64,000 nucleotides of DNA, from the NCBI RefSeq assembly GCF_001684965.1, contig NZ_MAYG01000001.1, forward strand, positions 620,001-684,000, in the 5' to 3' direction. This document shows positions 1 through 64,000 of this stretch, in pieces (position 1 is the first letter of the stretch; each line of letters starts with the position of its first letter). The stretch is from Chryseobacterium arthrosphaerae. GTDB lineage: Bacteria > Bacteroidota > Bacteroidia > Flavobacteriales > Weeksellaceae. The notes under the pieces are model-generated. The model did not search any database. It was not told the DNA's origin and was given only the letters and a program-made list of their open reading frames with translations. The position numbers and the translations under genes are program-made.

Positions 1-2524
1 CAATTTCTTTGAACAGTTCGATGCGGTAAACAAAGCAAAAGGAACAAACCTGAAGCTTGCTGATCCGGAACTTTTCGGAAATACAAACCTGTCTGAAATC
101 AAGTACAACACTACTGATGAGCAGGTAAAAAGTATTATAAAGAGAAGAATCGATCTTTCTGTAGGAACAGCTTTCGAGGTAATCAGAACGAGAATTGACA
201 AGCTTGGAGCCATCCAGCCAAACGTTCAGAGAGTACCTGGTACAGCGAGAATTTCTGTGGAAATGCCTGGTATGAAAGATATTGACAAAGTGAAGAAAAT
301 GCTTCAGACTTCTGCAAAACTTCAATTCTGGGAAGTACAGCAGGTTCCTGAAATTGCACCTTATTTCCAGACTTTGACAACTATGGTTGCTGCAAAAGGA
401 GATTCTATGGGAGTAGCAAAGAATGTAAACTTCATGAATCTTTTACAGCTTGACAAATTAAGAACAAATGGTGTTGCCAATGTAAAACTATCTGATACTG
501 CTGTTGTAAATAAAATTTTAAACAGCAAAGTAGGACAGGCTTTACGTCCGGCCAACATTAAATATACACAGTTCATGTGGGGTTACAAACCTGAAGCTAC
601 AAGTCCTGATGATTTGGTATTGTATGCAATCAGAAGTAACATTAACCAGAAAGCTCCGGTAGACGGTGCCGTAGAAACTGCAAACATCAGCTATGACGAA
701 CTTGGAAGAATAGTGGTAGACATGCAGATGGATTCTAAAGGTGCTAAAGAATGGAAAACTTTAACGGAGAAAAACGTTGGAAAACCAGTAGCTGTAACAC
801 TTGATAACAGAGTATACACTGCTCCAAACGTTGTAGGTGCTATTCCTAACGGGAGAACTCAAATCTCTGGTAACTTCTCTCAGGAAGAAGCTAAAGAATT
901 GGTTGACGTTTTAGGTGCTGGTAAATTACCTGCAGGGGCAAAAGTAGTTCAGGCTACTCAGGTAGGTCCGTCTCTTGGGCAGGAATCTATCAATGCCGGT
1001 ATGATTTCATTTGCGATCGCATTCTTAATTATTATTGTTTATATCATTTTCTATTACGGTGGTGCCGGTGTGTACGCTGTAATTGCGATGGTAATCAACT
1101 TATTCTATATTTTCGGAATTATGGATTCCGGAGACTTTACGCTGACTCTTCCTGGTATCGCAGGTATCGTATTGACGATGGCGATGGCGGTAGATACCAA
1201 CGTAATTATCTATGAAAGAACGAAAGAAGAACTATTTGCCGGTAAGAGCATCCTGGAAGCTTATAAAGACGGTTTCAAACATGCATTAAGTGCAATTATT
1301 GACGGTCACTCAACTACGTTACTGACTGCGGTAGTATTATTCTTCTTCGGAACAGGGCCTATTAAAGGATTTGCTTTGACACTGATGATCGGTATTATCA
1401 TGACATTGTTCACCTCTGTATTGTTATCAAGAGTAATGATCTTCAGCAGACTGAATAAAGGGAAGAGCCTTTCTGTATGGACTCCGCCTACGAAAAACCT
1501 ATTCAGAAATACATGGATCGATTTCATCGGAAAGAGAAAATATGCTTATATCATTTCTGCGGTATTGACTGTAGTGTGTATTATTTCTATGGTTACTCAC
1601 GGGTTCAAGTACGGTATCGACTTTACAGGAGGTAGAAACTATGTGGTAAGATTTGATAAAGAAGTAAATGCTAATGACGTTGAAGAGAAGCTTGTAAAAC
1701 TTTTCAAAACCGAAGATGGGAAAAACTCTTCTGTAGAAGCTAAGACTTTCGGAAACTCGAACCAGTTGAAGATTTCTACAGATTACCTTATCGAAGATGA
1801 GTCTTTAAAAGCTGACCAGACGATTGAACAAAAACTATACGAAGGATTAAAAGGAGAGCTTCCTGCTAATATTACCCTGAATGATTTCAAATCTGCGGAT
1901 AAAGACCATGCAGGAATTATTTCTTCTGAAAAAGTAGGACCTACAGTGGCTGATGATATTCAGACGCACGGTATTCTTGCTGTAGTAGCAGCATTGGCCG
2001 GTATCTTTATCTATATCTTATTCCGATTCAGAAAATGGCAGTTCTCACTGGGGGCAGTTGCTGCCCTGTTCCACGATGCGGTTATCATTTTGGGAACGTA
2101 TTCATTACTTCACAAATATATGCCGTTCAATATGGAGATCAACCAGGATTTCATTGCTGCGATCCTTACGGTATTGGGGTATTCTATCAACGATACGGTA
2201 ATTATCTTCGACAGAATCAGGGAGTACCTGAGAGAGAAGAAATCACTGACATTGGCTGGCTTGTTTGATGACTCTATTTCAAGTACATTGGGTAGAACAT
2301 TCAACACTTCATTTACTACAATCCTTGTGATCCTTGCGATCTTCATCTTTGGAGGAGACAACCTTAGAGGGTTCATGTTTGCCCTGTTGATCGGTATCGG
2401 ATTCGGTACTTATTCATCCATCTTTATTGCATCAGCAATTGCTTATGATTTCCTGAAGAAAGGAAAAGAAGAAGAAGTACATGGTAAAACAACTTCTGAC
2501 AAAGAAGTGCTAGCTTCAAAGTAA
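1..2524 (+). CDS. secDF: Protein translocase SecDF fusion, 5' end missing
   Basis: The reading frame is open from base 2, so the gene begins before the window; about 840 C-terminal residues are visible. SecD and SecF are fused, as is usual in Bacteroidota. The product is an inner-membrane RND-type subunit that uses the proton gradient to pull secreted proteins off the Sec channel. Visible in order: the end of the SecD periplasmic P1 domain, a first set of six membrane segments with the conserved VDTNVIIYERTKEE motif, the SecF opening with GIDFTGG, a second periplasmic domain, and the second membrane block with GYSINDTVIIFDRIRE. An intrinsic terminator follows the stop codon. The upstream start cannot be placed. 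Confidence 0.97.
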   Translation, partial: NFFEQFDAVNKAKGTNLKLADPELFGNTNLSEIKYNTTDEQVKSIIKRRIDLSVGTAFEVIRTRIDKLGAIQPNVQRVPGTARISVEMPGMKDIDKVKKMLQTSAKLQFWEVQQVPEIAPYFQTLTTMVAAKGDSMGVAKNVNFMNLLQLDKLRTNGVANVKLSDTAVVNKILNSKVGQALRPANIKYTQFMWGYKPEATSPDDLVLYAIRSNINQKAPVDGAVETANISYDELGRIVVDMQMDSKGAKEWKTLTEKNVGKPVAVTLDNRVYTAPNVVGAIPNGRTQISGNFSQEEAKELVDVLGAGKLPAGAKVVQATQVGPSLGQESINAGMISFAIAFLIIIVYIIFYYGGAGVYAVIAMVINLFYIFGIMDSGDFTLTLPGIAGIVLTMAMAVDTNVIIYERTKEELFAGKSILEAYKDGFKHALSAIIDGHSTTLLTAVVLFFFGTGPIKGFALTLMIGIIMTLFTSVLLSRVMIFSRLNKGKSLSVWTPPTKNLFRNTWIDFIGKRKYAYIISAVLTVVCIISMVTHGFKYGIDFTGGRNYVVRFDKEVNANDVEEKLVKLFKTEDGKNSSVEAKTFGNSNQLKISTDYLIEDESLKADQTIEQKLYEGLKGELPANITLNDFKSADKDHAGIISSEKVGPTVADDIQTHGILAVVAALAGIFIYILFRFRKWQFSLGAVAALFHDAVIILGTYSLLHKYMPFNMEINQDFIAAILTVLGYSINDTVIIFDRIREYLREKKSLTLAGLFDDSISSTLGRTFNTSFTTILVILAIFIFGGDNLRGFMFALLIGIGFGTYSSIFIASAIAYDFLKKGKEEEVHGKTTSDKEVLASK

Positions 2525-2545
2525 TACGAACTACAATAAATTAGT

Positions 2546-2577
2546 AAAAGCCTTTCTTTCGAAAGGCTTTTTTATTT
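2546..2577 (+). terminator. Intrinsic terminator after secDF
   Basis: An 11-bp perfect stem (2546-2556 with 2561-2571), a TTTC loop and a T-rich tail lie 21 bases after the secDF stop codon. The rest of 2578-2842 is A+T-rich and shows no gene. Confidence 0.9.
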
Positions 2578-2842
2578 TAATTACACCAATGAAAACATAT
2601 GGACTCGGAGTTATCTGCTATTGCTCATCAAAAATAAGATTCAACAGGCGTTCTCAAACCTGCTTTTGATTTATTTTTAGAATAGTTTTTTTTATTTATC
2701 ACTGCCGAATATCTAATAATCTGTTCTTATTTTGGATTGGAAAAATTAGAGAAAAATTCTATTATTTTACTGTAGATTAGTTATTTTGTGTTATACTTCT
2801 TTAATACAGTGAAATTTAGAATCATTATTTTTAAGATTTGAT

Positions 2843-2850
2843 TAATTTTG
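2843..2850 (+). promoter_or_regulatory. Bacteroidota -7 element TAATTTTG before the MFS gene
   Basis: TAATTTTG fits the TAnnTTTG consensus of the Bacteroidota housekeeping sigma factor. It lies only 7 bases before the ATG at 2858, so the mRNA would have almost no leader. No good -33 TTTG is seen at the expected spacing, so this is a moderate call. Confidence 0.5.
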
Positions 2851-2857
2851 CACCATC

Positions 2858-4111
2858 ATGGAAAATTCAAAGAAAAAAGCGGCTATAGGCTTTATATTTA
2901 TTACTTTACTGATTGATATTACTGGATGGGGCATCATTATTCCTGTGGTTCCGAAACTGATCGAGGAACTGATTCATGCAGATATCAGTGAAGCTGCAAA
3001 GTATGGAGGCTGGCTGGGATTTGCCTACGCTTTCACACAGTTCATTTTTTCCCCTCTTGTCGGAAACCTGAGTGATAAGTATGGGCGGAGACCTATTATC
3101 CTGATTTCACTTTTCGGGTTTGCTGTAGATTATATCTTTCTGGCACTGGCACCCACAATCTGGTGGCTGTTTTTGGGAAGAATAATAGCAGGAATTACTG
3201 GAGCAAGCGTCACCACGGCAAGTGCTTATATTGCAGATATTTCTACTGATGAAGACCGGGCCAAAAACTTTGGACTGATAGGAGCTGCCTTCGGACTTGG
3301 ATTTATTATCGGACCGGTTCTGGGAGGAGTTCTCGGACATTATGGAGCGAGGGTTCCTTTCTATGCGGCTGCAGGCCTTTGTCTGCTGAATTTCCTGTAT
3401 GGTTATTTCATCCTTCCGGAAAGTTTGGATAAAGATAAAAGAAGAGAATTTGACTGGAAGCGTGCCAACCCAGTAGGTTCATTTAAATTTTTAGGTAAAC
3501 ATCCCGAAATTTCAGGATTAATTGTCTCGTTGATTTTAATTTATATAGCAGGCCATGCTGTACAGAGTAACTGGAGCTTCTTTACTATGTATAAATTCAG
3601 CTGGACAGAAAGAATGGTAGGAATTTCATTAGGGGTTGTAGGACTACTGGTAGGATTGGTACAGGGAGTTCTGATCAGATGGACAACACCAAAACTGGGA
3701 GAACAGAAAAGTATCTATTACGGATTGGCATTTTATGCTGTAGGGATGCTGTTGTTTGCATTTGCTTCTGAAGGCTGGATGATGTTTGTATTCCTGATTC
3801 CGTATTGCCTTGGAGGGATTTGTGGACCGGCTTTGCAGTCTGTGATTACGAAAAGTGTTCCTTCCAATGAACAGGGTGAATTACAGGGTGCCTTAACCAG
3901 TTTAATGAGTGCCACTTCCATTATCGGGCCTCCGATGATGACCAACCTGTTTTACTTTTTCACCCACGATGAAGCACCGTTTAAATTTTCAGGAGCACCG
4001 TTCTTTTTAGCGTTTATTCTGATGGCCATCAGTGTTGTTATTACCTATGCTGCTTTTCAGAAAAAACCGAAACATCTGGATACATTCCCGGAAGATAAAT
4101 ACTCAAAATAA
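2858..4111 (+). CDS. MFS drug/H+ antiporter, TetA-like (TCR family)
   Basis: This is a 417-residue protein with 12 predicted membrane helices. The MFS loop 2-3 signature appears as [12 protein letters not shown] (about residues 68-79), and helix 5 carries the antiporter motif ([13 protein letters not shown]). The opening [14 protein letters not shown] resembles the start of TetA and related 12-helix DHA1 exporters. The family exports small hydrophobic compounds in exchange for protons. Chromosomal flavobacterial members of this group are common, and the sequence alone does not show tetracycline resistance. The gene is monocistronic, with its own terminator. Confidence 0.88.
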
Positions 4112-4116
4112 AAAGG

Positions 4117-4158
4117 ATAAGGTTAAGATACATTGAAACATCTTAACCTTATTTTTTT
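4117..4158 (+). terminator. Intrinsic terminator after the MFS gene
   Basis: A 13-bp perfect stem (4117-4129 with 4140-4152), a 10-base loop and a run of seven T follow directly after the stop codon at 4111. Confidence 0.9.
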
Positions 4159-4254
4159 AGAGACTAATTCTGAATATTTGTGTAAATTGTCATAGAGTTA
4201 CAGTGCCTTTGGCTAGCTGACCCCTGTTATGTTTTTAATGTTAAAGCCGACATT

Positions 4255-5055
4255 ATGAATGAATTGAAATTAGAAAAATACCTGCAACGGATTCATTATT
4301 CCGGAACCTATGACGCCAGTCTGGATACATTGAAAAAAATCCATCAATGGCATCCCAAACATATACCTTTTGAAAATATAGATCCTTATACCGGAACAGT
4401 TCCCTCTCTGAATACAGAGGATGTTTTTCAGAAACTGGTCGTTCATGGCAGAGGAGGATATTGCTACGAGCAGAATCTGCTTTTAAGTGAAGTGCTGAAA
4501 TATATAGGATTCCATGTTCAGTTGCAGTTGGGCAGGGTTGTTTGGAAAAGAGAAGAAAACAGTACTGCTGCAAAGACCCATTTGTTCCTGACTGTTGATT
4601 TCGAAGGACAGAAATATCTTGTAGATTGTGGTTTTGGTACAGCAACACTCACTGCGCCTTTAGTTTTGAATGATGAAAAAGCTCAGCAGACTCCAAACGG
4701 GTTATTTAAAATTTCACGAAAAGAGGAGGGCTACCTGCTCTGGACCTTACGGGAGGAATGGTTTCCGGTTTATCGTTTTGCCCTTGACCATGTAGAAACC
4801 GCTGATCTGGAAATTGCCAACTGGTACCTTGCAACATTTCCCGGCTCAGGTTTTAAGAAAAATCTGGTTCTTTCAAAAGTTGATGAAAATGCCCGTTATA
4901 CCTATACAGATCACGTGCTGAATATCCGGTCAAATGAAGGATTAAAAGAATCGGTCTCCATAGATAGTGATCTGCAGCTATTTGAAATAATAAAAAATAC
5001 CTTCGGGTTAAGAGGTAATGCGATTGATCTTTTGAAGAAAAAACTGAATGAATGA
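4255..5055 (+). CDS. nat: Arylamine N-acetyltransferase
   Basis: At 266 residues this is the usual size for bacterial NAT enzymes, which move acetyl from acetyl-CoA to arylamines, hydrazines or natural amine intermediates. The papain-like triad is complete: Cys70 in RGGYCYEQN, His109 in KTHLFL and Asp124 in VDCGFG. The IPFENID motif near residue 40 is also typical. The protein is cytoplasmic with no signal peptide. No partner pathway is visible on either side, so the natural substrate is unknown. It ends at a terminator shared with the convergent lipoprotein gene. Confidence 0.93.
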   Translation: MNELKLEKYLQRIHYSGTYDASLDTLKKIHQWHPKHIPFENIDPYTGTVPSLNTEDVFQKLVVHGRGGYCYEQNLLLSEVLKYIGFHVQLQLGRVVWKREENSTAAKTHLFLTVDFEGQKYLVDCGFGTATLTAPLVLNDEKAQQTPNGLFKISRKEEGYLLWTLREEWFPVYRFALDHVETADLEIANWYLATFPGSGFKKNLVLSKVDENARYTYTDHVLNIRSNEGLKESVSIDSDLQLFEIIKNTFGLRGNAIDLLKKKLNE

Positions 5056-5077
5056 TGATATTCTGAACTATAAAATA

Positions 5078-5102
5078 AAAGGGAAGCCATCGGCTTCCCT
5101 TT
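5078..5102. terminator. Bidirectional terminator between convergent genes
   Basis: An 11-bp stem (5078-5088 with 5092-5102) has T-rich tracts on both strands, so it can end transcription from the NAT gene and from the opposite lipoprotein gene. Confidence 0.85.
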
Positions 5103-5129
5103 GTTTAGAAATTCAATTCTGTATGAAGA

Positions 5130-6080
5130 TTAAGGATATAAAGATTTTGTTCCGTTGCTCACAATATTGCTTCCTAATCCTGAGAATGATACCGAGAATT
5201 TGCTGGCATTAAAGCTCAGAGAACCGGTAGGAGTACAAAGACCCAATGCATATTGGCACTGTCCGTAAGCACCTGTTCTTCTGATGATCTTACTTTCGCT
5301 TTTCGCCTTTCCTAAACTTATTGAGCCCCAGTCGCTCACATCCGCATTGGAAACTGTAGATCCTGAGTAATAGATCGTGATCTGATATCCGATTTCACCT
5401 CTTTTAGATCCCCAAAGCCAGTTGGCGGTCCACCATTGCTTGTACCATTTAGAGACAACCTTTGAAGCCTGGGCTTCGTTAGAAGTTTCCGTATTGGCCC
5501 TTGTATCCATCATGACCAATCCACCCAGGATGTTATCCCAGATAATCCCGGACTCATTGTAAAAACAAAGTGTACTGAACGTTCCGTTTTTGCTGTTCCA
5601 GGTTATTTCCATGACGTTGGTTCCGGCTTTTACTTCTTCTGTGATCGCATCTTTCAGTCCTTGCTGAGCAGTCGCCAGATCATCACCGGTATACAGGTCT
5701 CCGATCTTTCCGATTTTTACAGAAGATGTTTCCATAATATTTCCCAGCGCAATAAACCGGCTTGGGTCAGAAACCAAGCTTTGGGAAATTTCAATTCCTT
5801 TCTGGGTAGAGATTTTTCCGATAATGTTAACGCCTGCAATCTGTATATCACCTTTCAGATAGGTTTCAAGATTCTTTTCAGACTCATCCAGCTGAACCTG
5901 TACTGTTTCAGGAACAACTTTTGAAGGAAGGGGAGTGGTTTCCTTTTTCAGATCTTCAGTGCTTACTTTAGCCTGAACTGTTTCCTGCCTGGTGATTTCA
6001 TTGTTCTCATCACTGCAGCTGCTTAGCGTCAATACCGATAGTACGGCAAAAACTTTAAAAGTAGTTACTAATTTTTTCAT
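5130..6080 (-). CDS. Lipoprotein of unknown function
   Basis: This is a 316-residue protein with a type II signal peptide: MKKLVTTFKVFAVLSV followed by the lipobox LSSC and then acidic residues, so it should be anchored in a membrane as a lipoprotein. Residues 25-65 are low-complexity and charged, a likely linker. The C-terminal third is rich in Trp, Tyr, Ser and Gly and suggests a beta-rich secreted fold. It contains two Cys (GQCQYALGLC) that could form a disulphide. I recognise no family. It stands alone, convergent with nat. Confidence 0.8.
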   Translation of the reverse strand: MKKLVTTFKVFAVLSVLTLSSCSDENNEITRQETVQAKVSTEDLKKETTPLPSKVVPETVQVQLDESEKNLETYLKGDIQIAGVNIIGKISTQKGIEISQSLVSDPSRFIALGNIMETSSVKIGKIGDLYTGDDLATAQQGLKDAITEEVKAGTNVMEITWNSKNGTFSTLCFYNESGIIWDNILGGLVMMDTRANTETSNEAQASKVVSKWYKQWWTANWLWGSKRGEIGYQITIYYSGSTVSNADVSDWGSISLGKAKSESKIIRRTGAYGQCQYALGLCTPTGSLSFNASKFSVSFSGLGSNIVSNGTKSLYP

Positions 6081-6334
6081 ATTAATTTTTTTTGTTGTGT
6101 AAGGTAAATATACTGAATCGTTGTATAATTCTCAATGTTTTGAGTTAATTATTTATTAATAATTAAACATTTGGTTGTATAAGGTCACCAATAGCGGGTG
6201 TAATAAACAATCTGTCAACCTGTAACCTATGACACACATCACGAATCCCACATCGCTAACCCTAAAATCTTAAAATTTGTTTAAATTTTTCATTTACGCT
6301 AACATAAGTCTATAATCTTTCGTAATTTTACAGC

Positions 6335-6670
6335 ATGGAATTAAGCATTGGAGAAATGGCACTCATTGCCATTGCAATCGTTGTATTATTCGGACCGGAT
6401 AAACTTCCTCAGATCGCACGTGACCTCGGGTCAGGGGTAAGAAAAATGCGTGGAGCAGTGGAAGATATCAAAACAGAGATCATGAAGGAAACAGATAATC
6501 CTGTTTCTGAGATCAAACGTGAAATCGAAAAGGTAAAAGATGCTGCTAAAGATTTCAATCCTGTGAACGATATCAAAAAAGATATTCTTACAGAACCTGC
6601 TTCATCCAATGAACCTCCAAAAATCAAGCCTTCCGAAGATGAAACCTACGAAGGTCCTGTAAGCAGATAA
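6335..6670 (+). CDS. tatA: Sec-independent translocase TatA/TatB family subunit
   Basis: A short N-terminal membrane helix (MELSIGEMALIAIAIVVLFG) leads into the hinge FGPDKLPQIARDLG, followed by an amphipathic helix (about 22-45) and a polar tail. This is the standard TatA/B layout: the protein forms the pore or receptor part of the twin-arginine pathway. The FGPDKLP hinge is shared by TatA and TatB, so the subtype is not certain. No tatC is next to it. The stop is one base before the PAP2 gene, so the two are co-transcribed. Confidence 0.9.
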   Translation: MELSIGEMALIAIAIVVLFGPDKLPQIARDLGSGVRKMRGAVEDIKTEIMKETDNPVSEIKREIEKVKDAAKDFNPVNDIKKDILTEPASSNEPPKIKPSEDETYEGPVSR

Positions 6671-6671
6671 T

Positions 6672-7238
6672 ATGGAGGAGCTTATTCAGGAAGATAAAAA
6701 GGTATTTCTGTACCTTAACAATTTGGGAGACTCTTCTTTCGATCAGTTCTGGATGATGATTTCCAGTACCTGGATCTGGGTTCCCCTCTACATTATATTC
6801 CTTTATTTTTTATATAAAAACTATCAGCTGAGATCTTTAGTTTTTATTCTTATATTTCTCGCCATCGGAGCTACAGTATCTGATCAGCTTGCCGGGGTAT
6901 TCAAATATGGTGTGGCAAGATTAAGGCCCTGCCATGACCCGACATTGGAACATCACATGAGGATCGTGAAATGTGGCGGGCAGTATGGATTTTATTCTGC
7001 TCATGCCTCTAATACATTCTTTTTAGCATCTTTTTTAAGTATTTTGCTTAAAAATAAACTTAAATGGTTTCCATATGCTATATTTGTATGGGCTTTAGTG
7101 GTTTCCTACAGCCGTATTTATTTAGGAGTGCATTTTCCAATTGATATTTTGGTGGGAGCGTTTGTTGGATCTTTATTGGGAGTGATATTTGGTGCACTCG
7201 CCAGAAAAGTGATTAACAAACAAACGATAACCTCATGA
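6672..7238 (+). CDS. PAP2-family membrane phosphatase
   Basis: This 188-residue protein has about five membrane helices and the three-part PAP2 acid phosphatase signature: KYGVARLRP, YSAHASN (the usual PSGH replaced by SAHAS) and SRIYLGVHFPIDILVG. Family members remove phosphate from undecaprenyl pyrophosphate, phosphatidate or lipid A. The order KX6RP, SAH, SRX5HX3D is intact, with both catalytic His present, so activity is likely. It follows tatA by one base and overlaps the TPR gene by four bases (ATGA). The exact lipid substrate cannot be read from sequence. Confidence 0.88.
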   Translation: MEELIQEDKKVFLYLNNLGDSSFDQFWMMISSTWIWVPLYIIFLYFLYKNYQLRSLVFILIFLAIGATVSDQLAGVFKYGVARLRPCHDPTLEHHMRIVKCGGQYGFYSAHASNTFFLASFLSILLKNKLKWFPYAIFVWALVVSYSRIYLGVHFPIDILVGAFVGSLLGVIFGALARKVINKQTITS

Positions 7239-8047
7239 AAAAAACTTTATTACTGACAGCATGTATTTGCTTTTCATTCAATGCGTATTCCCAGGACAAA
7301 AAAATAGCCGAAGACTGTTTCAATAAGGGCGATTACAAATGTGCTGAAGAACAGTATTCCAAACTGGCTGAAAAAGAACAGATTCAGAAATTCAAATCCG
7401 AATATTATGATTATCTAGGGACCGCTCAAAGAAGATCGGGAAAAGCAGCCCTTGCTTTTAAATCCTATGAATCTGCCTTAAAAGCCAATCCCATGTCGGT
7501 ATCTGTATATGCCAATCTTGCTTCACTACATAGTATGAAGGGAAATAAGATCAAAGCATTGGAATACATTCAAAAAGGTCTTCAGGTAGATGATAAAAAT
7601 CCTGATTTATACCTTACACGTTCCAAAATTTATGATAGCCAGGGGAAAAAAGATCTCGCGATCAATGACCTTAATCAGATTCTGACCTTTGCCCCCGATA
7701 ATATTTTTGCCAAAACAGGACTGGCAACGCTTAAGAAGAATAATGGTGATCTTGATGGCGCTTTAAAAGACTACAATCAGCTTATTTCGGAAAAACCTGA
7801 ATCACTGTTATACAACGGCAGGGCAGATGTTTATCTGAAAATGAAAAAATACAGGGAAGCTCTAACAGATGTCAATAAAGCTGTTTCCATTGATCCGAAG
7901 TTTTCACAATCGTATGTGACCAGAGCTTTAATCCTGTTTGATACCGGCAAACCTAAAGAAGCCTGTGACAACCTTGATAAAGCGGTAACATTAGGATATG
8001 AAAAAGCAGTGCTGACAGAATATTACACCAAATGTGTGAAAAAATAA
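7235..8047 (+). CDS. Secreted TPR-repeat protein
   Basis: A signal peptide (MKKTLLLTACICFSFNAYSQ) precedes about six tetratricopeptide repeats that fill the remaining 250 residues. Repeat consensus pieces such as LAFKSYESALKANP, KALEYIQKGLQVDD and EALTDVNKAVSIDP are plain. TPR arrays form protein-binding surfaces; this one should sit in the periplasm or be attached to the envelope. It overlaps the PAP2 stop codon by four bases, so translation is probably coupled. No enzymatic domain is seen. Confidence 0.88.
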   Translation: MKKTLLLTACICFSFNAYSQDKKIAEDCFNKGDYKCAEEQYSKLAEKEQIQKFKSEYYDYLGTAQRRSGKAALAFKSYESALKANPMSVSVYANLASLHSMKGNKIKALEYIQKGLQVDDKNPDLYLTRSKIYDSQGKKDLAINDLNQILTFAPDNIFAKTGLATLKKNNGDLDGALKDYNQLISEKPESLLYNGRADVYLKMKKYREALTDVNKAVSIDPKFSQSYVTRALILFDTGKPKEACDNLDKAVTLGYEKAVLTEYYTKCVKK

Positions 8048-8077
8048 GGACTTTCTTTAAGTCATTTCAGATAAAGA

Positions 8078-8653
8078 ATGAATAGAATAATCATCAAAAT
8101 ACTTTGTATAACGACACTTTTGTGGTATGGATTTTCAAAAGGGCAGGAAGCCGGAGAATATCTCAGCTATTATGAATTCGGCCTTTGCGATTCACCTCAG
8201 GTCATTATATTGAAACATTATAAGGATGATACCTATTCGGCAACCATCAATACCCATCTGAAAAAAGAAGGAAGCGATCTTGAAATCGTCTCGGAGACCA
8301 CCCTTTTTCCGGGAACAGCTAAGGAGATGATTTTAAAATTGAAGGAAGCAGGCATTGATTCAGCAGATGAAACATATAATGATGAAAGCGTGACTTATCT
8401 GGATGGAGATGCTCTGACTCTGAAGCTTTTGAGAAACAATAAAATAGAAAGTTTTGCATTTCCTGAGCTTTATCCTTCTGCTCAGCAAAAAGCGGAAACA
8501 ACACCTTTAAGGCTTAAAGTTCAGAATTGGTTAGGTATCATAGATCGCGAAGAAAATCTGAATAAGCATTTCTCAGCCATTAAGAAGGGACTTAAAAAAG
8601 GAACTTACTGTTACAGTTCCGGCATCAATACGATTTGTTTTAAAAAGAAATAA
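8078..8653 (+). CDS. Secreted protein of unknown function
   Basis: This is a 191-residue product with an N-terminal hydrophobic segment and a likely signal peptidase site after SKGQ (about residue 23). The rest is soluble with no family I recognise. Three Cys (one near residue 37, two in the last 20 residues) may form disulphides. It starts 30 bases after the TPR gene and ends at a strong terminator, so it is probably the last gene of the tatA-PAP2-TPR operon. Confidence 0.72.
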   Translation: MNRIIIKILCITTLLWYGFSKGQEAGEYLSYYEFGLCDSPQVIILKHYKDDTYSATINTHLKKEGSDLEIVSETTLFPGTAKEMILKLKEAGIDSADETYNDESVTYLDGDALTLKLLRNNKIESFAFPELYPSAQQKAETTPLRLKVQNWLGIIDREENLNKHFSAIKKGLKKGTYCYSSGINTICFKKK

Positions 8654-8672
8654 AAAACAGTATTATATATTG

Positions 8673-8700
8673 AAAATGGCCTCTCCGGAGGCCATTTTTT
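8673..8700. terminator. Bidirectional terminator before rlmH
   Basis: An 11-bp perfect stem (8673-8683 with 8688-8698) has a TCCG loop and a T run on the plus side. It ends two bases from the rlmH stop codon on the other strand and probably serves both genes. Confidence 0.88.
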
Positions 8701-8701
8701 A

Positions 8702-9175
8702 TTAGTCATTATGATAAGGTTTCCCCTGCAGGATCTGGTCTGCCCTGTACAATTGCTCTACAATAAACAGGCGGATCATCTGGTGGGTAAAGGTCATTTT
8801 TGATAAAGAAAGTTTTTCATTTGCTCTGCTGTACATTTCCTCTGAAAAACCATAAGCACCGCCGATCAGGATGTGAACCTTTTTTACAGAAGAATTCATC
8901 CAGGTATCGATTTTCTGGGAAAATTCCCGGCTGGTAAACTGTTTTCCCTTTTCATCAAGGATTACAACAAGATCGTTTTTATCGATATGATTCAGAAACA
9001 GCTTGGCTTCCTCCTTTTTAAGAAGATCGGGGGAAAGGTTTTTAGCATTTTTTACATCAGGAATTTCCGTGATTTCAAAATTCCAGTGTTTGGGTAAACG
9101 GTTGAGATAATAATGAATTAAAGAAGTGATCTCTTTATCGTCTGTTTTGCCGATACAAAGTAAACTGATTCGCAT
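8702..9175 (-). CDS. rlmH: 23S rRNA pseudouridine-1915 N3-methyltransferase RlmH
   Basis: At 157 residues, the length matches RlmH (155-160), a SPOUT-class enzyme with a C-terminal knot. It methylates the pseudouridine in helix 69 of 23S rRNA in assembled 70S ribosomes. Family motifs are visible: LDEKGKQFTSREFS, the SAM-binding stretch FLIG-type HILIGGAYGF, and the C-terminal FTHQMIRLFIVEQLYRA followed by the end YHND. It stands alone and convergent with the tatA operon. Confidence 0.96.
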   Translation of the reverse strand: MRISLLCIGKTDDKEITSLIHYYLNRLPKHWNFEITEIPDVKNAKNLSPDLLKKEEAKLFLNHIDKNDLVVILDEKGKQFTSREFSQKIDTWMNSSVKKVHILIGGAYGFSEEMYSRANEKLSLSKMTFTHQMIRLFIVEQLYRADQILQGKPYHND

Positions 9176-9635
9176 TGATGATAGTTTCAGAATGCAAAGA
9201 TAGCGCTTTTGTGTTCAAGGCTCAAAGTGATAATTTTCATGCGGCAGGTCAACGGCTGGAAGAATGAGGCAGGAATGTGCTTTTAGTCATGCATTAGCTA
9301 CCAATAATTATTAAAAATAATGGAAATGCAAAGATTATTCTTTTGCGGACTTGGTAACTTCCTGCCACCTGAAGATCAGATGTTCTTATCCTGAATTCAG
9401 GTGACAATAACAATTGGAATATTCCAACCAAATTTTATTGAATGTAAAAAGCATGACAGCGATAAACGGAAAAAAATCGGAATTTGAATATTTCTGATCT
9501 GTCAGACTGAATTGTATATAATCCAGCTTTGGAAATAGGAGAGGGAAAATGTTTATATTTGTATGAAAAGATCTGCAGAATATCTGAAAAAGATGATGGT
9601 TTCAGAGATTAAGCCTTTCATTAATATAACAATAG
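9176..9635. promoter_or_regulatory. 460-base gene-free stretch with a promoter for yihY
   Basis: No gene is supported here. A promoter-like pair lies at TTTG 9528-9531 and TATATTTG 9554-9561 (22-base spacer), about 75 bases before the yihY ATG. A 40-codon ORF starts at 9563 out of frame and overlaps yihY; I do not call it a gene. The stretch 9190-9550 shows no repeat or hairpin I would trust. Confidence 0.45.
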
Positions 9636-10649
9636 ATGAGTGTAAAAGTTCCCAGATTTATCCTGAAAATTCAAGAGTTTTTTGATGACATCCATATTCC
9701 TGTTTTGGGAATATCGCTTTGGCAGATGTTTCAGATTTATATCTCCGGAATTTTCAAAGGGAATATTGGGCGTAAGGCAGCTGCTATTTCCTGGAGCTTT
9801 ACCATAAGTTTATTTCCTTTTATTCTGTTTCTATTGTCGGTTTTACCGTATATGCCGCATTATGCCAAACTGCAGTTTTATATTTTTGATGTGCTGATGC
9901 ATAATGTATTTCCATCCAATATGGAAGGAGATATACGCGGATATATCGAGGCTAATATTGTTCCCAATATGAAAGGAATCAGTAATCTGACGATTGTACT
10001 GGCGTTGCTTTTTGCAACCAACGGGACTTTTTCACTCATCAACGGATTTAATGAAAACTCCGATGAAAAGCTGAGCGATGTAAAAGAATTTATTCTGTCC
10101 TTTTTCATTACGATCGGCTTTATTACCATTGTATTTTTAGCACTTTTCGGCGTGTATTATGCGGAAGTGGTGATGAAACCTTTTACTCCGGCTTATGATA
10201 TTTCGTGGCTGGTGAATAACCTTTCCAAAATTATCGGATTTGTTTCCTTCCCTCTTTTTTATTTTATTCTTCTTACCCTGTTTTACTGGCTGGGAACGGT
10301 TAAGATCACGAGATTCAGACAGGCGATTCCCGGGGCCATTCTTACTACCGTATTGTTTGTGGTTACCACCTATATTTTTGCGATTTATGTAAAAGATATT
10401 GCCCGTTACAATGTTCTTTACGGGTCCATTGGAAGTATGATCCTGCTGATGGTATGGGTGAACGTGAATGTATATCTTCTTCTGTTCGGAAATGAGCTGA
10501 ATATGGCTATCAGAAAGCTCAGAATAGAAAAGCTTCTTTCCGATGAGATCCAGAAAGAAGCTGTTCAGTATCGTACTCCTGTATCAGAGCCTGATTTTGA
10601 GAGTAATGAAGATCATAAAAGAAAACTGGAGGACAGGAAGAAAAATTAA
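9636..10649 (+). CDS. YihY/BrkB-family inner-membrane protein
   Basis: This 337-residue protein has six predicted membrane helices and family landmarks such as NIGRKAAAISWSFTISLFPFILFLLSVLP, the NGTFSLINGFN stretch and the late GSIGSMILLMVWVNVNVYLLLFGNELN. The family was once annotated as ribonuclease BN in error; its real role is unproven, and transport has been suggested. The last 40 residues form a charged cytoplasmic tail. It is convergent with nhaA, and the two stop codons overlap inside the same TTAA. Confidence 0.9.
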   Translation: MSVKVPRFILKIQEFFDDIHIPVLGISLWQMFQIYISGIFKGNIGRKAAAISWSFTISLFPFILFLLSVLPYMPHYAKLQFYIFDVLMHNVFPSNMEGDIRGYIEANIVPNMKGISNLTIVLALLFATNGTFSLINGFNENSDEKLSDVKEFILSFFITIGFITIVFLALFGVYYAEVVMKPFTPAYDISWLVNNLSKIIGFVSFPLFYFILLTLFYWLGTVKITRFRQAIPGAILTTVLFVVTTYIFAIYVKDIARYNVLYGSIGSMILLMVWVNVNVYLLLFGNELNMAIRKLRIEKLLSDEIQKEAVQYRTPVSEPDFESNEDHKRKLEDRKKN

Positions 10650-11824
10650 TCTTCTTCCGGCACTGTATTTCCTTTAGAGCTTATGCTTAAAATGGTAAAT
10701 CCTAAAATGGCAGCTACAAAAGAAGCGATAAGGATCGCAAATTTAGCCTCATCCTGGATGTGAATTTCATTTTTAAAGGATAATAAAGCGATAAAGATAG
10801 ACATCGTAAATCCTATTCCCGCCAGAAGTCCTACACCAATCATTTGAAGCCAGTTGCTGTTCTGCGGTAAGGAACTCAGCTTTAATTTAATAGCAATCAG
10901 GGAGAATAGATTGATTCCTATCAGTTTCCCGAGAATCAGGCCGCAGATAATCCCTAATCCTAAAGTACTGCTGATCCCGGCAACCATATCTCCTGAAAAA
11001 GTAATATTGGTATTTGTAAGGGCGAAGATCGGCATGATCAGAAAGCTTACCGGAATGTGAAGCTGATGTTCCAGTTTTTCTAAAGGTGAAATTTCCACAT
11101 TGGAAGCATTCGTGGGAATGGAAAATGCCAGCAAAACCCCTGCTATTGTCGCATGTATCCCGGAATGATGAAGGAAGTACCATAAAAACAGTCCCGGTAT
11201 AATATAAAATATCGTTTTGGTAACTTTTAAAAAGTTCAGAAGAAACAGAAGCGCTGTTACTCCCAAAGACAGCAGGAGATAGCTCCAGTGAATCTGTTCC
11301 GTATAGAAAACAGCGATCACAAGAATAGCTCCAAGGTCATCTACAATAGCCAATGCCGCTAAAAATATCTTGATCGAATTGGGAATTTTTTTTCCGAGCA
11401 TAGAAATAATAGCCAGTGAGAAGGCAATATCCGTAGCCATAGGAATTCCCCAGCCATTGCTGTATTCGGTTCCGGAGTTGAAAATGCTGTAAATAACAGC
11501 CGGAACCAGCATTCCGCCTACTGCTGCAAAAATAGGCAGTGAAGCGTTTTTGAAAGATGAAAGCTCACCCTCTACAAGCTCTCTTTTGATCTCAAGACCA
11601 ACCAGAAGAAAAAATACAGCCATCAATCCGTCGTTGATCCAGATGCTGACAGGATATTCAAGCCCAAAGAGGTGAGTACCTACTACTTTATCTAAAAAAT
11701 GTTGAAAAGTTTCTGCTGCTGCTGAATTGGCGATAAGCAATGAAATAAGCACACAGAAGATAAGGATGATTCCTGATGCCTGACTGTTGTTGAAAAATTT
11801 TTTAAAATAAAGAGATAAATTCAT
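10646..11824 (-). CDS. nhaA: Na+/H+ antiporter NhaA
   Basis: At 392 residues with about 12 membrane helices, this matches NhaA. The paired aspartates of the ion site are present in LAALAIVDDLGAILVIAVFY, and the early loop GLEIKRELVEGEL and the discontinuous helix region MATDIAFSLAI are typical. The protein exports sodium in exchange for protons and keeps internal pH and Na+ in range. It starts two bases after the rel gene stop, so both are probably on one transcript. Confidence 0.96.
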   Translation of the reverse strand: MNLSLYFKKFFNNSQASGIILIFCVLISLLIANSAAAETFQHFLDKVVGTHLFGLEYPVSIWINDGLMAVFFLLVGLEIKRELVEGELSSFKNASLPIFAAVGGMLVPAVIYSIFNSGTEYSNGWGIPMATDIAFSLAIISMLGKKIPNSIKIFLAALAIVDDLGAILVIAVFYTEQIHWSYLLLSLGVTALLFLLNFLKVTKTIFYIIPGLFLWYFLHHSGIHATIAGVLLAFSIPTNASNVEISPLEKLEHQLHIPVSFLIMPIFALTNTNITFSGDMVAGISSTLGLGIICGLILGKLIGINLFSLIAIKLKLSSLPQNSNWLQMIGVGLLAGIGFTMSIFIALLSFKNEIHIQDEAKFAILIASFVAAILGFTILSISSKGNTVPEED

Positions 11825-11826
11825 AT

Positions 11827-14037
11827 TTAAGATTGTAATCGTCTCACTCTTGAAACGCCGTTAATACTTTTAAGTTTTTTAAAGGTCTCTTCAAGCTGAC
11901 CTTTATTTTTTACTTCCAAGTTGATGTTTCCGGTGAAAACGCCGTTGTTGGATTCAATGGACATGCTTTTCATATCCATTCCCATGCTTCCACTGATGAC
12001 CGTGGTGATATCGTTGATCATTCCCATTCTGTCGAGCCCTTCAATTTCAATTTTTACCCTGTTTTTGAAGCTTTCGGCATTGACCCATTTGGCCGGGATG
12101 ACACGATAGTCATATTGTGCTCTGAGGTTAATAGCATTCGGGCAGTTGTCACTGTGTACCTTGATACCGTCCGAGATGGTAATAAACCCGAAGATCTTAT
12201 CTCCAGGAATTACAGTACAGCATTTTGCATAGCTGTAGTTGAGTTTTTCCTCGTCTTTTCCGAAGACGATCATGTCCAGATTCTGCTCTTTCGGTTCTTC
12301 GAATTGCTGATTCTTGGATGGTGATTTTCTGAATCTGGAAAGTAAATTGTTGAAAACGTTTTTACTTTCTATATATTTTCTCAGGCTGCTCGCATCCAGC
12401 TCGTTGCTCTGGAATTTAAGGAACAGCTCCTGGGATGATTTCAGATTAAAGAATTTCTGAAGCTTATTGACCTCTTCATCATTGAAGTTGATTTTCGCAT
12501 GACGAAGTTTTCTCTGCAGGATTTCTTTACCTTCATCTACCAATTGGTTTTTCTGGGAGTTCAGGTAACTCTTGATCTTGGACTTGGCTTTTGAAGTTAC
12601 TACAAATTCCAGCCAGTCAGACTTCGGCTTTTGATTTTGCGAAGAGAGGATATCTACCTGATCTCCATTTTGAAGAATATAGGAAATAGGAACCAGTTTT
12701 CCGTTGATCTTAGCGCCTAAACATTTCATTCCCAGGTCGGAGTGAACGGAAAAAGCAAAATCCAGAGCCGTTGCATTCGTTGGAAGAATTTTAATTTCCC
12801 CCTTCGGTGTAAAGACAAAGACCTCTTTCGAATAGAGATTAAGCTTGATATTGTCTAAAAGCTCAGAAGTAGAAAGGTTCTGCTGCTGCTCAAGAACTTC
12901 ACGGATCTCAGTGACCCATTTTTCAAAATTCCTGTCATCACTGCTTTGTTTATAACCTTCTTTGTATTTGTAATGGGCAGCCACCCCTTTTTCAGCGATC
13001 TCATCCATTCGCTCTGAACGGATCTGAACTTCGATCCATTTTTTATCAGGCCCAAGAACCGTTAAATGCAGACTTTCATAGCCTGTGGAACGGGGCTGGG
13101 TGATCCAGTCACGCATTCTTGAAGGGTTGCTGTGATAGACATCCGTAACGATGGAATAGATCTTCCAGGCCAGGAACTTCTCATTCTTGGCGTCGGATTT
13201 ATAGATAATCCTGATTGCATAGTTGTCAAAGACCTCTTCAAAAGAAACGCCCTGTTTCAGCATCTTTCTGTATATGGAAGAAATAGCTTTCGCACGGCCT
13301 TTGATCGTAAAATTCAGACCTTCTTCCTTCAGTTTCTCCGAAACTTCGGTTTTAAATTCCTCAATATACCGCTCACGGCTTTCTTTGGCAAGTTCCAGTT
13401 TTTCCGTGATTTCACTGTATACTTCAGGATTATTGTATTTTAGAGAAAGATCTTCCAGCTCGGATTTGATGTTGTACAATCCCAGACGGTGTGCCATGGG
13501 AGCATAGATATACACGGTTTCCGAAGCAATTTTTTTCTGCTTGTCCGGAGCCATGCTTTCCAGGGTCCTCATATTGTGAAGGCGGTCTGCAATCTTGATC
13601 AGAATCACTCTGAAATCTTCGGAAAGAGTCAGCAAAAGCTTTCTGTAGTTTTCAGACTGTACAGAAATATTCTGGTGGTTCATGATGGAGATCTTGGTAA
13701 GCCCGTTGACGATATTGGCAATCTTTTCCCCGAAGATTTTTTTCAGGTCTTCATAGGTATAGTCAGAATCCTCAATGACGTCATGAAGCAGTGCACAGGC
13801 AATAGAAGTTGCTCCCAGCCCAATCTCTGTTGCCACAATTTTGGCCACGGCGATAGGGTGGTAGATGTAAGGTTCCCCAGACTTTCTCCTTTGATCTTTA
13901 TGTGCATCCAATGCAATATCGAATGCTTTCCGGATGAGTTTGTTGTTTTCCTCATCCAGCGTTCTGTATGTGTTAGAAATCAGATCCTTATATCTGGCAA
14001 GGATCTCTTTATTCTCTTGTTCTAAATCGTAACTCAT
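11827..14037 (-). CDS. Bifunctional (p)ppGpp synthetase/hydrolase (Rel/SpoT)
   Basis: At 736 residues this is a full-length long RSH protein. Domain order: HD hydrolase (about 40-190) with HKDQRRKSGEPYIYHP and the metal pair in LLHDVIEDSDYT; synthetase (about 240-370) with GRAKAISSIYRKM and RSTGYESLHLTV; TGS domain (about 400-460, VFVFTPKGEI); helical/zinc-finger region with YAKCCTVIPGD; and a C-terminal ACT domain. The intact HD motif points to hydrolase activity as well as synthesis, as in single-copy Bacteroidota Rel. It sets growth rate in response to starvation. It is transcribed together with nhaA downstream. Confidence 0.95.
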   Translation of the reverse strand: MSYDLEQENKEILARYKDLISNTYRTLDEENNKLIRKAFDIALDAHKDQRRKSGEPYIYHPIAVAKIVATEIGLGATSIACALLHDVIEDSDYTYEDLKKIFGEKIANIVNGLTKISIMNHQNISVQSENYRKLLLTLSEDFRVILIKIADRLHNMRTLESMAPDKQKKIASETVYIYAPMAHRLGLYNIKSELEDLSLKYNNPEVYSEITEKLELAKESRERYIEEFKTEVSEKLKEEGLNFTIKGRAKAISSIYRKMLKQGVSFEEVFDNYAIRIIYKSDAKNEKFLAWKIYSIVTDVYHSNPSRMRDWITQPRSTGYESLHLTVLGPDKKWIEVQIRSERMDEIAEKGVAAHYKYKEGYKQSSDDRNFEKWVTEIREVLEQQQNLSTSELLDNIKLNLYSKEVFVFTPKGEIKILPTNATALDFAFSVHSDLGMKCLGAKINGKLVPISYILQNGDQVDILSSQNQKPKSDWLEFVVTSKAKSKIKSYLNSQKNQLVDEGKEILQRKLRHAKINFNDEEVNKLQKFFNLKSSQELFLKFQSNELDASSLRKYIESKNVFNNLLSRFRKSPSKNQQFEEPKEQNLDMIVFGKDEEKLNYSYAKCCTVIPGDKIFGFITISDGIKVHSDNCPNAINLRAQYDYRVIPAKWVNAESFKNRVKIEIEGLDRMGMINDITTVISGSMGMDMKSMSIESNNGVFTGNINLEVKNKGQLEETFKKLKSINGVSRVRRLQS

Positions 14038-14097
14038 TTGTGCAGATGCCTATAATACAACGAAAATACGAAAATTTTTAGTTTTTTCAAATATAAA

Positions 14098-14123
14098 AGA
14101 TCCGTAGAAGCGTCTACGGATCT
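14098..14123 (-). terminator. Intrinsic terminator downstream of the 121-residue gene
   Basis: An 11-bp perfect stem (14098-14108 with 14113-14123) has an AGCG loop. Read on the minus strand it is followed by TTTTATATTT, so it ends the gene at 14146-14511 just before the rel start. Confidence 0.75.
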
Positions 14124-14145
14124 GTGGTTATTAGTTTTATGCCGG

Positions 14146-14511
14146 TTAGAATTTTACTTCCGAATTCATTCCGTCACTTGATGTTTTGATTTTGATATCA
14201 GGACTGTTGTGAATTTCGGCCCTGTTTCTTGCGTCTATGTATTTTTTTATAGTGTCATAATTCGTTTCGCTCACACTCATATTTTCAAATAAATAAGACT
14301 TCAGAGCCGTATTCTGAATGAAAATATTCCGGGCAAGGTCAATCTGGCTATCATCTTTTACGGTAACACTTGCCAGATATTGGGAATGGTTAGAATCACT
14401 ATTAAGGTATACAATGTAATCTTCATTTTCAAATCCTGAATTTTCCAGATCACTTTCCAGTTTTTTGTAGTCGCTGTGATGATCAAATAGTCCAGCTAGT
14501 ATATTTGACAT
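14146..14511 (-). CDS. Small cytoplasmic protein of unknown function
   Basis: This is a 121-residue soluble protein with no signal peptide. The first 75 residues alternate helix and strand in a pattern (FDHHSDYKKLESDLENSGF, then YIVYL and YLASVTVKDD) that resembles the small ferredoxin-like domain of general stress proteins. This is a weak resemblance, not an identification. It stands alone between a terminator and a long A+T-rich gap. Confidence 0.7.
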   Translation of the reverse strand: MSNILAGLFDHHSDYKKLESDLENSGFENEDYIVYLNSDSNHSQYLASVTVKDDSQIDLARNIFIQNTALKSYLFENMSVSETNYDTIKKYIDARNRAEIHNSPDIKIKTSSDGMNSEVKF

Positions 14512-14768
14512 AATTAATAGGTTTAAAGTTATGATTAAAGTTAATGATTATTTTCTGATTTCCATTGCGGTTAAATCAATAAAGTATGTTAATTAACATT
14601 TCATTTATATAATAAAATGATTTATTTTAACAAATTTTATTGAACGCGTGTTTAATTTTGATTATTTTATAAAATTAAAAATAGATTTTTAAATTCTTAA
14701 GTGGTTTATTTATAGCGGTTTGTGTTTTGTTTTTTAAGCTTTATCGATATATTCACTCAGGTAAAAAA
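14512..14768. other. A+T-rich gap, nothing identified
   Basis: The sequence is very A+T-rich and holds no ORF or repeat I can support. It presumably contains the promoter of the 121-residue gene, but no clean TAnnTTTG element was found. Confidence 0.3.
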
Positions 14769-14797
14769 ATCCCCTTAAAAAATGCTTTTAAGGGGAT
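14769..14797 (-). terminator. Intrinsic terminator after acs
   Basis: A 12-bp perfect stem (14769-14780 with 14786-14797) is followed, on the minus strand, by a run of seven T. It lies 15 bases past the acs stop codon and closes the acetate block. Confidence 0.9.
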
Positions 14798-14811
14798 GAT
14801 TGAAAATTTAA

Positions 14812-16719
14812 TTAAATCCTTTCGTTCTTGATTTCTTCTACAATTTCCGGATTCAGAAGCGTTGAGATATCTCCGAAATTACTAAAGTCTCCTTCCGCAA
14901 TCTTCCTCAGAATCCTACGCATAATTTTTCCTGAACGTGTTTTAGGAAGCCCGGAAACAAACTGAATTTTATCCAGCTTGGCAATAGGGCCTATCTGGTC
15001 TGAAATCAGCTGGTTGATCTCTTTCTTCAGGTTTTCTTTATCACGGCTTTCACCTGTTTCTTTCAGCGTTACATAGCCATACAGTGCATTTCCTTTGATG
15101 TCATGCGGATATCCTACAATGGCAGATTCTGCTACAGCAGGGTGCTGGTTGATACTGTCTTCAATCGGTGCTGTTCCCAGATTGTGTCCGGAAACAATAA
15201 TCACATCGTCTACACGGCCCGTGATTCTATAATACCCCACTTCATCTCTCAAAGCGCCGTCACCTGTGAAATATTTTCCAGGAAAAGCAGTGAAATAAGT
15301 CTCTTTATACCTTTGATGGTCGCCCCAGATCGTTCTTGCAATTCCCGGCCATGGAAAACGGATACAAAGATTTCCTGTCACCTGGTTTCCGGTGATTTCG
15401 TTACGTTTGTCATCCATTAAAACAGGCTGGATTCCCGGTAGTGGAAGGGTTGCGTAGGTAGGTTTTGTAGGGGTAACGAATGGGAGAGGAGAGATCATGA
15501 TTCCTCCTGTTTCAGTCTGCCACCAGGTATCTACAATCGGGCATTTCTTTTTTCCTACATGATCATTGAACCAATGCCATGCTTCGTCGTTGATGGGTTC
15601 ACCCACAGATCCGATTACTTTTAAGGTGCTCAGGTCATGCTTGTCTACCCATTCCGTACTTTCTTTTGCCAATGAGCGGATTGCTGTAGGAGCGGTGTAG
15701 AACTGGGTGATCTTATGTTTTTCAATAACTTCCCAGAAACGGTCCGGCTCAGGATAAGTGGGAACGCCTTCAAAAATTACCGTGGTAGCCCCGTTCAGTA
15801 AAGGTCCGTAAAGGATATAGGAGTGCCCCGTAATCCATCCGATATCGGCAGTACACCAGTAAATATCATTTTCTTTATAATTGAATACGTTTTTGAAAGT
15901 GTATGCTGTGTACACCATATAACCGGCGCAGGTATGAAGCATTCCCTTAGGTTTCCCCGTAGAGCCGGAAGTATACAGAATGAACAGCGGATCTTCAGAA
16001 TCCATGATAACAGTAACGAAATCAGGAGAGGCTTTTTCATACAGATCAGCCATCCAGTAATCTCTGCCTTCCTTCATTCTGATCTCGTTGTGGGTTCTTT
16101 TCACTACCAGTACTTTTTCGATGGTAGGGCTTTTTTCCAAAGCTTCATCAACGATGCTTTTCAGATCAAGAACTTTATTACCTCTATAGCTTCCGTCCGA
16201 AGTAATAATCATTTTCGCTTCACAGTCATTGACTCTTGAAGCTACTGCAGAAGCTGAAAATCCTGCAAAAATTACGGAATGAACGGCTCCCAGTTTAGCA
16301 CATGCCAGCATGGTAATGGCCAGTTCGGGGATCATCGGAAGGTAAATACACACCCTGTCGCCTTTTTCAATGCCCATATCACGCAAAACGTTGGCGGTTT
16401 TATTCACACGGGTATACAGCTCGTTGTAGGAAATATGTTGTGCTTCTTCCTTGGGATCATTCGGTTCCCAGATAATGGCAGTCTTGTCTCCTCTTACGGA
16501 TAGGTGTCTGTCTATACAGTTTTTGGTAATATTAAGTTTGGCATTTTTAAACCAAGTGATCTTAGCTTCATTCATATCGTACTTAACGACCTTGCTCCAT
16601 CTCTGGTACCACACGAAATTCTGGTCAGCTACTTTGTCCCAGAATTTTTTAGGATTTTTGATCGACTTTTTATATTCTTCAAAATAATGTGGCAGATCTT
16701 CTATTAAGTAATTTCTCAT
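14812..16719 (-). CDS. acs: Acetyl-CoA synthetase
   Basis: This is a 635-residue AMP-forming acetate-CoA ligase that activates acetate to acetyl-AMP and then acetyl-CoA. The P-loop-like core LYTSGSTGKPKGMLHT, WCTADIGWITGHSYI, the WWQTETGG motif and the hinge TGDGALRDEVGYYRITGRVDD are all present. The C-terminal PKTRSGKIMRRILRKIAEG carries the lysine that is acetylated in regulated Acs enzymes. The tryptophan of the WWQTE motif favours acetate over longer acids. Its place at the end of a block with a symporter-kinase and PrpE suits acetate scavenging. Confidence 0.96.
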   Translation of the reverse strand: MRNYLIEDLPHYFEEYKKSIKNPKKFWDKVADQNFVWYQRWSKVVKYDMNEAKITWFKNAKLNITKNCIDRHLSVRGDKTAIIWEPNDPKEEAQHISYNELYTRVNKTANVLRDMGIEKGDRVCIYLPMIPELAITMLACAKLGAVHSVIFAGFSASAVASRVNDCEAKMIITSDGSYRGNKVLDLKSIVDEALEKSPTIEKVLVVKRTHNEIRMKEGRDYWMADLYEKASPDFVTVIMDSEDPLFILYTSGSTGKPKGMLHTCAGYMVYTAYTFKNVFNYKENDIYWCTADIGWITGHSYILYGPLLNGATTVIFEGVPTYPEPDRFWEVIEKHKITQFYTAPTAIRSLAKESTEWVDKHDLSTLKVIGSVGEPINDEAWHWFNDHVGKKKCPIVDTWWQTETGGIMISPLPFVTPTKPTYATLPLPGIQPVLMDDKRNEITGNQVTGNLCIRFPWPGIARTIWGDHQRYKETYFTAFPGKYFTGDGALRDEVGYYRITGRVDDVIIVSGHNLGTAPIEDSINQHPAVAESAIVGYPHDIKGNALYGYVTLKETGESRDKENLKKEINQLISDQIGPIAKLDKIQFVSGLPKTRSGKIMRRILRKIAEGDFSNFGDISTLLNPEIVEEIKNERI

Positions 16720-16778
16720 ATCCCTTTCGTTTTTGAAATTTGAATTATTATATTTTAAATTTATGTTTAATTTCTGGC

Positions 16779-18665
16779 TTAAGCCCTATAATCCCTGATT
16801 TTTTCCTGAATTTCTTCAATGATTTTCTCATCATCAATCGTAGACGGAACCTGAAAATCCTTTCCGTCCAGTAATGTTCTTATCAGTTTTCTCAGTGTCT
16901 TTCCGGACCGTGTTTTGGGTAAGCGTTTGACAACCATTGCATTCTTTAAAAAAGCAACGGCTCCTATTTTTTCACGAACCATCCGGATAATGTCTTTTTC
17001 AACCTGTTCTTCGGAGATTGCAGCTCCGTTCTTCAATACCACAGAAGCAAAAGGAATCTGCCCTTTCAGGTCATCATCAATTCCTACTACGGCACATTCT
17101 GCAACATCAGGATGTGATGATACAATTTCTTCCATTTCAGACGTGGAAAGCCGGTGTCCTGCAACATTGATTACATCGTCCACTCTTCCTGTAATGAAGA
17201 TATAGCCGTCTTCATCCTGTATGGCGCCATCTCCGGAAAAATAATATCCGTTGTATTGAGACAGGTAGCTGTTATGAAAACGTTCATAATCGTTCCAGAT
17301 TCCCAGCATAGCTCCAGGAGGAAGCGGAAGTTTTATAATTAAATAGCCTTCCTGATGAGCATCCAGTTCATATCCGTTTTCGTCAAAAATTTTAATATCA
17401 TAACCCGGAACCGGTTTTCCGGCTGAAGCTCTTTTGATTTTGTAATTTTCATCAAAGGTCATTAAACCCAACATGGGCCAGCCGGATTCCGTCTGCCACC
17501 AGTGGTCAATAGCCGGAACCCCGATATGTTCTGCAAACCAGTCCAGAGTAGCAACATCACAACGTTCGCCGGCGAGGAATTGTTTTTTAAAGTGAGACAG
17601 GTCGTATTTCTTTACCAGCTCTCCGTCAGGATCTTCTTTTTTAATGGCTCTGATGGCTGTAGGAGCGGTAAACATGACGGATACCTTATATTCTGAAATG
17701 ATTCTCCAGAAAGTTCCCGCATCCGGGGTCATGATAGGTTTCCCTTCAAAAATAATGGTTGTATTTCTATTGATCAATGGCCCGTAAACGGAAAAACTAT
17801 GTCCTACCGCCCAGCCAAAATCTGAGGCCGCCCAATAGGTTTCACCGGGTTCAACGCCATAGATGTATTTCATGGAAAATTTCAGTGCTGTGGCATAGCC
17901 GCCGGTATCCCGTACAATACCCTTTGGTTTCCCGGTAGTTCCTGAAGTGTAAAGCAAATATAAAGGATGGGTAGATTCTACGGAAACACAGTCTGCAGGT
18001 TCGGATTTTTGAACAAGCTCTTCGTAATCAATCAGTCCGTCAAACATTTCATGTTGATTGTCAACCAGCTTTCTGTTGTAAACAATGATATTGTCTACTT
18101 TATCCTGAGCCAGTTCAATTGCTTTTTCTACCAGTGGGAGATAGGGGATTCTTTTGGCAATTTCAATTCCTGCTGTTGCTGTGATCAGGACTTTGGGTTT
18201 ACAGTCATCAATTCTCACCACCAGTTCGTGAGGAGCAAAACCTCCGAAAACCACATTGTGAATCACCCCGATCCTTGCACAGGCAAGCATGGCAAAAAGG
18301 GTCTGCGGGATCATGGGCATGTAGATAACTGCAGTATCTCCCTTTTTTAATCCTAAAGAAGCGAGTCCACCGGCTAATTTTGAGATTTCTTCCTGGGCCT
18401 GTCTGAAAGTATAGGTTTTCTTCTGGCCGGTAACGGGTGAATCATAGACGATGGCTGTCTGATCTCCAAACCCGTCTTCAATATGCTGATCAATGCAGAG
18501 GTGACACATGTTGAGCCTGCCGTCAGAGTACCACTGCGGGTAATTATTCTGATCTTTGGAAAGGATCTGCTGTGGAAACTCGAACCATTGTATTGCTTCG
18601 GCCTGCTGCTTCCAGAAATCTTCTTTATGATCTATGCTTTGTTTAAATAAGGTATCTGTATCCAT
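16779..18665 (-). CDS. prpE: Propionyl-CoA synthetase (PrpE-type)
   Basis: This 628-residue AMP-forming ligase is clearly paralogous to the next gene but of the PrpE branch: LYTSGTTGKPKGIVRDTGGYATAL, WAASDFGWAVGHSFSVYGPL and WWQTESGWPM differ from Acs in the way PrpE enzymes do. The C-terminal PKTRSGKTLRKLIRTLLDGK holds the acylatable lysine. It should activate propionate and, less well, acetate. It lies 59 bases upstream of acs on the same strand. No methylcitrate cycle genes are nearby, so the fate of propionyl-CoA is not shown here. Confidence 0.9.
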   Translation of the reverse strand: MDTDTLFKQSIDHKEDFWKQQAEAIQWFEFPQQILSKDQNNYPQWYSDGRLNMCHLCIDQHIEDGFGDQTAIVYDSPVTGQKKTYTFRQAQEEISKLAGGLASLGLKKGDTAVIYMPMIPQTLFAMLACARIGVIHNVVFGGFAPHELVVRIDDCKPKVLITATAGIEIAKRIPYLPLVEKAIELAQDKVDNIIVYNRKLVDNQHEMFDGLIDYEELVQKSEPADCVSVESTHPLYLLYTSGTTGKPKGIVRDTGGYATALKFSMKYIYGVEPGETYWAASDFGWAVGHSFSVYGPLINRNTTIIFEGKPIMTPDAGTFWRIISEYKVSVMFTAPTAIRAIKKEDPDGELVKKYDLSHFKKQFLAGERCDVATLDWFAEHIGVPAIDHWWQTESGWPMLGLMTFDENYKIKRASAGKPVPGYDIKIFDENGYELDAHQEGYLIIKLPLPPGAMLGIWNDYERFHNSYLSQYNGYYFSGDGAIQDEDGYIFITGRVDDVINVAGHRLSTSEMEEIVSSHPDVAECAVVGIDDDLKGQIPFASVVLKNGAAISEEQVEKDIIRMVREKIGAVAFLKNAMVVKRLPKTRSGKTLRKLIRTLLDGKDFQVPSTIDDEKIIEEIQEKIRDYRA

Positions 18666-18693
18666 AGTAATTTCATTGTATTAGTGTCTGTAA

Positions 18694-18720
18694 GTCATTG
18701 CGGGCCGAAGGCGAAGCAAT
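18694..18720. repeat. Short GTCATTGCG...GAAGCAAT intergenic repeat
   Basis: The sequence starting GTCATTGCGG and ending CGAAGCAAT lies between prpE and the receiver gene. It has the form of the short repeat widely scattered in bacterial genomes with GTCATTGCGAG...AAGCAATCT ends. A related copy of the GTCATTCTGAA type is at 38425. It is followed by CTTAATGGTT, a motif that recurs near 35430. Confidence 0.5.
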
Positions 18721-18771
18721 TTCTTAATCATCTTAATTCCTTTATGAATCTTAATGGTTTAATTTTATCTG

Positions 18772-19131
18772 TTAAAACATCTCCTCAATCTGCTGCATAA
18801 GTTTTTTGATAGAATAAGGTTTCGTTACGTAAGCATCAGCTCCCATTTCCAATCCTTTTTCAATGTCTCTCGGGTTGTTTTTTGCACTCAGAAAGATGAC
18901 TTTGGTGTCTTTCAGTTTTTCATCCTGCCTGATCAGGTCCAGGGTACTGTATCCGTCAAGGTTAGGCATCATAATGTCCAGTAAAATGACATCCGGAACC
19001 ATGTTTTTCAGAAAGTCCAGTACTTCCGTTCCGTCCCGTGCGATATAAACATCATAGCCGTTTTTCTTAAAACTGTACTCCAGCGACATTAATATTTTGT
19101 GTTCATCATCTGCAATGATTATCTTTCTCAT
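18772..19131 (-). CDS. Stand-alone response-regulator receiver
   Basis: This is a 119-residue CheY-like receiver and nothing else. The acidic pair is Asp8-Asp9, the phosphorylation site is Asp52 in VILLDIMMPNLDG, and the switch Ser (FLSAK) and Lys (VTKPYS) are in place. There is no DNA-binding domain. It begins 9 bases after the symporter-kinase gene, which is surely its partner. Output must pass through another protein, or the receiver may act as a phosphate sink. Confidence 0.93.
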   Translation of the reverse strand: MRKIIIADDEHKILMSLEYSFKKNGYDVYIARDGTEVLDFLKNMVPDVILLDIMMPNLDGYSTLDLIRQDEKLKDTKVIFLSAKNNPRDIEKGLEMGADAYVTKPYSIKKLMQQIEEMF

Positions 19132-19140
19132 AAGTGGGTT

Positions 19141-21846
19141 TTAATGGTGTTCAACTTCATTTATAATCTTTTTTATAGTTTTTTCGGGAAGGGTGATGGT
19201 AAAAGTTACACCCAGTCCGCTGTTTTCTGCTTTTATACTTCCTCCGTGGGCCTGAATGATTTTTTTGGAAATGGCCAGCCCGAGCCCACTTCCCGTAGGT
19301 TTTAAAATATTCTGATTTTTAGACTGATAAAATTTATCAAAGATCAGTTCAAGATCTTCTTCGGGAATGTGTTTTCCTGTATTGAAAATGGAGATCATCA
19401 GCTGGTTTTCCCTTTCAAAAAGTTTCGTTTGTATCGTTCCCTGTTCTTCGGTAAACTTTAAAGCATTTCCCCAGATATTCTGGAGCAGCTGAATCATTCT
19501 GGCCTCGTCATACTCAAAGATAACCTGATTCAGGAGATTGACTTCACTTAAGTGTATATTTTTCTGCTGTATCAGATGGAGGAGCGGGTTTAAAGCCTTT
19601 TTATAGGTTTCAATAATATTGTTTTCCTGAATATGCAGAGAAATTTCCCCGTGCTGAAGTTTATCCAGGTAAAGAATATCATTGATGATTTCACTGAGCC
19701 GGTCAGATTCTGTGATGATATTATTTAAAAACTCCTGTTTGATATCAAACGGAATATCATCATCATCAGCCAGAATTTCCCCTGCAGAGCGGATAGCGGT
19801 AATCGGAGTTCTTAATTCATGGGCTACGGAATCCAGGAAGTCATCTTTCTGGCGGTCTTTGATGATCAGGCTTTCGTTGGCTGTTCTCAGGTCGTCAGAC
19901 AGTTTCTGCAGTTCTTCAGACTGTTCCGTCAGTTTTTTGTTCAGGCTGATATTTTCTTTAGATTCTTCAAGAATATTCAATACCTCTTTTAAAGATATTT
20001 TATCTTCTTTGGTTACACCTTCAATCAATATTTTCGCAGAAGCCGTTCCTATCCTTCCTGCAAGAAGATTTTCGGAGAATTTGATGAATCTGGAATCGGC
20101 AGTTTCTGTCTTCGAATCAATATTATATTTCAGATTGAAGATTCTCAGCGCCTGCTCTGTTTTGCTTTTGCCTAAAAAACGTTCAAGAATATTCCGGATA
20201 TCTGAAATATAAGCGGTTCCGCGCCAGATAAAAGCATTTTCATGATTCTGAATATACTTGTCGATATCTACATACAGCTCTGCAAAGTTTCTTTCACGGT
20301 AATTTCCTTTAGTGCTTACTGAAATGACGGTAAATAAACCGGTATTCACCAGAAGCGACCAGAAAAAAATCTGTGGAATTCTTCCCAAATACGGAATCGT
20401 GAAAAAACCAAATGCATCATACATTTCCCTCAAAACTCCTTTGAATTCCTGATTATAGGAAAAATAATACTGCGGAATGATCAGTCCGAAATAGCAGATA
20501 ATCAGTCCTGCAGCTAATCCGGCAACAGCTCCTCTGTAGCTTCCTCTTCTCCAGAACAGAGCTCCGAAAAATGAAGGTGCAAGTTGGCCGATCACTACAA
20601 ATGAAATTAAACCAACAGAATCCAGTGATGTTTTTAAAATAAAATATTTGTAGAATGCAAAAGCCATGATAATCAGGGCAAAAATGCTGAATTTTCTGAT
20701 GTTGGTAATACTCCTGGTATTCTGTTCTTCATTTTCAGATTTGAATTTTCCCAGCAGCCCGTAAGGAATGATAAGGTTATTGGAAAGCATGATGGATAAA
20801 GTAATAGCAGAAATAATGATCATTGAAATACATGAGCTCAACCCGCCGAGAAACACCAGGACTGTAATCAGGGTATTGTCAAAATGTTGCGGAATTAAGA
20901 TCGAATAGAATTCAGGATTTACCTTCTGCCCGTCAAAAATTAACCTTCCTCCCCATGCAATAGGAAAAATAAATACGGTAAATATCAGAAGATAGAGCGG
21001 GAAAAACCAGATGGCTGTTCTGATGTGCTTTTCCTGTCTGTTTTCAATGATGGCAGTGTGGAACTGTCTGGGCAATATACAGATGGCTGTAGCTGAGATC
21101 ATGCACAATACCATCCAGTTCATGGCGCCTTCTACACCATTGAATGTGTTTTTTGCTTTAAAATCTCCAAACCTACTCGCTTTCTGGTAGATATCCGAAA
21201 ACCCGTCGAATACATAATAGATCACAAAAAGGCCAAGAATAATAATAAAGAAAAGCTTTAAAAAACTTTCCAGGGCAATGGCGGAAATAATTCCCAGACG
21301 CTTTTCCGAAGCATCCACATATCTGGTTCCGTAATAGGATGAAAACAAAGCAATAAGAACCACTACAAATGTGGCATTGTCAGTCAGGATATCATTTGAC
21401 ATCGGAGTTTCCGTTACCAGGTGGAAGGTTTCGGAAATGGCTTTGATCTGCAGCCCGATGTAAGGAACAATAGCCAAAAGGCAAACAATGGTGATGATGG
21501 CACTGAAGCTTCTGCTGTTTCCGTACCGTAAAGCAATAAAGTCAGCAAGGCTGCTGATTTTGTTGACTCTCGAAATTCTTACAATTCTGGTGTTGATATA
21601 GATCCAGGCCGGAATGATCATAACAGGTCCGATGTAGATCGGAAGATAGTTCAGTCCGCTGGTGGCTGCCACCCCGATACTTCCGTAATAGGTCCAGGCC
21701 GTGCAGTACACTGCAAGAGATAATGCATAGATGTAGGGATTGTTGATCCATAGCTTACTTCTCTTCTTCTCTGCCAGATGGGCAACTAAGAACAGAAGGG
21801 CCAGATAAAACAAGACTACGAAAAATAATGCAAAACTATTCATCAT
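19141..21846 (-). CDS. Sodium-solute-symporter/histidine-kinase fusion (CbrA/CrbS-like)
   Basis: This is a 901-residue sensor. Residues 1 to about 520 form a 13-helix SSS transporter domain (early GSIGVAATSGLNYLPIYIGP, ALRYGNSRSF). Residues about 535-630 form a linker in the position of a STAC domain, followed by a coiled coil. HisKA then has the phospho-acceptor His676 in DSVAHELRTPI, and HATPase_c has the N box WGNALKF and G box GSGLGLAIS. This architecture is that of CbrA and of CrbS, which control acs in the acetate switch of gammaproteobacteria. Its place upstream of acs and prpE suggests it senses acetate or propionate. It overlaps the small gene before it by 11 bases. Confidence 0.92.
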   Translation of the reverse strand: MMNSFALFFVVLFYLALLFLVAHLAEKKRSKLWINNPYIYALSLAVYCTAWTYYGSIGVAATSGLNYLPIYIGPVMIIPAWIYINTRIVRISRVNKISSLADFIALRYGNSRSFSAIITIVCLLAIVPYIGLQIKAISETFHLVTETPMSNDILTDNATFVVVLIALFSSYYGTRYVDASEKRLGIISAIALESFLKLFFIIILGLFVIYYVFDGFSDIYQKASRFGDFKAKNTFNGVEGAMNWMVLCMISATAICILPRQFHTAIIENRQEKHIRTAIWFFPLYLLIFTVFIFPIAWGGRLIFDGQKVNPEFYSILIPQHFDNTLITVLVFLGGLSSCISMIIISAITLSIMLSNNLIIPYGLLGKFKSENEEQNTRSITNIRKFSIFALIIMAFAFYKYFILKTSLDSVGLISFVVIGQLAPSFFGALFWRRGSYRGAVAGLAAGLIICYFGLIIPQYYFSYNQEFKGVLREMYDAFGFFTIPYLGRIPQIFFWSLLVNTGLFTVISVSTKGNYRERNFAELYVDIDKYIQNHENAFIWRGTAYISDIRNILERFLGKSKTEQALRIFNLKYNIDSKTETADSRFIKFSENLLAGRIGTASAKILIEGVTKEDKISLKEVLNILEESKENISLNKKLTEQSEELQKLSDDLRTANESLIIKDRQKDDFLDSVAHELRTPITAIRSAGEILADDDDIPFDIKQEFLNNIITESDRLSEIINDILYLDKLQHGEISLHIQENNIIETYKKALNPLLHLIQQKNIHLSEVNLLNQVIFEYDEARMIQLLQNIWGNALKFTEEQGTIQTKLFERENQLMISIFNTGKHIPEEDLELIFDKFYQSKNQNILKPTGSGLGLAISKKIIQAHGGSIKAENSGLGVTFTITLPEKTIKKIINEVEHH

Positions 21847-22030
21847 ATCTCTTTACAATTACTAATGAGATGACGATGGAAACCATCCAGACAGCGAACA
21901 GATAGATCAGGATCATAGGATAGCCGAAAACTTCCTTCTCACTGTTGAAAAGAAGAGAGATGGGAATGCTGAAAGCAATCATTAATCCGATGCTCAGGAT
22001 AACCAGTTTTTGTTCGTGTCTTTTTTTCAT
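21836..22030 (-). CDS. Two-helix membrane protein, probable symporter partner
   Basis: This 64-residue protein has two predicted membrane helices (about 9-28 and 37-58) and charged ends. The stretch EKEVFGYPMILIYLFAVWMV resembles the small DUF3311/DUF485-like proteins that are encoded beside SSS transporters such as ActP. The gene overlaps the start of the symporter-kinase by 11 bases, which implies coupled translation and a physical complex. Family placement is by appearance only. Confidence 0.75.
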   Translation of the reverse strand: MKKRHEQKLVILSIGLMIAFSIPISLLFNSEKEVFGYPMILIYLFAVWMVSIVISLVIVKRYDE

Positions 22031-22094
22031 AAATACTCATTGATAAAAGATAATTGATGAATGCGGGATTCATCAATTATCTGTTGGGGTCTTT

Positions 22095-22322
22095 TTATAT
22101 TTTGTCGTCGGAATACTCTCCGGTTAATGCATAATAGCCAAAGACTGCCATTCCTCCCGATATGATCGGCATCAATACAAACAGGATGATAATGCCGAAA
22201 ACCAGATCTTCCTGTTTTCCTGAGGTGATTTTGGGAATTCCCATTACAGTAGTTCCGAAGTAGCCTACCACTATTGCTATTACGATCCAGAGTACACCTA
22301 ATATTTTTTTTAGTCCGTTCAT
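22095..22322 (-). CDS. Small two-helix membrane protein beside the MFS carrier
   Basis: This 75-residue protein has two hydrophobic helices (about 5-28 and 40-66) and an acidic tail. I do not recognise it with certainty; similar short proteins sit next to MFS carriers in other Bacteroidota. It lies 43 bases after the MFS gene and 64 before the two-helix symporter partner. It may help assembly or activity of either transporter. Confidence 0.68.
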   Translation of the reverse strand: MNGLKKILGVLWIVIAIVVGYFGTTVMGIPKITSGKQEDLVFGIIILFVLMPIISGGMAVFGYYALTGEYSDDKI

Positions 22323-22365
22323 TTTAGTAGTTTTAAAATTAATAAAAATTTGAGTGATTCAGTAC

Positions 22366-23946
22366 TTAATCGTGAAGATTATTGTTCTTATTTTTAAGAT
22401 AAAATAATCCGATGATCAGACAGACGGTAGCTACTCCTATCGGATACCAAAGTCCTTCCAGATACCATGTCGCATGGCCTGCCTCTTTTCCTGTCGTTAC
22501 CAGATAGGTGGCTACTGCCGGAAGAAGACCTCCAAACACTCCGTTTCCGATGTGATAAGGCAGAGACATTGAGGTATATCGGATTCTTACCGGGAACATT
22601 TCTACAAGGAATGCTGCAATAGGGCCGTAAACCATCGTTACAAATATTACCTGAATAAACACCAGGAAGACAAGATACCATTTTGTATCATCATTTAATT
22701 TTACAGTTTGGGAGACTTTTGCCTCTTCAGCCTTTCCGTCTTTCATGACCGTGCCGCCTGGAGACCAATGGGTGATGCTGTCTTTTTTGACCAGAGTTCC
22801 GTCTGTGAAAAGAGTTTCTTTATGAAAAGTGACAAGGCTGTCTGTTGCAATCTCGTGATGAATTTTGGCTGTTCTTTTCTCCGAAATTCCGTTGGCTGCC
22901 ACTGTTTTATTTTCCAGGTTCACACTTTTAAACATACTGTCGTAAATAGGTCGGTAAGCAAGGATCGCTACCAGCATTCCGGTCATCATGACTGCTTTTC
23001 TTCCGATTTTATCAGAAAGCCAGCCGAAAAACACAAAGAAAGGAGTACCTAAAAGTAAAGCTGTTGCCATCAGCATATCTACCTGGGAAGATTCCACATT
23101 CATTACCTTTTGTAGAAAGCTCATCGCATAGAATTGTCCCGTGTACCAGATGACCCCTTGTCCCATAGCTGCTCCAAACAAAGCAAGAAGAACAAATTTG
23201 AAGTTGTATTTATTTCCGAAGCTTTCTTTTAATGGATTTTTAGAGGTTTTTCCTTCACTTTTCGCCTTTGCAAAAAGCGGAGATTCCTTCATGTTTTTTC
23301 TGATGATATAAGAAACCCCTACCATTAAAATAGAAATCCAGAAAGGAACCCTCCATCCCCAGTTATCAAAATCTTCTGCAGAAAGAGTGGTCTTTGTAAT
23401 TAAAATAACGATAAGGGAAATGAACAGTCCTGCAGTCGCAGTAGTCTGGATCCAGGATGTCCAGTAACCCCTGCGGTGAGGTTGTGCATATTCTGCAACG
23501 TAGGTAGCAGCCCCTCCGTATTCACCTCCCAGTGCCAATCCCTGTAATAATCTTAAAATTAAAACCAGAACGGGAGCCATAAACCCGATAGCTTCATAAC
23601 TTGGGATACATCCGATCAGGAATGTAGAAAATCCCATGATCAGTAAAGTCACAAGGAACGTGTATTTTCTTCCGATAATGTCTCCCAGTCTTCCGAAAAA
23701 TAGAGCTCCGAAAGGTCTTACAACAAATCCGGCTGCAAATGTTGCCAATGTAGATAAAAATGCAGCGGTGGGATTATCTGCCGGGAAAAATTTAGTAGCT
23801 AAAACGACGGCTAAACTTCCGAAAATATAGAAGTCATACCATTCTATCAGGGTGCCGAGGGATGAGGCAGTGATCACGCTCCAGATCGTGCGGTTCTTTT
23901 GCCTGTCGGTCATATTTTCGTAGCTTTCGTGATGATTTTCGCTCAT
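22366..23946 (-). CDS. MFS transporter, metabolite:H+ symporter (MHS) type
   Basis: This is a 526-residue, 12-helix carrier. The MHS marks are the N-terminal SSLGTLIEWYDFYIFGSLA, the loop GRLGDIIGRKYTF, and RLLQGLALGGEYGGAATYVAEYA. Relatives include ProP, KgtP, ShiA and haloacetate/acetate permeases, which import organic acids or osmolytes with protons. Unusually, a polar loop of about 80 residues (about 330-410, from YDSMFKSVNLENK to LNDDTKW) is inserted between two late helices on what should be the outer face. In this locus the likely cargo is a short-chain organic acid. Confidence 0.88.
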   Translation of the reverse strand: MSENHHESYENMTDRQKNRTIWSVITASSLGTLIEWYDFYIFGSLAVVLATKFFPADNPTAAFLSTLATFAAGFVVRPFGALFFGRLGDIIGRKYTFLVTLLIMGFSTFLIGCIPSYEAIGFMAPVLVLILRLLQGLALGGEYGGAATYVAEYAQPHRRGYWTSWIQTTATAGLFISLIVILITKTTLSAEDFDNWGWRVPFWISILMVGVSYIIRKNMKESPLFAKAKSEGKTSKNPLKESFGNKYNFKFVLLALFGAAMGQGVIWYTGQFYAMSFLQKVMNVESSQVDMLMATALLLGTPFFVFFGWLSDKIGRKAVMMTGMLVAILAYRPIYDSMFKSVNLENKTVAANGISEKRTAKIHHEIATDSLVTFHKETLFTDGTLVKKDSITHWSPGGTVMKDGKAEEAKVSQTVKLNDDTKWYLVFLVFIQVIFVTMVYGPIAAFLVEMFPVRIRYTSMSLPYHIGNGVFGGLLPAVATYLVTTGKEAGHATWYLEGLWYPIGVATVCLIIGLFYLKNKNNNLHD

Positions 23947-24093
23947 ATAGATTAGTTTTTGATGTTAGTGAAAATGATATTAATTCATCTTGAATCGTAT
24001 GGGGATTTCTTTTTTTAACCCAGTTTTACAGTTATGCCTGATGATGCTTAACTTCTCTTAAAAACCTTTACTTTTCTTAAGGGTTCAATTATT

Positions 24094-25473
24094 TTATAAA
24101 TAGATTTGAAACTGTACAATGAATTCTCCTTTTGAAGAAGGGCTTTCTGTAGGGCTGGTATAAACCGGTCTTGTTGAGTATTGTGTTGTAATTTTAGCAT
24201 GATGGCCATCTATAAACCAGTTAGCTCCTATGTCAAACTGATTGGAAGACTTGTCGAATGCTTCAAAATTTTTGTGGGTGTAAGCGGCGAAAGGCTGAAT
24301 TCTGATTTTAGGTTTTTCTGCCTGGCTTGGCAGCAGCAATCCGGCTTGTGCGTAGATAATATTACCTGTTCCTATAGTGGGCTGCAGATTTCCCGGTCCT
24401 GCAATCGCTTTGTTGCCGATAAAATTCGGATCGTTGGCTCCTATATTCATCGTTCCCAGGTTTCTTACATAATTCGGCCCGAAATTGTAGTTATAATATC
24501 CTGCATAAGCAGAAACTGCCATTTTATTCTTCGCCTCGCCCAATGGAATATCGGCAAAAGCATCTACAGCAACGAGGGTAATGTCGTGCTTTTCAATATT
24601 TGAATTTACAGAGGTCCTCGTTCCATCCGCCTGGTGATAAAAACCCGCCCCTACATTGAATACTTTTTTTGTTCCCAAATAAGAGCCTACCTTGAAAGGA
24701 AGGGTATTGGACTCCTCATCAAGAAACTGATATTCAAGATATCCTGCCTTTGAGAAACTTGGATTTCCGTTGTTGTCTACGGCAACGGCTCTTGAAGGAT
24801 CTGTTACATTTACAGGAGTAAGGTCCGTAGCAAAAGGTTTATTTAAGCTGAAGCGGTATTCCAGTTTTCCATATTTTCCCTTGGCAAACATTCCCAGTTG
24901 TCTCGCAAACTGATCGGAATTATCAATTAAAGGCCATGAAAACACAGGAGAGTCAATGGTGAGGAAATTAAGGGTGGAAGCCATGGTCATCCGGGAAAGT
25001 CCCATATAATAATGAAGCCCTGCCCCCAAAGATAAACTGAATTTTCCGGCTTCTCCAGGTAAAATCACTGCGTATTCGTTCCAGGCATCATGAAAAAACA
25101 GTTGGGTTTTCTTTCCGTTTCCATAGCCGCCCGTTCCTGAAGTGCCTGTAGCTCCTCCGTTGATGAAGGTCTGATTGTTGATTCCAAAGTGAAGGAGGAT
25201 CATGTATCTTTTGGAAATTTGTGCATAGGTCAAAGCCCGTAACCTTCTGTTTCCTATGCTCCAGGAGTTGTCTGTGGGCTCTCCGCCTACCATGGTCCCC
25301 GGGTTCATAGAAGTGTTCCTTAGCCAAAGCTGGTCCCATAAAATAAATCTGATAAATTTATCTCCTTCCGGATTAAGATTTAATTTCAGTCCGCTGCCGT
25401 AATCAGGAGAACCTTGAGCATATAGGGAAGTGCTGATTAAGGCTGCTCCAATGAATGTAAGTAATTTCTTCAT
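24094..25473 (-). CDS. Outer-membrane beta-barrel porin-like protein
   Basis: A 459-residue product with a signal peptide (MKKLLTFIGAALISTSLYAQ) is followed by alternating amphipathic strands rich in Tyr, Phe and Gly. It ends in FIVQFQIYL, the hydrophobic terminal strand expected of a barrel. It most resembles phosphate-selective or general porin-like proteins of flavobacteria; the solute is unknown. As the first gene of the minus-strand block it could give organic acids passage through the outer membrane. A 147-base gap separates it from the MFS gene. Confidence 0.75.
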   Translation of the reverse strand: MKKLLTFIGAALISTSLYAQGSPDYGSGLKLNLNPEGDKFIRFILWDQLWLRNTSMNPGTMVGGEPTDNSWSIGNRRLRALTYAQISKRYMILLHFGINNQTFINGGATGTSGTGGYGNGKKTQLFFHDAWNEYAVILPGEAGKFSLSLGAGLHYYMGLSRMTMASTLNFLTIDSPVFSWPLIDNSDQFARQLGMFAKGKYGKLEYRFSLNKPFATDLTPVNVTDPSRAVAVDNNGNPSFSKAGYLEYQFLDEESNTLPFKVGSYLGTKKVFNVGAGFYHQADGTRTSVNSNIEKHDITLVAVDAFADIPLGEAKNKMAVSAYAGYYNYNFGPNYVRNLGTMNIGANDPNFIGNKAIAGPGNLQPTIGTGNIIYAQAGLLLPSQAEKPKIRIQPFAAYTHKNFEAFDKSSNQFDIGANWFIDGHHAKITTQYSTRPVYTSPTESPSSKGEFIVQFQIYL

Positions 25474-25728
25474 AAATTATCAATTTTTGGCGTTGTTTTT
25501 TGTGAAAGCCAAATTGTAATTAATAATTTGTTTATGAAAATTTAATATATATTAATGGTAAGAGTATAGGTATCCGGAATAAAAAGTTTTATAAAGCGTG
25601 ATACATATTGCAGATTCGTGCCGAATTTGTACAGTTTTCAGGATTGATTGTGCAGTTTTTTTGATATTTAACACTATCTGTTATGGATTTCAAAACACGG
25701 AACATAGAATATTCCCCGAATCCCGAAC

Positions 25729-26145
25729 CTACTTCTTAAACCTTTCCCATTTAATCAGCATATACTTATCTGCAAACTGGGTGATAATAATACCTGCGTT
25801 TTTAATATTTTCTTCCTGGGCAATATACTCAATCAGCTCGCTTTGTTTCAGGATTTTGTAAACAGGATGGAATTCTGAATGAGGAGGTCTTGTGATGTTG
25901 TATTTCTTGATCCAGGAGCTGATCGTGACGTGGGAGACCCCGATGATCCGCTCTATTTCACGGTAACTTAAGCCTTCAAGATAAAGCTGAAGGGCCTTTG
26001 TTACATAATAATCATCAATCTGTTTTCCCAGTTTTTTAACGGTAAAATAATAGTTACAGCTTTTGCAGAGAAAGCGTTGTTTCTCATTGACAATTCCGCT
26101 TTTTACCACTTTATTGCTGTTGCATTTCGGACAGGTATTTTCCAT
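25729..26145 (-). CDS. InsA-like zinc-ribbon/HTH protein, probably a domesticated regulator
   Basis: This 138-residue protein begins with a zinc ribbon (C5-x2-C8, C27-x2-C30) in the form seen in InsA of IS1 elements, followed by a helix-turn-helix (LSYREIERIIGVSHVTISSWIKKYN). The last 55 residues are not transposase: no DDE or InsB part follows and I see no terminal inverted repeats. It looks like a transposon DNA-binding part kept as a regulator. It is divergent from the arginine operon, with two direct repeats just upstream of its start. Confidence 0.75.
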   Translation of the reverse strand: MENTCPKCNSNKVVKSGIVNEKQRFLCKSCNYYFTVKKLGKQIDDYYVTKALQLYLEGLSYREIERIIGVSHVTISSWIKKYNITRPPHSEFHPVYKILKQSELIEYIAQEENIKNAGIIITQFADKYMLIKWERFKK

Positions 26146-26156
26146 AACTATATCTT

Positions 26157-26190
26157 TTTAGCAAATATATAATAATTTAGCAAAAATATA
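26157..26190. promoter_or_regulatory. Direct repeats upstream of the InsA-like gene, candidate operator
   Basis: TTTAGCAAATATATA (26157-26171) and TTTAGCAAAAATATA (26176-26190) match in 14 of 15 bases and start 19 bases apart, about two helical turns. On the minus strand each contains a TAnnTTTG-like -7 element, so the repeat could be two promoters, an operator, or both. Confidence 0.45.
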
Positions 26191-26251
26191 TTTTCTTTCA
26201 AAGATAATTTTACCTGCTTAAAATTTTAAAACAAAAAAAATATCTTTTTTA

Positions 26252-26284
26252 TTTGGTTTTGAAAGAAATTATATTTTAAATTTG
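26252..26284 (+). promoter_or_regulatory. Promoter of the arginine operon
   Basis: TTTG (26252-26255), a 21-base spacer and TAAATTTG (26277-26284) fit the Bacteroidota consensus. The ATG of the first gene is 22 bases downstream, leaving a short leader with no room for a riboswitch. Confidence 0.65.
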
Positions 26285-26305
26285 CCAAAAAATTTAGATA
26301 AATAA

Positions 26306-26905
26306 ATGGAAATAGAAATTTCCTCATGCGAACATCTGATGTATGTGAGTGAAATACAACAGGAAATGTATGATTCTGCACAGCGTAGAGGAACGGGAAT
26401 CGCAAAACGTTCTATAGAATATTTGAGTAAGAAGATTTCAGAGGGCAATGCTGTGGTAGCCACTGAAAATGGCGAGTGGGTAGGTTTCTGCTATATAGAG
26501 ACCTGGTCACATGGGAAATTTGTGGCCAACTCGGGACTGATTGTGTCTCCGAAATTCAGGAACGGAGGAGTAGCAACTCAGATCAAGCAGAAGGTTTTCC
26601 AGTTATCTAGAGAAAAATATCCTGAAGCAAAAGTATTCGGATTAACAACAGGGCTTGCAGTAATGAAGATCAATAGTGATTTGGGTTACAAACCGGTAAT
26701 TTATTCTGAACTGACTCAGGATGAAGAATTCTGGAACGGTTGTAAGAACTGTGTGAATTATGAAATTTTAATGAAAAAGGAACGTAAAAACTGCCTGTGT
26801 ACAGCAATGCTTTTCGTTCCGGAAAATAATAAAGTAAACAGTGTTGTGAATGAGCAGCCAGAAATTGAATATAACAATGAACAAGAAAGTCATCTTAGCG
26901 TTTAG
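26306..26905 (+). CDS. GNAT acyltransferase heading the arginine operon
   Basis: This 199-residue protein has a GNAT fold: motif A is SPKFRNGGVATQIKQKV (about residues 88-104), preceded by a strand and NSGLIV. It is the only acyltransferase in an otherwise complete arginine operon that has no argA or argJ, so it probably performs the first step, acylation of glutamate. The acyl group may be succinyl rather than acetyl, given the ArgF' residue discussed separately. The Cys-rich C-terminal part (CKNCVNYE, KNCLC) is unusual for the fold. It overlaps argG by 29 bases. Confidence 0.82.
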   Translation: MEIEISSCEHLMYVSEIQQEMYDSAQRRGTGIAKRSIEYLSKKISEGNAVVATENGEWVGFCYIETWSHGKFVANSGLIVSPKFRNGGVATQIKQKVFQLSREKYPEAKVFGLTTGLAVMKINSDLGYKPVIYSELTQDEEFWNGCKNCVNYEILMKKERKNCLCTAMLFVPENNKVNSVVNEQPEIEYNNEQESHLSV

Positions 26906-28073
26906 TGGAGGTTTGGATACTTCCTACTGTGCAAAATATCTTAGTGAAACACTGGGGTATGATGTATATGCGGTTACTGTAAATACCGGAGGTTTTTCCA
27001 AAGAAGAAGAAAAAGAACTGGAAAGGAAAGCTTTAAACCTTGGCGTTAAAGAATACAGGTGCATAGATGCTCAGGAAGATTATTACAATTCATGTGTGAA
27101 GTATTTGATTTTCGGGAATGTTTTGAAAAACAATACCTATCCGCTTTCTGTAAGTGCTGAACGTACCATCCAGGCACAGGAAATTGCAAAATATGCAATC
27201 GAAGTGAATGCTGATGCAATCGCACACGGAAGTACGGGAGCCGGTAATGACCAGGTTCGTTTTGATCTGATCTTTCAGGTAATGTGCCCGGATGTGGAAA
27301 TTATCACGCCGATCCGTGATATGGCCCTGTCCCGTGAAGAAGAAATTGATTTCCTGAAGAGCTACGGATATGAAATGGAGTTTCATAAAGCACAGTATTC
27401 TGTGAATAAAGGACTTTGGGGTACTTCTGTAGGTGGAAAAGAAACCTTGACCTCAAGAAATTATCTGCCTGAAGAAGCTTTTCCTTCACAAATACAGGAA
27501 ACCCAGCCTTCAGAGCTTGAAATAGAATTTAAGAACGGTGAAATCATAGCGGTTAATGGAGAATCTTTCGAACATCCGGTTTATGCGATTCAGAAAATAG
27601 AAGCATTGGCTTCTGCATACGGAATTGGCCGTGATATCCATGTAGGAGATACTATTGTAGGAATTAAGGGAAGAGTAGGATTTGAGGCGGCGGCAGCATC
27701 AGTGATTATTAAAGCCCATCATTTGCTGGAAAAACATACCCTTTCAAAATACCAGCAAATGATGAAATCACAATTGTCAGACTGGTATGGGAACTGGCTG
27801 CATGAAGCCCTTTTCCTGGATCCTGTGATGAGAAATATAGAATCTTTCCTTACTGATTCTCAAAAAACAGTAAGCGGGAAAGTATTTGTAACCCTTCATC
27901 CTTACAGATTTATCCTGAATGGAATTGAATCTGACCATGATCTGATGTCCGATAAATTCGGAAGCTATGGAGAAGCAAACAGAGCATGGACGGGAGAAGA
28001 CGTGAAAGGATACACGAAGATTGTAAGCAATTCTTTAAATATATATCACCAGATCAACCAGAATATCAATTAA
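26877..28073 (+). CDS. argG: Argininosuccinate synthase
   Basis: The product is 398 residues and joins citrulline and aspartate with ATP to give argininosuccinate. The N-terminal P-loop AFSGGLDTSYC is intact, and GSTGAGNDQVRFD and the later EFHKAQYSVNKGLWG follow the family pattern. I place the start at the ATG at 26877, because the protein then begins MNKKVILAFSGG as in relatives; an in-frame codon at 26850 would add nine residues inside the preceding gene. The last 29 bases of the GNAT gene overlap this start. Confidence 0.96.
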   Translation: MNKKVILAFSGGLDTSYCAKYLSETLGYDVYAVTVNTGGFSKEEEKELERKALNLGVKEYRCIDAQEDYYNSCVKYLIFGNVLKNNTYPLSVSAERTIQAQEIAKYAIEVNADAIAHGSTGAGNDQVRFDLIFQVMCPDVEIITPIRDMALSREEEIDFLKSYGYEMEFHKAQYSVNKGLWGTSVGGKETLTSRNYLPEEAFPSQIQETQPSELEIEFKNGEIIAVNGESFEHPVYAIQKIEALASAYGIGRDIHVGDTIVGIKGRVGFEAAAASVIIKAHHLLEKHTLSKYQQMMKSQLSDWYGNWLHEALFLDPVMRNIESFLTDSQKTVSGKVFVTLHPYRFILNGIESDHDLMSDKFGSYGEANRAWTGEDVKGYTKIVSNSLNIYHQINQNIN

Positions 28074-28074
28074 A

Positions 28075-28097
28075 GTTCCGAAGGAACGGTTTAACCC
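28075..28097. repeat. Short hairpin repeat between argG and argC
   Basis: GTTCC-GAA-GGAAC (28075-28087) is followed by GGTTTAACCC. It has the same design as the 78-bp tandem repeat unit at 31447 (GTCCC-GAA-GGGAC then GTCTTAATCCC), with a paired base change in the stem. Confidence 0.6.
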
Positions 28098-28127
28098 AAA
28101 ACAGGAAGCAGTCCTGTTAATATAAAA

Positions 28128-29093
28128 ATGAAAAAAACAGTAGGAATAATCGGTGCCAACGGTTATACAGGAAGTGAATTGATACGCTTGCTGGCTTTTC
28201 ATCCCCATGTGACATTGAGTTTTTTATATAGTCGTTCGAATTCGGGGACAAGAATTTCGGATCTGTACCCGGATTTAACGACGGTTTGTGATCAGTTATT
28301 GACTGACAAGACAGAAGAGGTTGATATCCTTTTTCTGTGCCTTCCACACAAGGAAAGTCAGAATTGGCTGACTCAAAACCCCGTTAATGAACAAACGCTT
28401 GTCATTGATCTCGGAAATGATTTCCGCCTGGAAGGCAATTTCGGAGACAGAGATTTTATCTACGGATTACCTGAAATCAATAAAAAACAACTGATGGGTT
28501 CAAAAAGTATTGCCAATCCGGGATGCTTTGCAACAGCAATTCAATTAGGTCTTCTGCCACTGGCTGAAAAAGGCCTGCTTGATGAAGTTTTTACAACAGG
28601 TATTACCGGATCTACAGGAGCAGGGCAGTCTTTACAGGCAACCACCCATTTTACCTGGAGAAATGATAATGTATCAGCTTATAAAACATTAACCCATCAG
28701 CATGTGGATGAAATTTTACACCAGCTGATTTCATATAATAATAAAGAAGTAAACCTGAATTTTGTTCCATGGAGAGGAGATTTTGCAAGAGGGATTTTTA
28801 CAAGTTCTACACTGAAGACAGATCTGGAGCTGAAGGAAATAGAACAGTTATATCAGGATTTTTATGCAGCGGAGCCTTTCGTTACGGTAAGTGAGAAGGC
28901 AATTGATTTAAAGCAGGTTGTCAATACGAATCGCTGTGTGATTCAGATTGAAAAAAGTGGAAATGTAGCAGTTATTCACTCAGCGATTGACAATTTGTTG
29001 AAAGGAGCTTCAGGACAGGCGGTACAGAATATGAATATCGCCATGGGATGGGAAGAAAATACAGGTCTGAACCTGAAACCGATAGCATTTTAA
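28128..29093 (+). CDS. argC: N-acyl-gamma-glutamyl-phosphate reductase
   Basis: This is a 321-residue NADPH-dependent enzyme that reduces acylglutamyl phosphate to the semialdehyde. The Rossmann start GIIGANGYTGSELIRLLAFHP and the catalytic Cys in SIANPGCFATAIQLGLLPL are present, as is the GITGSTGAGQ loop and HRH-like THQHVDEI. At 321 residues it belongs to the shorter type. It is third in the operon, 54 bases after argG. Confidence 0.95.
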   Translation: MKKTVGIIGANGYTGSELIRLLAFHPHVTLSFLYSRSNSGTRISDLYPDLTTVCDQLLTDKTEEVDILFLCLPHKESQNWLTQNPVNEQTLVIDLGNDFRLEGNFGDRDFIYGLPEINKKQLMGSKSIANPGCFATAIQLGLLPLAEKGLLDEVFTTGITGSTGAGQSLQATTHFTWRNDNVSAYKTLTHQHVDEILHQLISYNNKEVNLNFVPWRGDFARGIFTSSTLKTDLELKEIEQLYQDFYAAEPFVTVSEKAIDLKQVVNTNRCVIQIEKSGNVAVIHSAIDNLLKGASGQAVQNMNIAMGWEENTGLNLKPIAF

Positions 29094-29121
29094 CGGAAGC
29101 TTCAGGGTCTTTAACTTTTGT

Positions 29122-29145
29122 TTCTTTTGTTTGAAGACAAAAGAA
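29122..29145. repeat. Inverted repeat between argC and argD
   Basis: TTCTTTTGT (29122-29130) and ACAAAAGAA (29137-29145) are perfect 9-bp arms around TTGAAG. There is no T run after it on the plus strand, so it is not a normal terminator for argC. Confidence 0.6.
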
Positions 29146-29163
29146 AAATAAAAAAACAAAAAA

Positions 29164-30303
29164 ATGAATTTATTCAACGTATATCCATTATTTAATATAA
29201 ATCCGGTTAAAGCTCAGGGATCTTTTCTCTGGGATGACAAAGGAGAACAATATCTTGATTTTTATGGCGGTCATGCAGTGATCTCTATCGGGCATAACCA
29301 TCCGCATTATCAGAATAAACTGAAAGAGCAGTTAGAGAAAATCTCTTTCTATTCCAATTCTGTTCAGAATGAACTGCAGACTGAGCTGGCAGAAAAGTTG
29401 GGTGAAATTTCAGGATATGAAAATTATAACCTTTTCCTGTGTAATTCTGGAGCTGAAGCCAATGAGAACGCATTGAAACTGGCTTCTTTTCATAACGGAA
29501 AAACAAAAGTCCTTTATTTTTCAGGATCATTTCACGGAAGAACATCTGCTGCGGTTTCGGTTACTGATAACCCGAAGATTGTGGCACCGGTCAACTTTTC
29601 AGAAAGATTTATCAAATCAGAATGGAATGATGTGGAACAGCTTGAAGAAACCTTTGCCATTCATGGAAATGAAATCTCTTCTGTGATCATTGAAGGCATT
29701 CAGGGAGTAGGAGGAATTATGATTCCAACATCTGAGTTTTTGTCCAAAATCAAAGAATTGTGTGAAAAACATGATGCTGTTCTGATCCTGGATGAGGTGC
29801 AGTCGGGATATGGAAGAAGCGGATATTTCTTCGCCCATCAGGAGTTCGGAATAGAGCCGGATATCATTACAACAGCAAAAGGAATGGGGAACGGTTTTCC
29901 GGTTGGCGGAGTGCTGATTCATCCTAAATTTGAAGCAAGCAACGGTTTGCTGGGAACAACATTCGGAGGAAATCATCTGGCCTGTGTAGCTTCAATAGCC
30001 GTCCTGGACGTAATGAAAGATGAAAACCTTATTGAAAATGCTCAGCAGATGGGTGAGTATATAGAAAATGAAATTAAAGATTTACCTCATATTAAAGCCA
30101 TCCGAAGGAAAGGACTGATGATCGGAATAGAACTTGACAGAGACTGTTCTGAAGTAAGGAAAAGCTTACTGTTTGATCATCATATTTTTACGGGAAACTC
30201 AAATGATAAAGCCGTGTTAAGGATTCTTCCGGCATTGAATATCAAAAAAGAGGAAACAGATCTTTTCATCAATGCTTTGAAAACAGTATTGGAGAAAATT
30301 TAA
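29164..30303 (+). CDS. argD: Acylornithine aminotransferase
   Basis: This is a 379-residue PLP enzyme of the class III aminotransferases. The pattern includes LCNSGAEANENALKLA, FHGRTSAAVSVT, LILDEVQSGYGRSGYFFAHQ and the PLP lysine in ITTAKGMGNGFPVGG. It converts N-acyl-glutamate semialdehyde to N-acylornithine with glutamate as donor. In Bacteroidota with the ArgF' route this enzyme works on the same acylated series as its neighbours. Confidence 0.95.
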   Translation: MNLFNVYPLFNINPVKAQGSFLWDDKGEQYLDFYGGHAVISIGHNHPHYQNKLKEQLEKISFYSNSVQNELQTELAEKLGEISGYENYNLFLCNSGAEANENALKLASFHNGKTKVLYFSGSFHGRTSAAVSVTDNPKIVAPVNFSERFIKSEWNDVEQLEETFAIHGNEISSVIIEGIQGVGGIMIPTSEFLSKIKELCEKHDAVLILDEVQSGYGRSGYFFAHQEFGIEPDIITTAKGMGNGFPVGGVLIHPKFEASNGLLGTTFGGNHLACVASIAVLDVMKDENLIENAQQMGEYIENEIKDLPHIKAIRRKGLMIGIELDRDCSEVRKSLLFDHHIFTGNSNDKAVLRILPALNIKKEETDLFINALKTVLEKI

Positions 30304-30457
30304 ACCACAAAAGTCACAAAAAAGTTTAAACACTTAAATGATTTTAAGAAAATACCAAATGCTTAAGGAGTGTACTTAAGTTTTTGAAAAAATAATAAAC
30401 TTTTAAAACTCAAGTATTCTAAAGTATTTTAATAAAAACTTTTGTGTCTTTTACGGT
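30302..30457. mobile_element. MITE-like element between argD and argF'
   Basis: This non-coding stretch of about 155 bases has related ends in inverted order: ACCACAAAAGTCACAAAA at the left (from 30304) and TTTTGTGTCTTTTACGGT at the right (to 30457). Direct duplications at the borders were not clear. The interior is A+T-rich with repeated CTTAA motifs. Elements with ends of this kind recur in Chryseobacterium genomes as I remember them. Confidence 0.4.
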
Positions 30458-30505
30458 CAGATCAACAATGAATGTGTAAACAAAATCTTTAAAATCAATT
30501 CAAAA

Positions 30506-31459
30506 ATGAAAAAATTCACCTCTGTAAGTGATGTGGAAAACTTACAGGAAATTATAAAAAAAGCTTTACAGATAAAAGAAAATCCACTTTCCGAAACAGA
30601 AAAAGGAAAAGGAAAAACAATAGGACTTGTATTTTTAAACTCAAGCTTAAGAACCCGTTTGAGCAGCCAGATTGCAGCACAGAACTTAGGCCTGAATGTA
30701 TTGACGTTAAATGCGGCACAGGAAGCCTGGAACCTTGAGTTCGCTGACGGCGCGGTAATGAATGGAGATACCGTAGAACATATCAAAGATGCCATCGAGG
30801 TTCTTAATCAATATTGTGATATCATTGCCGTACGTTGCTTTGCAGGAATGAAAAGTAAAGAAGATGATGTAAATGAAAGCATTCTGAGCCAGTTCGAGCA
30901 ACATGCGAAAGTGCCGGTTGTTTCTTTGGAATCGGCAACACGTCACCCGTTACAAAGCCTTGCAGACTGCATTACCATTACCGAAAACTGGAAAAAAGAA
31001 CATAAACCGAAAGTAGTTCTTACCTGGGCACCGCATATTAAACCGATCGCCCAGGCCGTTGGAAATTCTTTTGCAGAATGGATGCAGGAAATGGATGTGG
31101 AATTTGTTATCACAAATCCTGAAGGTTATGATTTGGATCCTGCATTTACAAAAGATACAAAAGTGATCCACAATCAGGATGAAGCATTGAAAGATGCAGA
31201 TTTTATCTATGTGAAAAACTGGTCTTCATTCGATGATTATGCTGCAATGCCGGAAGTGAAAGAAAACTGGATGCTGACGAATGAAAAACTGGAAAATACC
31301 AATCAGGCCAAAGTAATGCACTGTTTACCCGTTCGCCGTAATGTAGAATTGAGTGATGAGGTAATGGACGGAGAAAATTCCATTATCTACCAGCAGGCAA
31401 AGAACCGTATTTTCTCTGCACAGGCTGTATTCAGTGAAATCCTGAACAATATAAAATAA
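30506..31459 (+). CDS. argF': N-acylornithine carbamoyltransferase ArgF', predicted succinyl type
   Basis: This 317-residue transcarbamylase moves carbamoyl from carbamoyl phosphate to N-acylornithine. The carbamoyl phosphate loop is FLNSSLRTRLS, and the family-specific HCLPVRRNVELSDEVM is near the end. The N-acyl class is shown by length and by ATRHPLQSLAD and WAPHIKPIAQAV, as in Bacteroides SOTCase. Residue 90 is Val (GDTVEHI), where Xanthomonas AOTCase has Glu92 and Bacteroides fragilis SOTCase has Pro90. Published swaps of that Glu to Pro, Ser, Ala or Val turned the enzyme to succinylornithine, so the succinyl substrate is predicted. The 3' tail joins the tandem repeat. Confidence 0.9.
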   Translation: MKKFTSVSDVENLQEIIKKALQIKENPLSETEKGKGKTIGLVFLNSSLRTRLSSQIAAQNLGLNVLTLNAAQEAWNLEFADGAVMNGDTVEHIKDAIEVLNQYCDIIAVRCFAGMKSKEDDVNESILSQFEQHAKVPVVSLESATRHPLQSLADCITITENWKKEHKPKVVLTWAPHIKPIAQAVGNSFAEWMQEMDVEFVITNPEGYDLDPAFTKDTKVIHNQDEALKDADFIYVKNWSSFDDYAAMPEVKENWMLTNEKLENTNQAKVMHCLPVRRNVELSDEVMDGENSIIYQQAKNRIFSAQAVFSEILNNIK

Positions 31460-31824
31460 CAATATCCAAAAAGTCCCGAAGGGACGTCTTAATCCCAAGA
31501 TTGGATGAAGTCAGTAATTTTGAGGAATATAAAATAACAATACCCAAAAAGTCCCGAAGGGACGTCTTAATCCCAAGATTGGATAAAGTCAGTAATTTTG
31601 AGCAATATAAAATAACAATATCCAAAAAGTCCCGAAGGGACGTCTTAATCCCAAGATTGGATGAAGTCAGTAATTTTGAGCAATATAAAATAACAATACT
31701 CAAAAAGTCCCGAAGGGACGTCTTAATCCCAAGATTGGATGAAGTCAGTAATTTTGAGCAATATAAAATAACAATATCCAAAAAGTCCCGAAGGGACGTC
31801 TTAATCCCAAGATTGGATGAAGTC
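31447..31824. repeat. 78-bp tandem repeat, nearly five copies, between argF' and argB
   Basis: The hairpin core GTCCC-GAA-GGGAC starts at 31473, 31551, 31629, 31707 and 31785, giving an exact 78-base period. Copies differ at only a few bases. The first unit includes the last codons and stop of argF' (CAATATAAAATAA), and that stretch is carried into each later copy; the last copy is cut short before the argB start at 31839. Because 78 is a multiple of three, ORFs run through on both strands, but I do not take these as genes. Confidence 0.9.
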
Positions 31825-31838
31825 CAATAAACCATCAC

Positions 31839-32633
31839 ATGAAACAGAAAATATACATCGTAAAAATAGGCGGAGCGCTCATTGATGATGAGCGGTTGCT
31901 GGATCAGTTTTTAGATCAGTTTTCAGGTATTAAAGAAAAGAAAATCCTTGTTCACGGCGGAGGGAAACTGGCAACAACTCTGGCTGATAAGCTTGGTATA
32001 GAACAGAAAATGATCAACGGAAGGAGGATTACGGATAAAGATACTCTGGATATTGTAACGATGGTGTATGCAGGAGGGATCAATAAAAATATTGTTGAAA
32101 AACTACAGCAGAAAAAATGTAATGCCATAGGATTTTCCGGGGCAGACGGAAATTTAATTAAGGCAAAAAAGAGAGAACATCCTGAAATTGATTTCGGATT
32201 TGTGGGAGATATTAATAAGAAAAGTGTGAACAGGAAACTTGTTTCAAAATTAATCAAACTTGATCTTGTTCCTGTGTTTTCTGCAATTACACACGATAAA
32301 AAAGGGAACCTTTTCAATACCAATGCAGATACCATTGCCTCGGTGATGGCTCAGGCACTGTCTGAGAAATATGAAGTTGAATTACTGTATTGTTTCGACA
32401 AAGAAGGTGTTTTAGAAGATGTGAATGATCCTGAATCTGTTATAAAAAGTGTAAACGAACAGGAATTTACCACATTGAAAGAAGAAGGAAAATTGCACAA
32501 AGGAATTTTGCCCAAACTTGAAAACGCTCTTGGAGCGATAAAAAATAATGTAAATAAAGTGTTTCTGATCAAGGAAACCGAACTGAAAAACCATATAGAG
32601 AATCATCATGCAGGAACTGAAATCTGTTTATAA
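31839..32633 (+). CDS. argB: N-acylglutamate kinase
   Basis: This is a 264-residue amino-acid-kinase fold protein that phosphorylates N-acylglutamate. KIGGALIDD, LVHGGGKLATTLADKLGI, the substrate loop INGRRITDKDTL and NTNADTIASVMAQAL are clear. The N-terminal helix found in arginine-inhibited hexameric kinases is absent, which fits a dimeric, feedback-insensitive form. It starts 15 bases after the last tandem repeat copy and overlaps argE by 26 bases. Confidence 0.94.
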   Translation: MKQKIYIVKIGGALIDDERLLDQFLDQFSGIKEKKILVHGGGKLATTLADKLGIEQKMINGRRITDKDTLDIVTMVYAGGINKNIVEKLQQKKCNAIGFSGADGNLIKAKKREHPEIDFGFVGDINKKSVNRKLVSKLIKLDLVPVFSAITHDKKGNLFNTNADTIASVMAQALSEKYEVELLYCFDKEGVLEDVNDPESVIKSVNEQEFTTLKEEGKLHKGILPKLENALGAIKNNVNKVFLIKETELKNHIENHHAGTEICL

Positions 32634-33690
32634 TAAAGAAGAGTTGTTGAATAATGCCGTTGGATTGCTTAAAAATCTGATTGAAATCCCTTCATTCAGC
32701 AAAGATGAATTCAATACCTCGGTAGAGATCGAGAATTTTTTCAAAAAACATCAGATCCCGACCAAACGTTTTAAAAACAACATCTGGGCAGTTAACAAAA
32801 ACTTTGATGTATTTAAACCGTCAGTTTTATTGAATACTCATCATGATACCGTAAAACCCAACAAGGCTTACACGCTCGATCCGTTTGTGCCCGTTGAAAA
32901 AGACGGCAAACTCTATGGGTTGGGAAGCAACGATGCCGGAGCTTCACTGGTATCTATGGCTCAGGTTTTTTTACATTTTTATGAGAAAGAAGATTTAAAA
33001 TATAATTTAGTGATTGCTTTGACGGCAGAGGAGGAGATTTCTGGTTTTGACGGAATTGAGGCCCTGTTTCCACAGCTTCCCAATATTGAACTCGCCATTG
33101 TAGGAGAACCCACGCAGATGAATCTGGCGATTGCAGAAAAAGGATTGCTTGTGATAGACGGGGAAATGAAGGGGACTCCTTCTCATGCTGCTCATCCTAA
33201 TGATGATAATTCCATCGTGAAATGTATGCAGGATCTGCAGAATATTTTAAACTTTAAATTTCCTAAAGTTTCAGAATATCTGGGAGAAGTTAAAATTACT
33301 TTATCAGGGATCCATGCAGGAGTTCAGCATAATGTAGTGCCGGAATCATGCAACTTCACATTAGATGTAAGGGTAACCGACGAATATTCTAATAAAGAAG
33401 CCTTTGAAATCATTCAGTCGCAGATGAAATCTACCCTCACTGCGAGGTCTTTCAGGCTGAATTCCTCAAAGATCGAAATGGATCATCCGTTTGTAAAAGC
33501 AGGATTGGAAATGGGCAGGACAACATATGGTTCTCCTACATCCTCAGATCAGGCGATTATTCCATGTACCTCAGTGAAAATGGGGCCTGGAGACAGCAGG
33601 CGCTCCCATACAGCGGATGAATTCATCTATATAAACGAAATAGAAGAAGGAATTGATATCTACATCCGGGTTTTGGAGAAAGTGTTATAA
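32608..33690 (+). CDS. argE: M20 deacylase of the arginine pathway
   Basis: This 360-residue M20 metallopeptidase-fold enzyme should remove the acyl group from N-acylcitrulline. Metal and catalytic positions are visible: His in LLNTHHDTVKP, Asp in GSNDAGAS, the Glu pair in LTAEEEISGFDG, Glu in VGEPTQMNLA and His in RRSHTADEFI. The lid domain carries a typical GIHAGVQHNVVPE. Its start lies inside argB, so translation is coupled. In an ArgF' pathway its true substrate is acylated citrulline, not acylornithine. Confidence 0.92.
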   Translation: MQELKSVYNKEELLNNAVGLLKNLIEIPSFSKDEFNTSVEIENFFKKHQIPTKRFKNNIWAVNKNFDVFKPSVLLNTHHDTVKPNKAYTLDPFVPVEKDGKLYGLGSNDAGASLVSMAQVFLHFYEKEDLKYNLVIALTAEEEISGFDGIEALFPQLPNIELAIVGEPTQMNLAIAEKGLLVIDGEMKGTPSHAAHPNDDNSIVKCMQDLQNILNFKFPKVSEYLGEVKITLSGIHAGVQHNVVPESCNFTLDVRVTDEYSNKEAFEIIQSQMKSTLTARSFRLNSSKIEMDHPFVKAGLEMGRTTYGSPTSSDQAIIPCTSVKMGPGDSRRSHTADEFIYINEIEEGIDIYIRVLEKVL

Positions 33691-33994
33691 AGGATGGAAG
33701 CGGGAAGAAAAAGAAGGAAGTGGTGATTAATTTTCAGTCTCCGGCTTCAACCTTCTGGCTCAATAAATATTTTGACTAACGCTCAGCAAGCGATAAAGTT
33801 TACATTTTTAATAAAGATTTATGCAAAAATGACCATTGAAAATTGTGACTTTACAGAATAAGGAAATGTTTTTTTATAGTTAATAAATAATAAGGATAGT
33901 CTTGCTGGGCTTGTCAAAATCAGTCAAAAAATTTTAAATCGGGCTGTGATCAGATCGTTATCGATAGTACAGCCTTAAAAATCAATCATTACTT
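33691..33994. other. 304-base gap before argH, nothing identified
   Basis: I find no gene, strong hairpin or clear promoter. The length suggests that argH may have its own promoter, but no clean TTTG/TAnnTTTG pair stands out. Confidence 0.3.
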
Positions 33995-35299
33995 ATGAAA
34001 AAAATATGGCAAAAGGATGACCTGGCCACTAATATATTAGTCAATAATTTTACAGTAGGGAAAGACCTCGATTTTGATGAGCGTCTGGCTAAATATGATG
34101 TCAAAGGCTCTATGGCTCACTGTAAAATGCTTGCAGAGACAGGGATTATATCAGAAGAAGAATCAGTACAGATGCTGGCTGTTTTAGATGATATTTTAAA
34201 TACAATTGAGAATGGGACTTTTGAAATTGATAAAGAAGCTGAGGATATCCATTCTCAGATAGAAGCAATCCTGATTGCAGAATTGGGAGACACAGGAAAG
34301 AAAATTCATACGGCAAGATCCAGAAATGATCAGATTCTGCTGGATATCAAATTGTATCTGTTGGATGAGATCCGTGAGATCACAGCGCTTACGGATGAGT
34401 TCTTCCAGATTCTGATTCAGCTGGCAGATCAGCACAAAAACATACTGCTTCCGGGGTATACCCATTTGCAGATCGCAATGCCTTCCTCTTTCGGATTATG
34501 GTTCGGAGCGTATGCAGAAGCCCTTTTGGATGATGTGGAAATGCTGTTCTCGGTGAAGAATATCATCAATAAAAACCCGTTGGGATCAGCGGCAGGATAT
34601 GGCTCTTCATTTCCGATCAATCGTGAGAGTACAACCTACAATCTGGGGTTCCAGTCAATGAATTATAATTCGGTGTATGCTCAGATGACCCGTGGTAAGT
34701 CTGAAAAAATGCTGGCAATGGCAATGGCTACCTTGGCGGGAACCCTTGGGAAGTTTGCTTATGATGTTTGCCTGTATCTGAATCAGAATTTTGATTTTAT
34801 CAGCTTTCCGAAAGAATTTACAACAGGAAGCAGCATTATGCCGCATAAGAAGAATCCGGATATTTTTGAGCTGGTTCGTGCAAGATGCAACAGAATCCAG
34901 TCGCTCCCGAACGAACTGATCCTGCTGACGAATAATCTGCCGTCAGGATATCACAGAGATGTGCAGCTGACCAAAGAAATTCTTTTTCCGGCGATTGACT
35001 CCTTAAAGGAATGTCTGGAAATACTAAGCTATACCTTACCTAATATTAAGGTGAAAGACGGAATTCTGGAAGATGAAAAGTATAAATACCTGTTCAGTGT
35101 AGAAAAGATCAATGAAGAAGTCAAAAACGGAAGCTCATTCCGTGATGCTTATGTGAAAGTGGGGCAGGAGATCGAGAATAATGAATTTGAATTTGAGCCG
35201 GGAAATCTGGACCATACCCATCAGGGAAGTATCGGAAACCTTTGCCTGGATAAAATAGAATACCAGTTCAATAAACTGAAGAACAAATTATTGGGTTAG
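33995..35299 (+). CDS. argH: Argininosuccinate lyase
   Basis: This is a 434-residue member of the fumarase/aspartase superfamily, which splits argininosuccinate into arginine and fumarate. The signature GSSIMPHKKNPD is present, with HTARSRNDQI and LPGYTHLQIAMP also as expected. At 434 residues it is slightly shorter than E. coli ArgH. It is the last gene of the arginine set and is followed by a long non-coding gap. Confidence 0.95.
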   Translation: MKKIWQKDDLATNILVNNFTVGKDLDFDERLAKYDVKGSMAHCKMLAETGIISEEESVQMLAVLDDILNTIENGTFEIDKEAEDIHSQIEAILIAELGDTGKKIHTARSRNDQILLDIKLYLLDEIREITALTDEFFQILIQLADQHKNILLPGYTHLQIAMPSSFGLWFGAYAEALLDDVEMLFSVKNIINKNPLGSAAGYGSSFPINRESTTYNLGFQSMNYNSVYAQMTRGKSEKMLAMAMATLAGTLGKFAYDVCLYLNQNFDFISFPKEFTTGSSIMPHKKNPDIFELVRARCNRIQSLPNELILLTNNLPSGYHRDVQLTKEILFPAIDSLKECLEILSYTLPNIKVKDGILEDEKYKYLFSVEKINEEVKNGSSFRDAYVKVGQEIENNEFEFEPGNLDHTHQGSIGNLCLDKIEYQFNKLKNKLLG

Positions 35300-35603
35300 A
35301 ATCTGAACCATTAAGATCAAGGCACCTTAAGCTGAATGAGCAGCAATTTAAAAAATTACTTTAATACTGTCTTACACATTCGTTTGTGAATCCTTAATCT
35401 TAATAAATCTTATAGCTTAAGAGATCTTAATGGTTGGATTTTATTCCGCTCTTTGAATTTGATGATTGATGAACAGAACCATTAAGGTAGATGAAAAACT
35501 TATGGTCTATTAGGAAACCTGTGATTTTTTAGCAGCATTGTCTTAAAATTCGTTTACGAATTATACTTCTCACCACTAGCTCTCAATGGTTTGATAAAAA
35601 GGA
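35300..35603. repeat. Gap with AACCATTAAG / CTTAATGGTT motifs
   Basis: There is no gene here. AACCATTAAG occurs near 35307 and 35479, and the reverse complement CTTAATGGTT near 35428, suggesting an old palindromic repeat. The same CTTAATGGTT is found near 18750 by another repeat. No terminator for argH was clear. Confidence 0.4.
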
Positions 35604-36065
35604 TTATTCCAGATCGATTTTAAATTTCGTGGATTTTTTTACTTCATGAAGAACAATGGAACTGTGGTACTGCCCGATATTGGGAAGATTGGAAATAACA
35701 CTTACTGCAAATTCATTATAAGAGTTGATATCCTTTGCGATAATTTTCAGCATATAATCATACTCGCCGGAAAGACTGGTGATCTCCTGAACCTCATCGT
35801 ATTTGGAAATGTTTTTCTCAAAAGTCTCCAGTACTTTTTTAGATTGCTCCTTAAGACGCACATTACAATATACAATAATGTTCAACCCCAGTTTTTCACG
35901 GTTTAAAAGACCTACATACTTTTCAATGACTCCCTGCTTCTCCAGCTGTTTGATTCTTTCATACGTAGGAGTGAAGGTAAGACCTATCTTTTCGGAAATT
36001 TCCTTAACAGATAAAGTAGAGTCTTCCTGAATAATGCTGAGAATCATTTTGTCTTTTAAATCCAT
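35604..36065 (-). CDS. Lrp/AsnC-family transcriptional regulator
   Basis: The 153-residue length matches Lrp. An N-terminal winged helix-turn-helix (LSVKEISEKIGLTFTPTYERIKQLEKQGVIEKYVG) is followed by the RAM/AsnC effector-binding domain, including ITSLSGEYDYMLKI. The regulator lies between the arginine operon and the divergent pyrimidine operon, so control of one of them, perhaps by arginine or lysine, is a reasonable guess. Which amino acid it binds cannot be read from sequence. Confidence 0.92.
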   Translation of the reverse strand: MDLKDKMILSIIQEDSTLSVKEISEKIGLTFTPTYERIKQLEKQGVIEKYVGLLNREKLGLNIIVYCNVRLKEQSKKVLETFEKNISKYDEVQEITSLSGEYDYMLKIIAKDINSYNEFAVSVISNLPNIGQYHSSIVLHEVKKSTKFKIDLE

Positions 36066-36151
36066 ATACTAAACTTGAGTTGTAACAAAAATATTAATTT
36101 TAAATGAGAATAAGGAAGTACTGAAGTTTTTAATTTATTTTAAACTTAATT

Positions 36152-36182
36152 TTTGTGGGTTCATAAAATTGTTGTATCTTTG
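36152..36182 (+). promoter_or_regulatory. Promoter of the pyrB leader
   Basis: TTTG (36152-36155), a 19-base spacer and TATCTTTG (36175-36182) form a full match to the Bacteroidota consensus. The ATG of the leader ORF is at 36189, so the transcript should start at or within a few bases of that codon. Confidence 0.85.
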
Positions 36183-36188
36183 CACCTA

Positions 36189-36260
36189 ATGAATAAAAAA
36201 GCATTTATATCATTAGATTTACCGGGCGAAAGCGCCCTTTACGATATTTATTGTTATTAA
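36189..36260 (+). CDS. Leader peptide upstream of pyrB
   Basis: A 23-codon ORF starts about 6 bases after the promoter -7 element and stops at 36258-36260. The product begins MNKKAFISLDLPG and ends ALYDIYCY. It has no signal peptide character and no run of one regulatory amino acid. The stop codon touches the first base of an intrinsic terminator, and a hairpin with a U-rich tail lies inside the coding sequence, which is the arrangement of the enterobacterial pyrBI leader. It is probably translated from a leaderless mRNA. Confidence 0.7.
   Translation: MNKKAFISLDLPGESALYDIYCY
36224..36257 (+). promoter_or_regulatory. Pause-type hairpin and U-rich run in the pyrB leader
   Basis: GGGCG-AAAG-CGCCC (36224-36237) is followed by a 20-base stretch in which 12 bases are T (36238-36257). 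In E. coli pyrBI a hairpin followed by a U-rich run is where RNA polymerase pauses when UTP is low. The function here is by analogy. Confidence 0.6.
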
Positions 36261-36287
36261 GCGAAGATAGTTGTCTTCGCTTTTTTT
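36259..36287 (+). terminator. Attenuator terminator between leader and pyrB
   Basis: A 9-bp perfect stem (36259-36267 with 36274-36282), a 6-base loop and a run of seven T (36281-36287) lie 20 bases before the pyrB ATG. Its left arm starts at the leader stop codon, so a ribosome finishing the leader would block it. Confidence 0.85.
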
Positions 36288-36306
36288 ATGCCCAAAAATA
36301 AGAATT

Positions 36307-37197
36307 ATGTTTACGATTACAGAACTAAGCACCGAGAGAATCAACAGTATACTGACAGAAGCAATGGCTTTTGCAAACGGTAAAACTGCCAAAATTGAAG
36401 GAGAAGTTTTTTGCTCAAACCTTTTCTTCGAAGACAGCACAAGAACGAAAACAAGTTTTGATCTTGCAGAAAGAAAACTGGGACTTCAGGTAGTTCCTTT
36501 TGATGCCTCGCACAGCTCTGTAAATAAAGGTGAGAGTCTTTATGATACTGTAAAAACCATTGAAAGCATAGGCGTAAACCTTGTGGTGATCCGTGATAAG
36601 AAAGACAGATACTTTGAGGAACTGAAGAATATCAGCATTCCGGTAATCAACGGGGGAGACGGAACAGGTAACCATCCTTCACAGTGTATGCTGGACCTGC
36701 TGACAATCTACCAGGAATTCGGAAAATTTGAAGGATTGAAAGTAGGAATTGTAGGAGATGTAAAACACAGCCGTGTAGCCAATTCAAATGCAGAAGCTTT
36801 AAGAAGGTTAGGCGCTAAAGTATATTTTTCAGGACCGGAACAATGGTTTGACGAAGGTGCTCTGATCAACGGAACCTACCTTTCAGTAGATGAGCTGATC
36901 GCTGAAGTGGATGTTCTGATGTTACTGAGAATCCAGCACGAAAGACATGACTCTGCCATGAGCTTCACCGCTTCCGAATATCATAAAAGATACGGGTTGA
37001 CCAAAGAAAGAGAACAGGCTATGAAAAAAGAAGCGATCATCATGCATCCGGCACCCATCAACAGAGGTGTTGAGATAGACTCAGACTTAGTGGAGTGCGA
37101 AAGATCAAGAGTATTCAAACAAATGCAGAACGGAGTATTCGCCAGAATGGCAATCCTTAAAGAAGCACTGGAAGAAAAAGGGTTTACCTTTAAATAG
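36307..37197 (+). CDS. pyrB: Aspartate carbamoyltransferase catalytic subunit
   Basis: The product has 296 residues. It makes carbamoyl aspartate, the committed step of pyrimidine synthesis. [20 protein letters not shown] is the carbamoyl phosphate loop; [24 protein letters not shown] and [12 protein letters not shown] follow. I start at the ATG at 36307; an in-frame TTG at 36271 falls inside the terminator and is unlikely. No pyrI regulatory subunit is adjacent, so control by UTP is more likely through the leader than by allostery. Confidence 0.96.
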
Positions 37198-37221
37198 CTA
37201 ATAGCCAGGGTAAAAATAGGC

Positions 37222-37316
37222 GAGCCCCGTAGGGGCGACCTGTTAATAGCAAGGGGTGAAGCCCCTGCAACAAAAGAAAAAATATAATATGAGCCCCGTA
37301 GGGGCGACCTGTTAAT
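37222..37316. repeat. Two GAGCCCCGTAGGGGC repeats between pyrB and carA
   Basis: The repeat starts at 37222 and 37291 and runs about 26 bases each: GCCCC-GTA-GGGGC then GACCTGTTAATA. A third small palindrome, AGGGGTGAAGCCCCT, lies between them (from 37251). Structurally it is the same design as the repeats at 28075 and 31473. Confidence 0.85.
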
Positions 37317-37341
37317 AAAAAAGAAAATCTAAATAGAAAAA

Positions 37342-38415
37342 ATGAAGAAAAAATTAATACTGGAGTCCGGTGAAGTGTTTCATGGAGAAGGTTTCGGAGC
37401 AGATTTGGAAACTGCAGGGGAAGTAGTTTTCAATACCGGAATGACAGGGTATCAGGAATTGATCTCTGACCCGTCTTACTGTGGTCAGATAGTTTGTATG
37501 ACCTATCCGCTTATCGGGAATTATGGTATTAACCGTGATGATTATGAAAGTATCGAGCCGGCAATCAAGGGGCTTATCGTAAAAGAACTTTGCGACCTGC
37601 CTTCCAATTTCCGTACTCAGATCACTTTAGATGAATTATTTAAAAAGAAAAACCTTTCCGGAATCTCAGGAATCGATACAAGAAGACTGACAAGAATTCT
37701 GCGTAACTCAGGAGTAGTGAAAGGAAAAATTGTGAATGCAGATGCCGATGAAAACGCTGTAGCTTCAGAATTGAAATCAACCAGCTTCCCAACAAATCAG
37801 GTAGAGGAGGTTTCTACAAAAACACCGTATGCCAACCCTAACAGAGGTTTCAAAGTGGTATTGGTGGATTTTGGAGCAAAATTAGGGATCATCAGAGAAT
37901 TATCTCAAAGAAACTGTGATATCATTGTAGTTTCTCAGGATACTACGGCAGAAGAAATCCTGCTGATGAATCCGGACGGAATCATGTTATCCAACGGCCC
38001 TGGTGACCCGGAAGATGTACCACATGCTTTAGATATGATCCGTGGCTTATTGGGAAAAGTCCCGATCTTCGGAATCTGTTTAGGACATCAGCTGATCGGT
38101 CTTGCTTGCGGAGCTAAAACATTCAAACTGAAATTCGGTCACAGAGGAGGAAACCATCCTGTATTGGATTTAGAGAAAAACAAAGTAGCAATCACGTCTC
38201 AGAACCATGGGTATGCTGTAGATCAGGAAAGTTTAAAAGGAACAGACCTTATTGAAACACACATTGCATTGAATGACAGAACAAACGAAGGTCTGAAACA
38301 CAAAATTCACCCTTGTTTCTCCGTTCAGTATCACCCTGAGGCGAGCCCGGGACCTGAAGATGCAAACTACTTATTTGACGAGTTTATTCAAATGATGGAA
38401 GATTTTAAGAAGTAA
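37342..38415 (+). CDS. carA: Carbamoyl-phosphate synthase small (glutaminase) chain
   Basis: This 357-residue protein has an N-terminal CarA-specific domain and a C-terminal class I glutamine amidotransferase. The catalytic Cys is in PIFGICLGHQLIGLA, and the His-Glu pair is in SVQYHPEASPGP. It frees ammonia from glutamine for CarB. The glutaminase partner is placed before carB, as usual. About 145 bases of repeats separate it from pyrB. Confidence 0.97.
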   Translation: MKKKLILESGEVFHGEGFGADLETAGEVVFNTGMTGYQELISDPSYCGQIVCMTYPLIGNYGINRDDYESIEPAIKGLIVKELCDLPSNFRTQITLDELFKKKNLSGISGIDTRRLTRILRNSGVVKGKIVNADADENAVASELKSTSFPTNQVEEVSTKTPYANPNRGFKVVLVDFGAKLGIIRELSQRNCDIIVVSQDTTAEEILLMNPDGIMLSNGPGDPEDVPHALDMIRGLLGKVPIFGICLGHQLIGLACGAKTFKLKFGHRGGNHPVLDLEKNKVAITSQNHGYAVDQESLKGTDLIETHIALNDRTNEGLKHKIHPCFSVQYHPEASPGPEDANYLFDEFIQMMEDFKK

Positions 38416-38424
38416 GACACCCCA

Positions 38425-38497
38425 TTTGTCATTCTGAATGAAGCAGAAGCGGAATGAAGAATCTTAACAATAGAATTAGATTCCTCGGAATGACAAA
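38425..38497. repeat. GTCATTCTGAA-type repeat between carA and carB
   Basis: The ends TTTGTCATTC (38425-38434) and GAATGACAAA (38488-38497) are perfect inverted arms around about 53 bases that contain GAATGAAGAATCTT. This is a small MITE-like unit related to the one at 18694. Confidence 0.7.
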
Positions 38498-38574
38498 GTG
38501 TGTTAATTCAATTTAAATAAAAAGCATAATGCTGGAAGTTTAAATTCAAACTTTTAGTATCTAAAAAAAGAAAA

Positions 38575-41500
38575 ATGGCAAAACGTACAGATATAAAAAC
38601 AATTTTAGTAATCGGTTCAGGACCTATCATCATCGGTCAGGCAGCTGAATTTGATTACGCAGGAACGCAGGCTTGTCTGTCTCTGAAAGAAGAAGGCTAC
38701 AAGGTTATTTTGATCAACTCAAACCCTGCAACGATCATGACGGATGTGGAAATCGCTGATAAAGTATATATCGAGCCGATTTCACTACAGTTTGTAAGCC
38801 ACATCATCAGAAAAGAACGTCCGGATGCATTACTGCCTACTCTTGGAGGCCAGACAGGTCTGAATATGGCAGTAGAACTGGAGAAATCAGGAATTCTTGA
38901 AGAATGCAAAGTGGAAGTACTGGGAACCAAGCTTTCTGCCATCAACAGAGCAGAAGACAGAGACCTTTTCCGTGAGCTGATGAGAGAATTGAACGAACCG
39001 GTTCCTGAATCTGATATCGTAAATACGGTAGAAGGAGCATTGGCTTTCGCAGATGAGATCGGATATCCTGTAATTGTTCGTCCTGCCTTTACCATGGGAG
39101 GTACAGGAGGTGGTATCGCTTCCACTGAAGCAGAATTAAAAGAAATTGCAGAACTGGGATTAAAGCATAGCCCGGTGACACAATGTCTTATCGAGAAATC
39201 AATTGCAGGTTTCAAAGAAATAGAATATGAAGTAATGCGTGATGCAAACGACAACGCTATTGTAGTTTGTAACATGGAAAATATTGACCCGGTAGGAGTT
39301 CACACCGGTGACTCCATCGTAGTGGCGCCTTCTCAGACTCTTTCAGACAGAGAATATCAGTTGTTGAGAAATGCTTCTTTAAAGATCATCAGAGCATTGG
39401 GAATTGAAGGAGGATGTAACGTACAGTTAGCTTTAGACCCACATTCATTCGATTATTATATCATTGAGGTAAACCCGAGAGTTTCCCGTTCATCAGCACT
39501 GGCAAGTAAGGCAACAGGCTATCCGATTGCAAAAATTGCTGCAAAGATTGCTGTAGGATTAACGCTGGATGAAATCATGAACCCGGTAACAGGAAAAACA
39601 TACGCATGTTTCGAGCCTGCTCTTGACTATGTGGTAACCAAATTCCCAAGATTCCCGTTCGATAAATTCGAAACAGCAGACAGAAGACTTTCTACTCAGA
39701 TGAAAGCTACCGGAGAAGTAATGGCCATCGGAAGAAACTTCGAAGAATCTCTGCAGAAGGCAATCCGTTCACTGGAAACAGGGATCAAGCATTTAGGATT
39801 AAAAACAAAACAGGCTCAGGCCCTTACTGCTGAGGAAATCGAAAGAAGAATCAGAGTGTGTGATGATGAGAGGTTATTCATTATCGGAGATGCTTTAAGA
39901 AGAGGATATGATTGGGAGCAGATTGTAGAATGGAGTAAAATCGACAAATTCTTTATCTGGAAACTGAAAAAGCTGGTTGATTTCGAAAAAGTAATCGCTG
40001 CCAACAAATTTGATAAAGAAACATTAACTGAAGCGAAGAAACTGGGTTTTGCCGATATCAACATTGCAGTTCTTTGGGAGGTAACAGAGCGTGAAGTCTT
40101 CAATTTCAGAAAAGAAAACGGAGTAATGCCGGTTTACAAAATGGTAGATACCTGTGCAGCAGAATTCGAATCTGAAACACCTTACTTCTACGGAACATAC
40201 GAGGAAGAAAACGAAAGCGTGGTTTCAGCTAAAGAGAAGATCATCGTATTAGGGTCCGGACCTATCAGAATCGGGCAGGGAGTTGAATTTGACTACGCAA
40301 CGGTTCACTCTGTTTGGGCAATCAAAGAAATGGGGTATGAAGCGATCATCATCAACAACAACCCTGAAACGGTTTCCACAGACTTCTCAATCTCAGATAA
40401 ACTATACTTCGAGCCGCTTACAGAAGAGGATGTGATGAACATCATCGAGCTTGAAAAACCTAAAGGGGTAGTCGTACAGTTTGGTGGGCAGACAGCGATC
40501 AACCTTGCAGATAAATTAGCTTCTCACGGAGTACAGATCCTGGGAACTTCACTGGAAGATCTTGACAGAGCTGAAAACAGAGATAAATTTGAGAAAGCTT
40601 TACAGGAAATGGGTATTCCTCAACCAAAAGGAAGAACTTCCACTTCTAAAGAAGAAGCGATAAAAATCGCCAATGAAATCGGTTACCCGGTATTGGTACG
40701 TCCAAGCTACGTTTTAGGAGGTAGAGCAATGGAAATCGTATATGCTGAAGCAGAATTGGCCCACTATATGGAACATGCGGTAGACGCAAGCCCTGAGCAC
40801 CCTGTTTTGGTTGACAAATACATGGTAGGAAAAGAAATCGAAGTAGATGCCATCTGCGACGGTGAAACAGTAGTGATTCCGGGAATTATGGAGCACATCG
40901 AAAGAGCAGGAGTTCACTCCGGAGACTCTATCGCAGTATATCCGCCACAGAATATCTCCCAGAGCGAAATCGATACTTTGGTAGATTATACAAAGAGACT
41001 CGCAAAAGGACTGAATGTAATCGGGTTGATGAATATCCAGTACGTTCTTTTCGAAGGAAATGTATATGTGATCGAAGTAAACCCACGTTCTTCAAGAACA
41101 GTTCCTTTCTTATCCAAAATTACAGATGTTCCGATGGCCAACCTTGCTACAAAAGCAATTTTAGGACAAAAACTGAAAGATCTGGGCTACGAAAACGGAT
41201 TGGTTCCGAACAAAGAAGGAGTATTTGTGAAAGTACCTGTATTCTCATTCTCTAAACTAACGAAAGTTGATATCTCCTTAGGCCCTGAAATGAAGTCTAC
41301 CGGAGAGGTAATGGGGAAAGATACCACTCTGGAAAAAGCACTTTACAAAGGTCTTGTAGCAGCAGGCAGAAAAGTTCCTATGCACGGGTCCATCCTGTTC
41401 ACGGTAGCAGATAAGCACAAGCAGGAAGCTGCTGATCTGGCTGCAAGATTCCATGAGGTAGGATTCAGAATCTGGGCTACGGAAGGAACAGCGAAATTCT

Positions 41501-41757
41501 TTGAAGAAAAAGGAATTCCTTGCAAAATAGGATACAAAATCGGAGAAGAGGACGTCAACCTTATCGACCTGATCCAGAAAGGAAAAGTTCAGTATGTGGT
41601 CAATACCACTACAAAAGGAAAACAGGCAGAAAGAGACGGATTCCAGATCAGAAGAATGAGCGTAGAGAACGGTGTACCTTGTTTAACTTCAATGGATACG
41701 GTAGAAGCGATCCTGAAAGTAATCGAGAGCATGAGCTTCAAGATGGAAACGATGTAA
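38575..41757 (+). CDS. carB: Carbamoyl-phosphate synthase large chain
   Basis: This is a 1060-residue enzyme made of two homologous ATP-grasp halves. The first half begins with [22 protein letters not shown] and the second, after residue 550, with [22 protein letters not shown]. Each half has the carboxyphosphate or carbamate ATP site ([13 protein letters not shown] and [12 protein letters not shown]). The C-terminal MGS-like domain (about 930-1060) is where UMP and ornithine act in E. coli CarB. Its product feeds both pyrB and argF'. It ends with a terminator. Confidence 0.97.
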
Positions 41758-41777
41758 TCGTTAGCCAATAAATATTT

Positions 41778-41816
41778 AAAACGTACCTTAATGAATAATT
41801 GGGGTGCGTTTTTATT
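41778..41816 (+). terminator. Terminator after carB
   Basis: The stem is AAAACGTACC (41778-41787) with GGTGCGTTTT (41803-41812), containing one G-U pair, followed by T-rich sequence. It lies 20 bases past the carB stop. Confidence 0.75.
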
Positions 41817-41819
41817 TTT

Positions 41820-41852
41820 AAACCTAACAGGTTTTCAAAACCTGTTAGGTTT
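41820..41852. repeat. 33-bp perfect palindrome of the AAACCT...AGGTTT family
   Basis: Two 16-base arms (41820-41835 and 41837-41852) match perfectly around a single C. A shorter relative is at 48898. This could act as a second terminator or be a mobile hairpin repeat. Confidence 0.85.
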
Positions 41853-41976
41853 AGTTTTGAATTCCTCTTAAAAATACTGTTCCTGTACACATGTAAAATC
41901 AACATAAGCACACATTTTATTTGAATGGCAAATCTGAGTATCTTTACAAGTTAATAGACCATATCGGGAGTTTGAG

Positions 41977-43545
41977 ATGAAAGATAAATTACACATTATT
42001 TACAAACCATTTTTTCTTATTGCGTTAGGTTTTCTTGTTACCTATACCTTTTTACACTGGTTACTATTTATAAAAGCAGGAATCCCATTAAAAGAAAATA
42101 TCATAAAATTCTGGTTACCTTTTGGACTGCCTTATATTCCTGTTTTGATTTGGTTGCGTCCAAGAATAAAACTGTTGAAATTCAAAAATGAAAATGCTTC
42201 GTTTTTCTATCAGCTTTTGGCTTGTATTGCTATTGCTGTTCCCACGATAATTGCACAGGAGTATTTGGTTACTTCAACAGGGGAGCTAACTAAGCTTGAC
42301 CATATTTCGCAACTGTCAAAAATTAAGGATACAAAATTTTATGCTCTCAAAAATTATGATATAGATAAGCAGCATATTGCGATACAAAATACAGTTTCTG
42401 TGTCAGGAAGGTATAATGAAAAATTTGATATGTTTATTTATGTTGTGATGCCGATTTTAGATAATAAATCCGGTACAAATAATCATATTCATCAATATTG
42501 GCTTGGTAAAAAATATTTCAAACAAGTCAGCAACAGACTTTCCGACGAGGAAAAAGAAAGAGAATACAAATTATTTGCAGAAGAGTCAGAAAAAAACTTT
42601 GATACAGCAAATTTTAATAGATTCTCTTATTTAGAAAAAATTGGTAATACGGAGGACCATGATGAATACAATAAAGCACTTGAGAAAATAGAAAAATATT
42701 CATCAACTGATAACATTATCTTTGAACCAAAAACTGAGCCTTTTGAAGTTCGGAACGGTAAAAAACTTTCTTGGATTCTGGGTTCGTTAGGAATTGGACT
42801 TTTAAGCTATTTTATCCTTTTACTGTTTCCTAAGTTTCAGGAAAAAGAATTAGAAACTTTTAAAAAAAGTGGTAAAGCTGGAAATAATGATGATTTGAAG
42901 GAATTATTGGACGTTTTTATTCCAAAAGAAGGATTTTTTATAACTCCAATCCTTATTAACCTGAATATATTGATATACATTATAATGGTTGTTTCAGGTT
43001 TGGGATTGATATCATTCAAAAGTGATGATTTATTAAAATGGGGAGCTAATTTCAGACCTTTAATTATTGAGGGGCAATGGTGGCGCTTGCTGACAAATAT
43101 ATTTTTGCACGGTGGAATAATACATATTGCAAACAATATGATGGCACTTTTTTTTGTCGGAATTTTCATTGAGCCTCTGTTGGGTAGAGCAAGGTATTTC
43201 CTGTTATATCTTGTAACAGGAGTTTTGGCAAGTATAACAAGTACTTTATGGTATAATGGAGTGATAAGCGTGGGGGCTTCAGGAGCAATATTCGGACTTT
43301 ATGGTTTTGTTTTGGCTTGTTTGTTAATGAAAATATTTTCACCTGAATTTGGGAGAATATTTTTAATTATTACACTTGTATTTGTAGGTATTAGCCTGAT
43401 TATGGGACTTATGGGGGGAATTGATAATGCTGCTCATATTGGTGGACTTGTAAGCGGATTTTTGATTGGAATTATAACTTTAGGAAAGTTGAAAAAAGAA
43501 TTGGCAGCCAAGGGTATAGATGAAACAGAAGACGAAACAAAATAA
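41977..43545 (+). CDS. Rhomboid intramembrane serine protease with long N-terminal part
   Basis: This 522-residue protein has a rhomboid core in its last 210 residues: HGGIIHIANNMMALFFVG, the catalytic Ser435 in GASGAIFGLYGF and His487 in NAAHIGG. The family cuts other membrane proteins inside or near the membrane. The first 300 residues are unusual: two or three membrane helices, then a soluble stretch of about 150 residues (95-255) with acidic and basic segments, then another helix. That part may sense or recruit the substrate. It stands alone, with no obvious partner. Confidence 0.9.
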   Translation: MKDKLHIIYKPFFLIALGFLVTYTFLHWLLFIKAGIPLKENIIKFWLPFGLPYIPVLIWLRPRIKLLKFKNENASFFYQLLACIAIAVPTIIAQEYLVTSTGELTKLDHISQLSKIKDTKFYALKNYDIDKQHIAIQNTVSVSGRYNEKFDMFIYVVMPILDNKSGTNNHIHQYWLGKKYFKQVSNRLSDEEKEREYKLFAEESEKNFDTANFNRFSYLEKIGNTEDHDEYNKALEKIEKYSSTDNIIFEPKTEPFEVRNGKKLSWILGSLGIGLLSYFILLLFPKFQEKELETFKKSGKAGNNDDLKELLDVFIPKEGFFITPILINLNILIYIIMVVSGLGLISFKSDDLLKWGANFRPLIIEGQWWRLLTNIFLHGGIIHIANNMMALFFVGIFIEPLLGRARYFLLYLVTGVLASITSTLWYNGVISVGASGAIFGLYGFVLACLLMKIFSPEFGRIFLIITLVFVGISLIMGLMGGIDNAAHIGGLVSGFLIGIITLGKLKKELAAKGIDETEDETK

Positions 43546-43623
43546 AATGTGATGCTATTTGTGTATATTAGGATTCTAAATTAATTGATAAGGTTTTGAA
43601 ATTGAGTAATTGTCTGTGATGCC

Positions 43624-44157
43624 ATGATTAAAAATGTGACTGTCTTTTTTGTTACTGTCTCTATATGTTCCTGTACAGCAAAAAAAACTGCTGAGAATCC
43701 TGCTGAATTCCAGAAATATGAATTAGCCTATAATACCATTACCCATAAGTTTAACCAGGAAAAACCATTTCTCAAAGAATACCATTCTGATGCATCCGGA
43801 GTGAAAATAATACCTGAAATCTATAAAATTCAGAACTATGCCATTTATGGAAGTGAGAATTTTAAAAATGAAAATTCATTTTCGAATTCAATGATCAGAA
43901 AACTTTCAGAAAAATATACAAAATCGGACTGGCGAAAAGACCATAAGTACAGAACCATACCCATTTCTGAGTTGAAGAAATTCCATGGGCCATTACAGTA
44001 TATATATTTCTCGGAAATCAGAAATGATTCATTGAGAGCTGAAATTTTAGCCAACCCGTTCACCGGATATTCTATGACAAAAGGAGAGCATTATTTAATT
44101 ATATTCCAAAATAATAAGATCAAATCCGTTCAAAAGAATGTCAGCCATTATGATTGA
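43624..44157 (+). CDS. Small lipoprotein of unknown function
   Basis: This is a 177-residue product with a short signal sequence and a Cys in VSICSCTAK that could be the lipid attachment site; the lipobox is imperfect. The mature part is highly charged and has no family I recognise. It follows the rhomboid gene after 78 bases, so the two could share a transcript. Confidence 0.65.
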   Translation: MIKNVTVFFVTVSICSCTAKKTAENPAEFQKYELAYNTITHKFNQEKPFLKEYHSDASGVKIIPEIYKIQNYAIYGSENFKNENSFSNSMIRKLSEKYTKSDWRKDHKYRTIPISELKKFHGPLQYIYFSEIRNDSLRAEILANPFTGYSMTKGEHYLIIFQNNKIKSVQKNVSHYD

Positions 44158-44466
44158 AAATGATATTGGTCTGTAGCAACCATTTGTTATTAAAACCTGC
44201 TAGATTACTTATACCTTTTTATTACACAAAAGTGCTATTTCTTGCTTCAATCATTTAAGGTAACTTCGAATAAAATATTCTGAGAAATAGTTACAGATTA
44301 TTGAGCATTTTTCCGTAATTTTTAATTGCTTTTTTTAAGAATACTTATCAGGGAAATTGTTGGTTGTTGAGGTGTTCATGGCATACTTTACAGTATATTG
44401 ATGGTAAGTCAGGCGTAGTTTCAGTTTCTCTGGTTTTTTGAATGAATAACCCTAAAAACTTATACT
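44158..44466. other. 309-base gap before the hydrolase operon, nothing identified
   Basis: The sequence is A+T-rich with no ORF. The promoter for the downstream operon should lie here, but no clean consensus pair is seen. Confidence 0.3.
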
Positions 44467-47235
44467 ATGTTTAATTTTTTAAATACTGGGGAAACAAAAG
44501 CGGTCATTGTGGACAGGCTGGCGAATCAGTATGATCAGATCATCAAAGATCACAATAAACTTGAAGAATTACGTTCGTTAAATTATCCCCTCATCAATCT
44601 GGAGGATGATCAGAAACGTTTTGAAATCAGAATGGCCCGTGAGGATATTAATTTTCGTCTGGGCATTGAAAAAATAATCGGAGGCAATGATCTTGTAGAC
44701 ATTGTAAACCTTTCAAAAATACTTCAGATTTCCCAATCAGTGTGCAGAATTTTGTATAACAACCAACCTTTGGGATCCGGGTTTTTAATCAATGGAAATA
44801 TTTTAATCACCAATAATCATGTGATTTCCAGTAAAGAAGAATGTGCAAACATTAAAGCCGAGTTTTTCTATGAAATTGACGAAGAAGGGAGGATCCTGAA
44901 TCCTATCCAGTTCAGGCCCGAACCGGAAACGTTTTTCTTTACTTCAGATATTGAAAAGAAACCCGGAGATGAGTTTTCAGGATTAGACTTTACGATGGTG
45001 GCATTAGAAGAACTTAACGTTAAGGGAAAAAAGATTACGGATATCCCTTCTTTGGAAATAGACGGTAACGCAGGTAAAATAACGAAAGGCGGAACATGTA
45101 TCATCATACAGCATCCCAATGGCCAGCCTAAAAAGACCTCCCTGAATAACAATTCTTTTTTTTCAGAAACCCAGGACCTTATTATGTATGAAACCGATTC
45201 TTTGTCGGGGTCATCAGGCGCGCCGGTCATAGCATTAGATACCTGTGAGATAGTAGCCCTGCATCAGACAGGCGTGCCTAAAATGGACGATAATAAAAGA
45301 CCTCTTACAAAATCAGGAGCTGTTGCCACCTTAGATACACCGGATGATGAAATTGAATGGGTAGCCAATGCCGGAATTCGTATCAGCAGAATACTGGAAT
45401 TGCTGCAAAAGAAAAATTTTGATGATCCGGCGCACAACCTTAAGAAAAATGAAATTCTTGCAAGAACCCATAAAATCAAAAAAGAACTCAGAGAAGTTGT
45501 TAAGAATCAGCCGGAAATCTCTCTTGCTGAAGCAAAGAATGAAGCCCAAAAACTGAAGGAGACAGTTCCGGTGGTTGATCATCAGGTGGTGAACACAAAT
45601 AAAGCTGCAGATATTGCGGATGAATCAAAAAAGTTTCCATTCATTATTCTTGCCAAAAACAGCCCTGAGAATTTTGACAGGCTAGAGGCAGAACTTGTAT
45701 TGAACTATGGCAGAGATTTCAGTCTCAGTCTTGCCACCCCGGTTTCTGCAAAAGAAGGTGAAGAAGAATTATTTGTGCTGGATATTTCTGCCGGTGGCAA
45801 AAATCCGAACGAATTTGCCAGAGAATTACTTTCACTGGAAGAAATTATGCATGCAGAATATGACAGTGAAATTTATCTGAATATGGAAGTGACCTATGAA
45901 GAAGAATTTAAGGCATTGGAGAGCTCAGGTTCAAAAGACTTTAACAACGAAAAACATTTTCTTGAATTATACAGCCAATCCAGTCAATATGTAAGAGGAA
46001 AGTCCAAGGAAGATTACAGGAAATGGAACTGGGAAGCCGTGAATTATAAAGGAGGTATAACAGATGTCATCGGAAATTCAGTAAAAATTGTCCAGTTTGA
46101 CACAGGCTATTCTCATCATCCGAAAAATTACGGATCGTTTGACCTTACAGAAGACTTTGATTTTGTAGATAATGATGACAACTCAAGGGAGGAAGAACAC
46201 CACAAAATATTTACCCTGGCAGATGCAGGCCACGGTGCCAGAACAGGAAGTATTATTATTGGAAACCTTTATTCTGATGCAGAAGAAAACGGCAATCGGG
46301 GGTTAATAAATCAAAATGGCGTTAAACTCATTCCTTACCGGGTTGCACAGGATGTTGTGATCATAGGAAGACAGGAAGAACTCGCCAAAGCAGTTGATGC
46401 AGCCATTGCAACCGGAGCAAAAGTAATTACCACAAGTATGGGATTACCACCTACAATGACGACCTATAACCTGTCCAAAAAAGTCTATGAAAGAGGGATT
46501 ATATGGTGTTGTGCGGCAGGTAATGAAGTAAAAGAAGTTGTTGCACCCGCAGTACATCCGGGAACCATTGCCGTTGCAGCATCTAATCCTGATGACAGAG
46601 AATGGAAGGGATCCTGCAGAGGAGAAACCGTAGATATTACAGCTCCGGGAATGCATGTATATGTCCCGAAATCCTTACAACAAGATTCCGGGCTGTTCCG
46701 CTACGGAATGGCATATGGCCACGGAACAAGCTATGCCGCTCCCCACGTTTCTTCTGCGGCTGTACTCTGGCTCTACAAAAACAGAGAAGACTTAAAAGGT
46801 TATCACGGTTACCAGATTGTTGAAGCCTTCAGAAAAAGTATTAAAGATTCAGCAAGAACCAAACACAGTCTTCCCCGTAGTGGTTTCGGAGCAGGTGTTT
46901 TAGATATTGATAAGCTTTTAAAAACCAAGCTTCCGGCTGCTTCCGGCTTAAAAAATGCTTACGATGGTGAAGATATAAACCGTATTGCTATGGGATTCAG
47001 AACCGTAGGAGAAAGCTTAAAGATGCTCTGGAACGGAATCATGAGAAGTATTATGACAGGAATCAGAGCTGAAGAAAGCCTTCAGTCTGAAGGCTATGAA
47101 ATGTCTGATCATGCCAAAAAAGTTGTCTTGCGTAATGCCCCAAAGGGTAAAGCTGCTGTAGAAAGCATAAGTGATAAACAAGACCAGTCGCTGGCCACAT
47201 TCAATGCGATAAGAGAAAAAGTACTTCACCCATAA
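44467..47235 (+). CDS. Trypsin-like plus subtilisin-like double protease
   Basis: This 922-residue cytoplasmic protein has no signal peptide and carries two different serine protease domains. Residues about 88-275 form a trypsin fold with His118 (ITNNHVI), Asp174 (GLDFTMVA) and Ser250 (GSSGAP). Residues about 530-780 form a subtilase with Asp545 (QFDTGYSHH), His589 (ADAGHGARTGS), the oxyanion Asn686 (CAAGNE) and Ser755 (GHGTSYAAPHVS). Residues 1-85 are a helical domain I cannot place; 320-380 is charged and helical. All six catalytic residues are kept, so both sites look active. It is the first gene of a three-gene operon. Confidence 0.9.
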   Translation: MFNFLNTGETKAVIVDRLANQYDQIIKDHNKLEELRSLNYPLINLEDDQKRFEIRMAREDINFRLGIEKIIGGNDLVDIVNLSKILQISQSVCRILYNNQPLGSGFLINGNILITNNHVISSKEECANIKAEFFYEIDEEGRILNPIQFRPEPETFFFTSDIEKKPGDEFSGLDFTMVALEELNVKGKKITDIPSLEIDGNAGKITKGGTCIIIQHPNGQPKKTSLNNNSFFSETQDLIMYETDSLSGSSGAPVIALDTCEIVALHQTGVPKMDDNKRPLTKSGAVATLDTPDDEIEWVANAGIRISRILELLQKKNFDDPAHNLKKNEILARTHKIKKELREVVKNQPEISLAEAKNEAQKLKETVPVVDHQVVNTNKAADIADESKKFPFIILAKNSPENFDRLEAELVLNYGRDFSLSLATPVSAKEGEEELFVLDISAGGKNPNEFARELLSLEEIMHAEYDSEIYLNMEVTYEEEFKALESSGSKDFNNEKHFLELYSQSSQYVRGKSKEDYRKWNWEAVNYKGGITDVIGNSVKIVQFDTGYSHHPKNYGSFDLTEDFDFVDNDDNSREEEHHKIFTLADAGHGARTGSIIIGNLYSDAEENGNRGLINQNGVKLIPYRVAQDVVIIGRQEELAKAVDAAIATGAKVITTSMGLPPTMTTYNLSKKVYERGIIWCCAAGNEVKEVVAPAVHPGTIAVAASNPDDREWKGSCRGETVDITAPGMHVYVPKSLQQDSGLFRYGMAYGHGTSYAAPHVSSAAVLWLYKNREDLKGYHGYQIVEAFRKSIKDSARTKHSLPRSGFGAGVLDIDKLLKTKLPAASGLKNAYDGEDINRIAMGFRTVGESLKMLWNGIMRSIMTGIRAEESLQSEGYEMSDHAKKVVLRNAPKGKAAVESISDKQDQSLATFNAIREKVLHP

Positions 47236-47245
47236 AACACCCAGT

Positions 47246-48892
47246 ATGAAAAATATATTTGATTTTCACTTTCATTTGTTATTTAAACATCTGATCAGTA
47301 AAAAAGATACCGGCCGTCTTCCACTGAACTCAAACTTTAAAACCAAAGGGCTAATGAGCGTCATCGATGAGTTTATGGGCAATGCATTCGACAGCCAGTC
47401 TTCACCAGCAATGGTGAAAAACAGTTCCCTGGGATACGGAGTGACGGCTCTGATGGCGATGGAATATGCGTTTGCCGAAAACATCAATGGTTTTTTTAAA
47501 GGCTTTAGCCCTTCGAAACTTCCCATCAGCTGGGATTTTATAGATCGTGTGAAAAACAGGGAAACTACCTATTTTGATCTGTTAAAAGAAGAAATAGCCT
47601 ATTACCAATCCAATTATGCTGTGCTGGAAAATGATTTCAAAATAAAATTTATCAGCCGTAAAAGACCTCCTGCCGAAGATATTTTTAGCAATCAGCAGTA
47701 TACCTATCTTGCATTTTCTGTGGAAGGCGCCCATAATTTTTCGGATGCTAAAATAAGAGATACGGCAGCAGCTACAGACCCGGAAAAATGCTATCGTGAA
47801 ATTCAGGATGACCCCGATAATGTAGATCTTTTCAGCATCAATCTGGTTCATCTCAGCGAAATTCCTGAGCAGCATATGTGTGGTTTTGCGCAGGCTCTGA
47901 ACGGAACGGCACAGATAGCCTTTCGAAGCGAAGACTTTATCCCCAAATCAGGTTTTGGAATTTCAGATAAGGGAAAAGACTTTATCCGTACCGTATTCCT
48001 GCATTTACATCCCTCTCTTATTGATATTAAGCATATGAGTGTTTTTTCCCGGCACAAATTTTATCAGTTCAGGGAAGAATTAGGGGCAGAGCATCCGGAA
48101 ATACTCCGTTTACCGATTATTTCCTCCCATACCGGCTTTACATTTTCGTCAATAAAAGACTTTTTAGAACAGAAAAACTATCGTTCCACTTTCAGGTATG
48201 TTCAGGGAAAAACAATTTGTGAAATTCAGGCTAAAAACCAGGTAATAGGCAAAACAGATTTTCTTTTGAACAATAAATTATTTGGCAATCCATGGACCAT
48301 CAATCTCTTTGATGAAGAAATTCTGGAAATCATGAAAAGCAACGGTCTTATAGGAATCTCAATGGATCAGCGGATTTTGGGAGCTGCCAAAAGTATGATG
48401 GATGGCTCCAGGCCTGAATATTTCAAAGATCCGGAAGCAATCCCTCTGTATGAATGGCGCAAGTGGTTTAAGGAGGGAACATTTGATCTGAAAGAGGCTT
48501 TCATTACTGAAGATAAAACGGACCGGGAGATAAGACATATCTATCTGCTGTGTGCACATATCCTGTATGCAGTAAGATTAGGATATTCGGAAATGAATTG
48601 GGTAGGAGAGCGCAGTCCATGGGATCATATCTGCATAGGATCTGACTATGACGGGCTTATCAATCCTATTAATCCTTATGATGATGTGACAACTTTAGGA
48701 AAACTTAGAAACGATCTTCTGGTCTACTTACCTATTGTAGACAAAAGACTGGAACCACTGAAAGACATCAGAGCATTTAAAAACAAAAATTCTGAGCCTA
48801 TAGAAGAAAACTATCTTGTACAGTGTGTAGACAAATTTTTATCTGAAAATGGAAAGAACTTTTTGAAAAGGTATCTCAATAATTGGAAATAA
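47246..48892 (+). CDS. M19 dipeptidase/amidohydrolase-like metal hydrolase
   Basis: This 548-residue protein has no signal peptide. It starts with a metal motif FDFHFHLLF (His8 and His10). Later come SVEGAHNF, a His in ISSHTGFTF, and GSDYDGLINP, which match in order the metal and substrate residues of renal dipeptidase-like M19 enzymes. It is longer than M19 enzymes (about 330-420) because of inserts near 100-140 and 330-400. The natural substrate is unknown. The gene starts 10 bases after the double protease, so they are co-transcribed. Confidence 0.75.
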   Translation: MKNIFDFHFHLLFKHLISKKDTGRLPLNSNFKTKGLMSVIDEFMGNAFDSQSSPAMVKNSSLGYGVTALMAMEYAFAENINGFFKGFSPSKLPISWDFIDRVKNRETTYFDLLKEEIAYYQSNYAVLENDFKIKFISRKRPPAEDIFSNQQYTYLAFSVEGAHNFSDAKIRDTAAATDPEKCYREIQDDPDNVDLFSINLVHLSEIPEQHMCGFAQALNGTAQIAFRSEDFIPKSGFGISDKGKDFIRTVFLHLHPSLIDIKHMSVFSRHKFYQFREELGAEHPEILRLPIISSHTGFTFSSIKDFLEQKNYRSTFRYVQGKTICEIQAKNQVIGKTDFLLNNKLFGNPWTINLFDEEILEIMKSNGLIGISMDQRILGAAKSMMDGSRPEYFKDPEAIPLYEWRKWFKEGTFDLKEAFITEDKTDREIRHIYLLCAHILYAVRLGYSEMNWVGERSPWDHICIGSDYDGLINPINPYDDVTTLGKLRNDLLVYLPIVDKRLEPLKDIRAFKNKNSEPIEENYLVQCVDKFLSENGKNFLKRYLNNWK

Positions 48893-48897
48893 AAATG

Positions 48898-48912
48898 AAA
48901 CCTGTCAGGTTT
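48898..48912. repeat. Short AAACCTGTCAGGTTT palindrome
   Basis: Seven-base arms around one T. It is a short member of the palindrome family seen at 41820. It lies between the second and third genes of the hydrolase operon. Confidence 0.7.
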
Positions 48913-48947
48913 AGAGGCCCATAGCATTCAACAAAAAAACAAAAACC

Positions 48948-49394
48948 ATGAAACTAATTTTTAAAGGAGATCAGACCAATATTAAGACTGCTGTTGATAA
49001 AGCAAATGAAATCCTGAATAATCCAGCATTTTTTGAGGAAATTAAAAAAATCCCTGCGTTTTATAATACACAATTAACCCCTGTTCAGATTTCTGATATT
49101 CTCAGAGATGCCAAACAGGACGTTCAGGTAGAAACATATTGGAGGCTCAACCCGTTTAGACCGGGAACCTGTGTAAATGCCAAAACGGTGAGTGCCACTT
49201 TAATAAAGCTTAATACACGCTGCTTCAGCAACAATTTAAAAACTGCAGTCAATACACTGATTCACGAAAGTGTTCACGCTGCTGATTTTTTGGATGGAAA
49301 CTGGGATTTTACCCATGTTGATAACAGCAATGAAGGAGAGGAAGATGGTACGGCGCCATGGATGATTGGTAAATTAGCAGAACAATTTGTTTAA
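48948..49394 (+). CDS. Small HEXXH metalloprotease-like protein
   Basis: This is a 148-residue cytoplasmic protein. The zinc motif is H106-E107-S-V-H110 inside NTLIHESVHAADFLDG; a downstream FTHVDNSNEGEEDGTAPW may give a third ligand. The N-terminal 60 residues are helical. I know of no named family with this whole layout. It lies 55 bases after the M19-like gene and is probably the third gene of the same operon. Confidence 0.72.
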   Translation: MKLIFKGDQTNIKTAVDKANEILNNPAFFEEIKKIPAFYNTQLTPVQISDILRDAKQDVQVETYWRLNPFRPGTCVNAKTVSATLIKLNTRCFSNNLKTAVNTLIHESVHAADFLDGNWDFTHVDNSNEGEEDGTAPWMIGKLAEQFV

Positions 49395-49474
49395 TGGCAG
49401 GTTAAAAAAAAACTGTAAAATATTTTTAAATTACTATCCAGGCCGTATATTAGCATAAAGAGATTTACAGCCCA

Positions 49475-50269
49475 ATGAAATACAAATATTTACTTTACAT
49501 TCCGCTACTTACAATTATTTCCTGTAATAAGTCAGAGCAAAAAGCGAAGAATTCTGATTCTGTGACTCCGGAACCATCAGTTGCATTGTCATCAGTACAA
49601 AAAGAGGGAGAGAAAGAAATATCCTGGAAAGGTCTTCTGAATGGAAAGACGCCTGTATTTATGCATTACCAGCTGGATGGTAATTTAATTGCTGGAGAAA
49701 TCACCTACCTGAATACTAAAAACAAATTACCTATCACGATTTTAGGAACCATTGAGGATGACCATAGCTACAGGATTTTAGAATTTGAAAAGTCAGGAAA
49801 TATAACGGGTATTATCACCGGAAAGCCAACAGATGGTACTTTCACGGGAAGCTGGTTTTCACCCAAAATTAAAAAAGAACTTGTACTTAACCTTGTCAAG
49901 AAGGATACAGCTGCCATCTCAAAGCAGACAGAAGCAAAACTGGACGATATTTTCGGGCATTATCATTATCAGTATGGCGATGCCGGCTATCAGGGAGATC
50001 TGGAAATTAAAAAATTACCGGATTCAAAAGCCGTTTTTGGAATTACATCCGTTACCGGGGAACCTGCAAGAAATCTTGCACAGATAGATGAGGATACCAT
50101 CAGTCTGAAAACAACCGGTTTTACCTATAAGCTGTCTGATGCAGAAGACTGTGAATTCAGGGTAAAGTTCTATAAAGGATTTGCTGTCGTTCAGTATACT
50201 CAGGGAGCATGTAGCGGGCAATTCGGAATGAATGCGACGGTTGAAGGGATATATGTAAAGACAAAATAA
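49475..50269 (+). CDS. Lipoprotein of unknown function
   Basis: This 264-residue product has a lipobox in IISCNK and an N-terminal signal of 16 residues. A charged linker follows, then a beta-rich part (FTGSWFSPKIKKELVLNLVK; later GITSVTGEPA) which suggests a small beta barrel or sandwich. I recognise no family. It begins 80 bases after the HEXXH gene, so it may or may not belong to that operon. Confidence 0.75.
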   Translation: MKYKYLLYIPLLTIISCNKSEQKAKNSDSVTPEPSVALSSVQKEGEKEISWKGLLNGKTPVFMHYQLDGNLIAGEITYLNTKNKLPITILGTIEDDHSYRILEFEKSGNITGIITGKPTDGTFTGSWFSPKIKKELVLNLVKKDTAAISKQTEAKLDDIFGHYHYQYGDAGYQGDLEIKKLPDSKAVFGITSVTGEPARNLAQIDEDTISLKTTGFTYKLSDAEDCEFRVKFYKGFAVVQYTQGACSGQFGMNATVEGIYVKTK

Positions 50270-50383
50270 TAATTTAGGATACGGAACGTTTAATCCGTGG
50301 TAAGATAAATCAAATTGTACAGATCCGGCTGTAACAGATTATACAGTCGGATGATTGACAATGCATCATTCACATTAAAAAAG

Positions 50384-50833
50384 ATGAATAGTATAAAAAG
50401 AACCTGGATTATATTGGGAATTTTCTTTGTCTTTATTTTTTCAGGGTGTTCCATCCCGACAGATTTTTACATTCAAAATCTGACCGGGACACCTAAGGTA
50501 TTAAAGATCAATTATAAAAAAGGGGCTTTCGACAGGTTTTCTGAAGATTCTTACGGTACATTCAGTTTCAACTATGAAAATGATATTGTAAGCCCAAAGT
50601 TTTTCAAAAAGAATAGAAAAAACCTGAAGTCCCTGGAAAAAAAGGCAGACAGTTCCGGTACAACCATTACAATAGAAGCCCATTCAACCGTACGGATCGA
50701 AAAAACGCACAATTTCTACTGGAGCTGGAATATTGAAAATATTGAAATTGACGGTAAAAGATACAACAGTAAAGATCTGGAAGAGAAATCTGAAAAGATT
50801 AAGGACGATTATATCTTTAAAATTGAAAAGTAA
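50384..50833 (+). CDS. Small lipoprotein of unknown function
   Basis: I start at the ATG at 50384, because the product then begins MNSIKRTWIILGIFFVFIF and has a lipobox FSGC; an upstream in-frame start at 50315 would put 23 polar residues before the signal. The mature protein has about 125 residues, is basic, and contains a repeated ENIEIDG-like strand pattern. No family is recognised. It lies second in a run of three lipoprotein genes. Confidence 0.72.
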   Translation: MNSIKRTWIILGIFFVFIFSGCSIPTDFYIQNLTGTPKVLKINYKKGAFDRFSEDSYGTFSFNYENDIVSPKFFKKNRKNLKSLEKKADSSGTTITIEAHSTVRIEKTHNFYWSWNIENIEIDGKRYNSKDLEEKSEKIKDDYIFKIEK

Positions 50834-50893
50834 TTTCCGGTTAATTTTGTTTTTTTAGTAAGTTTACCTGAAAGAAAACTGTAAAAACATTCC

Positions 50894-51613
50894 ATGAAAA
50901 AAATTATACTAAGCTCAAGTCTGCTTGCTGTACTATTTTCCTGCAGTAAAAACACTGAAAATTTTGAAAGCTCTTCATCTTCTCAGACAGATCCGGTTTC
51001 CATTGACAATTTGAATATTCAGACCAATTCTTTTACAGAAATTGATAGTACGGGAATGCTCATGTTTCCGTTGCAAATGGGACAGAATCCCAGAAAAGAC
51101 GGTGAATATTCCTATAAGCAAATGCCGGATAACGGATATTGGAACATTGTCTTTCTGAACTCAAATACCAACGAATATCATCTGCTTACTGAGAATAAAG
51201 TCATGATCATTAATTATGATTATAAATATAATACTCACGAAGGCACTGATATATCCAAAAAAACAGATCATATTTTTTATAATATAAGAAGCAAGGATTA
51301 TAATAAAGATAAGCTGCTTAATGAAAAAGATCCGGTTTACCTTTTTGTTTCTGATAAGTCAGGTAAAAAATTAAGACAGATTTCACCGGCAGACTATGAC
51401 CTGAACAGCTGGAAATATATTCAGTCTTCTAATAAAGTCATTATGACGGCTACAAAAGACAGCAATAAAAATGACATATTTGATAATGAAGATGAAATTT
51501 CAACCTTTGAAATTATCCTGGACCAGTCCGAAACCCCAAAAGAAGTTTTTCAGCCCGATCTGAAAAATAAGCTGAAAAAGCTCTATGACAGGGATTGGAA
51601 AAAAATAAAATAA
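50894..51613 (+). CDS. Lipoprotein of unknown function
   Basis: This 239-residue product has a clear type II signal (MKKIILSSSLLAVLFSC). A Ser-rich linker follows. The mature part has YNKDKLLNEKDPVYLFVSD and DSNKNDIFDNEDEI, acidic loops that resemble calcium-binding DxNxDxxxD motifs, though incomplete. This is a third lipoprotein on the same strand within 2.2 kb. Confidence 0.75.
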   Translation: MKKIILSSSLLAVLFSCSKNTENFESSSSSQTDPVSIDNLNIQTNSFTEIDSTGMLMFPLQMGQNPRKDGEYSYKQMPDNGYWNIVFLNSNTNEYHLLTENKVMIINYDYKYNTHEGTDISKKTDHIFYNIRSKDYNKDKLLNEKDPVYLFVSDKSGKKLRQISPADYDLNSWKYIQSSNKVIMTATKDSNKNDIFDNEDEISTFEIILDQSETPKEVFQPDLKNKLKKLYDRDWKKIK

Positions 51614-51638
51614 GTATAATAAAGATCTGAATATAAAC

Positions 51639-52349
51639 ATGGCTGAAAAAATATCTGTAATAGAAAACGATATACAGGACAGAAGTTCTCTGGCCTGGAA
51701 GAAGCTTTGTGACTATATAGATAAAACAGCTTCGGAAAACGGTGAAGAATTTTTACCGGCAGAAGAGCTTGGGTGGGAACTGTTTTCTCAGATCCATACT
51801 CTGCCGGAAACCATATCAAAGCTGAAGAATGTAAAAAATATGATACTTTATGGCAGCAAACTGAAAAGAATTCCACCGGAAATCGGGGAAATGGAAGCCC
51901 TTGAAAACTTTGTTCCGTACACTTCATATGATTTGCATTGGTTTCCTTACGAGATTACAAAATGCAGGAAGCTTGTCAACAGTACCGTGAGTACAAGGGC
52001 ATTGTATGGAAATAAAAAAAACAGGTTGGTTTTTCCTCTTTTAGATCATAACCCGGTCCGGTATTTTGGACGAACGGTAAATTGTAGTGTTTGTAATAAG
52101 ATCATGACGTATGAACAAACCAATCAGTTTTGGATTTCCTTATGGGTCGGGACAGATGTATTGCCATTACTGGCCAACGTATGTTCAGAATACTGTAAGA
52201 ACAGTCTGCCTGAACCTCCGGAAAATTATATTCAGTTTCCCCATAAAGGCGGGAATACATTACCACGCATTCTTACCGAAGACGAACGTTTCGATTTAGA
52301 AATAGAAAAAGAGGAAGAAAGAGAAGGGCGTGCAGAAGAAGGAATATAA
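51639..52349 (+). CDS. Leucine-rich-repeat protein with a Cys4 metal site
   Basis: This 236-residue cytoplasmic protein holds two or three LRR units (about 52-100: HTLPETISKLKNVKNMILYGSKL and IPPEIGEMEALENFVPY), the type used for protein binding. After that comes a Cys4 set: NCSVCNKIM and NVCSEYCKN, which may bind zinc. The tail is highly acidic and basic. The combination is not one I can name. It starts 25 bases after the lipoprotein gene, in the same direction. Confidence 0.68.
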   Translation: MAEKISVIENDIQDRSSLAWKKLCDYIDKTASENGEEFLPAEELGWELFSQIHTLPETISKLKNVKNMILYGSKLKRIPPEIGEMEALENFVPYTSYDLHWFPYEITKCRKLVNSTVSTRALYGNKKNRLVFPLLDHNPVRYFGRTVNCSVCNKIMTYEQTNQFWISLWVGTDVLPLLANVCSEYCKNSLPEPPENYIQFPHKGGNTLPRILTEDERFDLEIEKEEEREGRAEEGI

Positions 52350-52358
52350 TTAGGGTTC

Positions 52359-53519
52359 TCATTTTTCATATCCAGACTGTATTTCGATTTTGAGTTGTTT
52401 TGCATATTGACTTGGAGACATTCCCGTCATCTTTTTAAAGTTCCGGTTAAAACTTGTTTTGGAATTAAAGCCACATTCAAAAGCCAGTGACAGTAATGTA
52501 TACTGCTTGCTTTCAGGCTGTAAAAGCAGCTGTTTGAAAGCTTCTGCCCTTAGGGTATTGATATAATCATAAAAATTTTTTCCTTCTTTGGAATTAATGA
52601 CCTGGGAAAGCATGCCGGGCTGTATATCCAACATTTTGGCCAGATCTCCTAATGTAAGTTCGGAATCTTTATAGCATTCTTTTTCCTTCATCAAAAGTGT
52701 AAGTCTTTCCTGAATTTCAATGGCTTTGGAGTCCTCAAGCTTTGTTTTTTCATATTTTATATGGTCAGCTGCTTCTGAAACGGATTCCGCTGCTGACAAT
52801 ACATCACTTTCAAGTACAATGGGACGGATTACCTCATGAGCTGATGATACGTTAGAAAAAATACCAACCTGACGGATTCCGAAATACCCGATGAAAAAAA
52901 TAAATAATCCAACGGCAATATAAAGAACCTGTACCGGTTGTATAAAAATCACAACAACCCATATAAGTCCCATCCCGAAAATAAGATACCGCATCCAGTT
53001 AAGAGTAATCTTGTCTGTATTCGAAAACTGCCCCACAATATTGCGCCGGTGTTTGTGCAATAGAATGAGTGATCCTGCTACATAAGCAACACCTGAAATC
53101 ATAATGGCAGCAACCATACCTTTAAATAAAGTTTTGAAAAAGGGCTGGGTTGATAATGTATTGAACTGTACTGACGGAAGTATAAAAATCAGTAGACCTG
53201 CCACAGATACCGCCGGAATAAAATGAATAATATACCGTCTCTCATTACGTTGCTGCCCACTTAAAAATAAAATATACAGATAGAGAAAAGGACCATGAAG
53301 AAAAGGCAATGGTAATTCCCATCCCAGTAGCATAGGTACTTTATAAATAACTCCGGAAGCATAGCCTGCAATAAACAGCAGATGGATCACGGCAAAAAAG
53401 AACCAGGCACAAAGAATCCTGTCAGCAGTACTTTTGTGCTGTTTGCTGATCAGTATAATGAAAAGAAACAGTGATATTGAAATTCCGCCTATATAAATAA
53501 GCTCCCAGCCTATTGCCAT
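52359..53519 (-). CDS. Membrane-anchored AraC-family regulator
   Basis: This 386-residue protein has about seven membrane helices in residues 5-225 and a C-terminal AraC-type DNA-binding domain (about 285-380) with LLSLAFECGFNSKTSFNRNFKKMTG. The DNA-binding motif is intact. Flavobacteria have many of these regulators; the signal is unknown. It lies downstream on the same strand as the esterase and porin-like genes and may control them. Confidence 0.88.
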   Translation of the reverse strand: MAIGWELIYIGGISISLFLFIILISKQHKSTADRILCAWFFFAVIHLLFIAGYASGVIYKVPMLLGWELPLPFLHGPFLYLYILFLSGQQRNERRYIIHFIPAVSVAGLLIFILPSVQFNTLSTQPFFKTLFKGMVAAIMISGVAYVAGSLILLHKHRRNIVGQFSNTDKITLNWMRYLIFGMGLIWVVVIFIQPVQVLYIAVGLFIFFIGYFGIRQVGIFSNVSSAHEVIRPIVLESDVLSAAESVSEAADHIKYEKTKLEDSKAIEIQERLTLLMKEKECYKDSELTLGDLAKMLDIQPGMLSQVINSKEGKNFYDYINTLRAEAFKQLLLQPESKQYTLLSLAFECGFNSKTSFNRNFKKMTGMSPSQYAKQLKIEIQSGYEK

Positions 53520-53601
53520 TGTTATAAAAAATCAAAAAGTAAAAATAGCAAATAATCAGACGTATATATTTCTGCTCAGCGATTTATTTATATTATATTT
53601 T

Positions 53602-54174
53602 TTATTTATAGAGTTTGATTCCAAGTCCCACTTCCAGATAGACCAGATGGGTTAGTGTTCCCTGTGGATAATACCTTATGGGGCTGAAAGGAAGATACAG
53701 CCTTGTATCAAACGTATATCTCTTTTTTCCCACCGAAAGCTCATACATTAGCCCGTAATCGGTAACTGTTTGATGAGTGCTGATGCTTATTCTGTCAAGT
53801 TCCGGATGTTCCAGTGTTTCTTTAAAGGCAATATGCCTTACCCCTCCCAACGCCAGTAAAGTATGCCGGGTTTTTCCTTTTTTTCCATACAGCGAATAAC
53901 CAATCCCGAATTTCTGGGACAAAGAATAATTGTAGTGGGTTTTGATGTATTGAGGATTATTGCCGAATATCAAAAAGCTGGTCATAGAGTGGGAAGCTGC
54001 AGAGAATCTGTAGTTTAACGGCCGGAGCACCATAACGGATATGGTTGGTTTTACCGGACTTCCTGTAGCACCGATAGCAGGCTTTATTTCAAGGATCTTT
54101 TCCTGCCTGATGGTATCCTGTGCCTGTAACTGCATACCGATAATTGCAGGAAGACAAATCAATAATAAACGCAT
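53602..54174 (-). CDS. Secreted or outer-membrane protein of unknown function
   Basis: This 190-residue product has a signal peptide (MRLLLICLPAIIGMQLQAQ) and alternating strands with Tyr-rich repeats that suggest a small beta-barrel (YGLMYELSVGKKRYTFDTRLYLP). The end LEVGLGIKLYK is like a terminal barrel strand. It begins 8 bases after the esterase gene, so the two are co-transcribed. Confidence 0.68.
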   Translation of the reverse strand: MRLLLICLPAIIGMQLQAQDTIRQEKILEIKPAIGATGSPVKPTISVMVLRPLNYRFSAASHSMTSFLIFGNNPQYIKTHYNYSLSQKFGIGYSLYGKKGKTRHTLLALGGVRHIAFKETLEHPELDRISISTHQTVTDYGLMYELSVGKKRYTFDTRLYLPFSPIRYYPQGTLTHLVYLEVGLGIKLYK

Positions 54175-54182
54175 ATAAGATA

Positions 54183-54977
54183 TTAAGGTTGGTGAAAATA
54201 AAAAGAGATTGCTTTTCGGATATTGGGTTTTTTAGAACCCAGATGGTCCAGTCCGACGGCCATATGATATCCCTGGGAAAATCCTTTATAATGTTGATGG
54301 AGGACCTGGCGAAAGGCTTCTATAGGCGGAAGCATTCCCCCTTCTTCAAGTCCCCCTGCGGCTAGAAAGAATCTACCATTTCGGGACTGGTTTCCGGCCC
54401 TGTTTTTTTTTTCGTTAAGAAGAGCGATCTGGTCTCCAATCCAAAGAGAGGGGCTCAGGCAAAGATAATTTCCAAAAGTATCAGGATAATTGGTAAAGCA
54501 ATAGGTGCCCAGAAGTCCCCCGGCCGAATGCCCTAAAATAGTCCGGTCTTCCCGTGCAGAAGCAGCATGGAAATCCTTTTCCAGTTTGGGAATCAGTTCT
54601 TCATTAATGACCCTTACAAATTCATCCGCACGGCCTTTCCCATCTTTATAAGGAACGGGAAGATAATCATCTAATCTGTCATTGCCCCAGCCGATACCCA
54701 CAACAAGAATATCATAACGTTGGAAATTTTCAGATTGTTTTTGAACCTCCCGGGCTGCAAAATCAAAATCCCATTTCGAATCTAAAACATACAATGTTTT
54801 ATATTTTGAGGCAGCAGAATAATTTTTTGGCAATGCCACTTTGATAGGATAAGTACTTCCGTTGATAGAGGAGGTAAAACTAAATTCCCTTACATATTGC
54901 TGATCAAATTCATCTTCCCGGCAGGAGATCAGGAAAAACAGCATGATACCAAGGCATGTGATAATTGATATTTTCAT
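54183..54977 (-). CDS. Lipoprotein esterase of the esterase-D/IroE type
   Basis: This 264-residue alpha/beta hydrolase has a lipobox FLISC near residue 18, so it is surface- or periplasm-anchored. The nucleophile elbow is GHSAGG. The pattern YKTLYVLDSKWDFDF and the late position of His (GLDHLGSK) are as in ferri-siderophore or antibiotic esterases. The cargo is unknown. With the barrel protein it may form a small uptake or degradation unit. Confidence 0.85.
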   Translation of the reverse strand: MKISIITCLGIMLFFLISCREDEFDQQYVREFSFTSSINGSTYPIKVALPKNYSAASKYKTLYVLDSKWDFDFAAREVQKQSENFQRYDILVVGIGWGNDRLDDYLPVPYKDGKGRADEFVRVINEELIPKLEKDFHAASAREDRTILGHSAGGLLGTYCFTNYPDTFGNYLCLSPSLWIGDQIALLNEKKNRAGNQSRNGRFFLAAGGLEEGGMLPPIEAFRQVLHQHYKGFSQGYHMAVGLDHLGSKKPNIRKAISFYFHQP

Positions 54978-55379
54978 TGAGATCGGTTTTTACTGCAGCA
55001 TTTTCTTTAATGTTGACAATGCAAAAGTAATGGCGTCATTGAGTCTAAACGCTCCATCCTATAAGGTGGTCTTTATTTTAAGTATCTGTTATTCAGATTG
55101 TTGATCGTGGGCTGTTTTTGGAGTGATAATAATCAAAGTAAATAAGAGTTTCCGGATCTTTATTCAGAGGAAGCAGTTCATAATTGGGATAAAAGTGAAC
55201 GTTTTCAGTAAACAGGAATATTTTAAATTTTAGGATTTTCCGGCAATGGAAGATGAAAAAAACAGGATGTAAAATCTGTTATTTTTTTGCGGATTTATTT
55301 ATAAATTAGAGCGTTATAAATAAAAGCTTCAACCATAGTAAAAAACGGATAAAAAATTTCATCAAACTAAGCAACAGCC
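54978..55379. other. 402-base gap, nothing identified
   Basis: No gene or strong palindrome is seen. The sequence is A+T-rich and includes the divergent start regions of the esterase and the 163-residue protein. Confidence 0.3.
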
Positions 55380-55871
55380 ATGGCAGAATATTACGCAAAA
55401 TCAAACAATTCTTTATCTTTCGAAGTGATGGATGATGATCAGCCGCTAGGGAAACTTACCTACAGCAGCTGGTTTAGTTTTAACGCTGAAATAGAGACTT
55501 TGGATCACACTTATCAGGTTGAGCCAAAGGGATTCTGGGGAACAACCATAGAACTGAAAGATAATGATAAGGTACTGCTTAAGTTCCGTATGAACTGGAA
55601 CGGGGAAATTGTGATGCAGACTTATTTTGATGAGATAAAGAGTGGTTATCTTTTTAAGCATAGAGGAATTTTTAAAGACTCATTTGTATTGACAGATCAG
55701 CACGGGACAGAACTTTTTGTAATGAAGCCGCATCTGAAATGGAATACCCTGAATTATGAATATCAGATTATTACCTCTGAAAGCTTTGATGTACTGTCAA
55801 ATAAAGAAATATTGTTACTCAACTCATTACATTGCGCCAATTATTATATGTCAATGATGGCAGTCGTTTAA
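55380..55871 (+). CDS. Cytoplasmic beta-rich protein of unknown function
   Basis: This 163-residue product has no signal. Alternating strands with aromatic residues (YSSWFSFNAEIETLD, GFWGTTIELKD, YLFKHRGIFKDSFVL) recall the tubby/LURP-one fold, but this is only an impression. The gene stands alone, followed by two repeat hairpins and a terminator. Confidence 0.68.
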   Translation: MAEYYAKSNNSLSFEVMDDDQPLGKLTYSSWFSFNAEIETLDHTYQVEPKGFWGTTIELKDNDKVLLKFRMNWNGEIVMQTYFDEIKSGYLFKHRGIFKDSFVLTDQHGTELFVMKPHLKWNTLNYEYQIITSESFDVLSNKEILLLNSLHCANYYMSMMAVV

Positions 55872-55950
55872 AAACGGAGATGAGCAGGTATTCCGATTAA
55901 GTATTTGAGTTTCTTGCAGAATTGATGGATGGCTTATTATTGATCAGGTT

Positions 55951-56004
55951 TTGGCTAAAGCCAATGGAATGGTTTATAAAACAGAAAACGGGCTGAAGCC
56001 CGTT
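55951..56004. repeat. Paired TTGGCT/AGCCAA and AACGGGCT/AGCCCGTT hairpins
   Basis: TTGGCT-AA-AGCCAA (55951-55964) and AACGGGCT-GA-AGCCCGTT (55987-56004) sit 22 bases apart. Each is a perfect short palindrome with a two-base loop. They resemble other minute hairpins in this window. Confidence 0.75.
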
Positions 56005-56021
56005 CCCGTTGAATCATATTC

Positions 56022-56043
56022 CCGCAGAGAGATGCGGTTTTTT
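56022..56043 (+). terminator. Terminator after the 163-residue gene
   Basis: CCGCA (56022-56026) pairs with TGCGG (56033-56037) and is followed by six T. It is short but of standard form. Confidence 0.65.
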
Positions 56044-56074
56044 CGGTACTATTTTACCAGTTTGTTTTGATTCC

Positions 56075-57106
56075 TTAATGCCTGTTATCACAATTAATGG
56101 TAAGATCTTTCTCGTTTTTATCTAAAAAAGTAATGGAAGGGCAACCGAAAGACTGCACCATAAATCCGAAAGCTACAGGAGGTTTCCCTTTGAAAAGATA
56201 ACCGGTCCATTGCATGGCATTGGCACCATCAGTACCTATTCCGTTGAGTGGAGAGAATTCTGCACCGTCGCTGCCTGCTATGGTTATTGTTTTTTCAAAT
56301 GTTTTTTCATTGCGGTCATTGATGACTGCGAGCTTACGTTCCATCACGATATCATCTTCAAGATATTCCTGCAGATAATAGGTAAGGTTTTCATATTGAG
56401 CCTGATAAGTATTTCCTGCTTTAAGTTTGGATGCGCCAAAATATTTTTTTGAAACATCAGGGCTTGATTTCTTCCATGCAAAAGGCTTCATTTTACCTTC
56501 GATGAAGGGGTTTTTATTTCCAAAATAGGCAACAGCATTGTTATATTGGTCATAAATATCGTTATTCTGTCGGGCGGCAAGTTGAAAACCTACCATATAA
56601 GAAGCCGGGTCCACTTCATTACCTTCCATAGAATAGGTATCCAGATAAGCAACGGCTTTCAGCTTATGTAACGGAAGCTTCTGAAGCCTGTTGAATTCAT
56701 AATTATAGAGGTAAAGCGAATCATTTTCGGTAAGATGAAGACCATCCAGCATTTTCTTTCTGTGCTGTGGATCGAGTTCCAGGTATTGCAGCTGTTCATA
56801 AGGAACATTCTTTTGGTTTTTAAAGACATCTTCCTGTATAGAGTGAGGTTCGGTATAAATATCTGATACGGAAATAAAAACATCTGCCAGAGCGTCCTTC
56901 TGTGCGGAAGAAATCAGGCTGATGCTGTAAATATTGAAATTGCTGTAGTTTATTTTATCTTCAGCTTTTGCTGTTTTAATAGAATCGGCAGTTGGTTTTG
57001 CTGTATTCTCCACTGCTTTCTTTTCTTCTTTCTTACAACTGACAATGGCCAGTGGAAGAGATAAAAGCACCAGGGCTGTTTTGATCTTCATACGCATTCT
57101 TTGCAT
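56075..57106 (-). CDS. Lipoprotein of unknown function
   Basis: This product has up to 343 residues; start codons at 57106, 57097 and 57091 are all in frame, and the last gives the most typical signal (MKIKTALVLLSLPLAIVSC). The mature part has no catalytic motif I know. It has internal similarity in LQYLELDPQHR and FNRLQKLPLHK but no clear repeat. It lies 15 bases after the next gene, so both share a transcript. Confidence 0.75.
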   Translation of the reverse strand: MQRMRMKIKTALVLLSLPLAIVSCKKEEKKAVENTAKPTADSIKTAKAEDKINYSNFNIYSISLISSAQKDALADVFISVSDIYTEPHSIQEDVFKNQKNVPYEQLQYLELDPQHRKKMLDGLHLTENDSLYLYNYEFNRLQKLPLHKLKAVAYLDTYSMEGNEVDPASYMVGFQLAARQNNDIYDQYNNAVAYFGNKNPFIEGKMKPFAWKKSSPDVSKKYFGASKLKAGNTYQAQYENLTYYLQEYLEDDIVMERKLAVINDRNEKTFEKTITIAGSDGAEFSPLNGIGTDGANAMQWTGYLFKGKPPVAFGFMVQSFGCPSITFLDKNEKDLTINCDNRH

Positions 57107-57121
57107 AATTGTTATTTTGAG

Positions 57122-57973
57122 TTATAATTGGTAATAAGGTTCTGAGAAATATTTGCTGGGTTTAATATAGGCTGTTTTTCTGTCGGCATCAATGATCCAG
57201 ATAAACCTCCGAAGCATATCTGCTCCAAAATAGCTGGTTTTCTGTGTTTTGAGCTCTCCTGCGAAAAAACCTACAGAAGGATTTTTAAACACAGTATTTC
57301 CCAGTTTAAAAAAAGGAAGTACGGCCTGCTTTGTAATCAGGCTTTGTCCTTTAGAATTTTTCAGTGTTTTTTCACCTGTTACTTTCAGTTTTTTATCCAG
57401 TTCTTTTTCCTCCGCAAAGCTGTTACTGTAAAGAAGGCCACCTGAATAACCGGACTGAAGTAAGAAGTATTCTTCCTGCTGGTGCTTTCCATCAACAACA
57501 TTATCACCGGAAATATAAAAAAAGTCATGATCTGCAAAAATCTGAAGAGGCTGGAATTCCTTTACATCAGGCTGCTGGTCATAAATAACAAACTGATTAT
57601 TGTCGTAATCTATTTTAAAGGCTTTTCCCTGGAAAAGGCCGGTTCCGATCTTTCCATCCGCTTCATGTCCTGTAAGCTCATTATCAAAAAAACGGACGTT
57701 TTGCAGCGTAAGATTGCCGATTTCTACGGTATTGCCATCACTGACTTCTTCTTTGTTGAAAACGATATGATCCGCTTTCCGCTGTCTTTGAGGAGAGATA
57801 GAGCAGTCCTTCATGGCAATCTGGAACATAAGATCCAGGGAATCTTTTTTGTTGACCAGGGTCTTTACAATGATATTGTTATGTCTGGTGATCCGGAAAG
57901 GAATGGTATGCTGCGCTTTTATACCAAAGCATCCGGCAGTGATAAGCAAAAAGAGCGTTGTTTTTTTGAGCAT
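57122..57973 (-). CDS. Secreted retropepsin-like protein with degraded active sites
   Basis: This 283-residue product has a signal peptide (cut after KAQ). It has the fold pattern of bacterial retropepsin-like proteins: GKIGTGLFQGKAFKIDYDNNQFVIYD is close to the usual DGIIGxxFL...IDY. The positions where catalytic D-T/S-G should be read FQIAMK and LLQSGYSGG. If my alignment is right, Asp is replaced at both and the enzyme is dead or has another role. The gene begins the lipoprotein pair. Confidence 0.6.
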   Translation of the reverse strand: MLKKTTLFLLITAGCFGIKAQHTIPFRITRHNNIIVKTLVNKKDSLDLMFQIAMKDCSISPQRQRKADHIVFNKEEVSDGNTVEIGNLTLQNVRFFDNELTGHEADGKIGTGLFQGKAFKIDYDNNQFVIYDQQPDVKEFQPLQIFADHDFFYISGDNVVDGKHQQEEYFLLQSGYSGGLLYSNSFAEEKELDKKLKVTGEKTLKNSKGQSLITKQAVLPFFKLGNTVFKNPSVGFFAGELKTQKTSYFGADMLRRFIWIIDADRKTAYIKPSKYFSEPYYQL

Positions 57974-58009
57974 TATAGTGATTAGTGTTTAAACCTTAAA
58001 ATTACCTAT

Positions 58010-58017
58010 TATCTTTG
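58010..58017 (+). promoter_or_regulatory. -7 element TATCTTTG of the Crp/Fnr gene
   Basis: TATCTTTG matches TAnnTTTG, with TTTA at 57988-57991 as a weak -33 (18-base spacer). The ATG is at 58041. Confidence 0.55.
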
Positions 58018-58040
58018 GAAAAGCAAATAATAAAAGTGAA

Positions 58041-58559
58041 ATGGTTGAAAAATTGCTACAAAGCGGAATCCGTTGGGAAAAGAAAGAATTCAGACGGAAT
58101 GAGTTCCTGAAGATCTCCGGCAGTACAGACACTTCTATCTATTTTATTGAAAGCGGCAGTATCCGGATTTTTATAATGGATGAAAATGAAGAGAGAATCA
58201 TCCGTTTCGGATACACCGGTAATATCATTGTCAGTATGGATTCCTTTTTATCAGGAAAACCATCGGATTTTTATATTCAGGCGATTAAAAAAACATCAGT
58301 TAAAGTTGCTTCAAAAAAGGATTTTTATGAGTTCATACAGTCGGATGAAGCACATATGAAATTCTGGATGCATATTCTGGAAGATCTTGTGCTCCAGCAG
58401 CTGGAAAGGGAAAAGGACCTGCTTACCAGTGCTCCCGGAGAACGTTTTGAAAGAGTTTTAAAGCGGAGTCCGAAGCTGTTTCAGGAAGTTCCCAATAAAT
58501 ATATCGCCAATTATCTGAGAATGTCACCGGAAACCTTATCAAGGCTTAAAAAATCTTGA
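58041..58559 (+). CDS. Crp/Fnr-family transcriptional regulator
   Basis: At 172 residues this is short for the family. A cyclic-nucleotide-binding-type barrel (about 10-115; ISGSTDTSIYFIESGSIRIFIMDENEERIIRFGYTGNIIVS) is joined to a small C-terminal helix-turn-helix (EVPNKYIANYLRMSPETLSRLKKS). There is no Fe-S Cys set. It heads a group of alkylation-repair genes, but a link to them is only by position. Confidence 0.88.
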   Translation: MVEKLLQSGIRWEKKEFRRNEFLKISGSTDTSIYFIESGSIRIFIMDENEERIIRFGYTGNIIVSMDSFLSGKPSDFYIQAIKKTSVKVASKKDFYEFIQSDEAHMKFWMHILEDLVLQQLEREKDLLTSAPGERFERVLKRSPKLFQEVPNKYIANYLRMSPETLSRLKKS

Positions 58560-58614
58560 GTTCAGTCAATATTTAAGAACAGACAGATCCGGAAATTTGT
58601 ATAAAAGAATAAAA

Positions 58615-59190
58615 ATGAAATTTTCAACCTCAGAATTATTGGATGAATTAAAAAACAGGACACAGCAGCATTTACACTTTGCTGAAATGTTGTCTGTAAA
58701 GCCGGAAGGTGATCTTAATTTCAGACTTTCAGAAGACAGCTGGAGTGCATTGGAATGCCTGGAGCACCTCAATCGGTATGGAGATTTTTATATCCCTGAG
58801 ATCAAACACAATATTAATTCAGCCGGGAAACCTTCACGACCTTATTTTAAACCGGGGATTCTTGGGAACTATTTTGCCAAAAGCATGCTTCCCAAAGAGA
58901 AACTGAATCCAATGAAAACGCTTAAACAAATGAATCCTATTTACAGTCGTTTGGATAAAACCGTAATTGATACATTCACAGAGCAGCAGAAAAAATTACT
59001 TCAATTATTAGAAGACGCACAGTATGTTGACCTGGAAAAGACAAAAACAGCGATCAGTATTTCAAAGCTGATCAGACTGAAGCTGGGGGATACTTTCCGG
59101 TTTGTTATTTATCATAATGAAAGGCATATTGAACAGATAAAAAGAATTTTAGTACATAAAAAAGAAGAGAAAATCTCCCAAAAAGCTTAA
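58615..59190 (+). CDS. DinB-like four-helix protein
   Basis: Starting at ATG 58615 the product has 191 residues; a TTG at 58597 is less likely. It has the DinB/YfiT layout: a first helix with HLHFAEML, SWSALECLEHLNRYGDFYIP carrying the first metal His, and FRFVIYHNERHIEQIKRIL with the last two His. These proteins bind a metal and often transfer thiols, and members are induced by DNA damage. It is 55 bases after the regulator. Confidence 0.83.
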   Translation: MKFSTSELLDELKNRTQQHLHFAEMLSVKPEGDLNFRLSEDSWSALECLEHLNRYGDFYIPEIKHNINSAGKPSRPYFKPGILGNYFAKSMLPKEKLNPMKTLKQMNPIYSRLDKTVIDTFTEQQKKLLQLLEDAQYVDLEKTKTAISISKLIRLKLGDTFRFVIYHNERHIEQIKRILVHKKEEKISQKA

Positions 59191-59200
59191 TTTTAAGCTA

Positions 59201-59713
59201 ATGGAATTTATATCTCAAAAAACAATACAAACCCCGCTGGGTGAAATGATCGCCTGTGCTGTAGATCAGGGAATCTGCCTGCTTGAATTCACAGACCGGA
59301 AGAATATTGAAAAACAGTTAAAGTCATTATCAAAAGCTTTGAAAGCTGACATTGCGGAAAAAGAACATCCTCATTTCAGGCAGCTGGAAGCAGAGCTGAA
59401 AGAATACTTTGAAGGAAAAAGAAGTCATTTCGAAGTTCCGCTGTTTACAACGGGAACAGAATTTCAGGAGAAAGTATGGCAGCTTCTGCGTGAAATTCCG
59501 ATGGGTGAGATAAGGACCTATAAACAGCAGTCAGAATTCCTGGGCAACCCGAAAGCGATCCGTGCGGTAGGAACGGCTAACGGAATCAATAAAATTGCCA
59601 TCCTGATTCCCTGTCACCGTGTAATTGGTTCCAACGGAGAACTGGTAGGCTATGCCGGCGGGATCTGGAGAAAACAAAAACTGCTGGAACTGGAAAAGGC
59701 GATTTTGTTTTGA
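59201..59713 (+). CDS. ogt: Methylated-DNA-protein-cysteine methyltransferase
   Basis: This 170-residue suicide repair protein takes the alkyl group from O6-alkylguanine onto Cys138 in the PCHRVIG motif. The helix-turn-helix EIPMGEIRTYKQQSEFLGNPKAIRAVGTANG and the N-terminal ribonuclease-like domain are normal. It starts 10 bases after the DinB gene. Its last 52 bases are identical to the end of the ada gene 1.9 kb downstream. Confidence 0.95.
   Translation: MEFISQKTIQTPLGEMIACAVDQGICLLEFTDRKNIEKQLKSLSKALKADIAEKEHPHFRQLEAELKEYFEGKRSHFEVPLFTTGTEFQEKVWQLLREIPMGEIRTYKQQSEFLGNPKAIRAVGTANGINKIAILIPCHRVIGSNGELVGYAGGIWRKQKLLELEKAILF
59660..59711 (+). repeat. 52-bp segment identical to the end of ada
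   Basis: The 3' end of ogt matches 61565-61616 at every base. It codes for the shared C-terminus WRKQKLLELEKAILF. Confidence 0.9.
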
Positions 59714-59764
59714 ACCTGAACTTTACTTTCAAAGAGTAATAAAAAATAGATGTTCATTTTTCGG

Positions 59765-59796
59765 TTGTATGACATCTGTTAATCCTTCTACTTTTG
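59765..59796 (+). promoter_or_regulatory. Promoter before the PEP-mutase-family gene
   Basis: TTG (59765-59767), a 21-base spacer and TACTTTTG (59789-59796) fit the Bacteroidota consensus. The ATG is 12 bases downstream. It would drive the PEP-mutase-family gene and ada. Confidence 0.6.
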
Positions 59797-59807
59797 AATA
59801 AAAAAAT

Positions 59808-60572
59808 ATGATCAGTTTTAAACAGTTACATTATGGTGAAGAGCCATTACTTTTGGGTAATGTATGGAATGTTGAAAGTGCAGGAGTATACGAAAAGCTG
59901 GGCTATAAAGCACTGGCAACTTCAAGCTCGGCGGTGGCACTTAGCTTAGGATACGAGGACGGAGAACAGATATCTTTCGAAGAATATTTTTATATCATTA
60001 AGAGGATAAAAGCTTCTGTATCAATTCCTTTATCAGTAGATCTGGAAGCAGGATATGGTCTTGAAAATGATACCATCGTATCCAATATTCTGAAACTTTT
60101 AGAAATAGGAGTATCAGGAATTAATATTGAAGATACTTATGTTATTGAAGGAGAAAGAAAATTGACAGAAAAAAATATCTTCTGCGAAAGACTGAAAGAC
60201 ATTTTTATCAAATTAGGTGAAAACAGAGACAAAATTTTTATCAATGTACGGACAGATCCTTTTTTACTGAATATGGAGAATGCACTGGAAGAAACCCTGG
60301 AGAGAATTAAACTCTTTGAAGAACTTAAGGCTGATGGTGTTTTCGTTCCCGGAGTGATTTCTGAAAATGATATCAGAACAATTGCAGCATCTACGGGTCT
60401 TCCTGTGAATGTGATGGGACTTCCTGATTTACCGGATTTTGACACGCTTAAAAAATTGGGGGTCAAAAGAATTACTTCAGGTGCTTTTGTGTACAGACAA
60501 ATTTATAAAGAGCTGGAAAAAACAGTTCAGAAGATTACAGATGAGAGAAGCTTTTCTACCCTTTTTATTTAA
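59808..60572 (+). CDS. Isocitrate lyase/PEP-mutase superfamily enzyme
   Basis: This is a 254-residue TIM barrel. LATSSSAVALSLGYEDG, PLSVDLEAGYG and GVSGINIEDTYVIEG give the Mg2+ and substrate positions. Family members cleave or rearrange C-C or C-P bonds of small acids such as oxaloacetate, methylisocitrate or phosphonopyruvate. The Cys of the lyase KKCGH motif is absent, so it is not isocitrate lyase. It sits two bases before ada, an arrangement without an evident reason. Confidence 0.85.
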   Translation: MISFKQLHYGEEPLLLGNVWNVESAGVYEKLGYKALATSSSAVALSLGYEDGEQISFEEYFYIIKRIKASVSIPLSVDLEAGYGLENDTIVSNILKLLEIGVSGINIEDTYVIEGERKLTEKNIFCERLKDIFIKLGENRDKIFINVRTDPFLLNMENALEETLERIKLFEELKADGVFVPGVISENDIRTIAASTGLPVNVMGLPDLPDFDTLKKLGVKRITSGAFVYRQIYKELEKTVQKITDERSFSTLFI

Positions 60573-60574
60573 TT

Positions 60575-61618
60575 ATGAAACTCACAGGAAAAATAATGTA
60601 CGAAGCATCTTATACCAAAGATGTTTCCTTTGAAGGAATATTCTGGATGGGAGTGAAGACTACAGGAATATTCTGCAGACCGACCTGTACAGCAAGGAAA
60701 CCTAAATTTGAAAATGTAGAGTTTTTCTTCAGTACCAAAGATGCAATGCTAAAAGGTTACCGGCCCTGTAAAGTATGCAGGCCTTTGGAAAACCTCAATG
60801 CAACACCGCAATATATCAAAGAACTGCTTAAAGAAATTGCAGAGGATCCCACCTTGAAATTTAAAGATTATGACCTTGTCAAAAGAGGGCTGGAGCCGGC
60901 GACTGTCCGCAGATGGTTTTTGAAACATCATGGACTAACGTTTCATGCTTTTCAGAGAATGTCAAAGCTTAATACAGCATTTAAAAAACTACAGCAGGGA
61001 GCATCAGTTACTGACGTTGCATTTGATACAGGTTATGAAAGTCTCAGTGGTTTTAATGACAGCTTTAAAAATATCTTTGGAGTGTCGCCTAAGAATAATA
61101 CGATGGAGAAAATTATTGATCTGAAGAGAATTGAAACAATGCTGGGAACGATGATAGCCTGTGCCGATGAAAATGGAATCTGCCTTCTCGAGTTTTCTGA
61201 CAGAAAAGCGCTTCCCACAGAACTGAAGAGTATTGCGGAATATTGTAAAGCGAATATCATACAAGGTGAAAATCCCCATTTTCATACCCTGGAAAAACAG
61301 CTTTCCGAATATTTTGAAGGAAAAAGAACCAAATTTACAGTGCCCCTTTCCCTGGTAGGAACAGCTTTTCAGAAGGAGGTATGGAATATTCTGCAGGAGA
61401 TTCCCTATGGTGCAACCAGGAGCTACCGGGAACAGGCTGATATCCTGGGAAATCCTAAATCAGTAAGAGCGGTGGCAAATGCGAATGGTCTGAATAAAAT
61501 ATCTATTCTCATACCTTGTCATCGCGTGGTAGGAAGTAATGGACAGTTGACCGGATATGGGGGAGGGATCTGGAGAAAACAAAAACTGCTGGAACTGGAA
61601 AAGGCGATTTTGTTTTAA
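60575..61618 (+). CDS. ada: Ada-type repair protein and regulator
   Basis: This 347-residue protein has three parts. The N-terminal zinc domain holds C34, C38, C65 and C68 (FCRPTC and CKVC), in which C34 takes methyl from phosphotriesters. The AraC-type helix-turn-helix lies at about 85-180 (VTDVAFDTGYESLSGFNDSFKNIFGVSP). The C-terminal methyltransferase holds Cys315 in PCHRVVG. Methylation of the first domain turns Ada into an activator of repair genes in E. coli. The 3' 52 bases are the same as those of ogt. No alkA or alkB is nearby. Confidence 0.95.
   Translation: MKLTGKIMYEASYTKDVSFEGIFWMGVKTTGIFCRPTCTARKPKFENVEFFFSTKDAMLKGYRPCKVCRPLENLNATPQYIKELLKEIAEDPTLKFKDYDLVKRGLEPATVRRWFLKHHGLTFHAFQRMSKLNTAFKKLQQGASVTDVAFDTGYESLSGFNDSFKNIFGVSPKNNTMEKIIDLKRIETMLGTMIACADENGICLLEFSDRKALPTELKSIAEYCKANIIQGENPHFHTLEKQLSEYFEGKRTKFTVPLSLVGTAFQKEVWNILQEIPYGATRSYREQADILGNPKSVRAVANANGLNKISILIPCHRVVGSNGQLTGYGGGIWRKQKLLELEKAILF
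61565..61616 (+). repeat. 52-bp segment identical to the end of ogt
   Basis: This is a perfect copy of 59660-59711, just before the ada stop. Elsewhere the two genes differ clearly. Confidence 0.9.
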
Positions 61619-61766
61619 TACCTTTATTTTCAATAGATTTTAACTTGTTTTAACAGGAACTTTTAAAGCGATACTGTTATAGAATTATATCGGTAAAACA
61701 AAAATTATTGAAGCCGGAGAAAGCTATTTTATTTTGATTTTTGTAATTTTAAACAAAAATTTACAC

Positions 61767-62369
61767 GTGAAAAAGTTATTAGCAGCAGTTTGCATTTCAG
61801 TTTCAGCATTCAGTTTTGCACAGGACTATTCAGTACCGGCAGCAAGTCCGCGTCAGAAGGTAGAGCAGCAGTTTTCAATGTCCAAGATCACGATCGACTA
61901 CGGAAGACCGGGAGTGAAAGGACGTAAGATCTTCGGAGAATTGGTTCCTTATGGTCAGGTTTGGAGAGCAGGAGCAAACTCCTCTACAAAAATTACATTC
62001 GGACAGGCCGTTAATTTCGGAGGAAAAACAGTTCCTGCAGGTACCTACGGACTATTCATCGTTCCTACAGAAAAAGAATGGAAAGTGATCCTGAATAAAG
62101 ACTTCCAGCAATGGGGCGCTTATACCTATGATCCTAAGCAGGATGTAGTAGACGTTACCGTACCGGTGAACAAACTGGCAGACAAGCAGGAGTGGTTTGA
62201 AATTACCCTGAATCCTACAGACGAAAACTCTGGAAATCTTGTGATCAAGTGGGATATGGCTCAGGCTGAGGTTCCGTTGAAGCCATCCAAACTGGATACC
62301 GTGATCAAGATTTCTGATAAACTGAAAGAAATCAAGAAAATAGAATCAGATTCCACTAAAAAAAGCTAG
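61767..62369 (+). CDS. DUF2911 secreted protein
   Basis: I start at the GTG at 61767, which gives 200 residues with a good signal peptide (KKLLAAVCISVSAFSFAQ); a TTG at 61734 would add 11 residues. The pattern PRQKVEQQFSMSKITIDYGRPGVKGRKIFG, VWRAGANSSTKITF and VPAGTYGLFIVP marks the DUF2911 family, a secreted beta-sandwich common in Bacteroidota. The role is unknown. A GNAT gene starts after one base. Confidence 0.88.
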   Translation: MKKLLAAVCISVSAFSFAQDYSVPAASPRQKVEQQFSMSKITIDYGRPGVKGRKIFGELVPYGQVWRAGANSSTKITFGQAVNFGGKTVPAGTYGLFIVPTEKEWKVILNKDFQQWGAYTYDPKQDVVDVTVPVNKLADKQEWFEITLNPTDENSGNLVIKWDMAQAEVPLKPSKLDTVIKISDKLKEIKKIESDSTKKS

Positions 62370-62370
62370 C

Positions 62371-62898
62371 ATGAATTTTTCTGTTCAGACTGTTTTAGAG
62401 AATGAAGAATATCAATTAATCCCCTTACAGCAAGGGGATTTTGAGTCTTTATATGAAGTAGCCTCCGATCCAAAGGTTTGGGAACAGCATCCCAACAAAG
62501 ACCGGTACAAAAGGGAAGTGTTTGAAAGCTTTTTCAGAGGAGCTATGGAGAGTAAGGGAGCTTTTAAAATTGTAGAGAAAGCTACAGGAGATGTATTGGG
62601 AAGCAGCCGCTATTATAATTTTGATGAAGCAGATCATCATATTTTCATCGGCTATACTTTTTACGGCACGAAATCCTGGGGAAAAGGCATCAATCCACAG
62701 ATCAAAAAGCTGATGCTGGATTATATCTTCCAGTTTGTAGATAAGGTACATTTTCATATCGGGAAAGAGAACTTCCGCTCACAAACCGCTTTGGAAAGAT
62801 TGGGAGGCATCAGGATTGCAGAAGAGGAGGTGGCTTATTTTGCCGAACCTACCCGTACTAATTTTGTATACGAAATCAAAAAAGAAAATTGGATATGA
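62371..62898 (+). CDS. GNAT acetyltransferase, RimJ/RimL-like
   Basis: This 175-residue protein has the RimJ/RimL pattern: LIPLQQGDFESLYEVASDPKVW, a middle FIGYTFYGTKSWGKGINPQIKKLML and the last RSQTALERLGGIRIAEE. Targets of such enzymes are protein N-termini or small amines. It overlaps the cupin gene by four bases (ATGA), so they are translated together. Confidence 0.9.
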   Translation: MNFSVQTVLENEEYQLIPLQQGDFESLYEVASDPKVWEQHPNKDRYKREVFESFFRGAMESKGAFKIVEKATGDVLGSSRYYNFDEADHHIFIGYTFYGTKSWGKGINPQIKKLMLDYIFQFVDKVHFHIGKENFRSQTALERLGGIRIAEEEVAYFAEPTRTNFVYEIKKENWI

Positions 62899-63266
62899 AA
62901 AAATATAAGATCCAGCAATCGCCGTTTGTAGTGCCTACTACGGATGGAAAGCTTATTGAGGAACATTGGGGAAATTCTACAGGCAATTCCAATGTTTCCA
63001 TTGCTCATATGGTGGCACCTCCGGATTGGAGTGAGCCTCACCAGACCCCTGAGTTTGATGAGTTCACCTACATTATTTCAGGGAAAAAACAGTTTGAAAT
63101 AGATGGTGAGATCGTTACACTGGAAAAAGGGCAGAGCATCCTGATTGAAAAAGGTGCCAGAATCCGGTACAGCAACCCGTTCTCAGAAGCTTGTGAATAC
63201 CTTGCGATCTGTCTTCCTGCGTTTTCTATGGAGCTGGTGAACAGGGAAGAGGAAGGAGTAGATTAG
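62895..63266 (+). CDS. Single-domain cupin protein
   Basis: This 123-residue protein starts at the ATG that overlaps the GNAT stop. The cupin barrel shows in PHQTPEFDEFTYIISGKKQFEIDGEIVTLEKGQSILIEKGARIRY. Metal ligands could be the His in EPHQTPE and Glu in EFDEF. The function is not known. It is followed by a large hairpin. Confidence 0.85.
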   Translation: MKKYKIQQSPFVVPTTDGKLIEEHWGNSTGNSNVSIAHMVAPPDWSEPHQTPEFDEFTYIISGKKQFEIDGEIVTLEKGQSILIEKGARIRYSNPFSEACEYLAICLPAFSMELVNREEEGVD

Positions 63267-63276
63267 TATATAATAT

Positions 63277-63310
63277 AACAATGTACCAATTTTGATATTG
63301 GTACATTGTT
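63277..63310. terminator. Hairpin between convergent genes
   Basis: Perfect 14-bp arms (63277-63290 and 63297-63310) lie around TTTGAT. There is no good T run after it on either strand, so it is a terminator-like hairpin rather than a standard terminator. Confidence 0.6.
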
Positions 63311-63320
63311 ACACTGAGTT

Positions 63321-64000
63321 TTATTTCAGTATTTCTTTCAGGAACATCAGCGTATGGTTCCATGCTCTCTTAGCCATCACTTCATTATAATCCGGAGACT
63401 TCGGATCGGTGAAGGTATGTTTTGAGTGGGCATACGTGATGATCTGCCAGTCTGCATTTCCGTCATTCATTTCTTTGATCAGGTTGTTGTAATCCTCAGG
63501 GGTTACGCCTCTGTCGTCAGCTGGGTTTTCAACCAGGATTTTAGCAGTAAGTTTTTCATTTTTTCTGCTCTGATCTCTGCCCAGGCTTCCGTGAATGGAA
63601 ACAACGCCTGCAACAGGCAGATTTCCTCTTGCGGATTCCAAAGCACCGGTTCCCCCGAAACAATACCCGATGACCGCTGTCTTATCAGCTATCGCTCCGT
63701 TTTTCTTCAGCTGCTCTAATGCCAGCGAAATCCGTTTTTGGTATTCCTGGTAATTCTGTTTGTAATAACCAGAGCTTTTGGCTGCAGATTCATTATCTGC
63801 CGGGATCTTGCCTTCGCCATAAATATCGGCAATGAAGGCAATATAACCTTGTTTTTCCAGCTCTATGGCTGCTGTTTTGGCTTCTTCATCAATCCCTTTC
63901 CAGGCTGGGAGAATCAGTACTCCCGGAAGTTTTTTTCCTGCATTTGATGTGATCAGGCCGTTCAGTTTCTGTGGGCCGTCCTGATAGGTTACTGTTTTGA
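63321..64000 (-). CDS. Dienelactone hydrolase family protein, 5' end missing
   Basis: The frame stays open to the window edge, giving 226 visible codons from the C-terminal side. The catalytic Cys is in VIGYCFGGTGALESARGN, and the catalytic His in YAHSKHTFTDP near the end; AFIADIYGEGKIPAD is another family mark. The Cys nucleophile is normal for this family, which opens lactones and related esters. The N-terminal part, with any signal peptide, lies beyond base 64000. Confidence 0.92.
   Translation of the reverse strand, partial: KTVTYQDGPQKLNGLITSNAGKKLPGVLILPAWKGIDEEAKTAAIELEKQGYIAFIADIYGEGKIPADNESAAKSSGYYKQNYQEYQKRISLALEQLKKNGAIADKTAVIGYCFGGTGALESARGNLPVAGVVSIHGSLGRDQSRKNEKLTAKILVENPADDRGVTPEDYNNLIKEMNDGNADWQIITYAHSKHTFTDPKSPDYNEVMAKRAWNHTLMFLKEILK

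Follow-up and report, generated by a model that had tools for sequence, protein, structure and literature searches.

Organization of the pyrB locus

The window, the whole stretch of 64,000 nucleotides of Chryseobacterium arthrosphaerae DNA that was analysed, carries on its plus strand argH and then, past a divergent Lrp-like gene (35604–36065), pyrB, carA and carB. All parts of the leader sit between the Lrp-like gene and pyrB (Table 1). Eighty related loci, all from Chryseobacterium, encode PyrB proteins of 91–98% identity.

Table 1. Features of the pyrB leader and the genes behind it, in window positions.
Feature	Position	Strand	Basis
−33 element, TTTG	36152–36155	+	sequence; mean column entropy 0.56 bit over 36148–36156 in the genus
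−7 element, TATCTTTG, Bacteroidota sigma-A box TAnnTTTG	36175–36182	+	sequence; entropy 0.016 bit, 56 distinct genus leaders
Predicted transcription start, 5′ UTR of 1–2 nt	36187–36188	+	position of the box
Predicted 5′ hairpin pairing the start codon (UAAUGAAUAAA with UUUAUAUCAUUA, one bulge)	36187–36215	+	fold; P(ATG paired) 1.00
Leader ORF, 23 codons and TAA stop	36189–36260	+	sequence; frame kept in other genera
5-bp hairpin GGGCG/CGCCC, candidate pause hairpin	36224–36237	+	stem kept, pairs exchanged between genera
U-rich tract, 12 of 20 T, candidate UTP-sensitive pause region	36239–36258	+	last 20 nt before the terminator stem
Intrinsic terminator, stem 36259–36282, T run 36281–36287	36259–36287	+	sequence, terminator scan, alignment
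pyrB, aspartate carbamoyltransferase catalytic subunit	36307–37197	+	passes the NCBIfam aspartate carbamoyltransferase cut-off; ATG at 36307
carA, carbamoyl-phosphate synthase small subunit	37342–38415	+	
carB, carbamoyl-phosphate synthase large subunit	38575–41757	+	

The gaps between the genes carry repeats of their own, recognised by eye. Between pyrB and carA (37221–37318) there are two copies of an gagccccgtaggggcgacctgttaata element, which is REP-like. The gap between carA and carB holds an imperfect inverted repeat, gtcattctgaatgaag ... attcctcggaatgac (38428–38500), presumably of the kind found between Bacteroidota genes. In two other genera the carA–carB gap contains an ORF of 119–120 aa (L263, 2377–2736; L265, reverse complement 2318–2680). 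Elsewhere in the window, a tandem repeat with a unit of 78 bp (26 codons) is present in 4.9 copies that are 96% alike (31443–31824); long frames are open across it on both strands. The repeat lies between a gene for an N-acetylornithine carbamoyltransferase-like protein and the ORF that begins at 31839.

Architecture of the leader

The leader begins with a promoter of the Bacteroidota type, a class of box that the sigma-70-type promoter scan of the window does not cover. The TAnnTTTG box is located at −12 to −5 (PMC9723704), and a spacing of 4–5 nt is given for probable promoters of F. johnsoniae (PMC6847099). Transcription would accordingly be expected to start one or two nucleotides before the AUG, and the mRNA would therefore be nearly leaderless; in F. 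psychrophilum, 5.5% of the mRNAs that were mapped are leaderless (PMC9723704).

The leader ORF extends from an ATG at 36189–36191 through 23 codons, MNKKAFISLDLPGESALYDIYCY, to a TAA stop codon at 36258–36260. It contains a hairpin that reads GGGCG-AAAG-CGCCC, and its last part is formed by the U-rich tract. At least 12 T are found in 1039 of the 63,981 plus-strand 20-mers of the window, so that T content alone is not rare. The stop codon overlaps the left arm of the terminator by 2 nt. The terminator stem has, by the scan, 10 pairs around a loop of 4 and is followed by the T run, where transcription would be predicted to end. Seven terminator-like sites were found in 33000–40000 against 5.0 expected, so the terminator alone is unexceptional; the whole 106-nt leader is more stably folded than shuffled versions of itself (z −3.56). 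The promoter, the 23-codon ORF, the hairpin inside it and the tract with 12 T in 20 had all been proposed in a sequence-only reading of this DNA and are confirmed here. The terminator of that reading likewise stands in its place, with its arm at the stop codon, and only the 9-bp stem has to give way to the 10 bp of the scan.

Conservation within Chryseobacterium

A comparison of 64 leaders from the genus, in which 8 identical ones were merged, left 56 distinct sequences, one of which is misread by the hairpin pattern. Low mean column entropies mark the −7 box (0.016 bit), the left terminator arm (0.101), the right arm together with the T run (0.136) and the ORF (0.202); the promoter spacer, the terminator loop and the segment between terminator and pyrB are more variable, at 0.80, 0.87 and 0.69. 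Within the leader ORF the values for codon positions 1, 2 and 3 are 0.061, 0.305 and 0.250. As the third position is no more variable than the second, the encoded peptide seems not to be what is kept. The GGGCG and CGCCC arms of the hairpin are mostly retained and its loop bases change. A GNRA tetraloop (C-GAAA-G) had also been considered for this hairpin and was dropped, since the loop bases vary within the genus and the 5-bp stem is kept.

The same layout in other genera

In 24 other genera of the family 50 loci were examined, and 48 show the succession of sigma box, ATG, short ORF, U-rich tract, terminator and pyrB; chance is excluded because the layout is kept in this way. The count treats as misses L122 and L123, which fell below the score limit of the script and were inspected, and includes L098, whose leader the script missed and which was set by hand; L002, a paralogous carbamoyltransferase, and L056, which duplicates L001, were excluded, and the weak DNA hits L057–L063 were never counted. 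The distance from the sigma box to the ATG is 6 nt in 42, 5 nt in 5 and 7 nt in 1 of the 48 leaders. The leader frame is open to 13 nt from the terminator in 47/48, compared with 7 and 17 for the other two frames and 13.3 expected from dinucleotide shuffles. The stop codon ends between −13 and +2 nt from the start of the stem in 41/48, and in the remaining 7 the ORF continues into or past the terminator.

The leader peptides differ widely between genera, and the layout stays while the sequence drifts. In the alignment, both sides have changed in 5 of 9 pairs of the terminator stem. The sequence-only reading had looked to just such an alignment for its support, and in the relatives the stop codon does stay at the terminator arm while the stem, the hairpin bases and the peptide change; its view that the mRNA looks leaderless gains from the spacing of 5–7 nt between box and ATG that is kept across genera. 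Taken together, the sequence comparisons show that the open frame is under selection and the particular peptide is not.

These data also bear on a simpler account, in which an ordinary terminator is combined with promoter control by the divergent Lrp-like gene and the ORF is of little matter. An lrp gene does lie upstream in 122/123 genus loci (from two collections, with some genomes present twice) and in both g32 loci. However, no lrp match occurs within 1500 nt on either side of pyrB in L048–L055 (8 loci from 4 genera), where the leader is nevertheless kept, and the ORF frame itself is selected, which together make this account highly improbable.

The U-rich tract and the upstream hairpin

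For tests by genus the first listed locus of each of 24 genera was used (the window's own and 23 others; g17 absent). The 20 nt before the terminator stem consist of 54.6% T and 30.8% A in these 24 genera, own included, with T rising from 36.2% further upstream to 68.6% in the last 13 nt. The motif ATATTT is present in 40/48 other-genus leaders and absent from 8/48. In the 37 leaders that have it near the stem, a count that leaves out 3 with ATATTT more than 50 nt away, it falls in frame 1 in 28, in frame 0 in 7 and in frame 2 in 2. What is conserved is a U-rich stretch of RNA read in different frames, which suits UTP as the signal and does not suit a codon signal.

An attenuator of the same build could instead sense general translation capacity, GTP/ppGpp or an amino acid, for which aspartate was considered as the substrate of PyrB and arginine for the shared carbamoyl phosphate. 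The anatomy reveals coupling and not the ligand, and Asp and Asn do make up 7.1% and 9.4% of the leader residues, with DD in 4/24 and NN in 4/24 genera. Against an amino acid stands the shifting frame of the conserved tract; moreover, among the six residues scanned (D, N, R, Q, E and H) runs of each occur in at most 4/24 genera, and of Arg in 0. Amino acid attenuators of the trp/his type share with the pyrB leader a short translated leader before a terminator, but this leader has no common run among the scanned residues, and in the one sequence folded, that of the window, the minimum-energy and centroid structures have no competing antiterminator, the hairpins being separate. A signal other than UTP is therefore regarded as unlikely.

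The upstream hairpin is kept less uniformly. RNAalifold on a MAFFT alignment predicted the terminator only and not the upstream hairpin, which was therefore tested by script in its own register, the best hairpin being chosen and shuffles treated alike. A hairpin of at least 4 bp that ends 14–29 nt before the stem is present in 21/24 genera, and none by this rule in g13, g16 and g22. The tests for single genera are weak (p 0.000–0.145 in the 21 genera) and combine to a Stouffer z of 5.6 with the three hairpin-less genera taken in as misses; since related genera are not independent, significance is overstated by the Stouffer values and by those from shuffles. Counted from the loop, the second pair is CG in 9, GC in 9 and AT in 3 of the 21 genera, and the fourth is GC in 9 genera and equally often CG. 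The hairpin is thus kept with exchanged pairs, which counts as support and not as a formal probability, the genera being related. In 17/21 genera the first UUU follows 8–13 nt past the hairpin, near the 11–12 nt of hairpin-stabilised pauses in E. coli.

Distribution of the leader

A covariance model (R1) was built from 33 leaders; the window's genus supplied 2 of its 64, and 31 were taken from the 48 of other genera. In the window's own genome it gives one match of 84.8 bits. The next, of 33 bits, is not a second copy: it maps to the end of a gene, and the ORFs on either side of it are both read from the other strand, its position in the locus being assumed from the locus layout.

Matches were obtained in 104/148 family genomes, and this set equals, by comparison of genome handles by eye, the genomes with an intact pyrB minus nine of genus g17. 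The other family genomes have a pyrB fragment only (G227), weak carbamoyltransferase matches only (seven g21 genomes) or neither (27). The match lies about 6–30 nt upstream of pyrB in the roughly 25 rows compared and 113 nt upstream in G175. In G184 there are two pyrB genes, on contigs C11 and C42, each with its own leader. Three matches of 49–53 bits in g23 look like gene-end terminators and were not accepted as second copies, and a match of 44 bits in G222 was set aside because it resembles a terminator, precedes a carB-like ORF and shows no clear leader ORF. In the genomes listed for g8, g10, g19, g21, g28, g29 and g31 a convincing pyrB and the leader are both absent, some g21 genomes having the weak carbamoyltransferase matches only.

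The nine g17 genomes have pyrB and no R1 match. At the g17 loci L122, L123 and L262 a U-rich tract and a different terminator, ACATCTTA...TAAGATGT, lie in an open frame with no clear ATG. This upstream layout possibly represents an independent leader.

In a sample of the phylum R1 matches 7/296 genomes, all in the Chryseobacterium family, in a search with strict filters and a family-trained model that may miss distant forms. The leader matches no Rfam family at cut-off; at E up to 10 there are 6 sub-threshold hits, none credible and none a PyrR family, the best scoring 18.9 bits against a cut-off of 58.7. An Rfam family exists for the RNA of PyrR binding sites.

PyrR not found in the family

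A PyrR query found no match in the family (0/148 genomes). In a sample of the order the same query matches 84/119 genomes at E ≤ 1e-5; for 76 of these E is below 1e-40. None of the 14 family genomes inside that sample has a match. At 20/20 loci from the order's other families a PyrR-sized ORF ends no more than 60 nt from pyrB, and such an ORF adjoins pyrB at 14/20 loci of the phylum sample. Three of these ORFs, one from the order and two from the phylum loci, were scanned against the NCBIfam PyrR model and all three pass its cut-off. The PyrB of the family is only 36–46% identical to the main PyrB matches of those relatives. The absence of PyrR, the different PyrB and the leader go together. 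PyrR attenuation, as in other Bacteroidota and in Bacillus, is also control of pyr genes at the level of RNA; relatives in the same order carry the PyrR gene by pyrB, whereas no PyrR gene was found in the 148 genomes of the Chryseobacterium family, and the leader lacks an Rfam match. At three loci outside the family that have no PyrR-size ORF directly upstream (L225, L227 and L242), a terminator-like hairpin and T run precede pyrB.

That an RNA-binding protein or a riboswitch acts on the hairpin and terminator, with the ORF incidental, would be compatible with the strong nucleotide conservation within the genus, where the hairpin stem and terminator arms are kept. Between genera, however, the hairpin sequence changes freely and the open frame (47/48) is selected; with PyrR not found in the 148 genomes and no Rfam family reached at cut-off, such a mechanism is very unlikely.

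Proposed mechanism and comparison with E. coli pyrBI

The leader is real, widely conserved and built like that of E. coli pyrBI, with new features. In E. coli, RNA polymerase runs on and terminates when UTP is abundant; when UTP is scarce it pauses, and the ribosome prevents formation of the terminator (PMC10135430, PMC5021804). It is probable that pyrB of Chryseobacterium is set by UTP supply through a translation-coupled attenuator of the same kind. Transcription would begin one or two nucleotides before the AUG, and a ribosome loading at the 5′ end would trail RNA polymerase. With plentiful UTP the polymerase would outrun the ribosome, the terminator just behind the leader stop codon would fold, and transcription would not reach pyrB. 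With scarce UTP the polymerase would slow at the hairpin and the U-rich tract and the ribosome would catch up; standing at the stop codon, or running on in some genera, it would mask the terminator's left arm, allowing transcription into pyrB. That the polymerase pauses, that the ribosome is coupled to it and that UTP is what is sensed are proposals made here from the arrangement of the parts. The downstream carAB genes are probably under the same control as pyrB.

The E. coli pyrL–pyrBI leader, with its parts read by eye, has the same leader ORF, hairpin, U-rich tract, intrinsic terminator and pyrB in the same order, as the sequence-only reading had held; the likeness is one of layout, and sequence similarity is not claimed. 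The pyrL ORF differs in having 44 codons and in running through the terminator, whereas that of Chryseobacterium has 23 and ends at it, although 7/48 other-genus leaders have an ORF that runs into or past the terminator as pyrL does. The predicted 5′ UTR of only 1–2 nt and the predicted start-codon hairpin are further differences from E. coli, where pyrL is preceded by an untranslated stretch. Finally, pyrB is followed by carA in Chryseobacterium and by pyrI in E. coli. That no pyrI adjoins pyrB had been pointed out before and is borne out; pyrI is no part of the attenuation mechanism.

To our knowledge the pyrBI strategy is known only from Proteobacteria. Among the matches listed from open-licence PMC full texts there was no description of a pyrB leader of this kind in Bacteroidota. 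Leader-peptide attenuation has been suggested for amino acid operons of F. psychrophilum, in a section that names no pyr genes, and the same source has a list of 64 structured 5′ regions (PMC9723704). If the proposed mechanism is correct, the pyrBI strategy would operate in another phylum, and there in a family from which the protein regulator is missing. It would also mean that in Bacteroidota the ribosome keeps close enough to RNA polymerase for attenuation to be feasible, and a single reporter would allow a direct test of coupling in a phylum that lacks Shine–Dalgarno sites. The leader is also a family-wide candidate regulatory RNA without an Rfam match.

A predicted hairpin closing the start codon

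The start codon of the leader ORF is predicted to be paired within the 5′ hairpin (Table 1). Neither this pairing nor the missing PyrR figured in the sequence-only reading. The probability of a paired ATG is at least 0.95 in 10/24 genera and below 0.25 in 5/24 (combined z 4.4), and CATT, the complement of AATG, occurs at most 45 nt after the ATG in 32/50 loci against 10.1 in mononucleotide shuffles. Where base −2 is T the partner is CATTA in 4/5 genera and CATTG in none, and where it is C the partner is CATTG in 7/18 and CATTA in 1, a pattern that was noticed first and counted afterwards. We infer that FPL or ISL is common to many leader peptides because these codons form the pairing arm. In genes of F. 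johnsoniae the surroundings of the start codon are less prone to pairing (PMC6847099), and pairing in the pyrB leader would on that account be unusual. A paired start codon would count against the attenuator model, since loading of ribosomes would be hindered.

A more speculative proposal, which is thought doubtful, takes in both this hairpin and the missing PyrR: a protein-free UTP switch would have replaced PyrR in the ancestor of the family and would include a self-closing start. As the mRNA would begin at the AUG, the second arm of the hairpin, made about 20–30 nt later, would shut the start codon, and ribosomes could load only in the brief interval before that arm emerges. A polymerase slowed by lack of UTP would lengthen this interval for loading and also allow the ribosome to close the gap. 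Were this correct, two UTP-dependent steps would be combined within about 70 nt.
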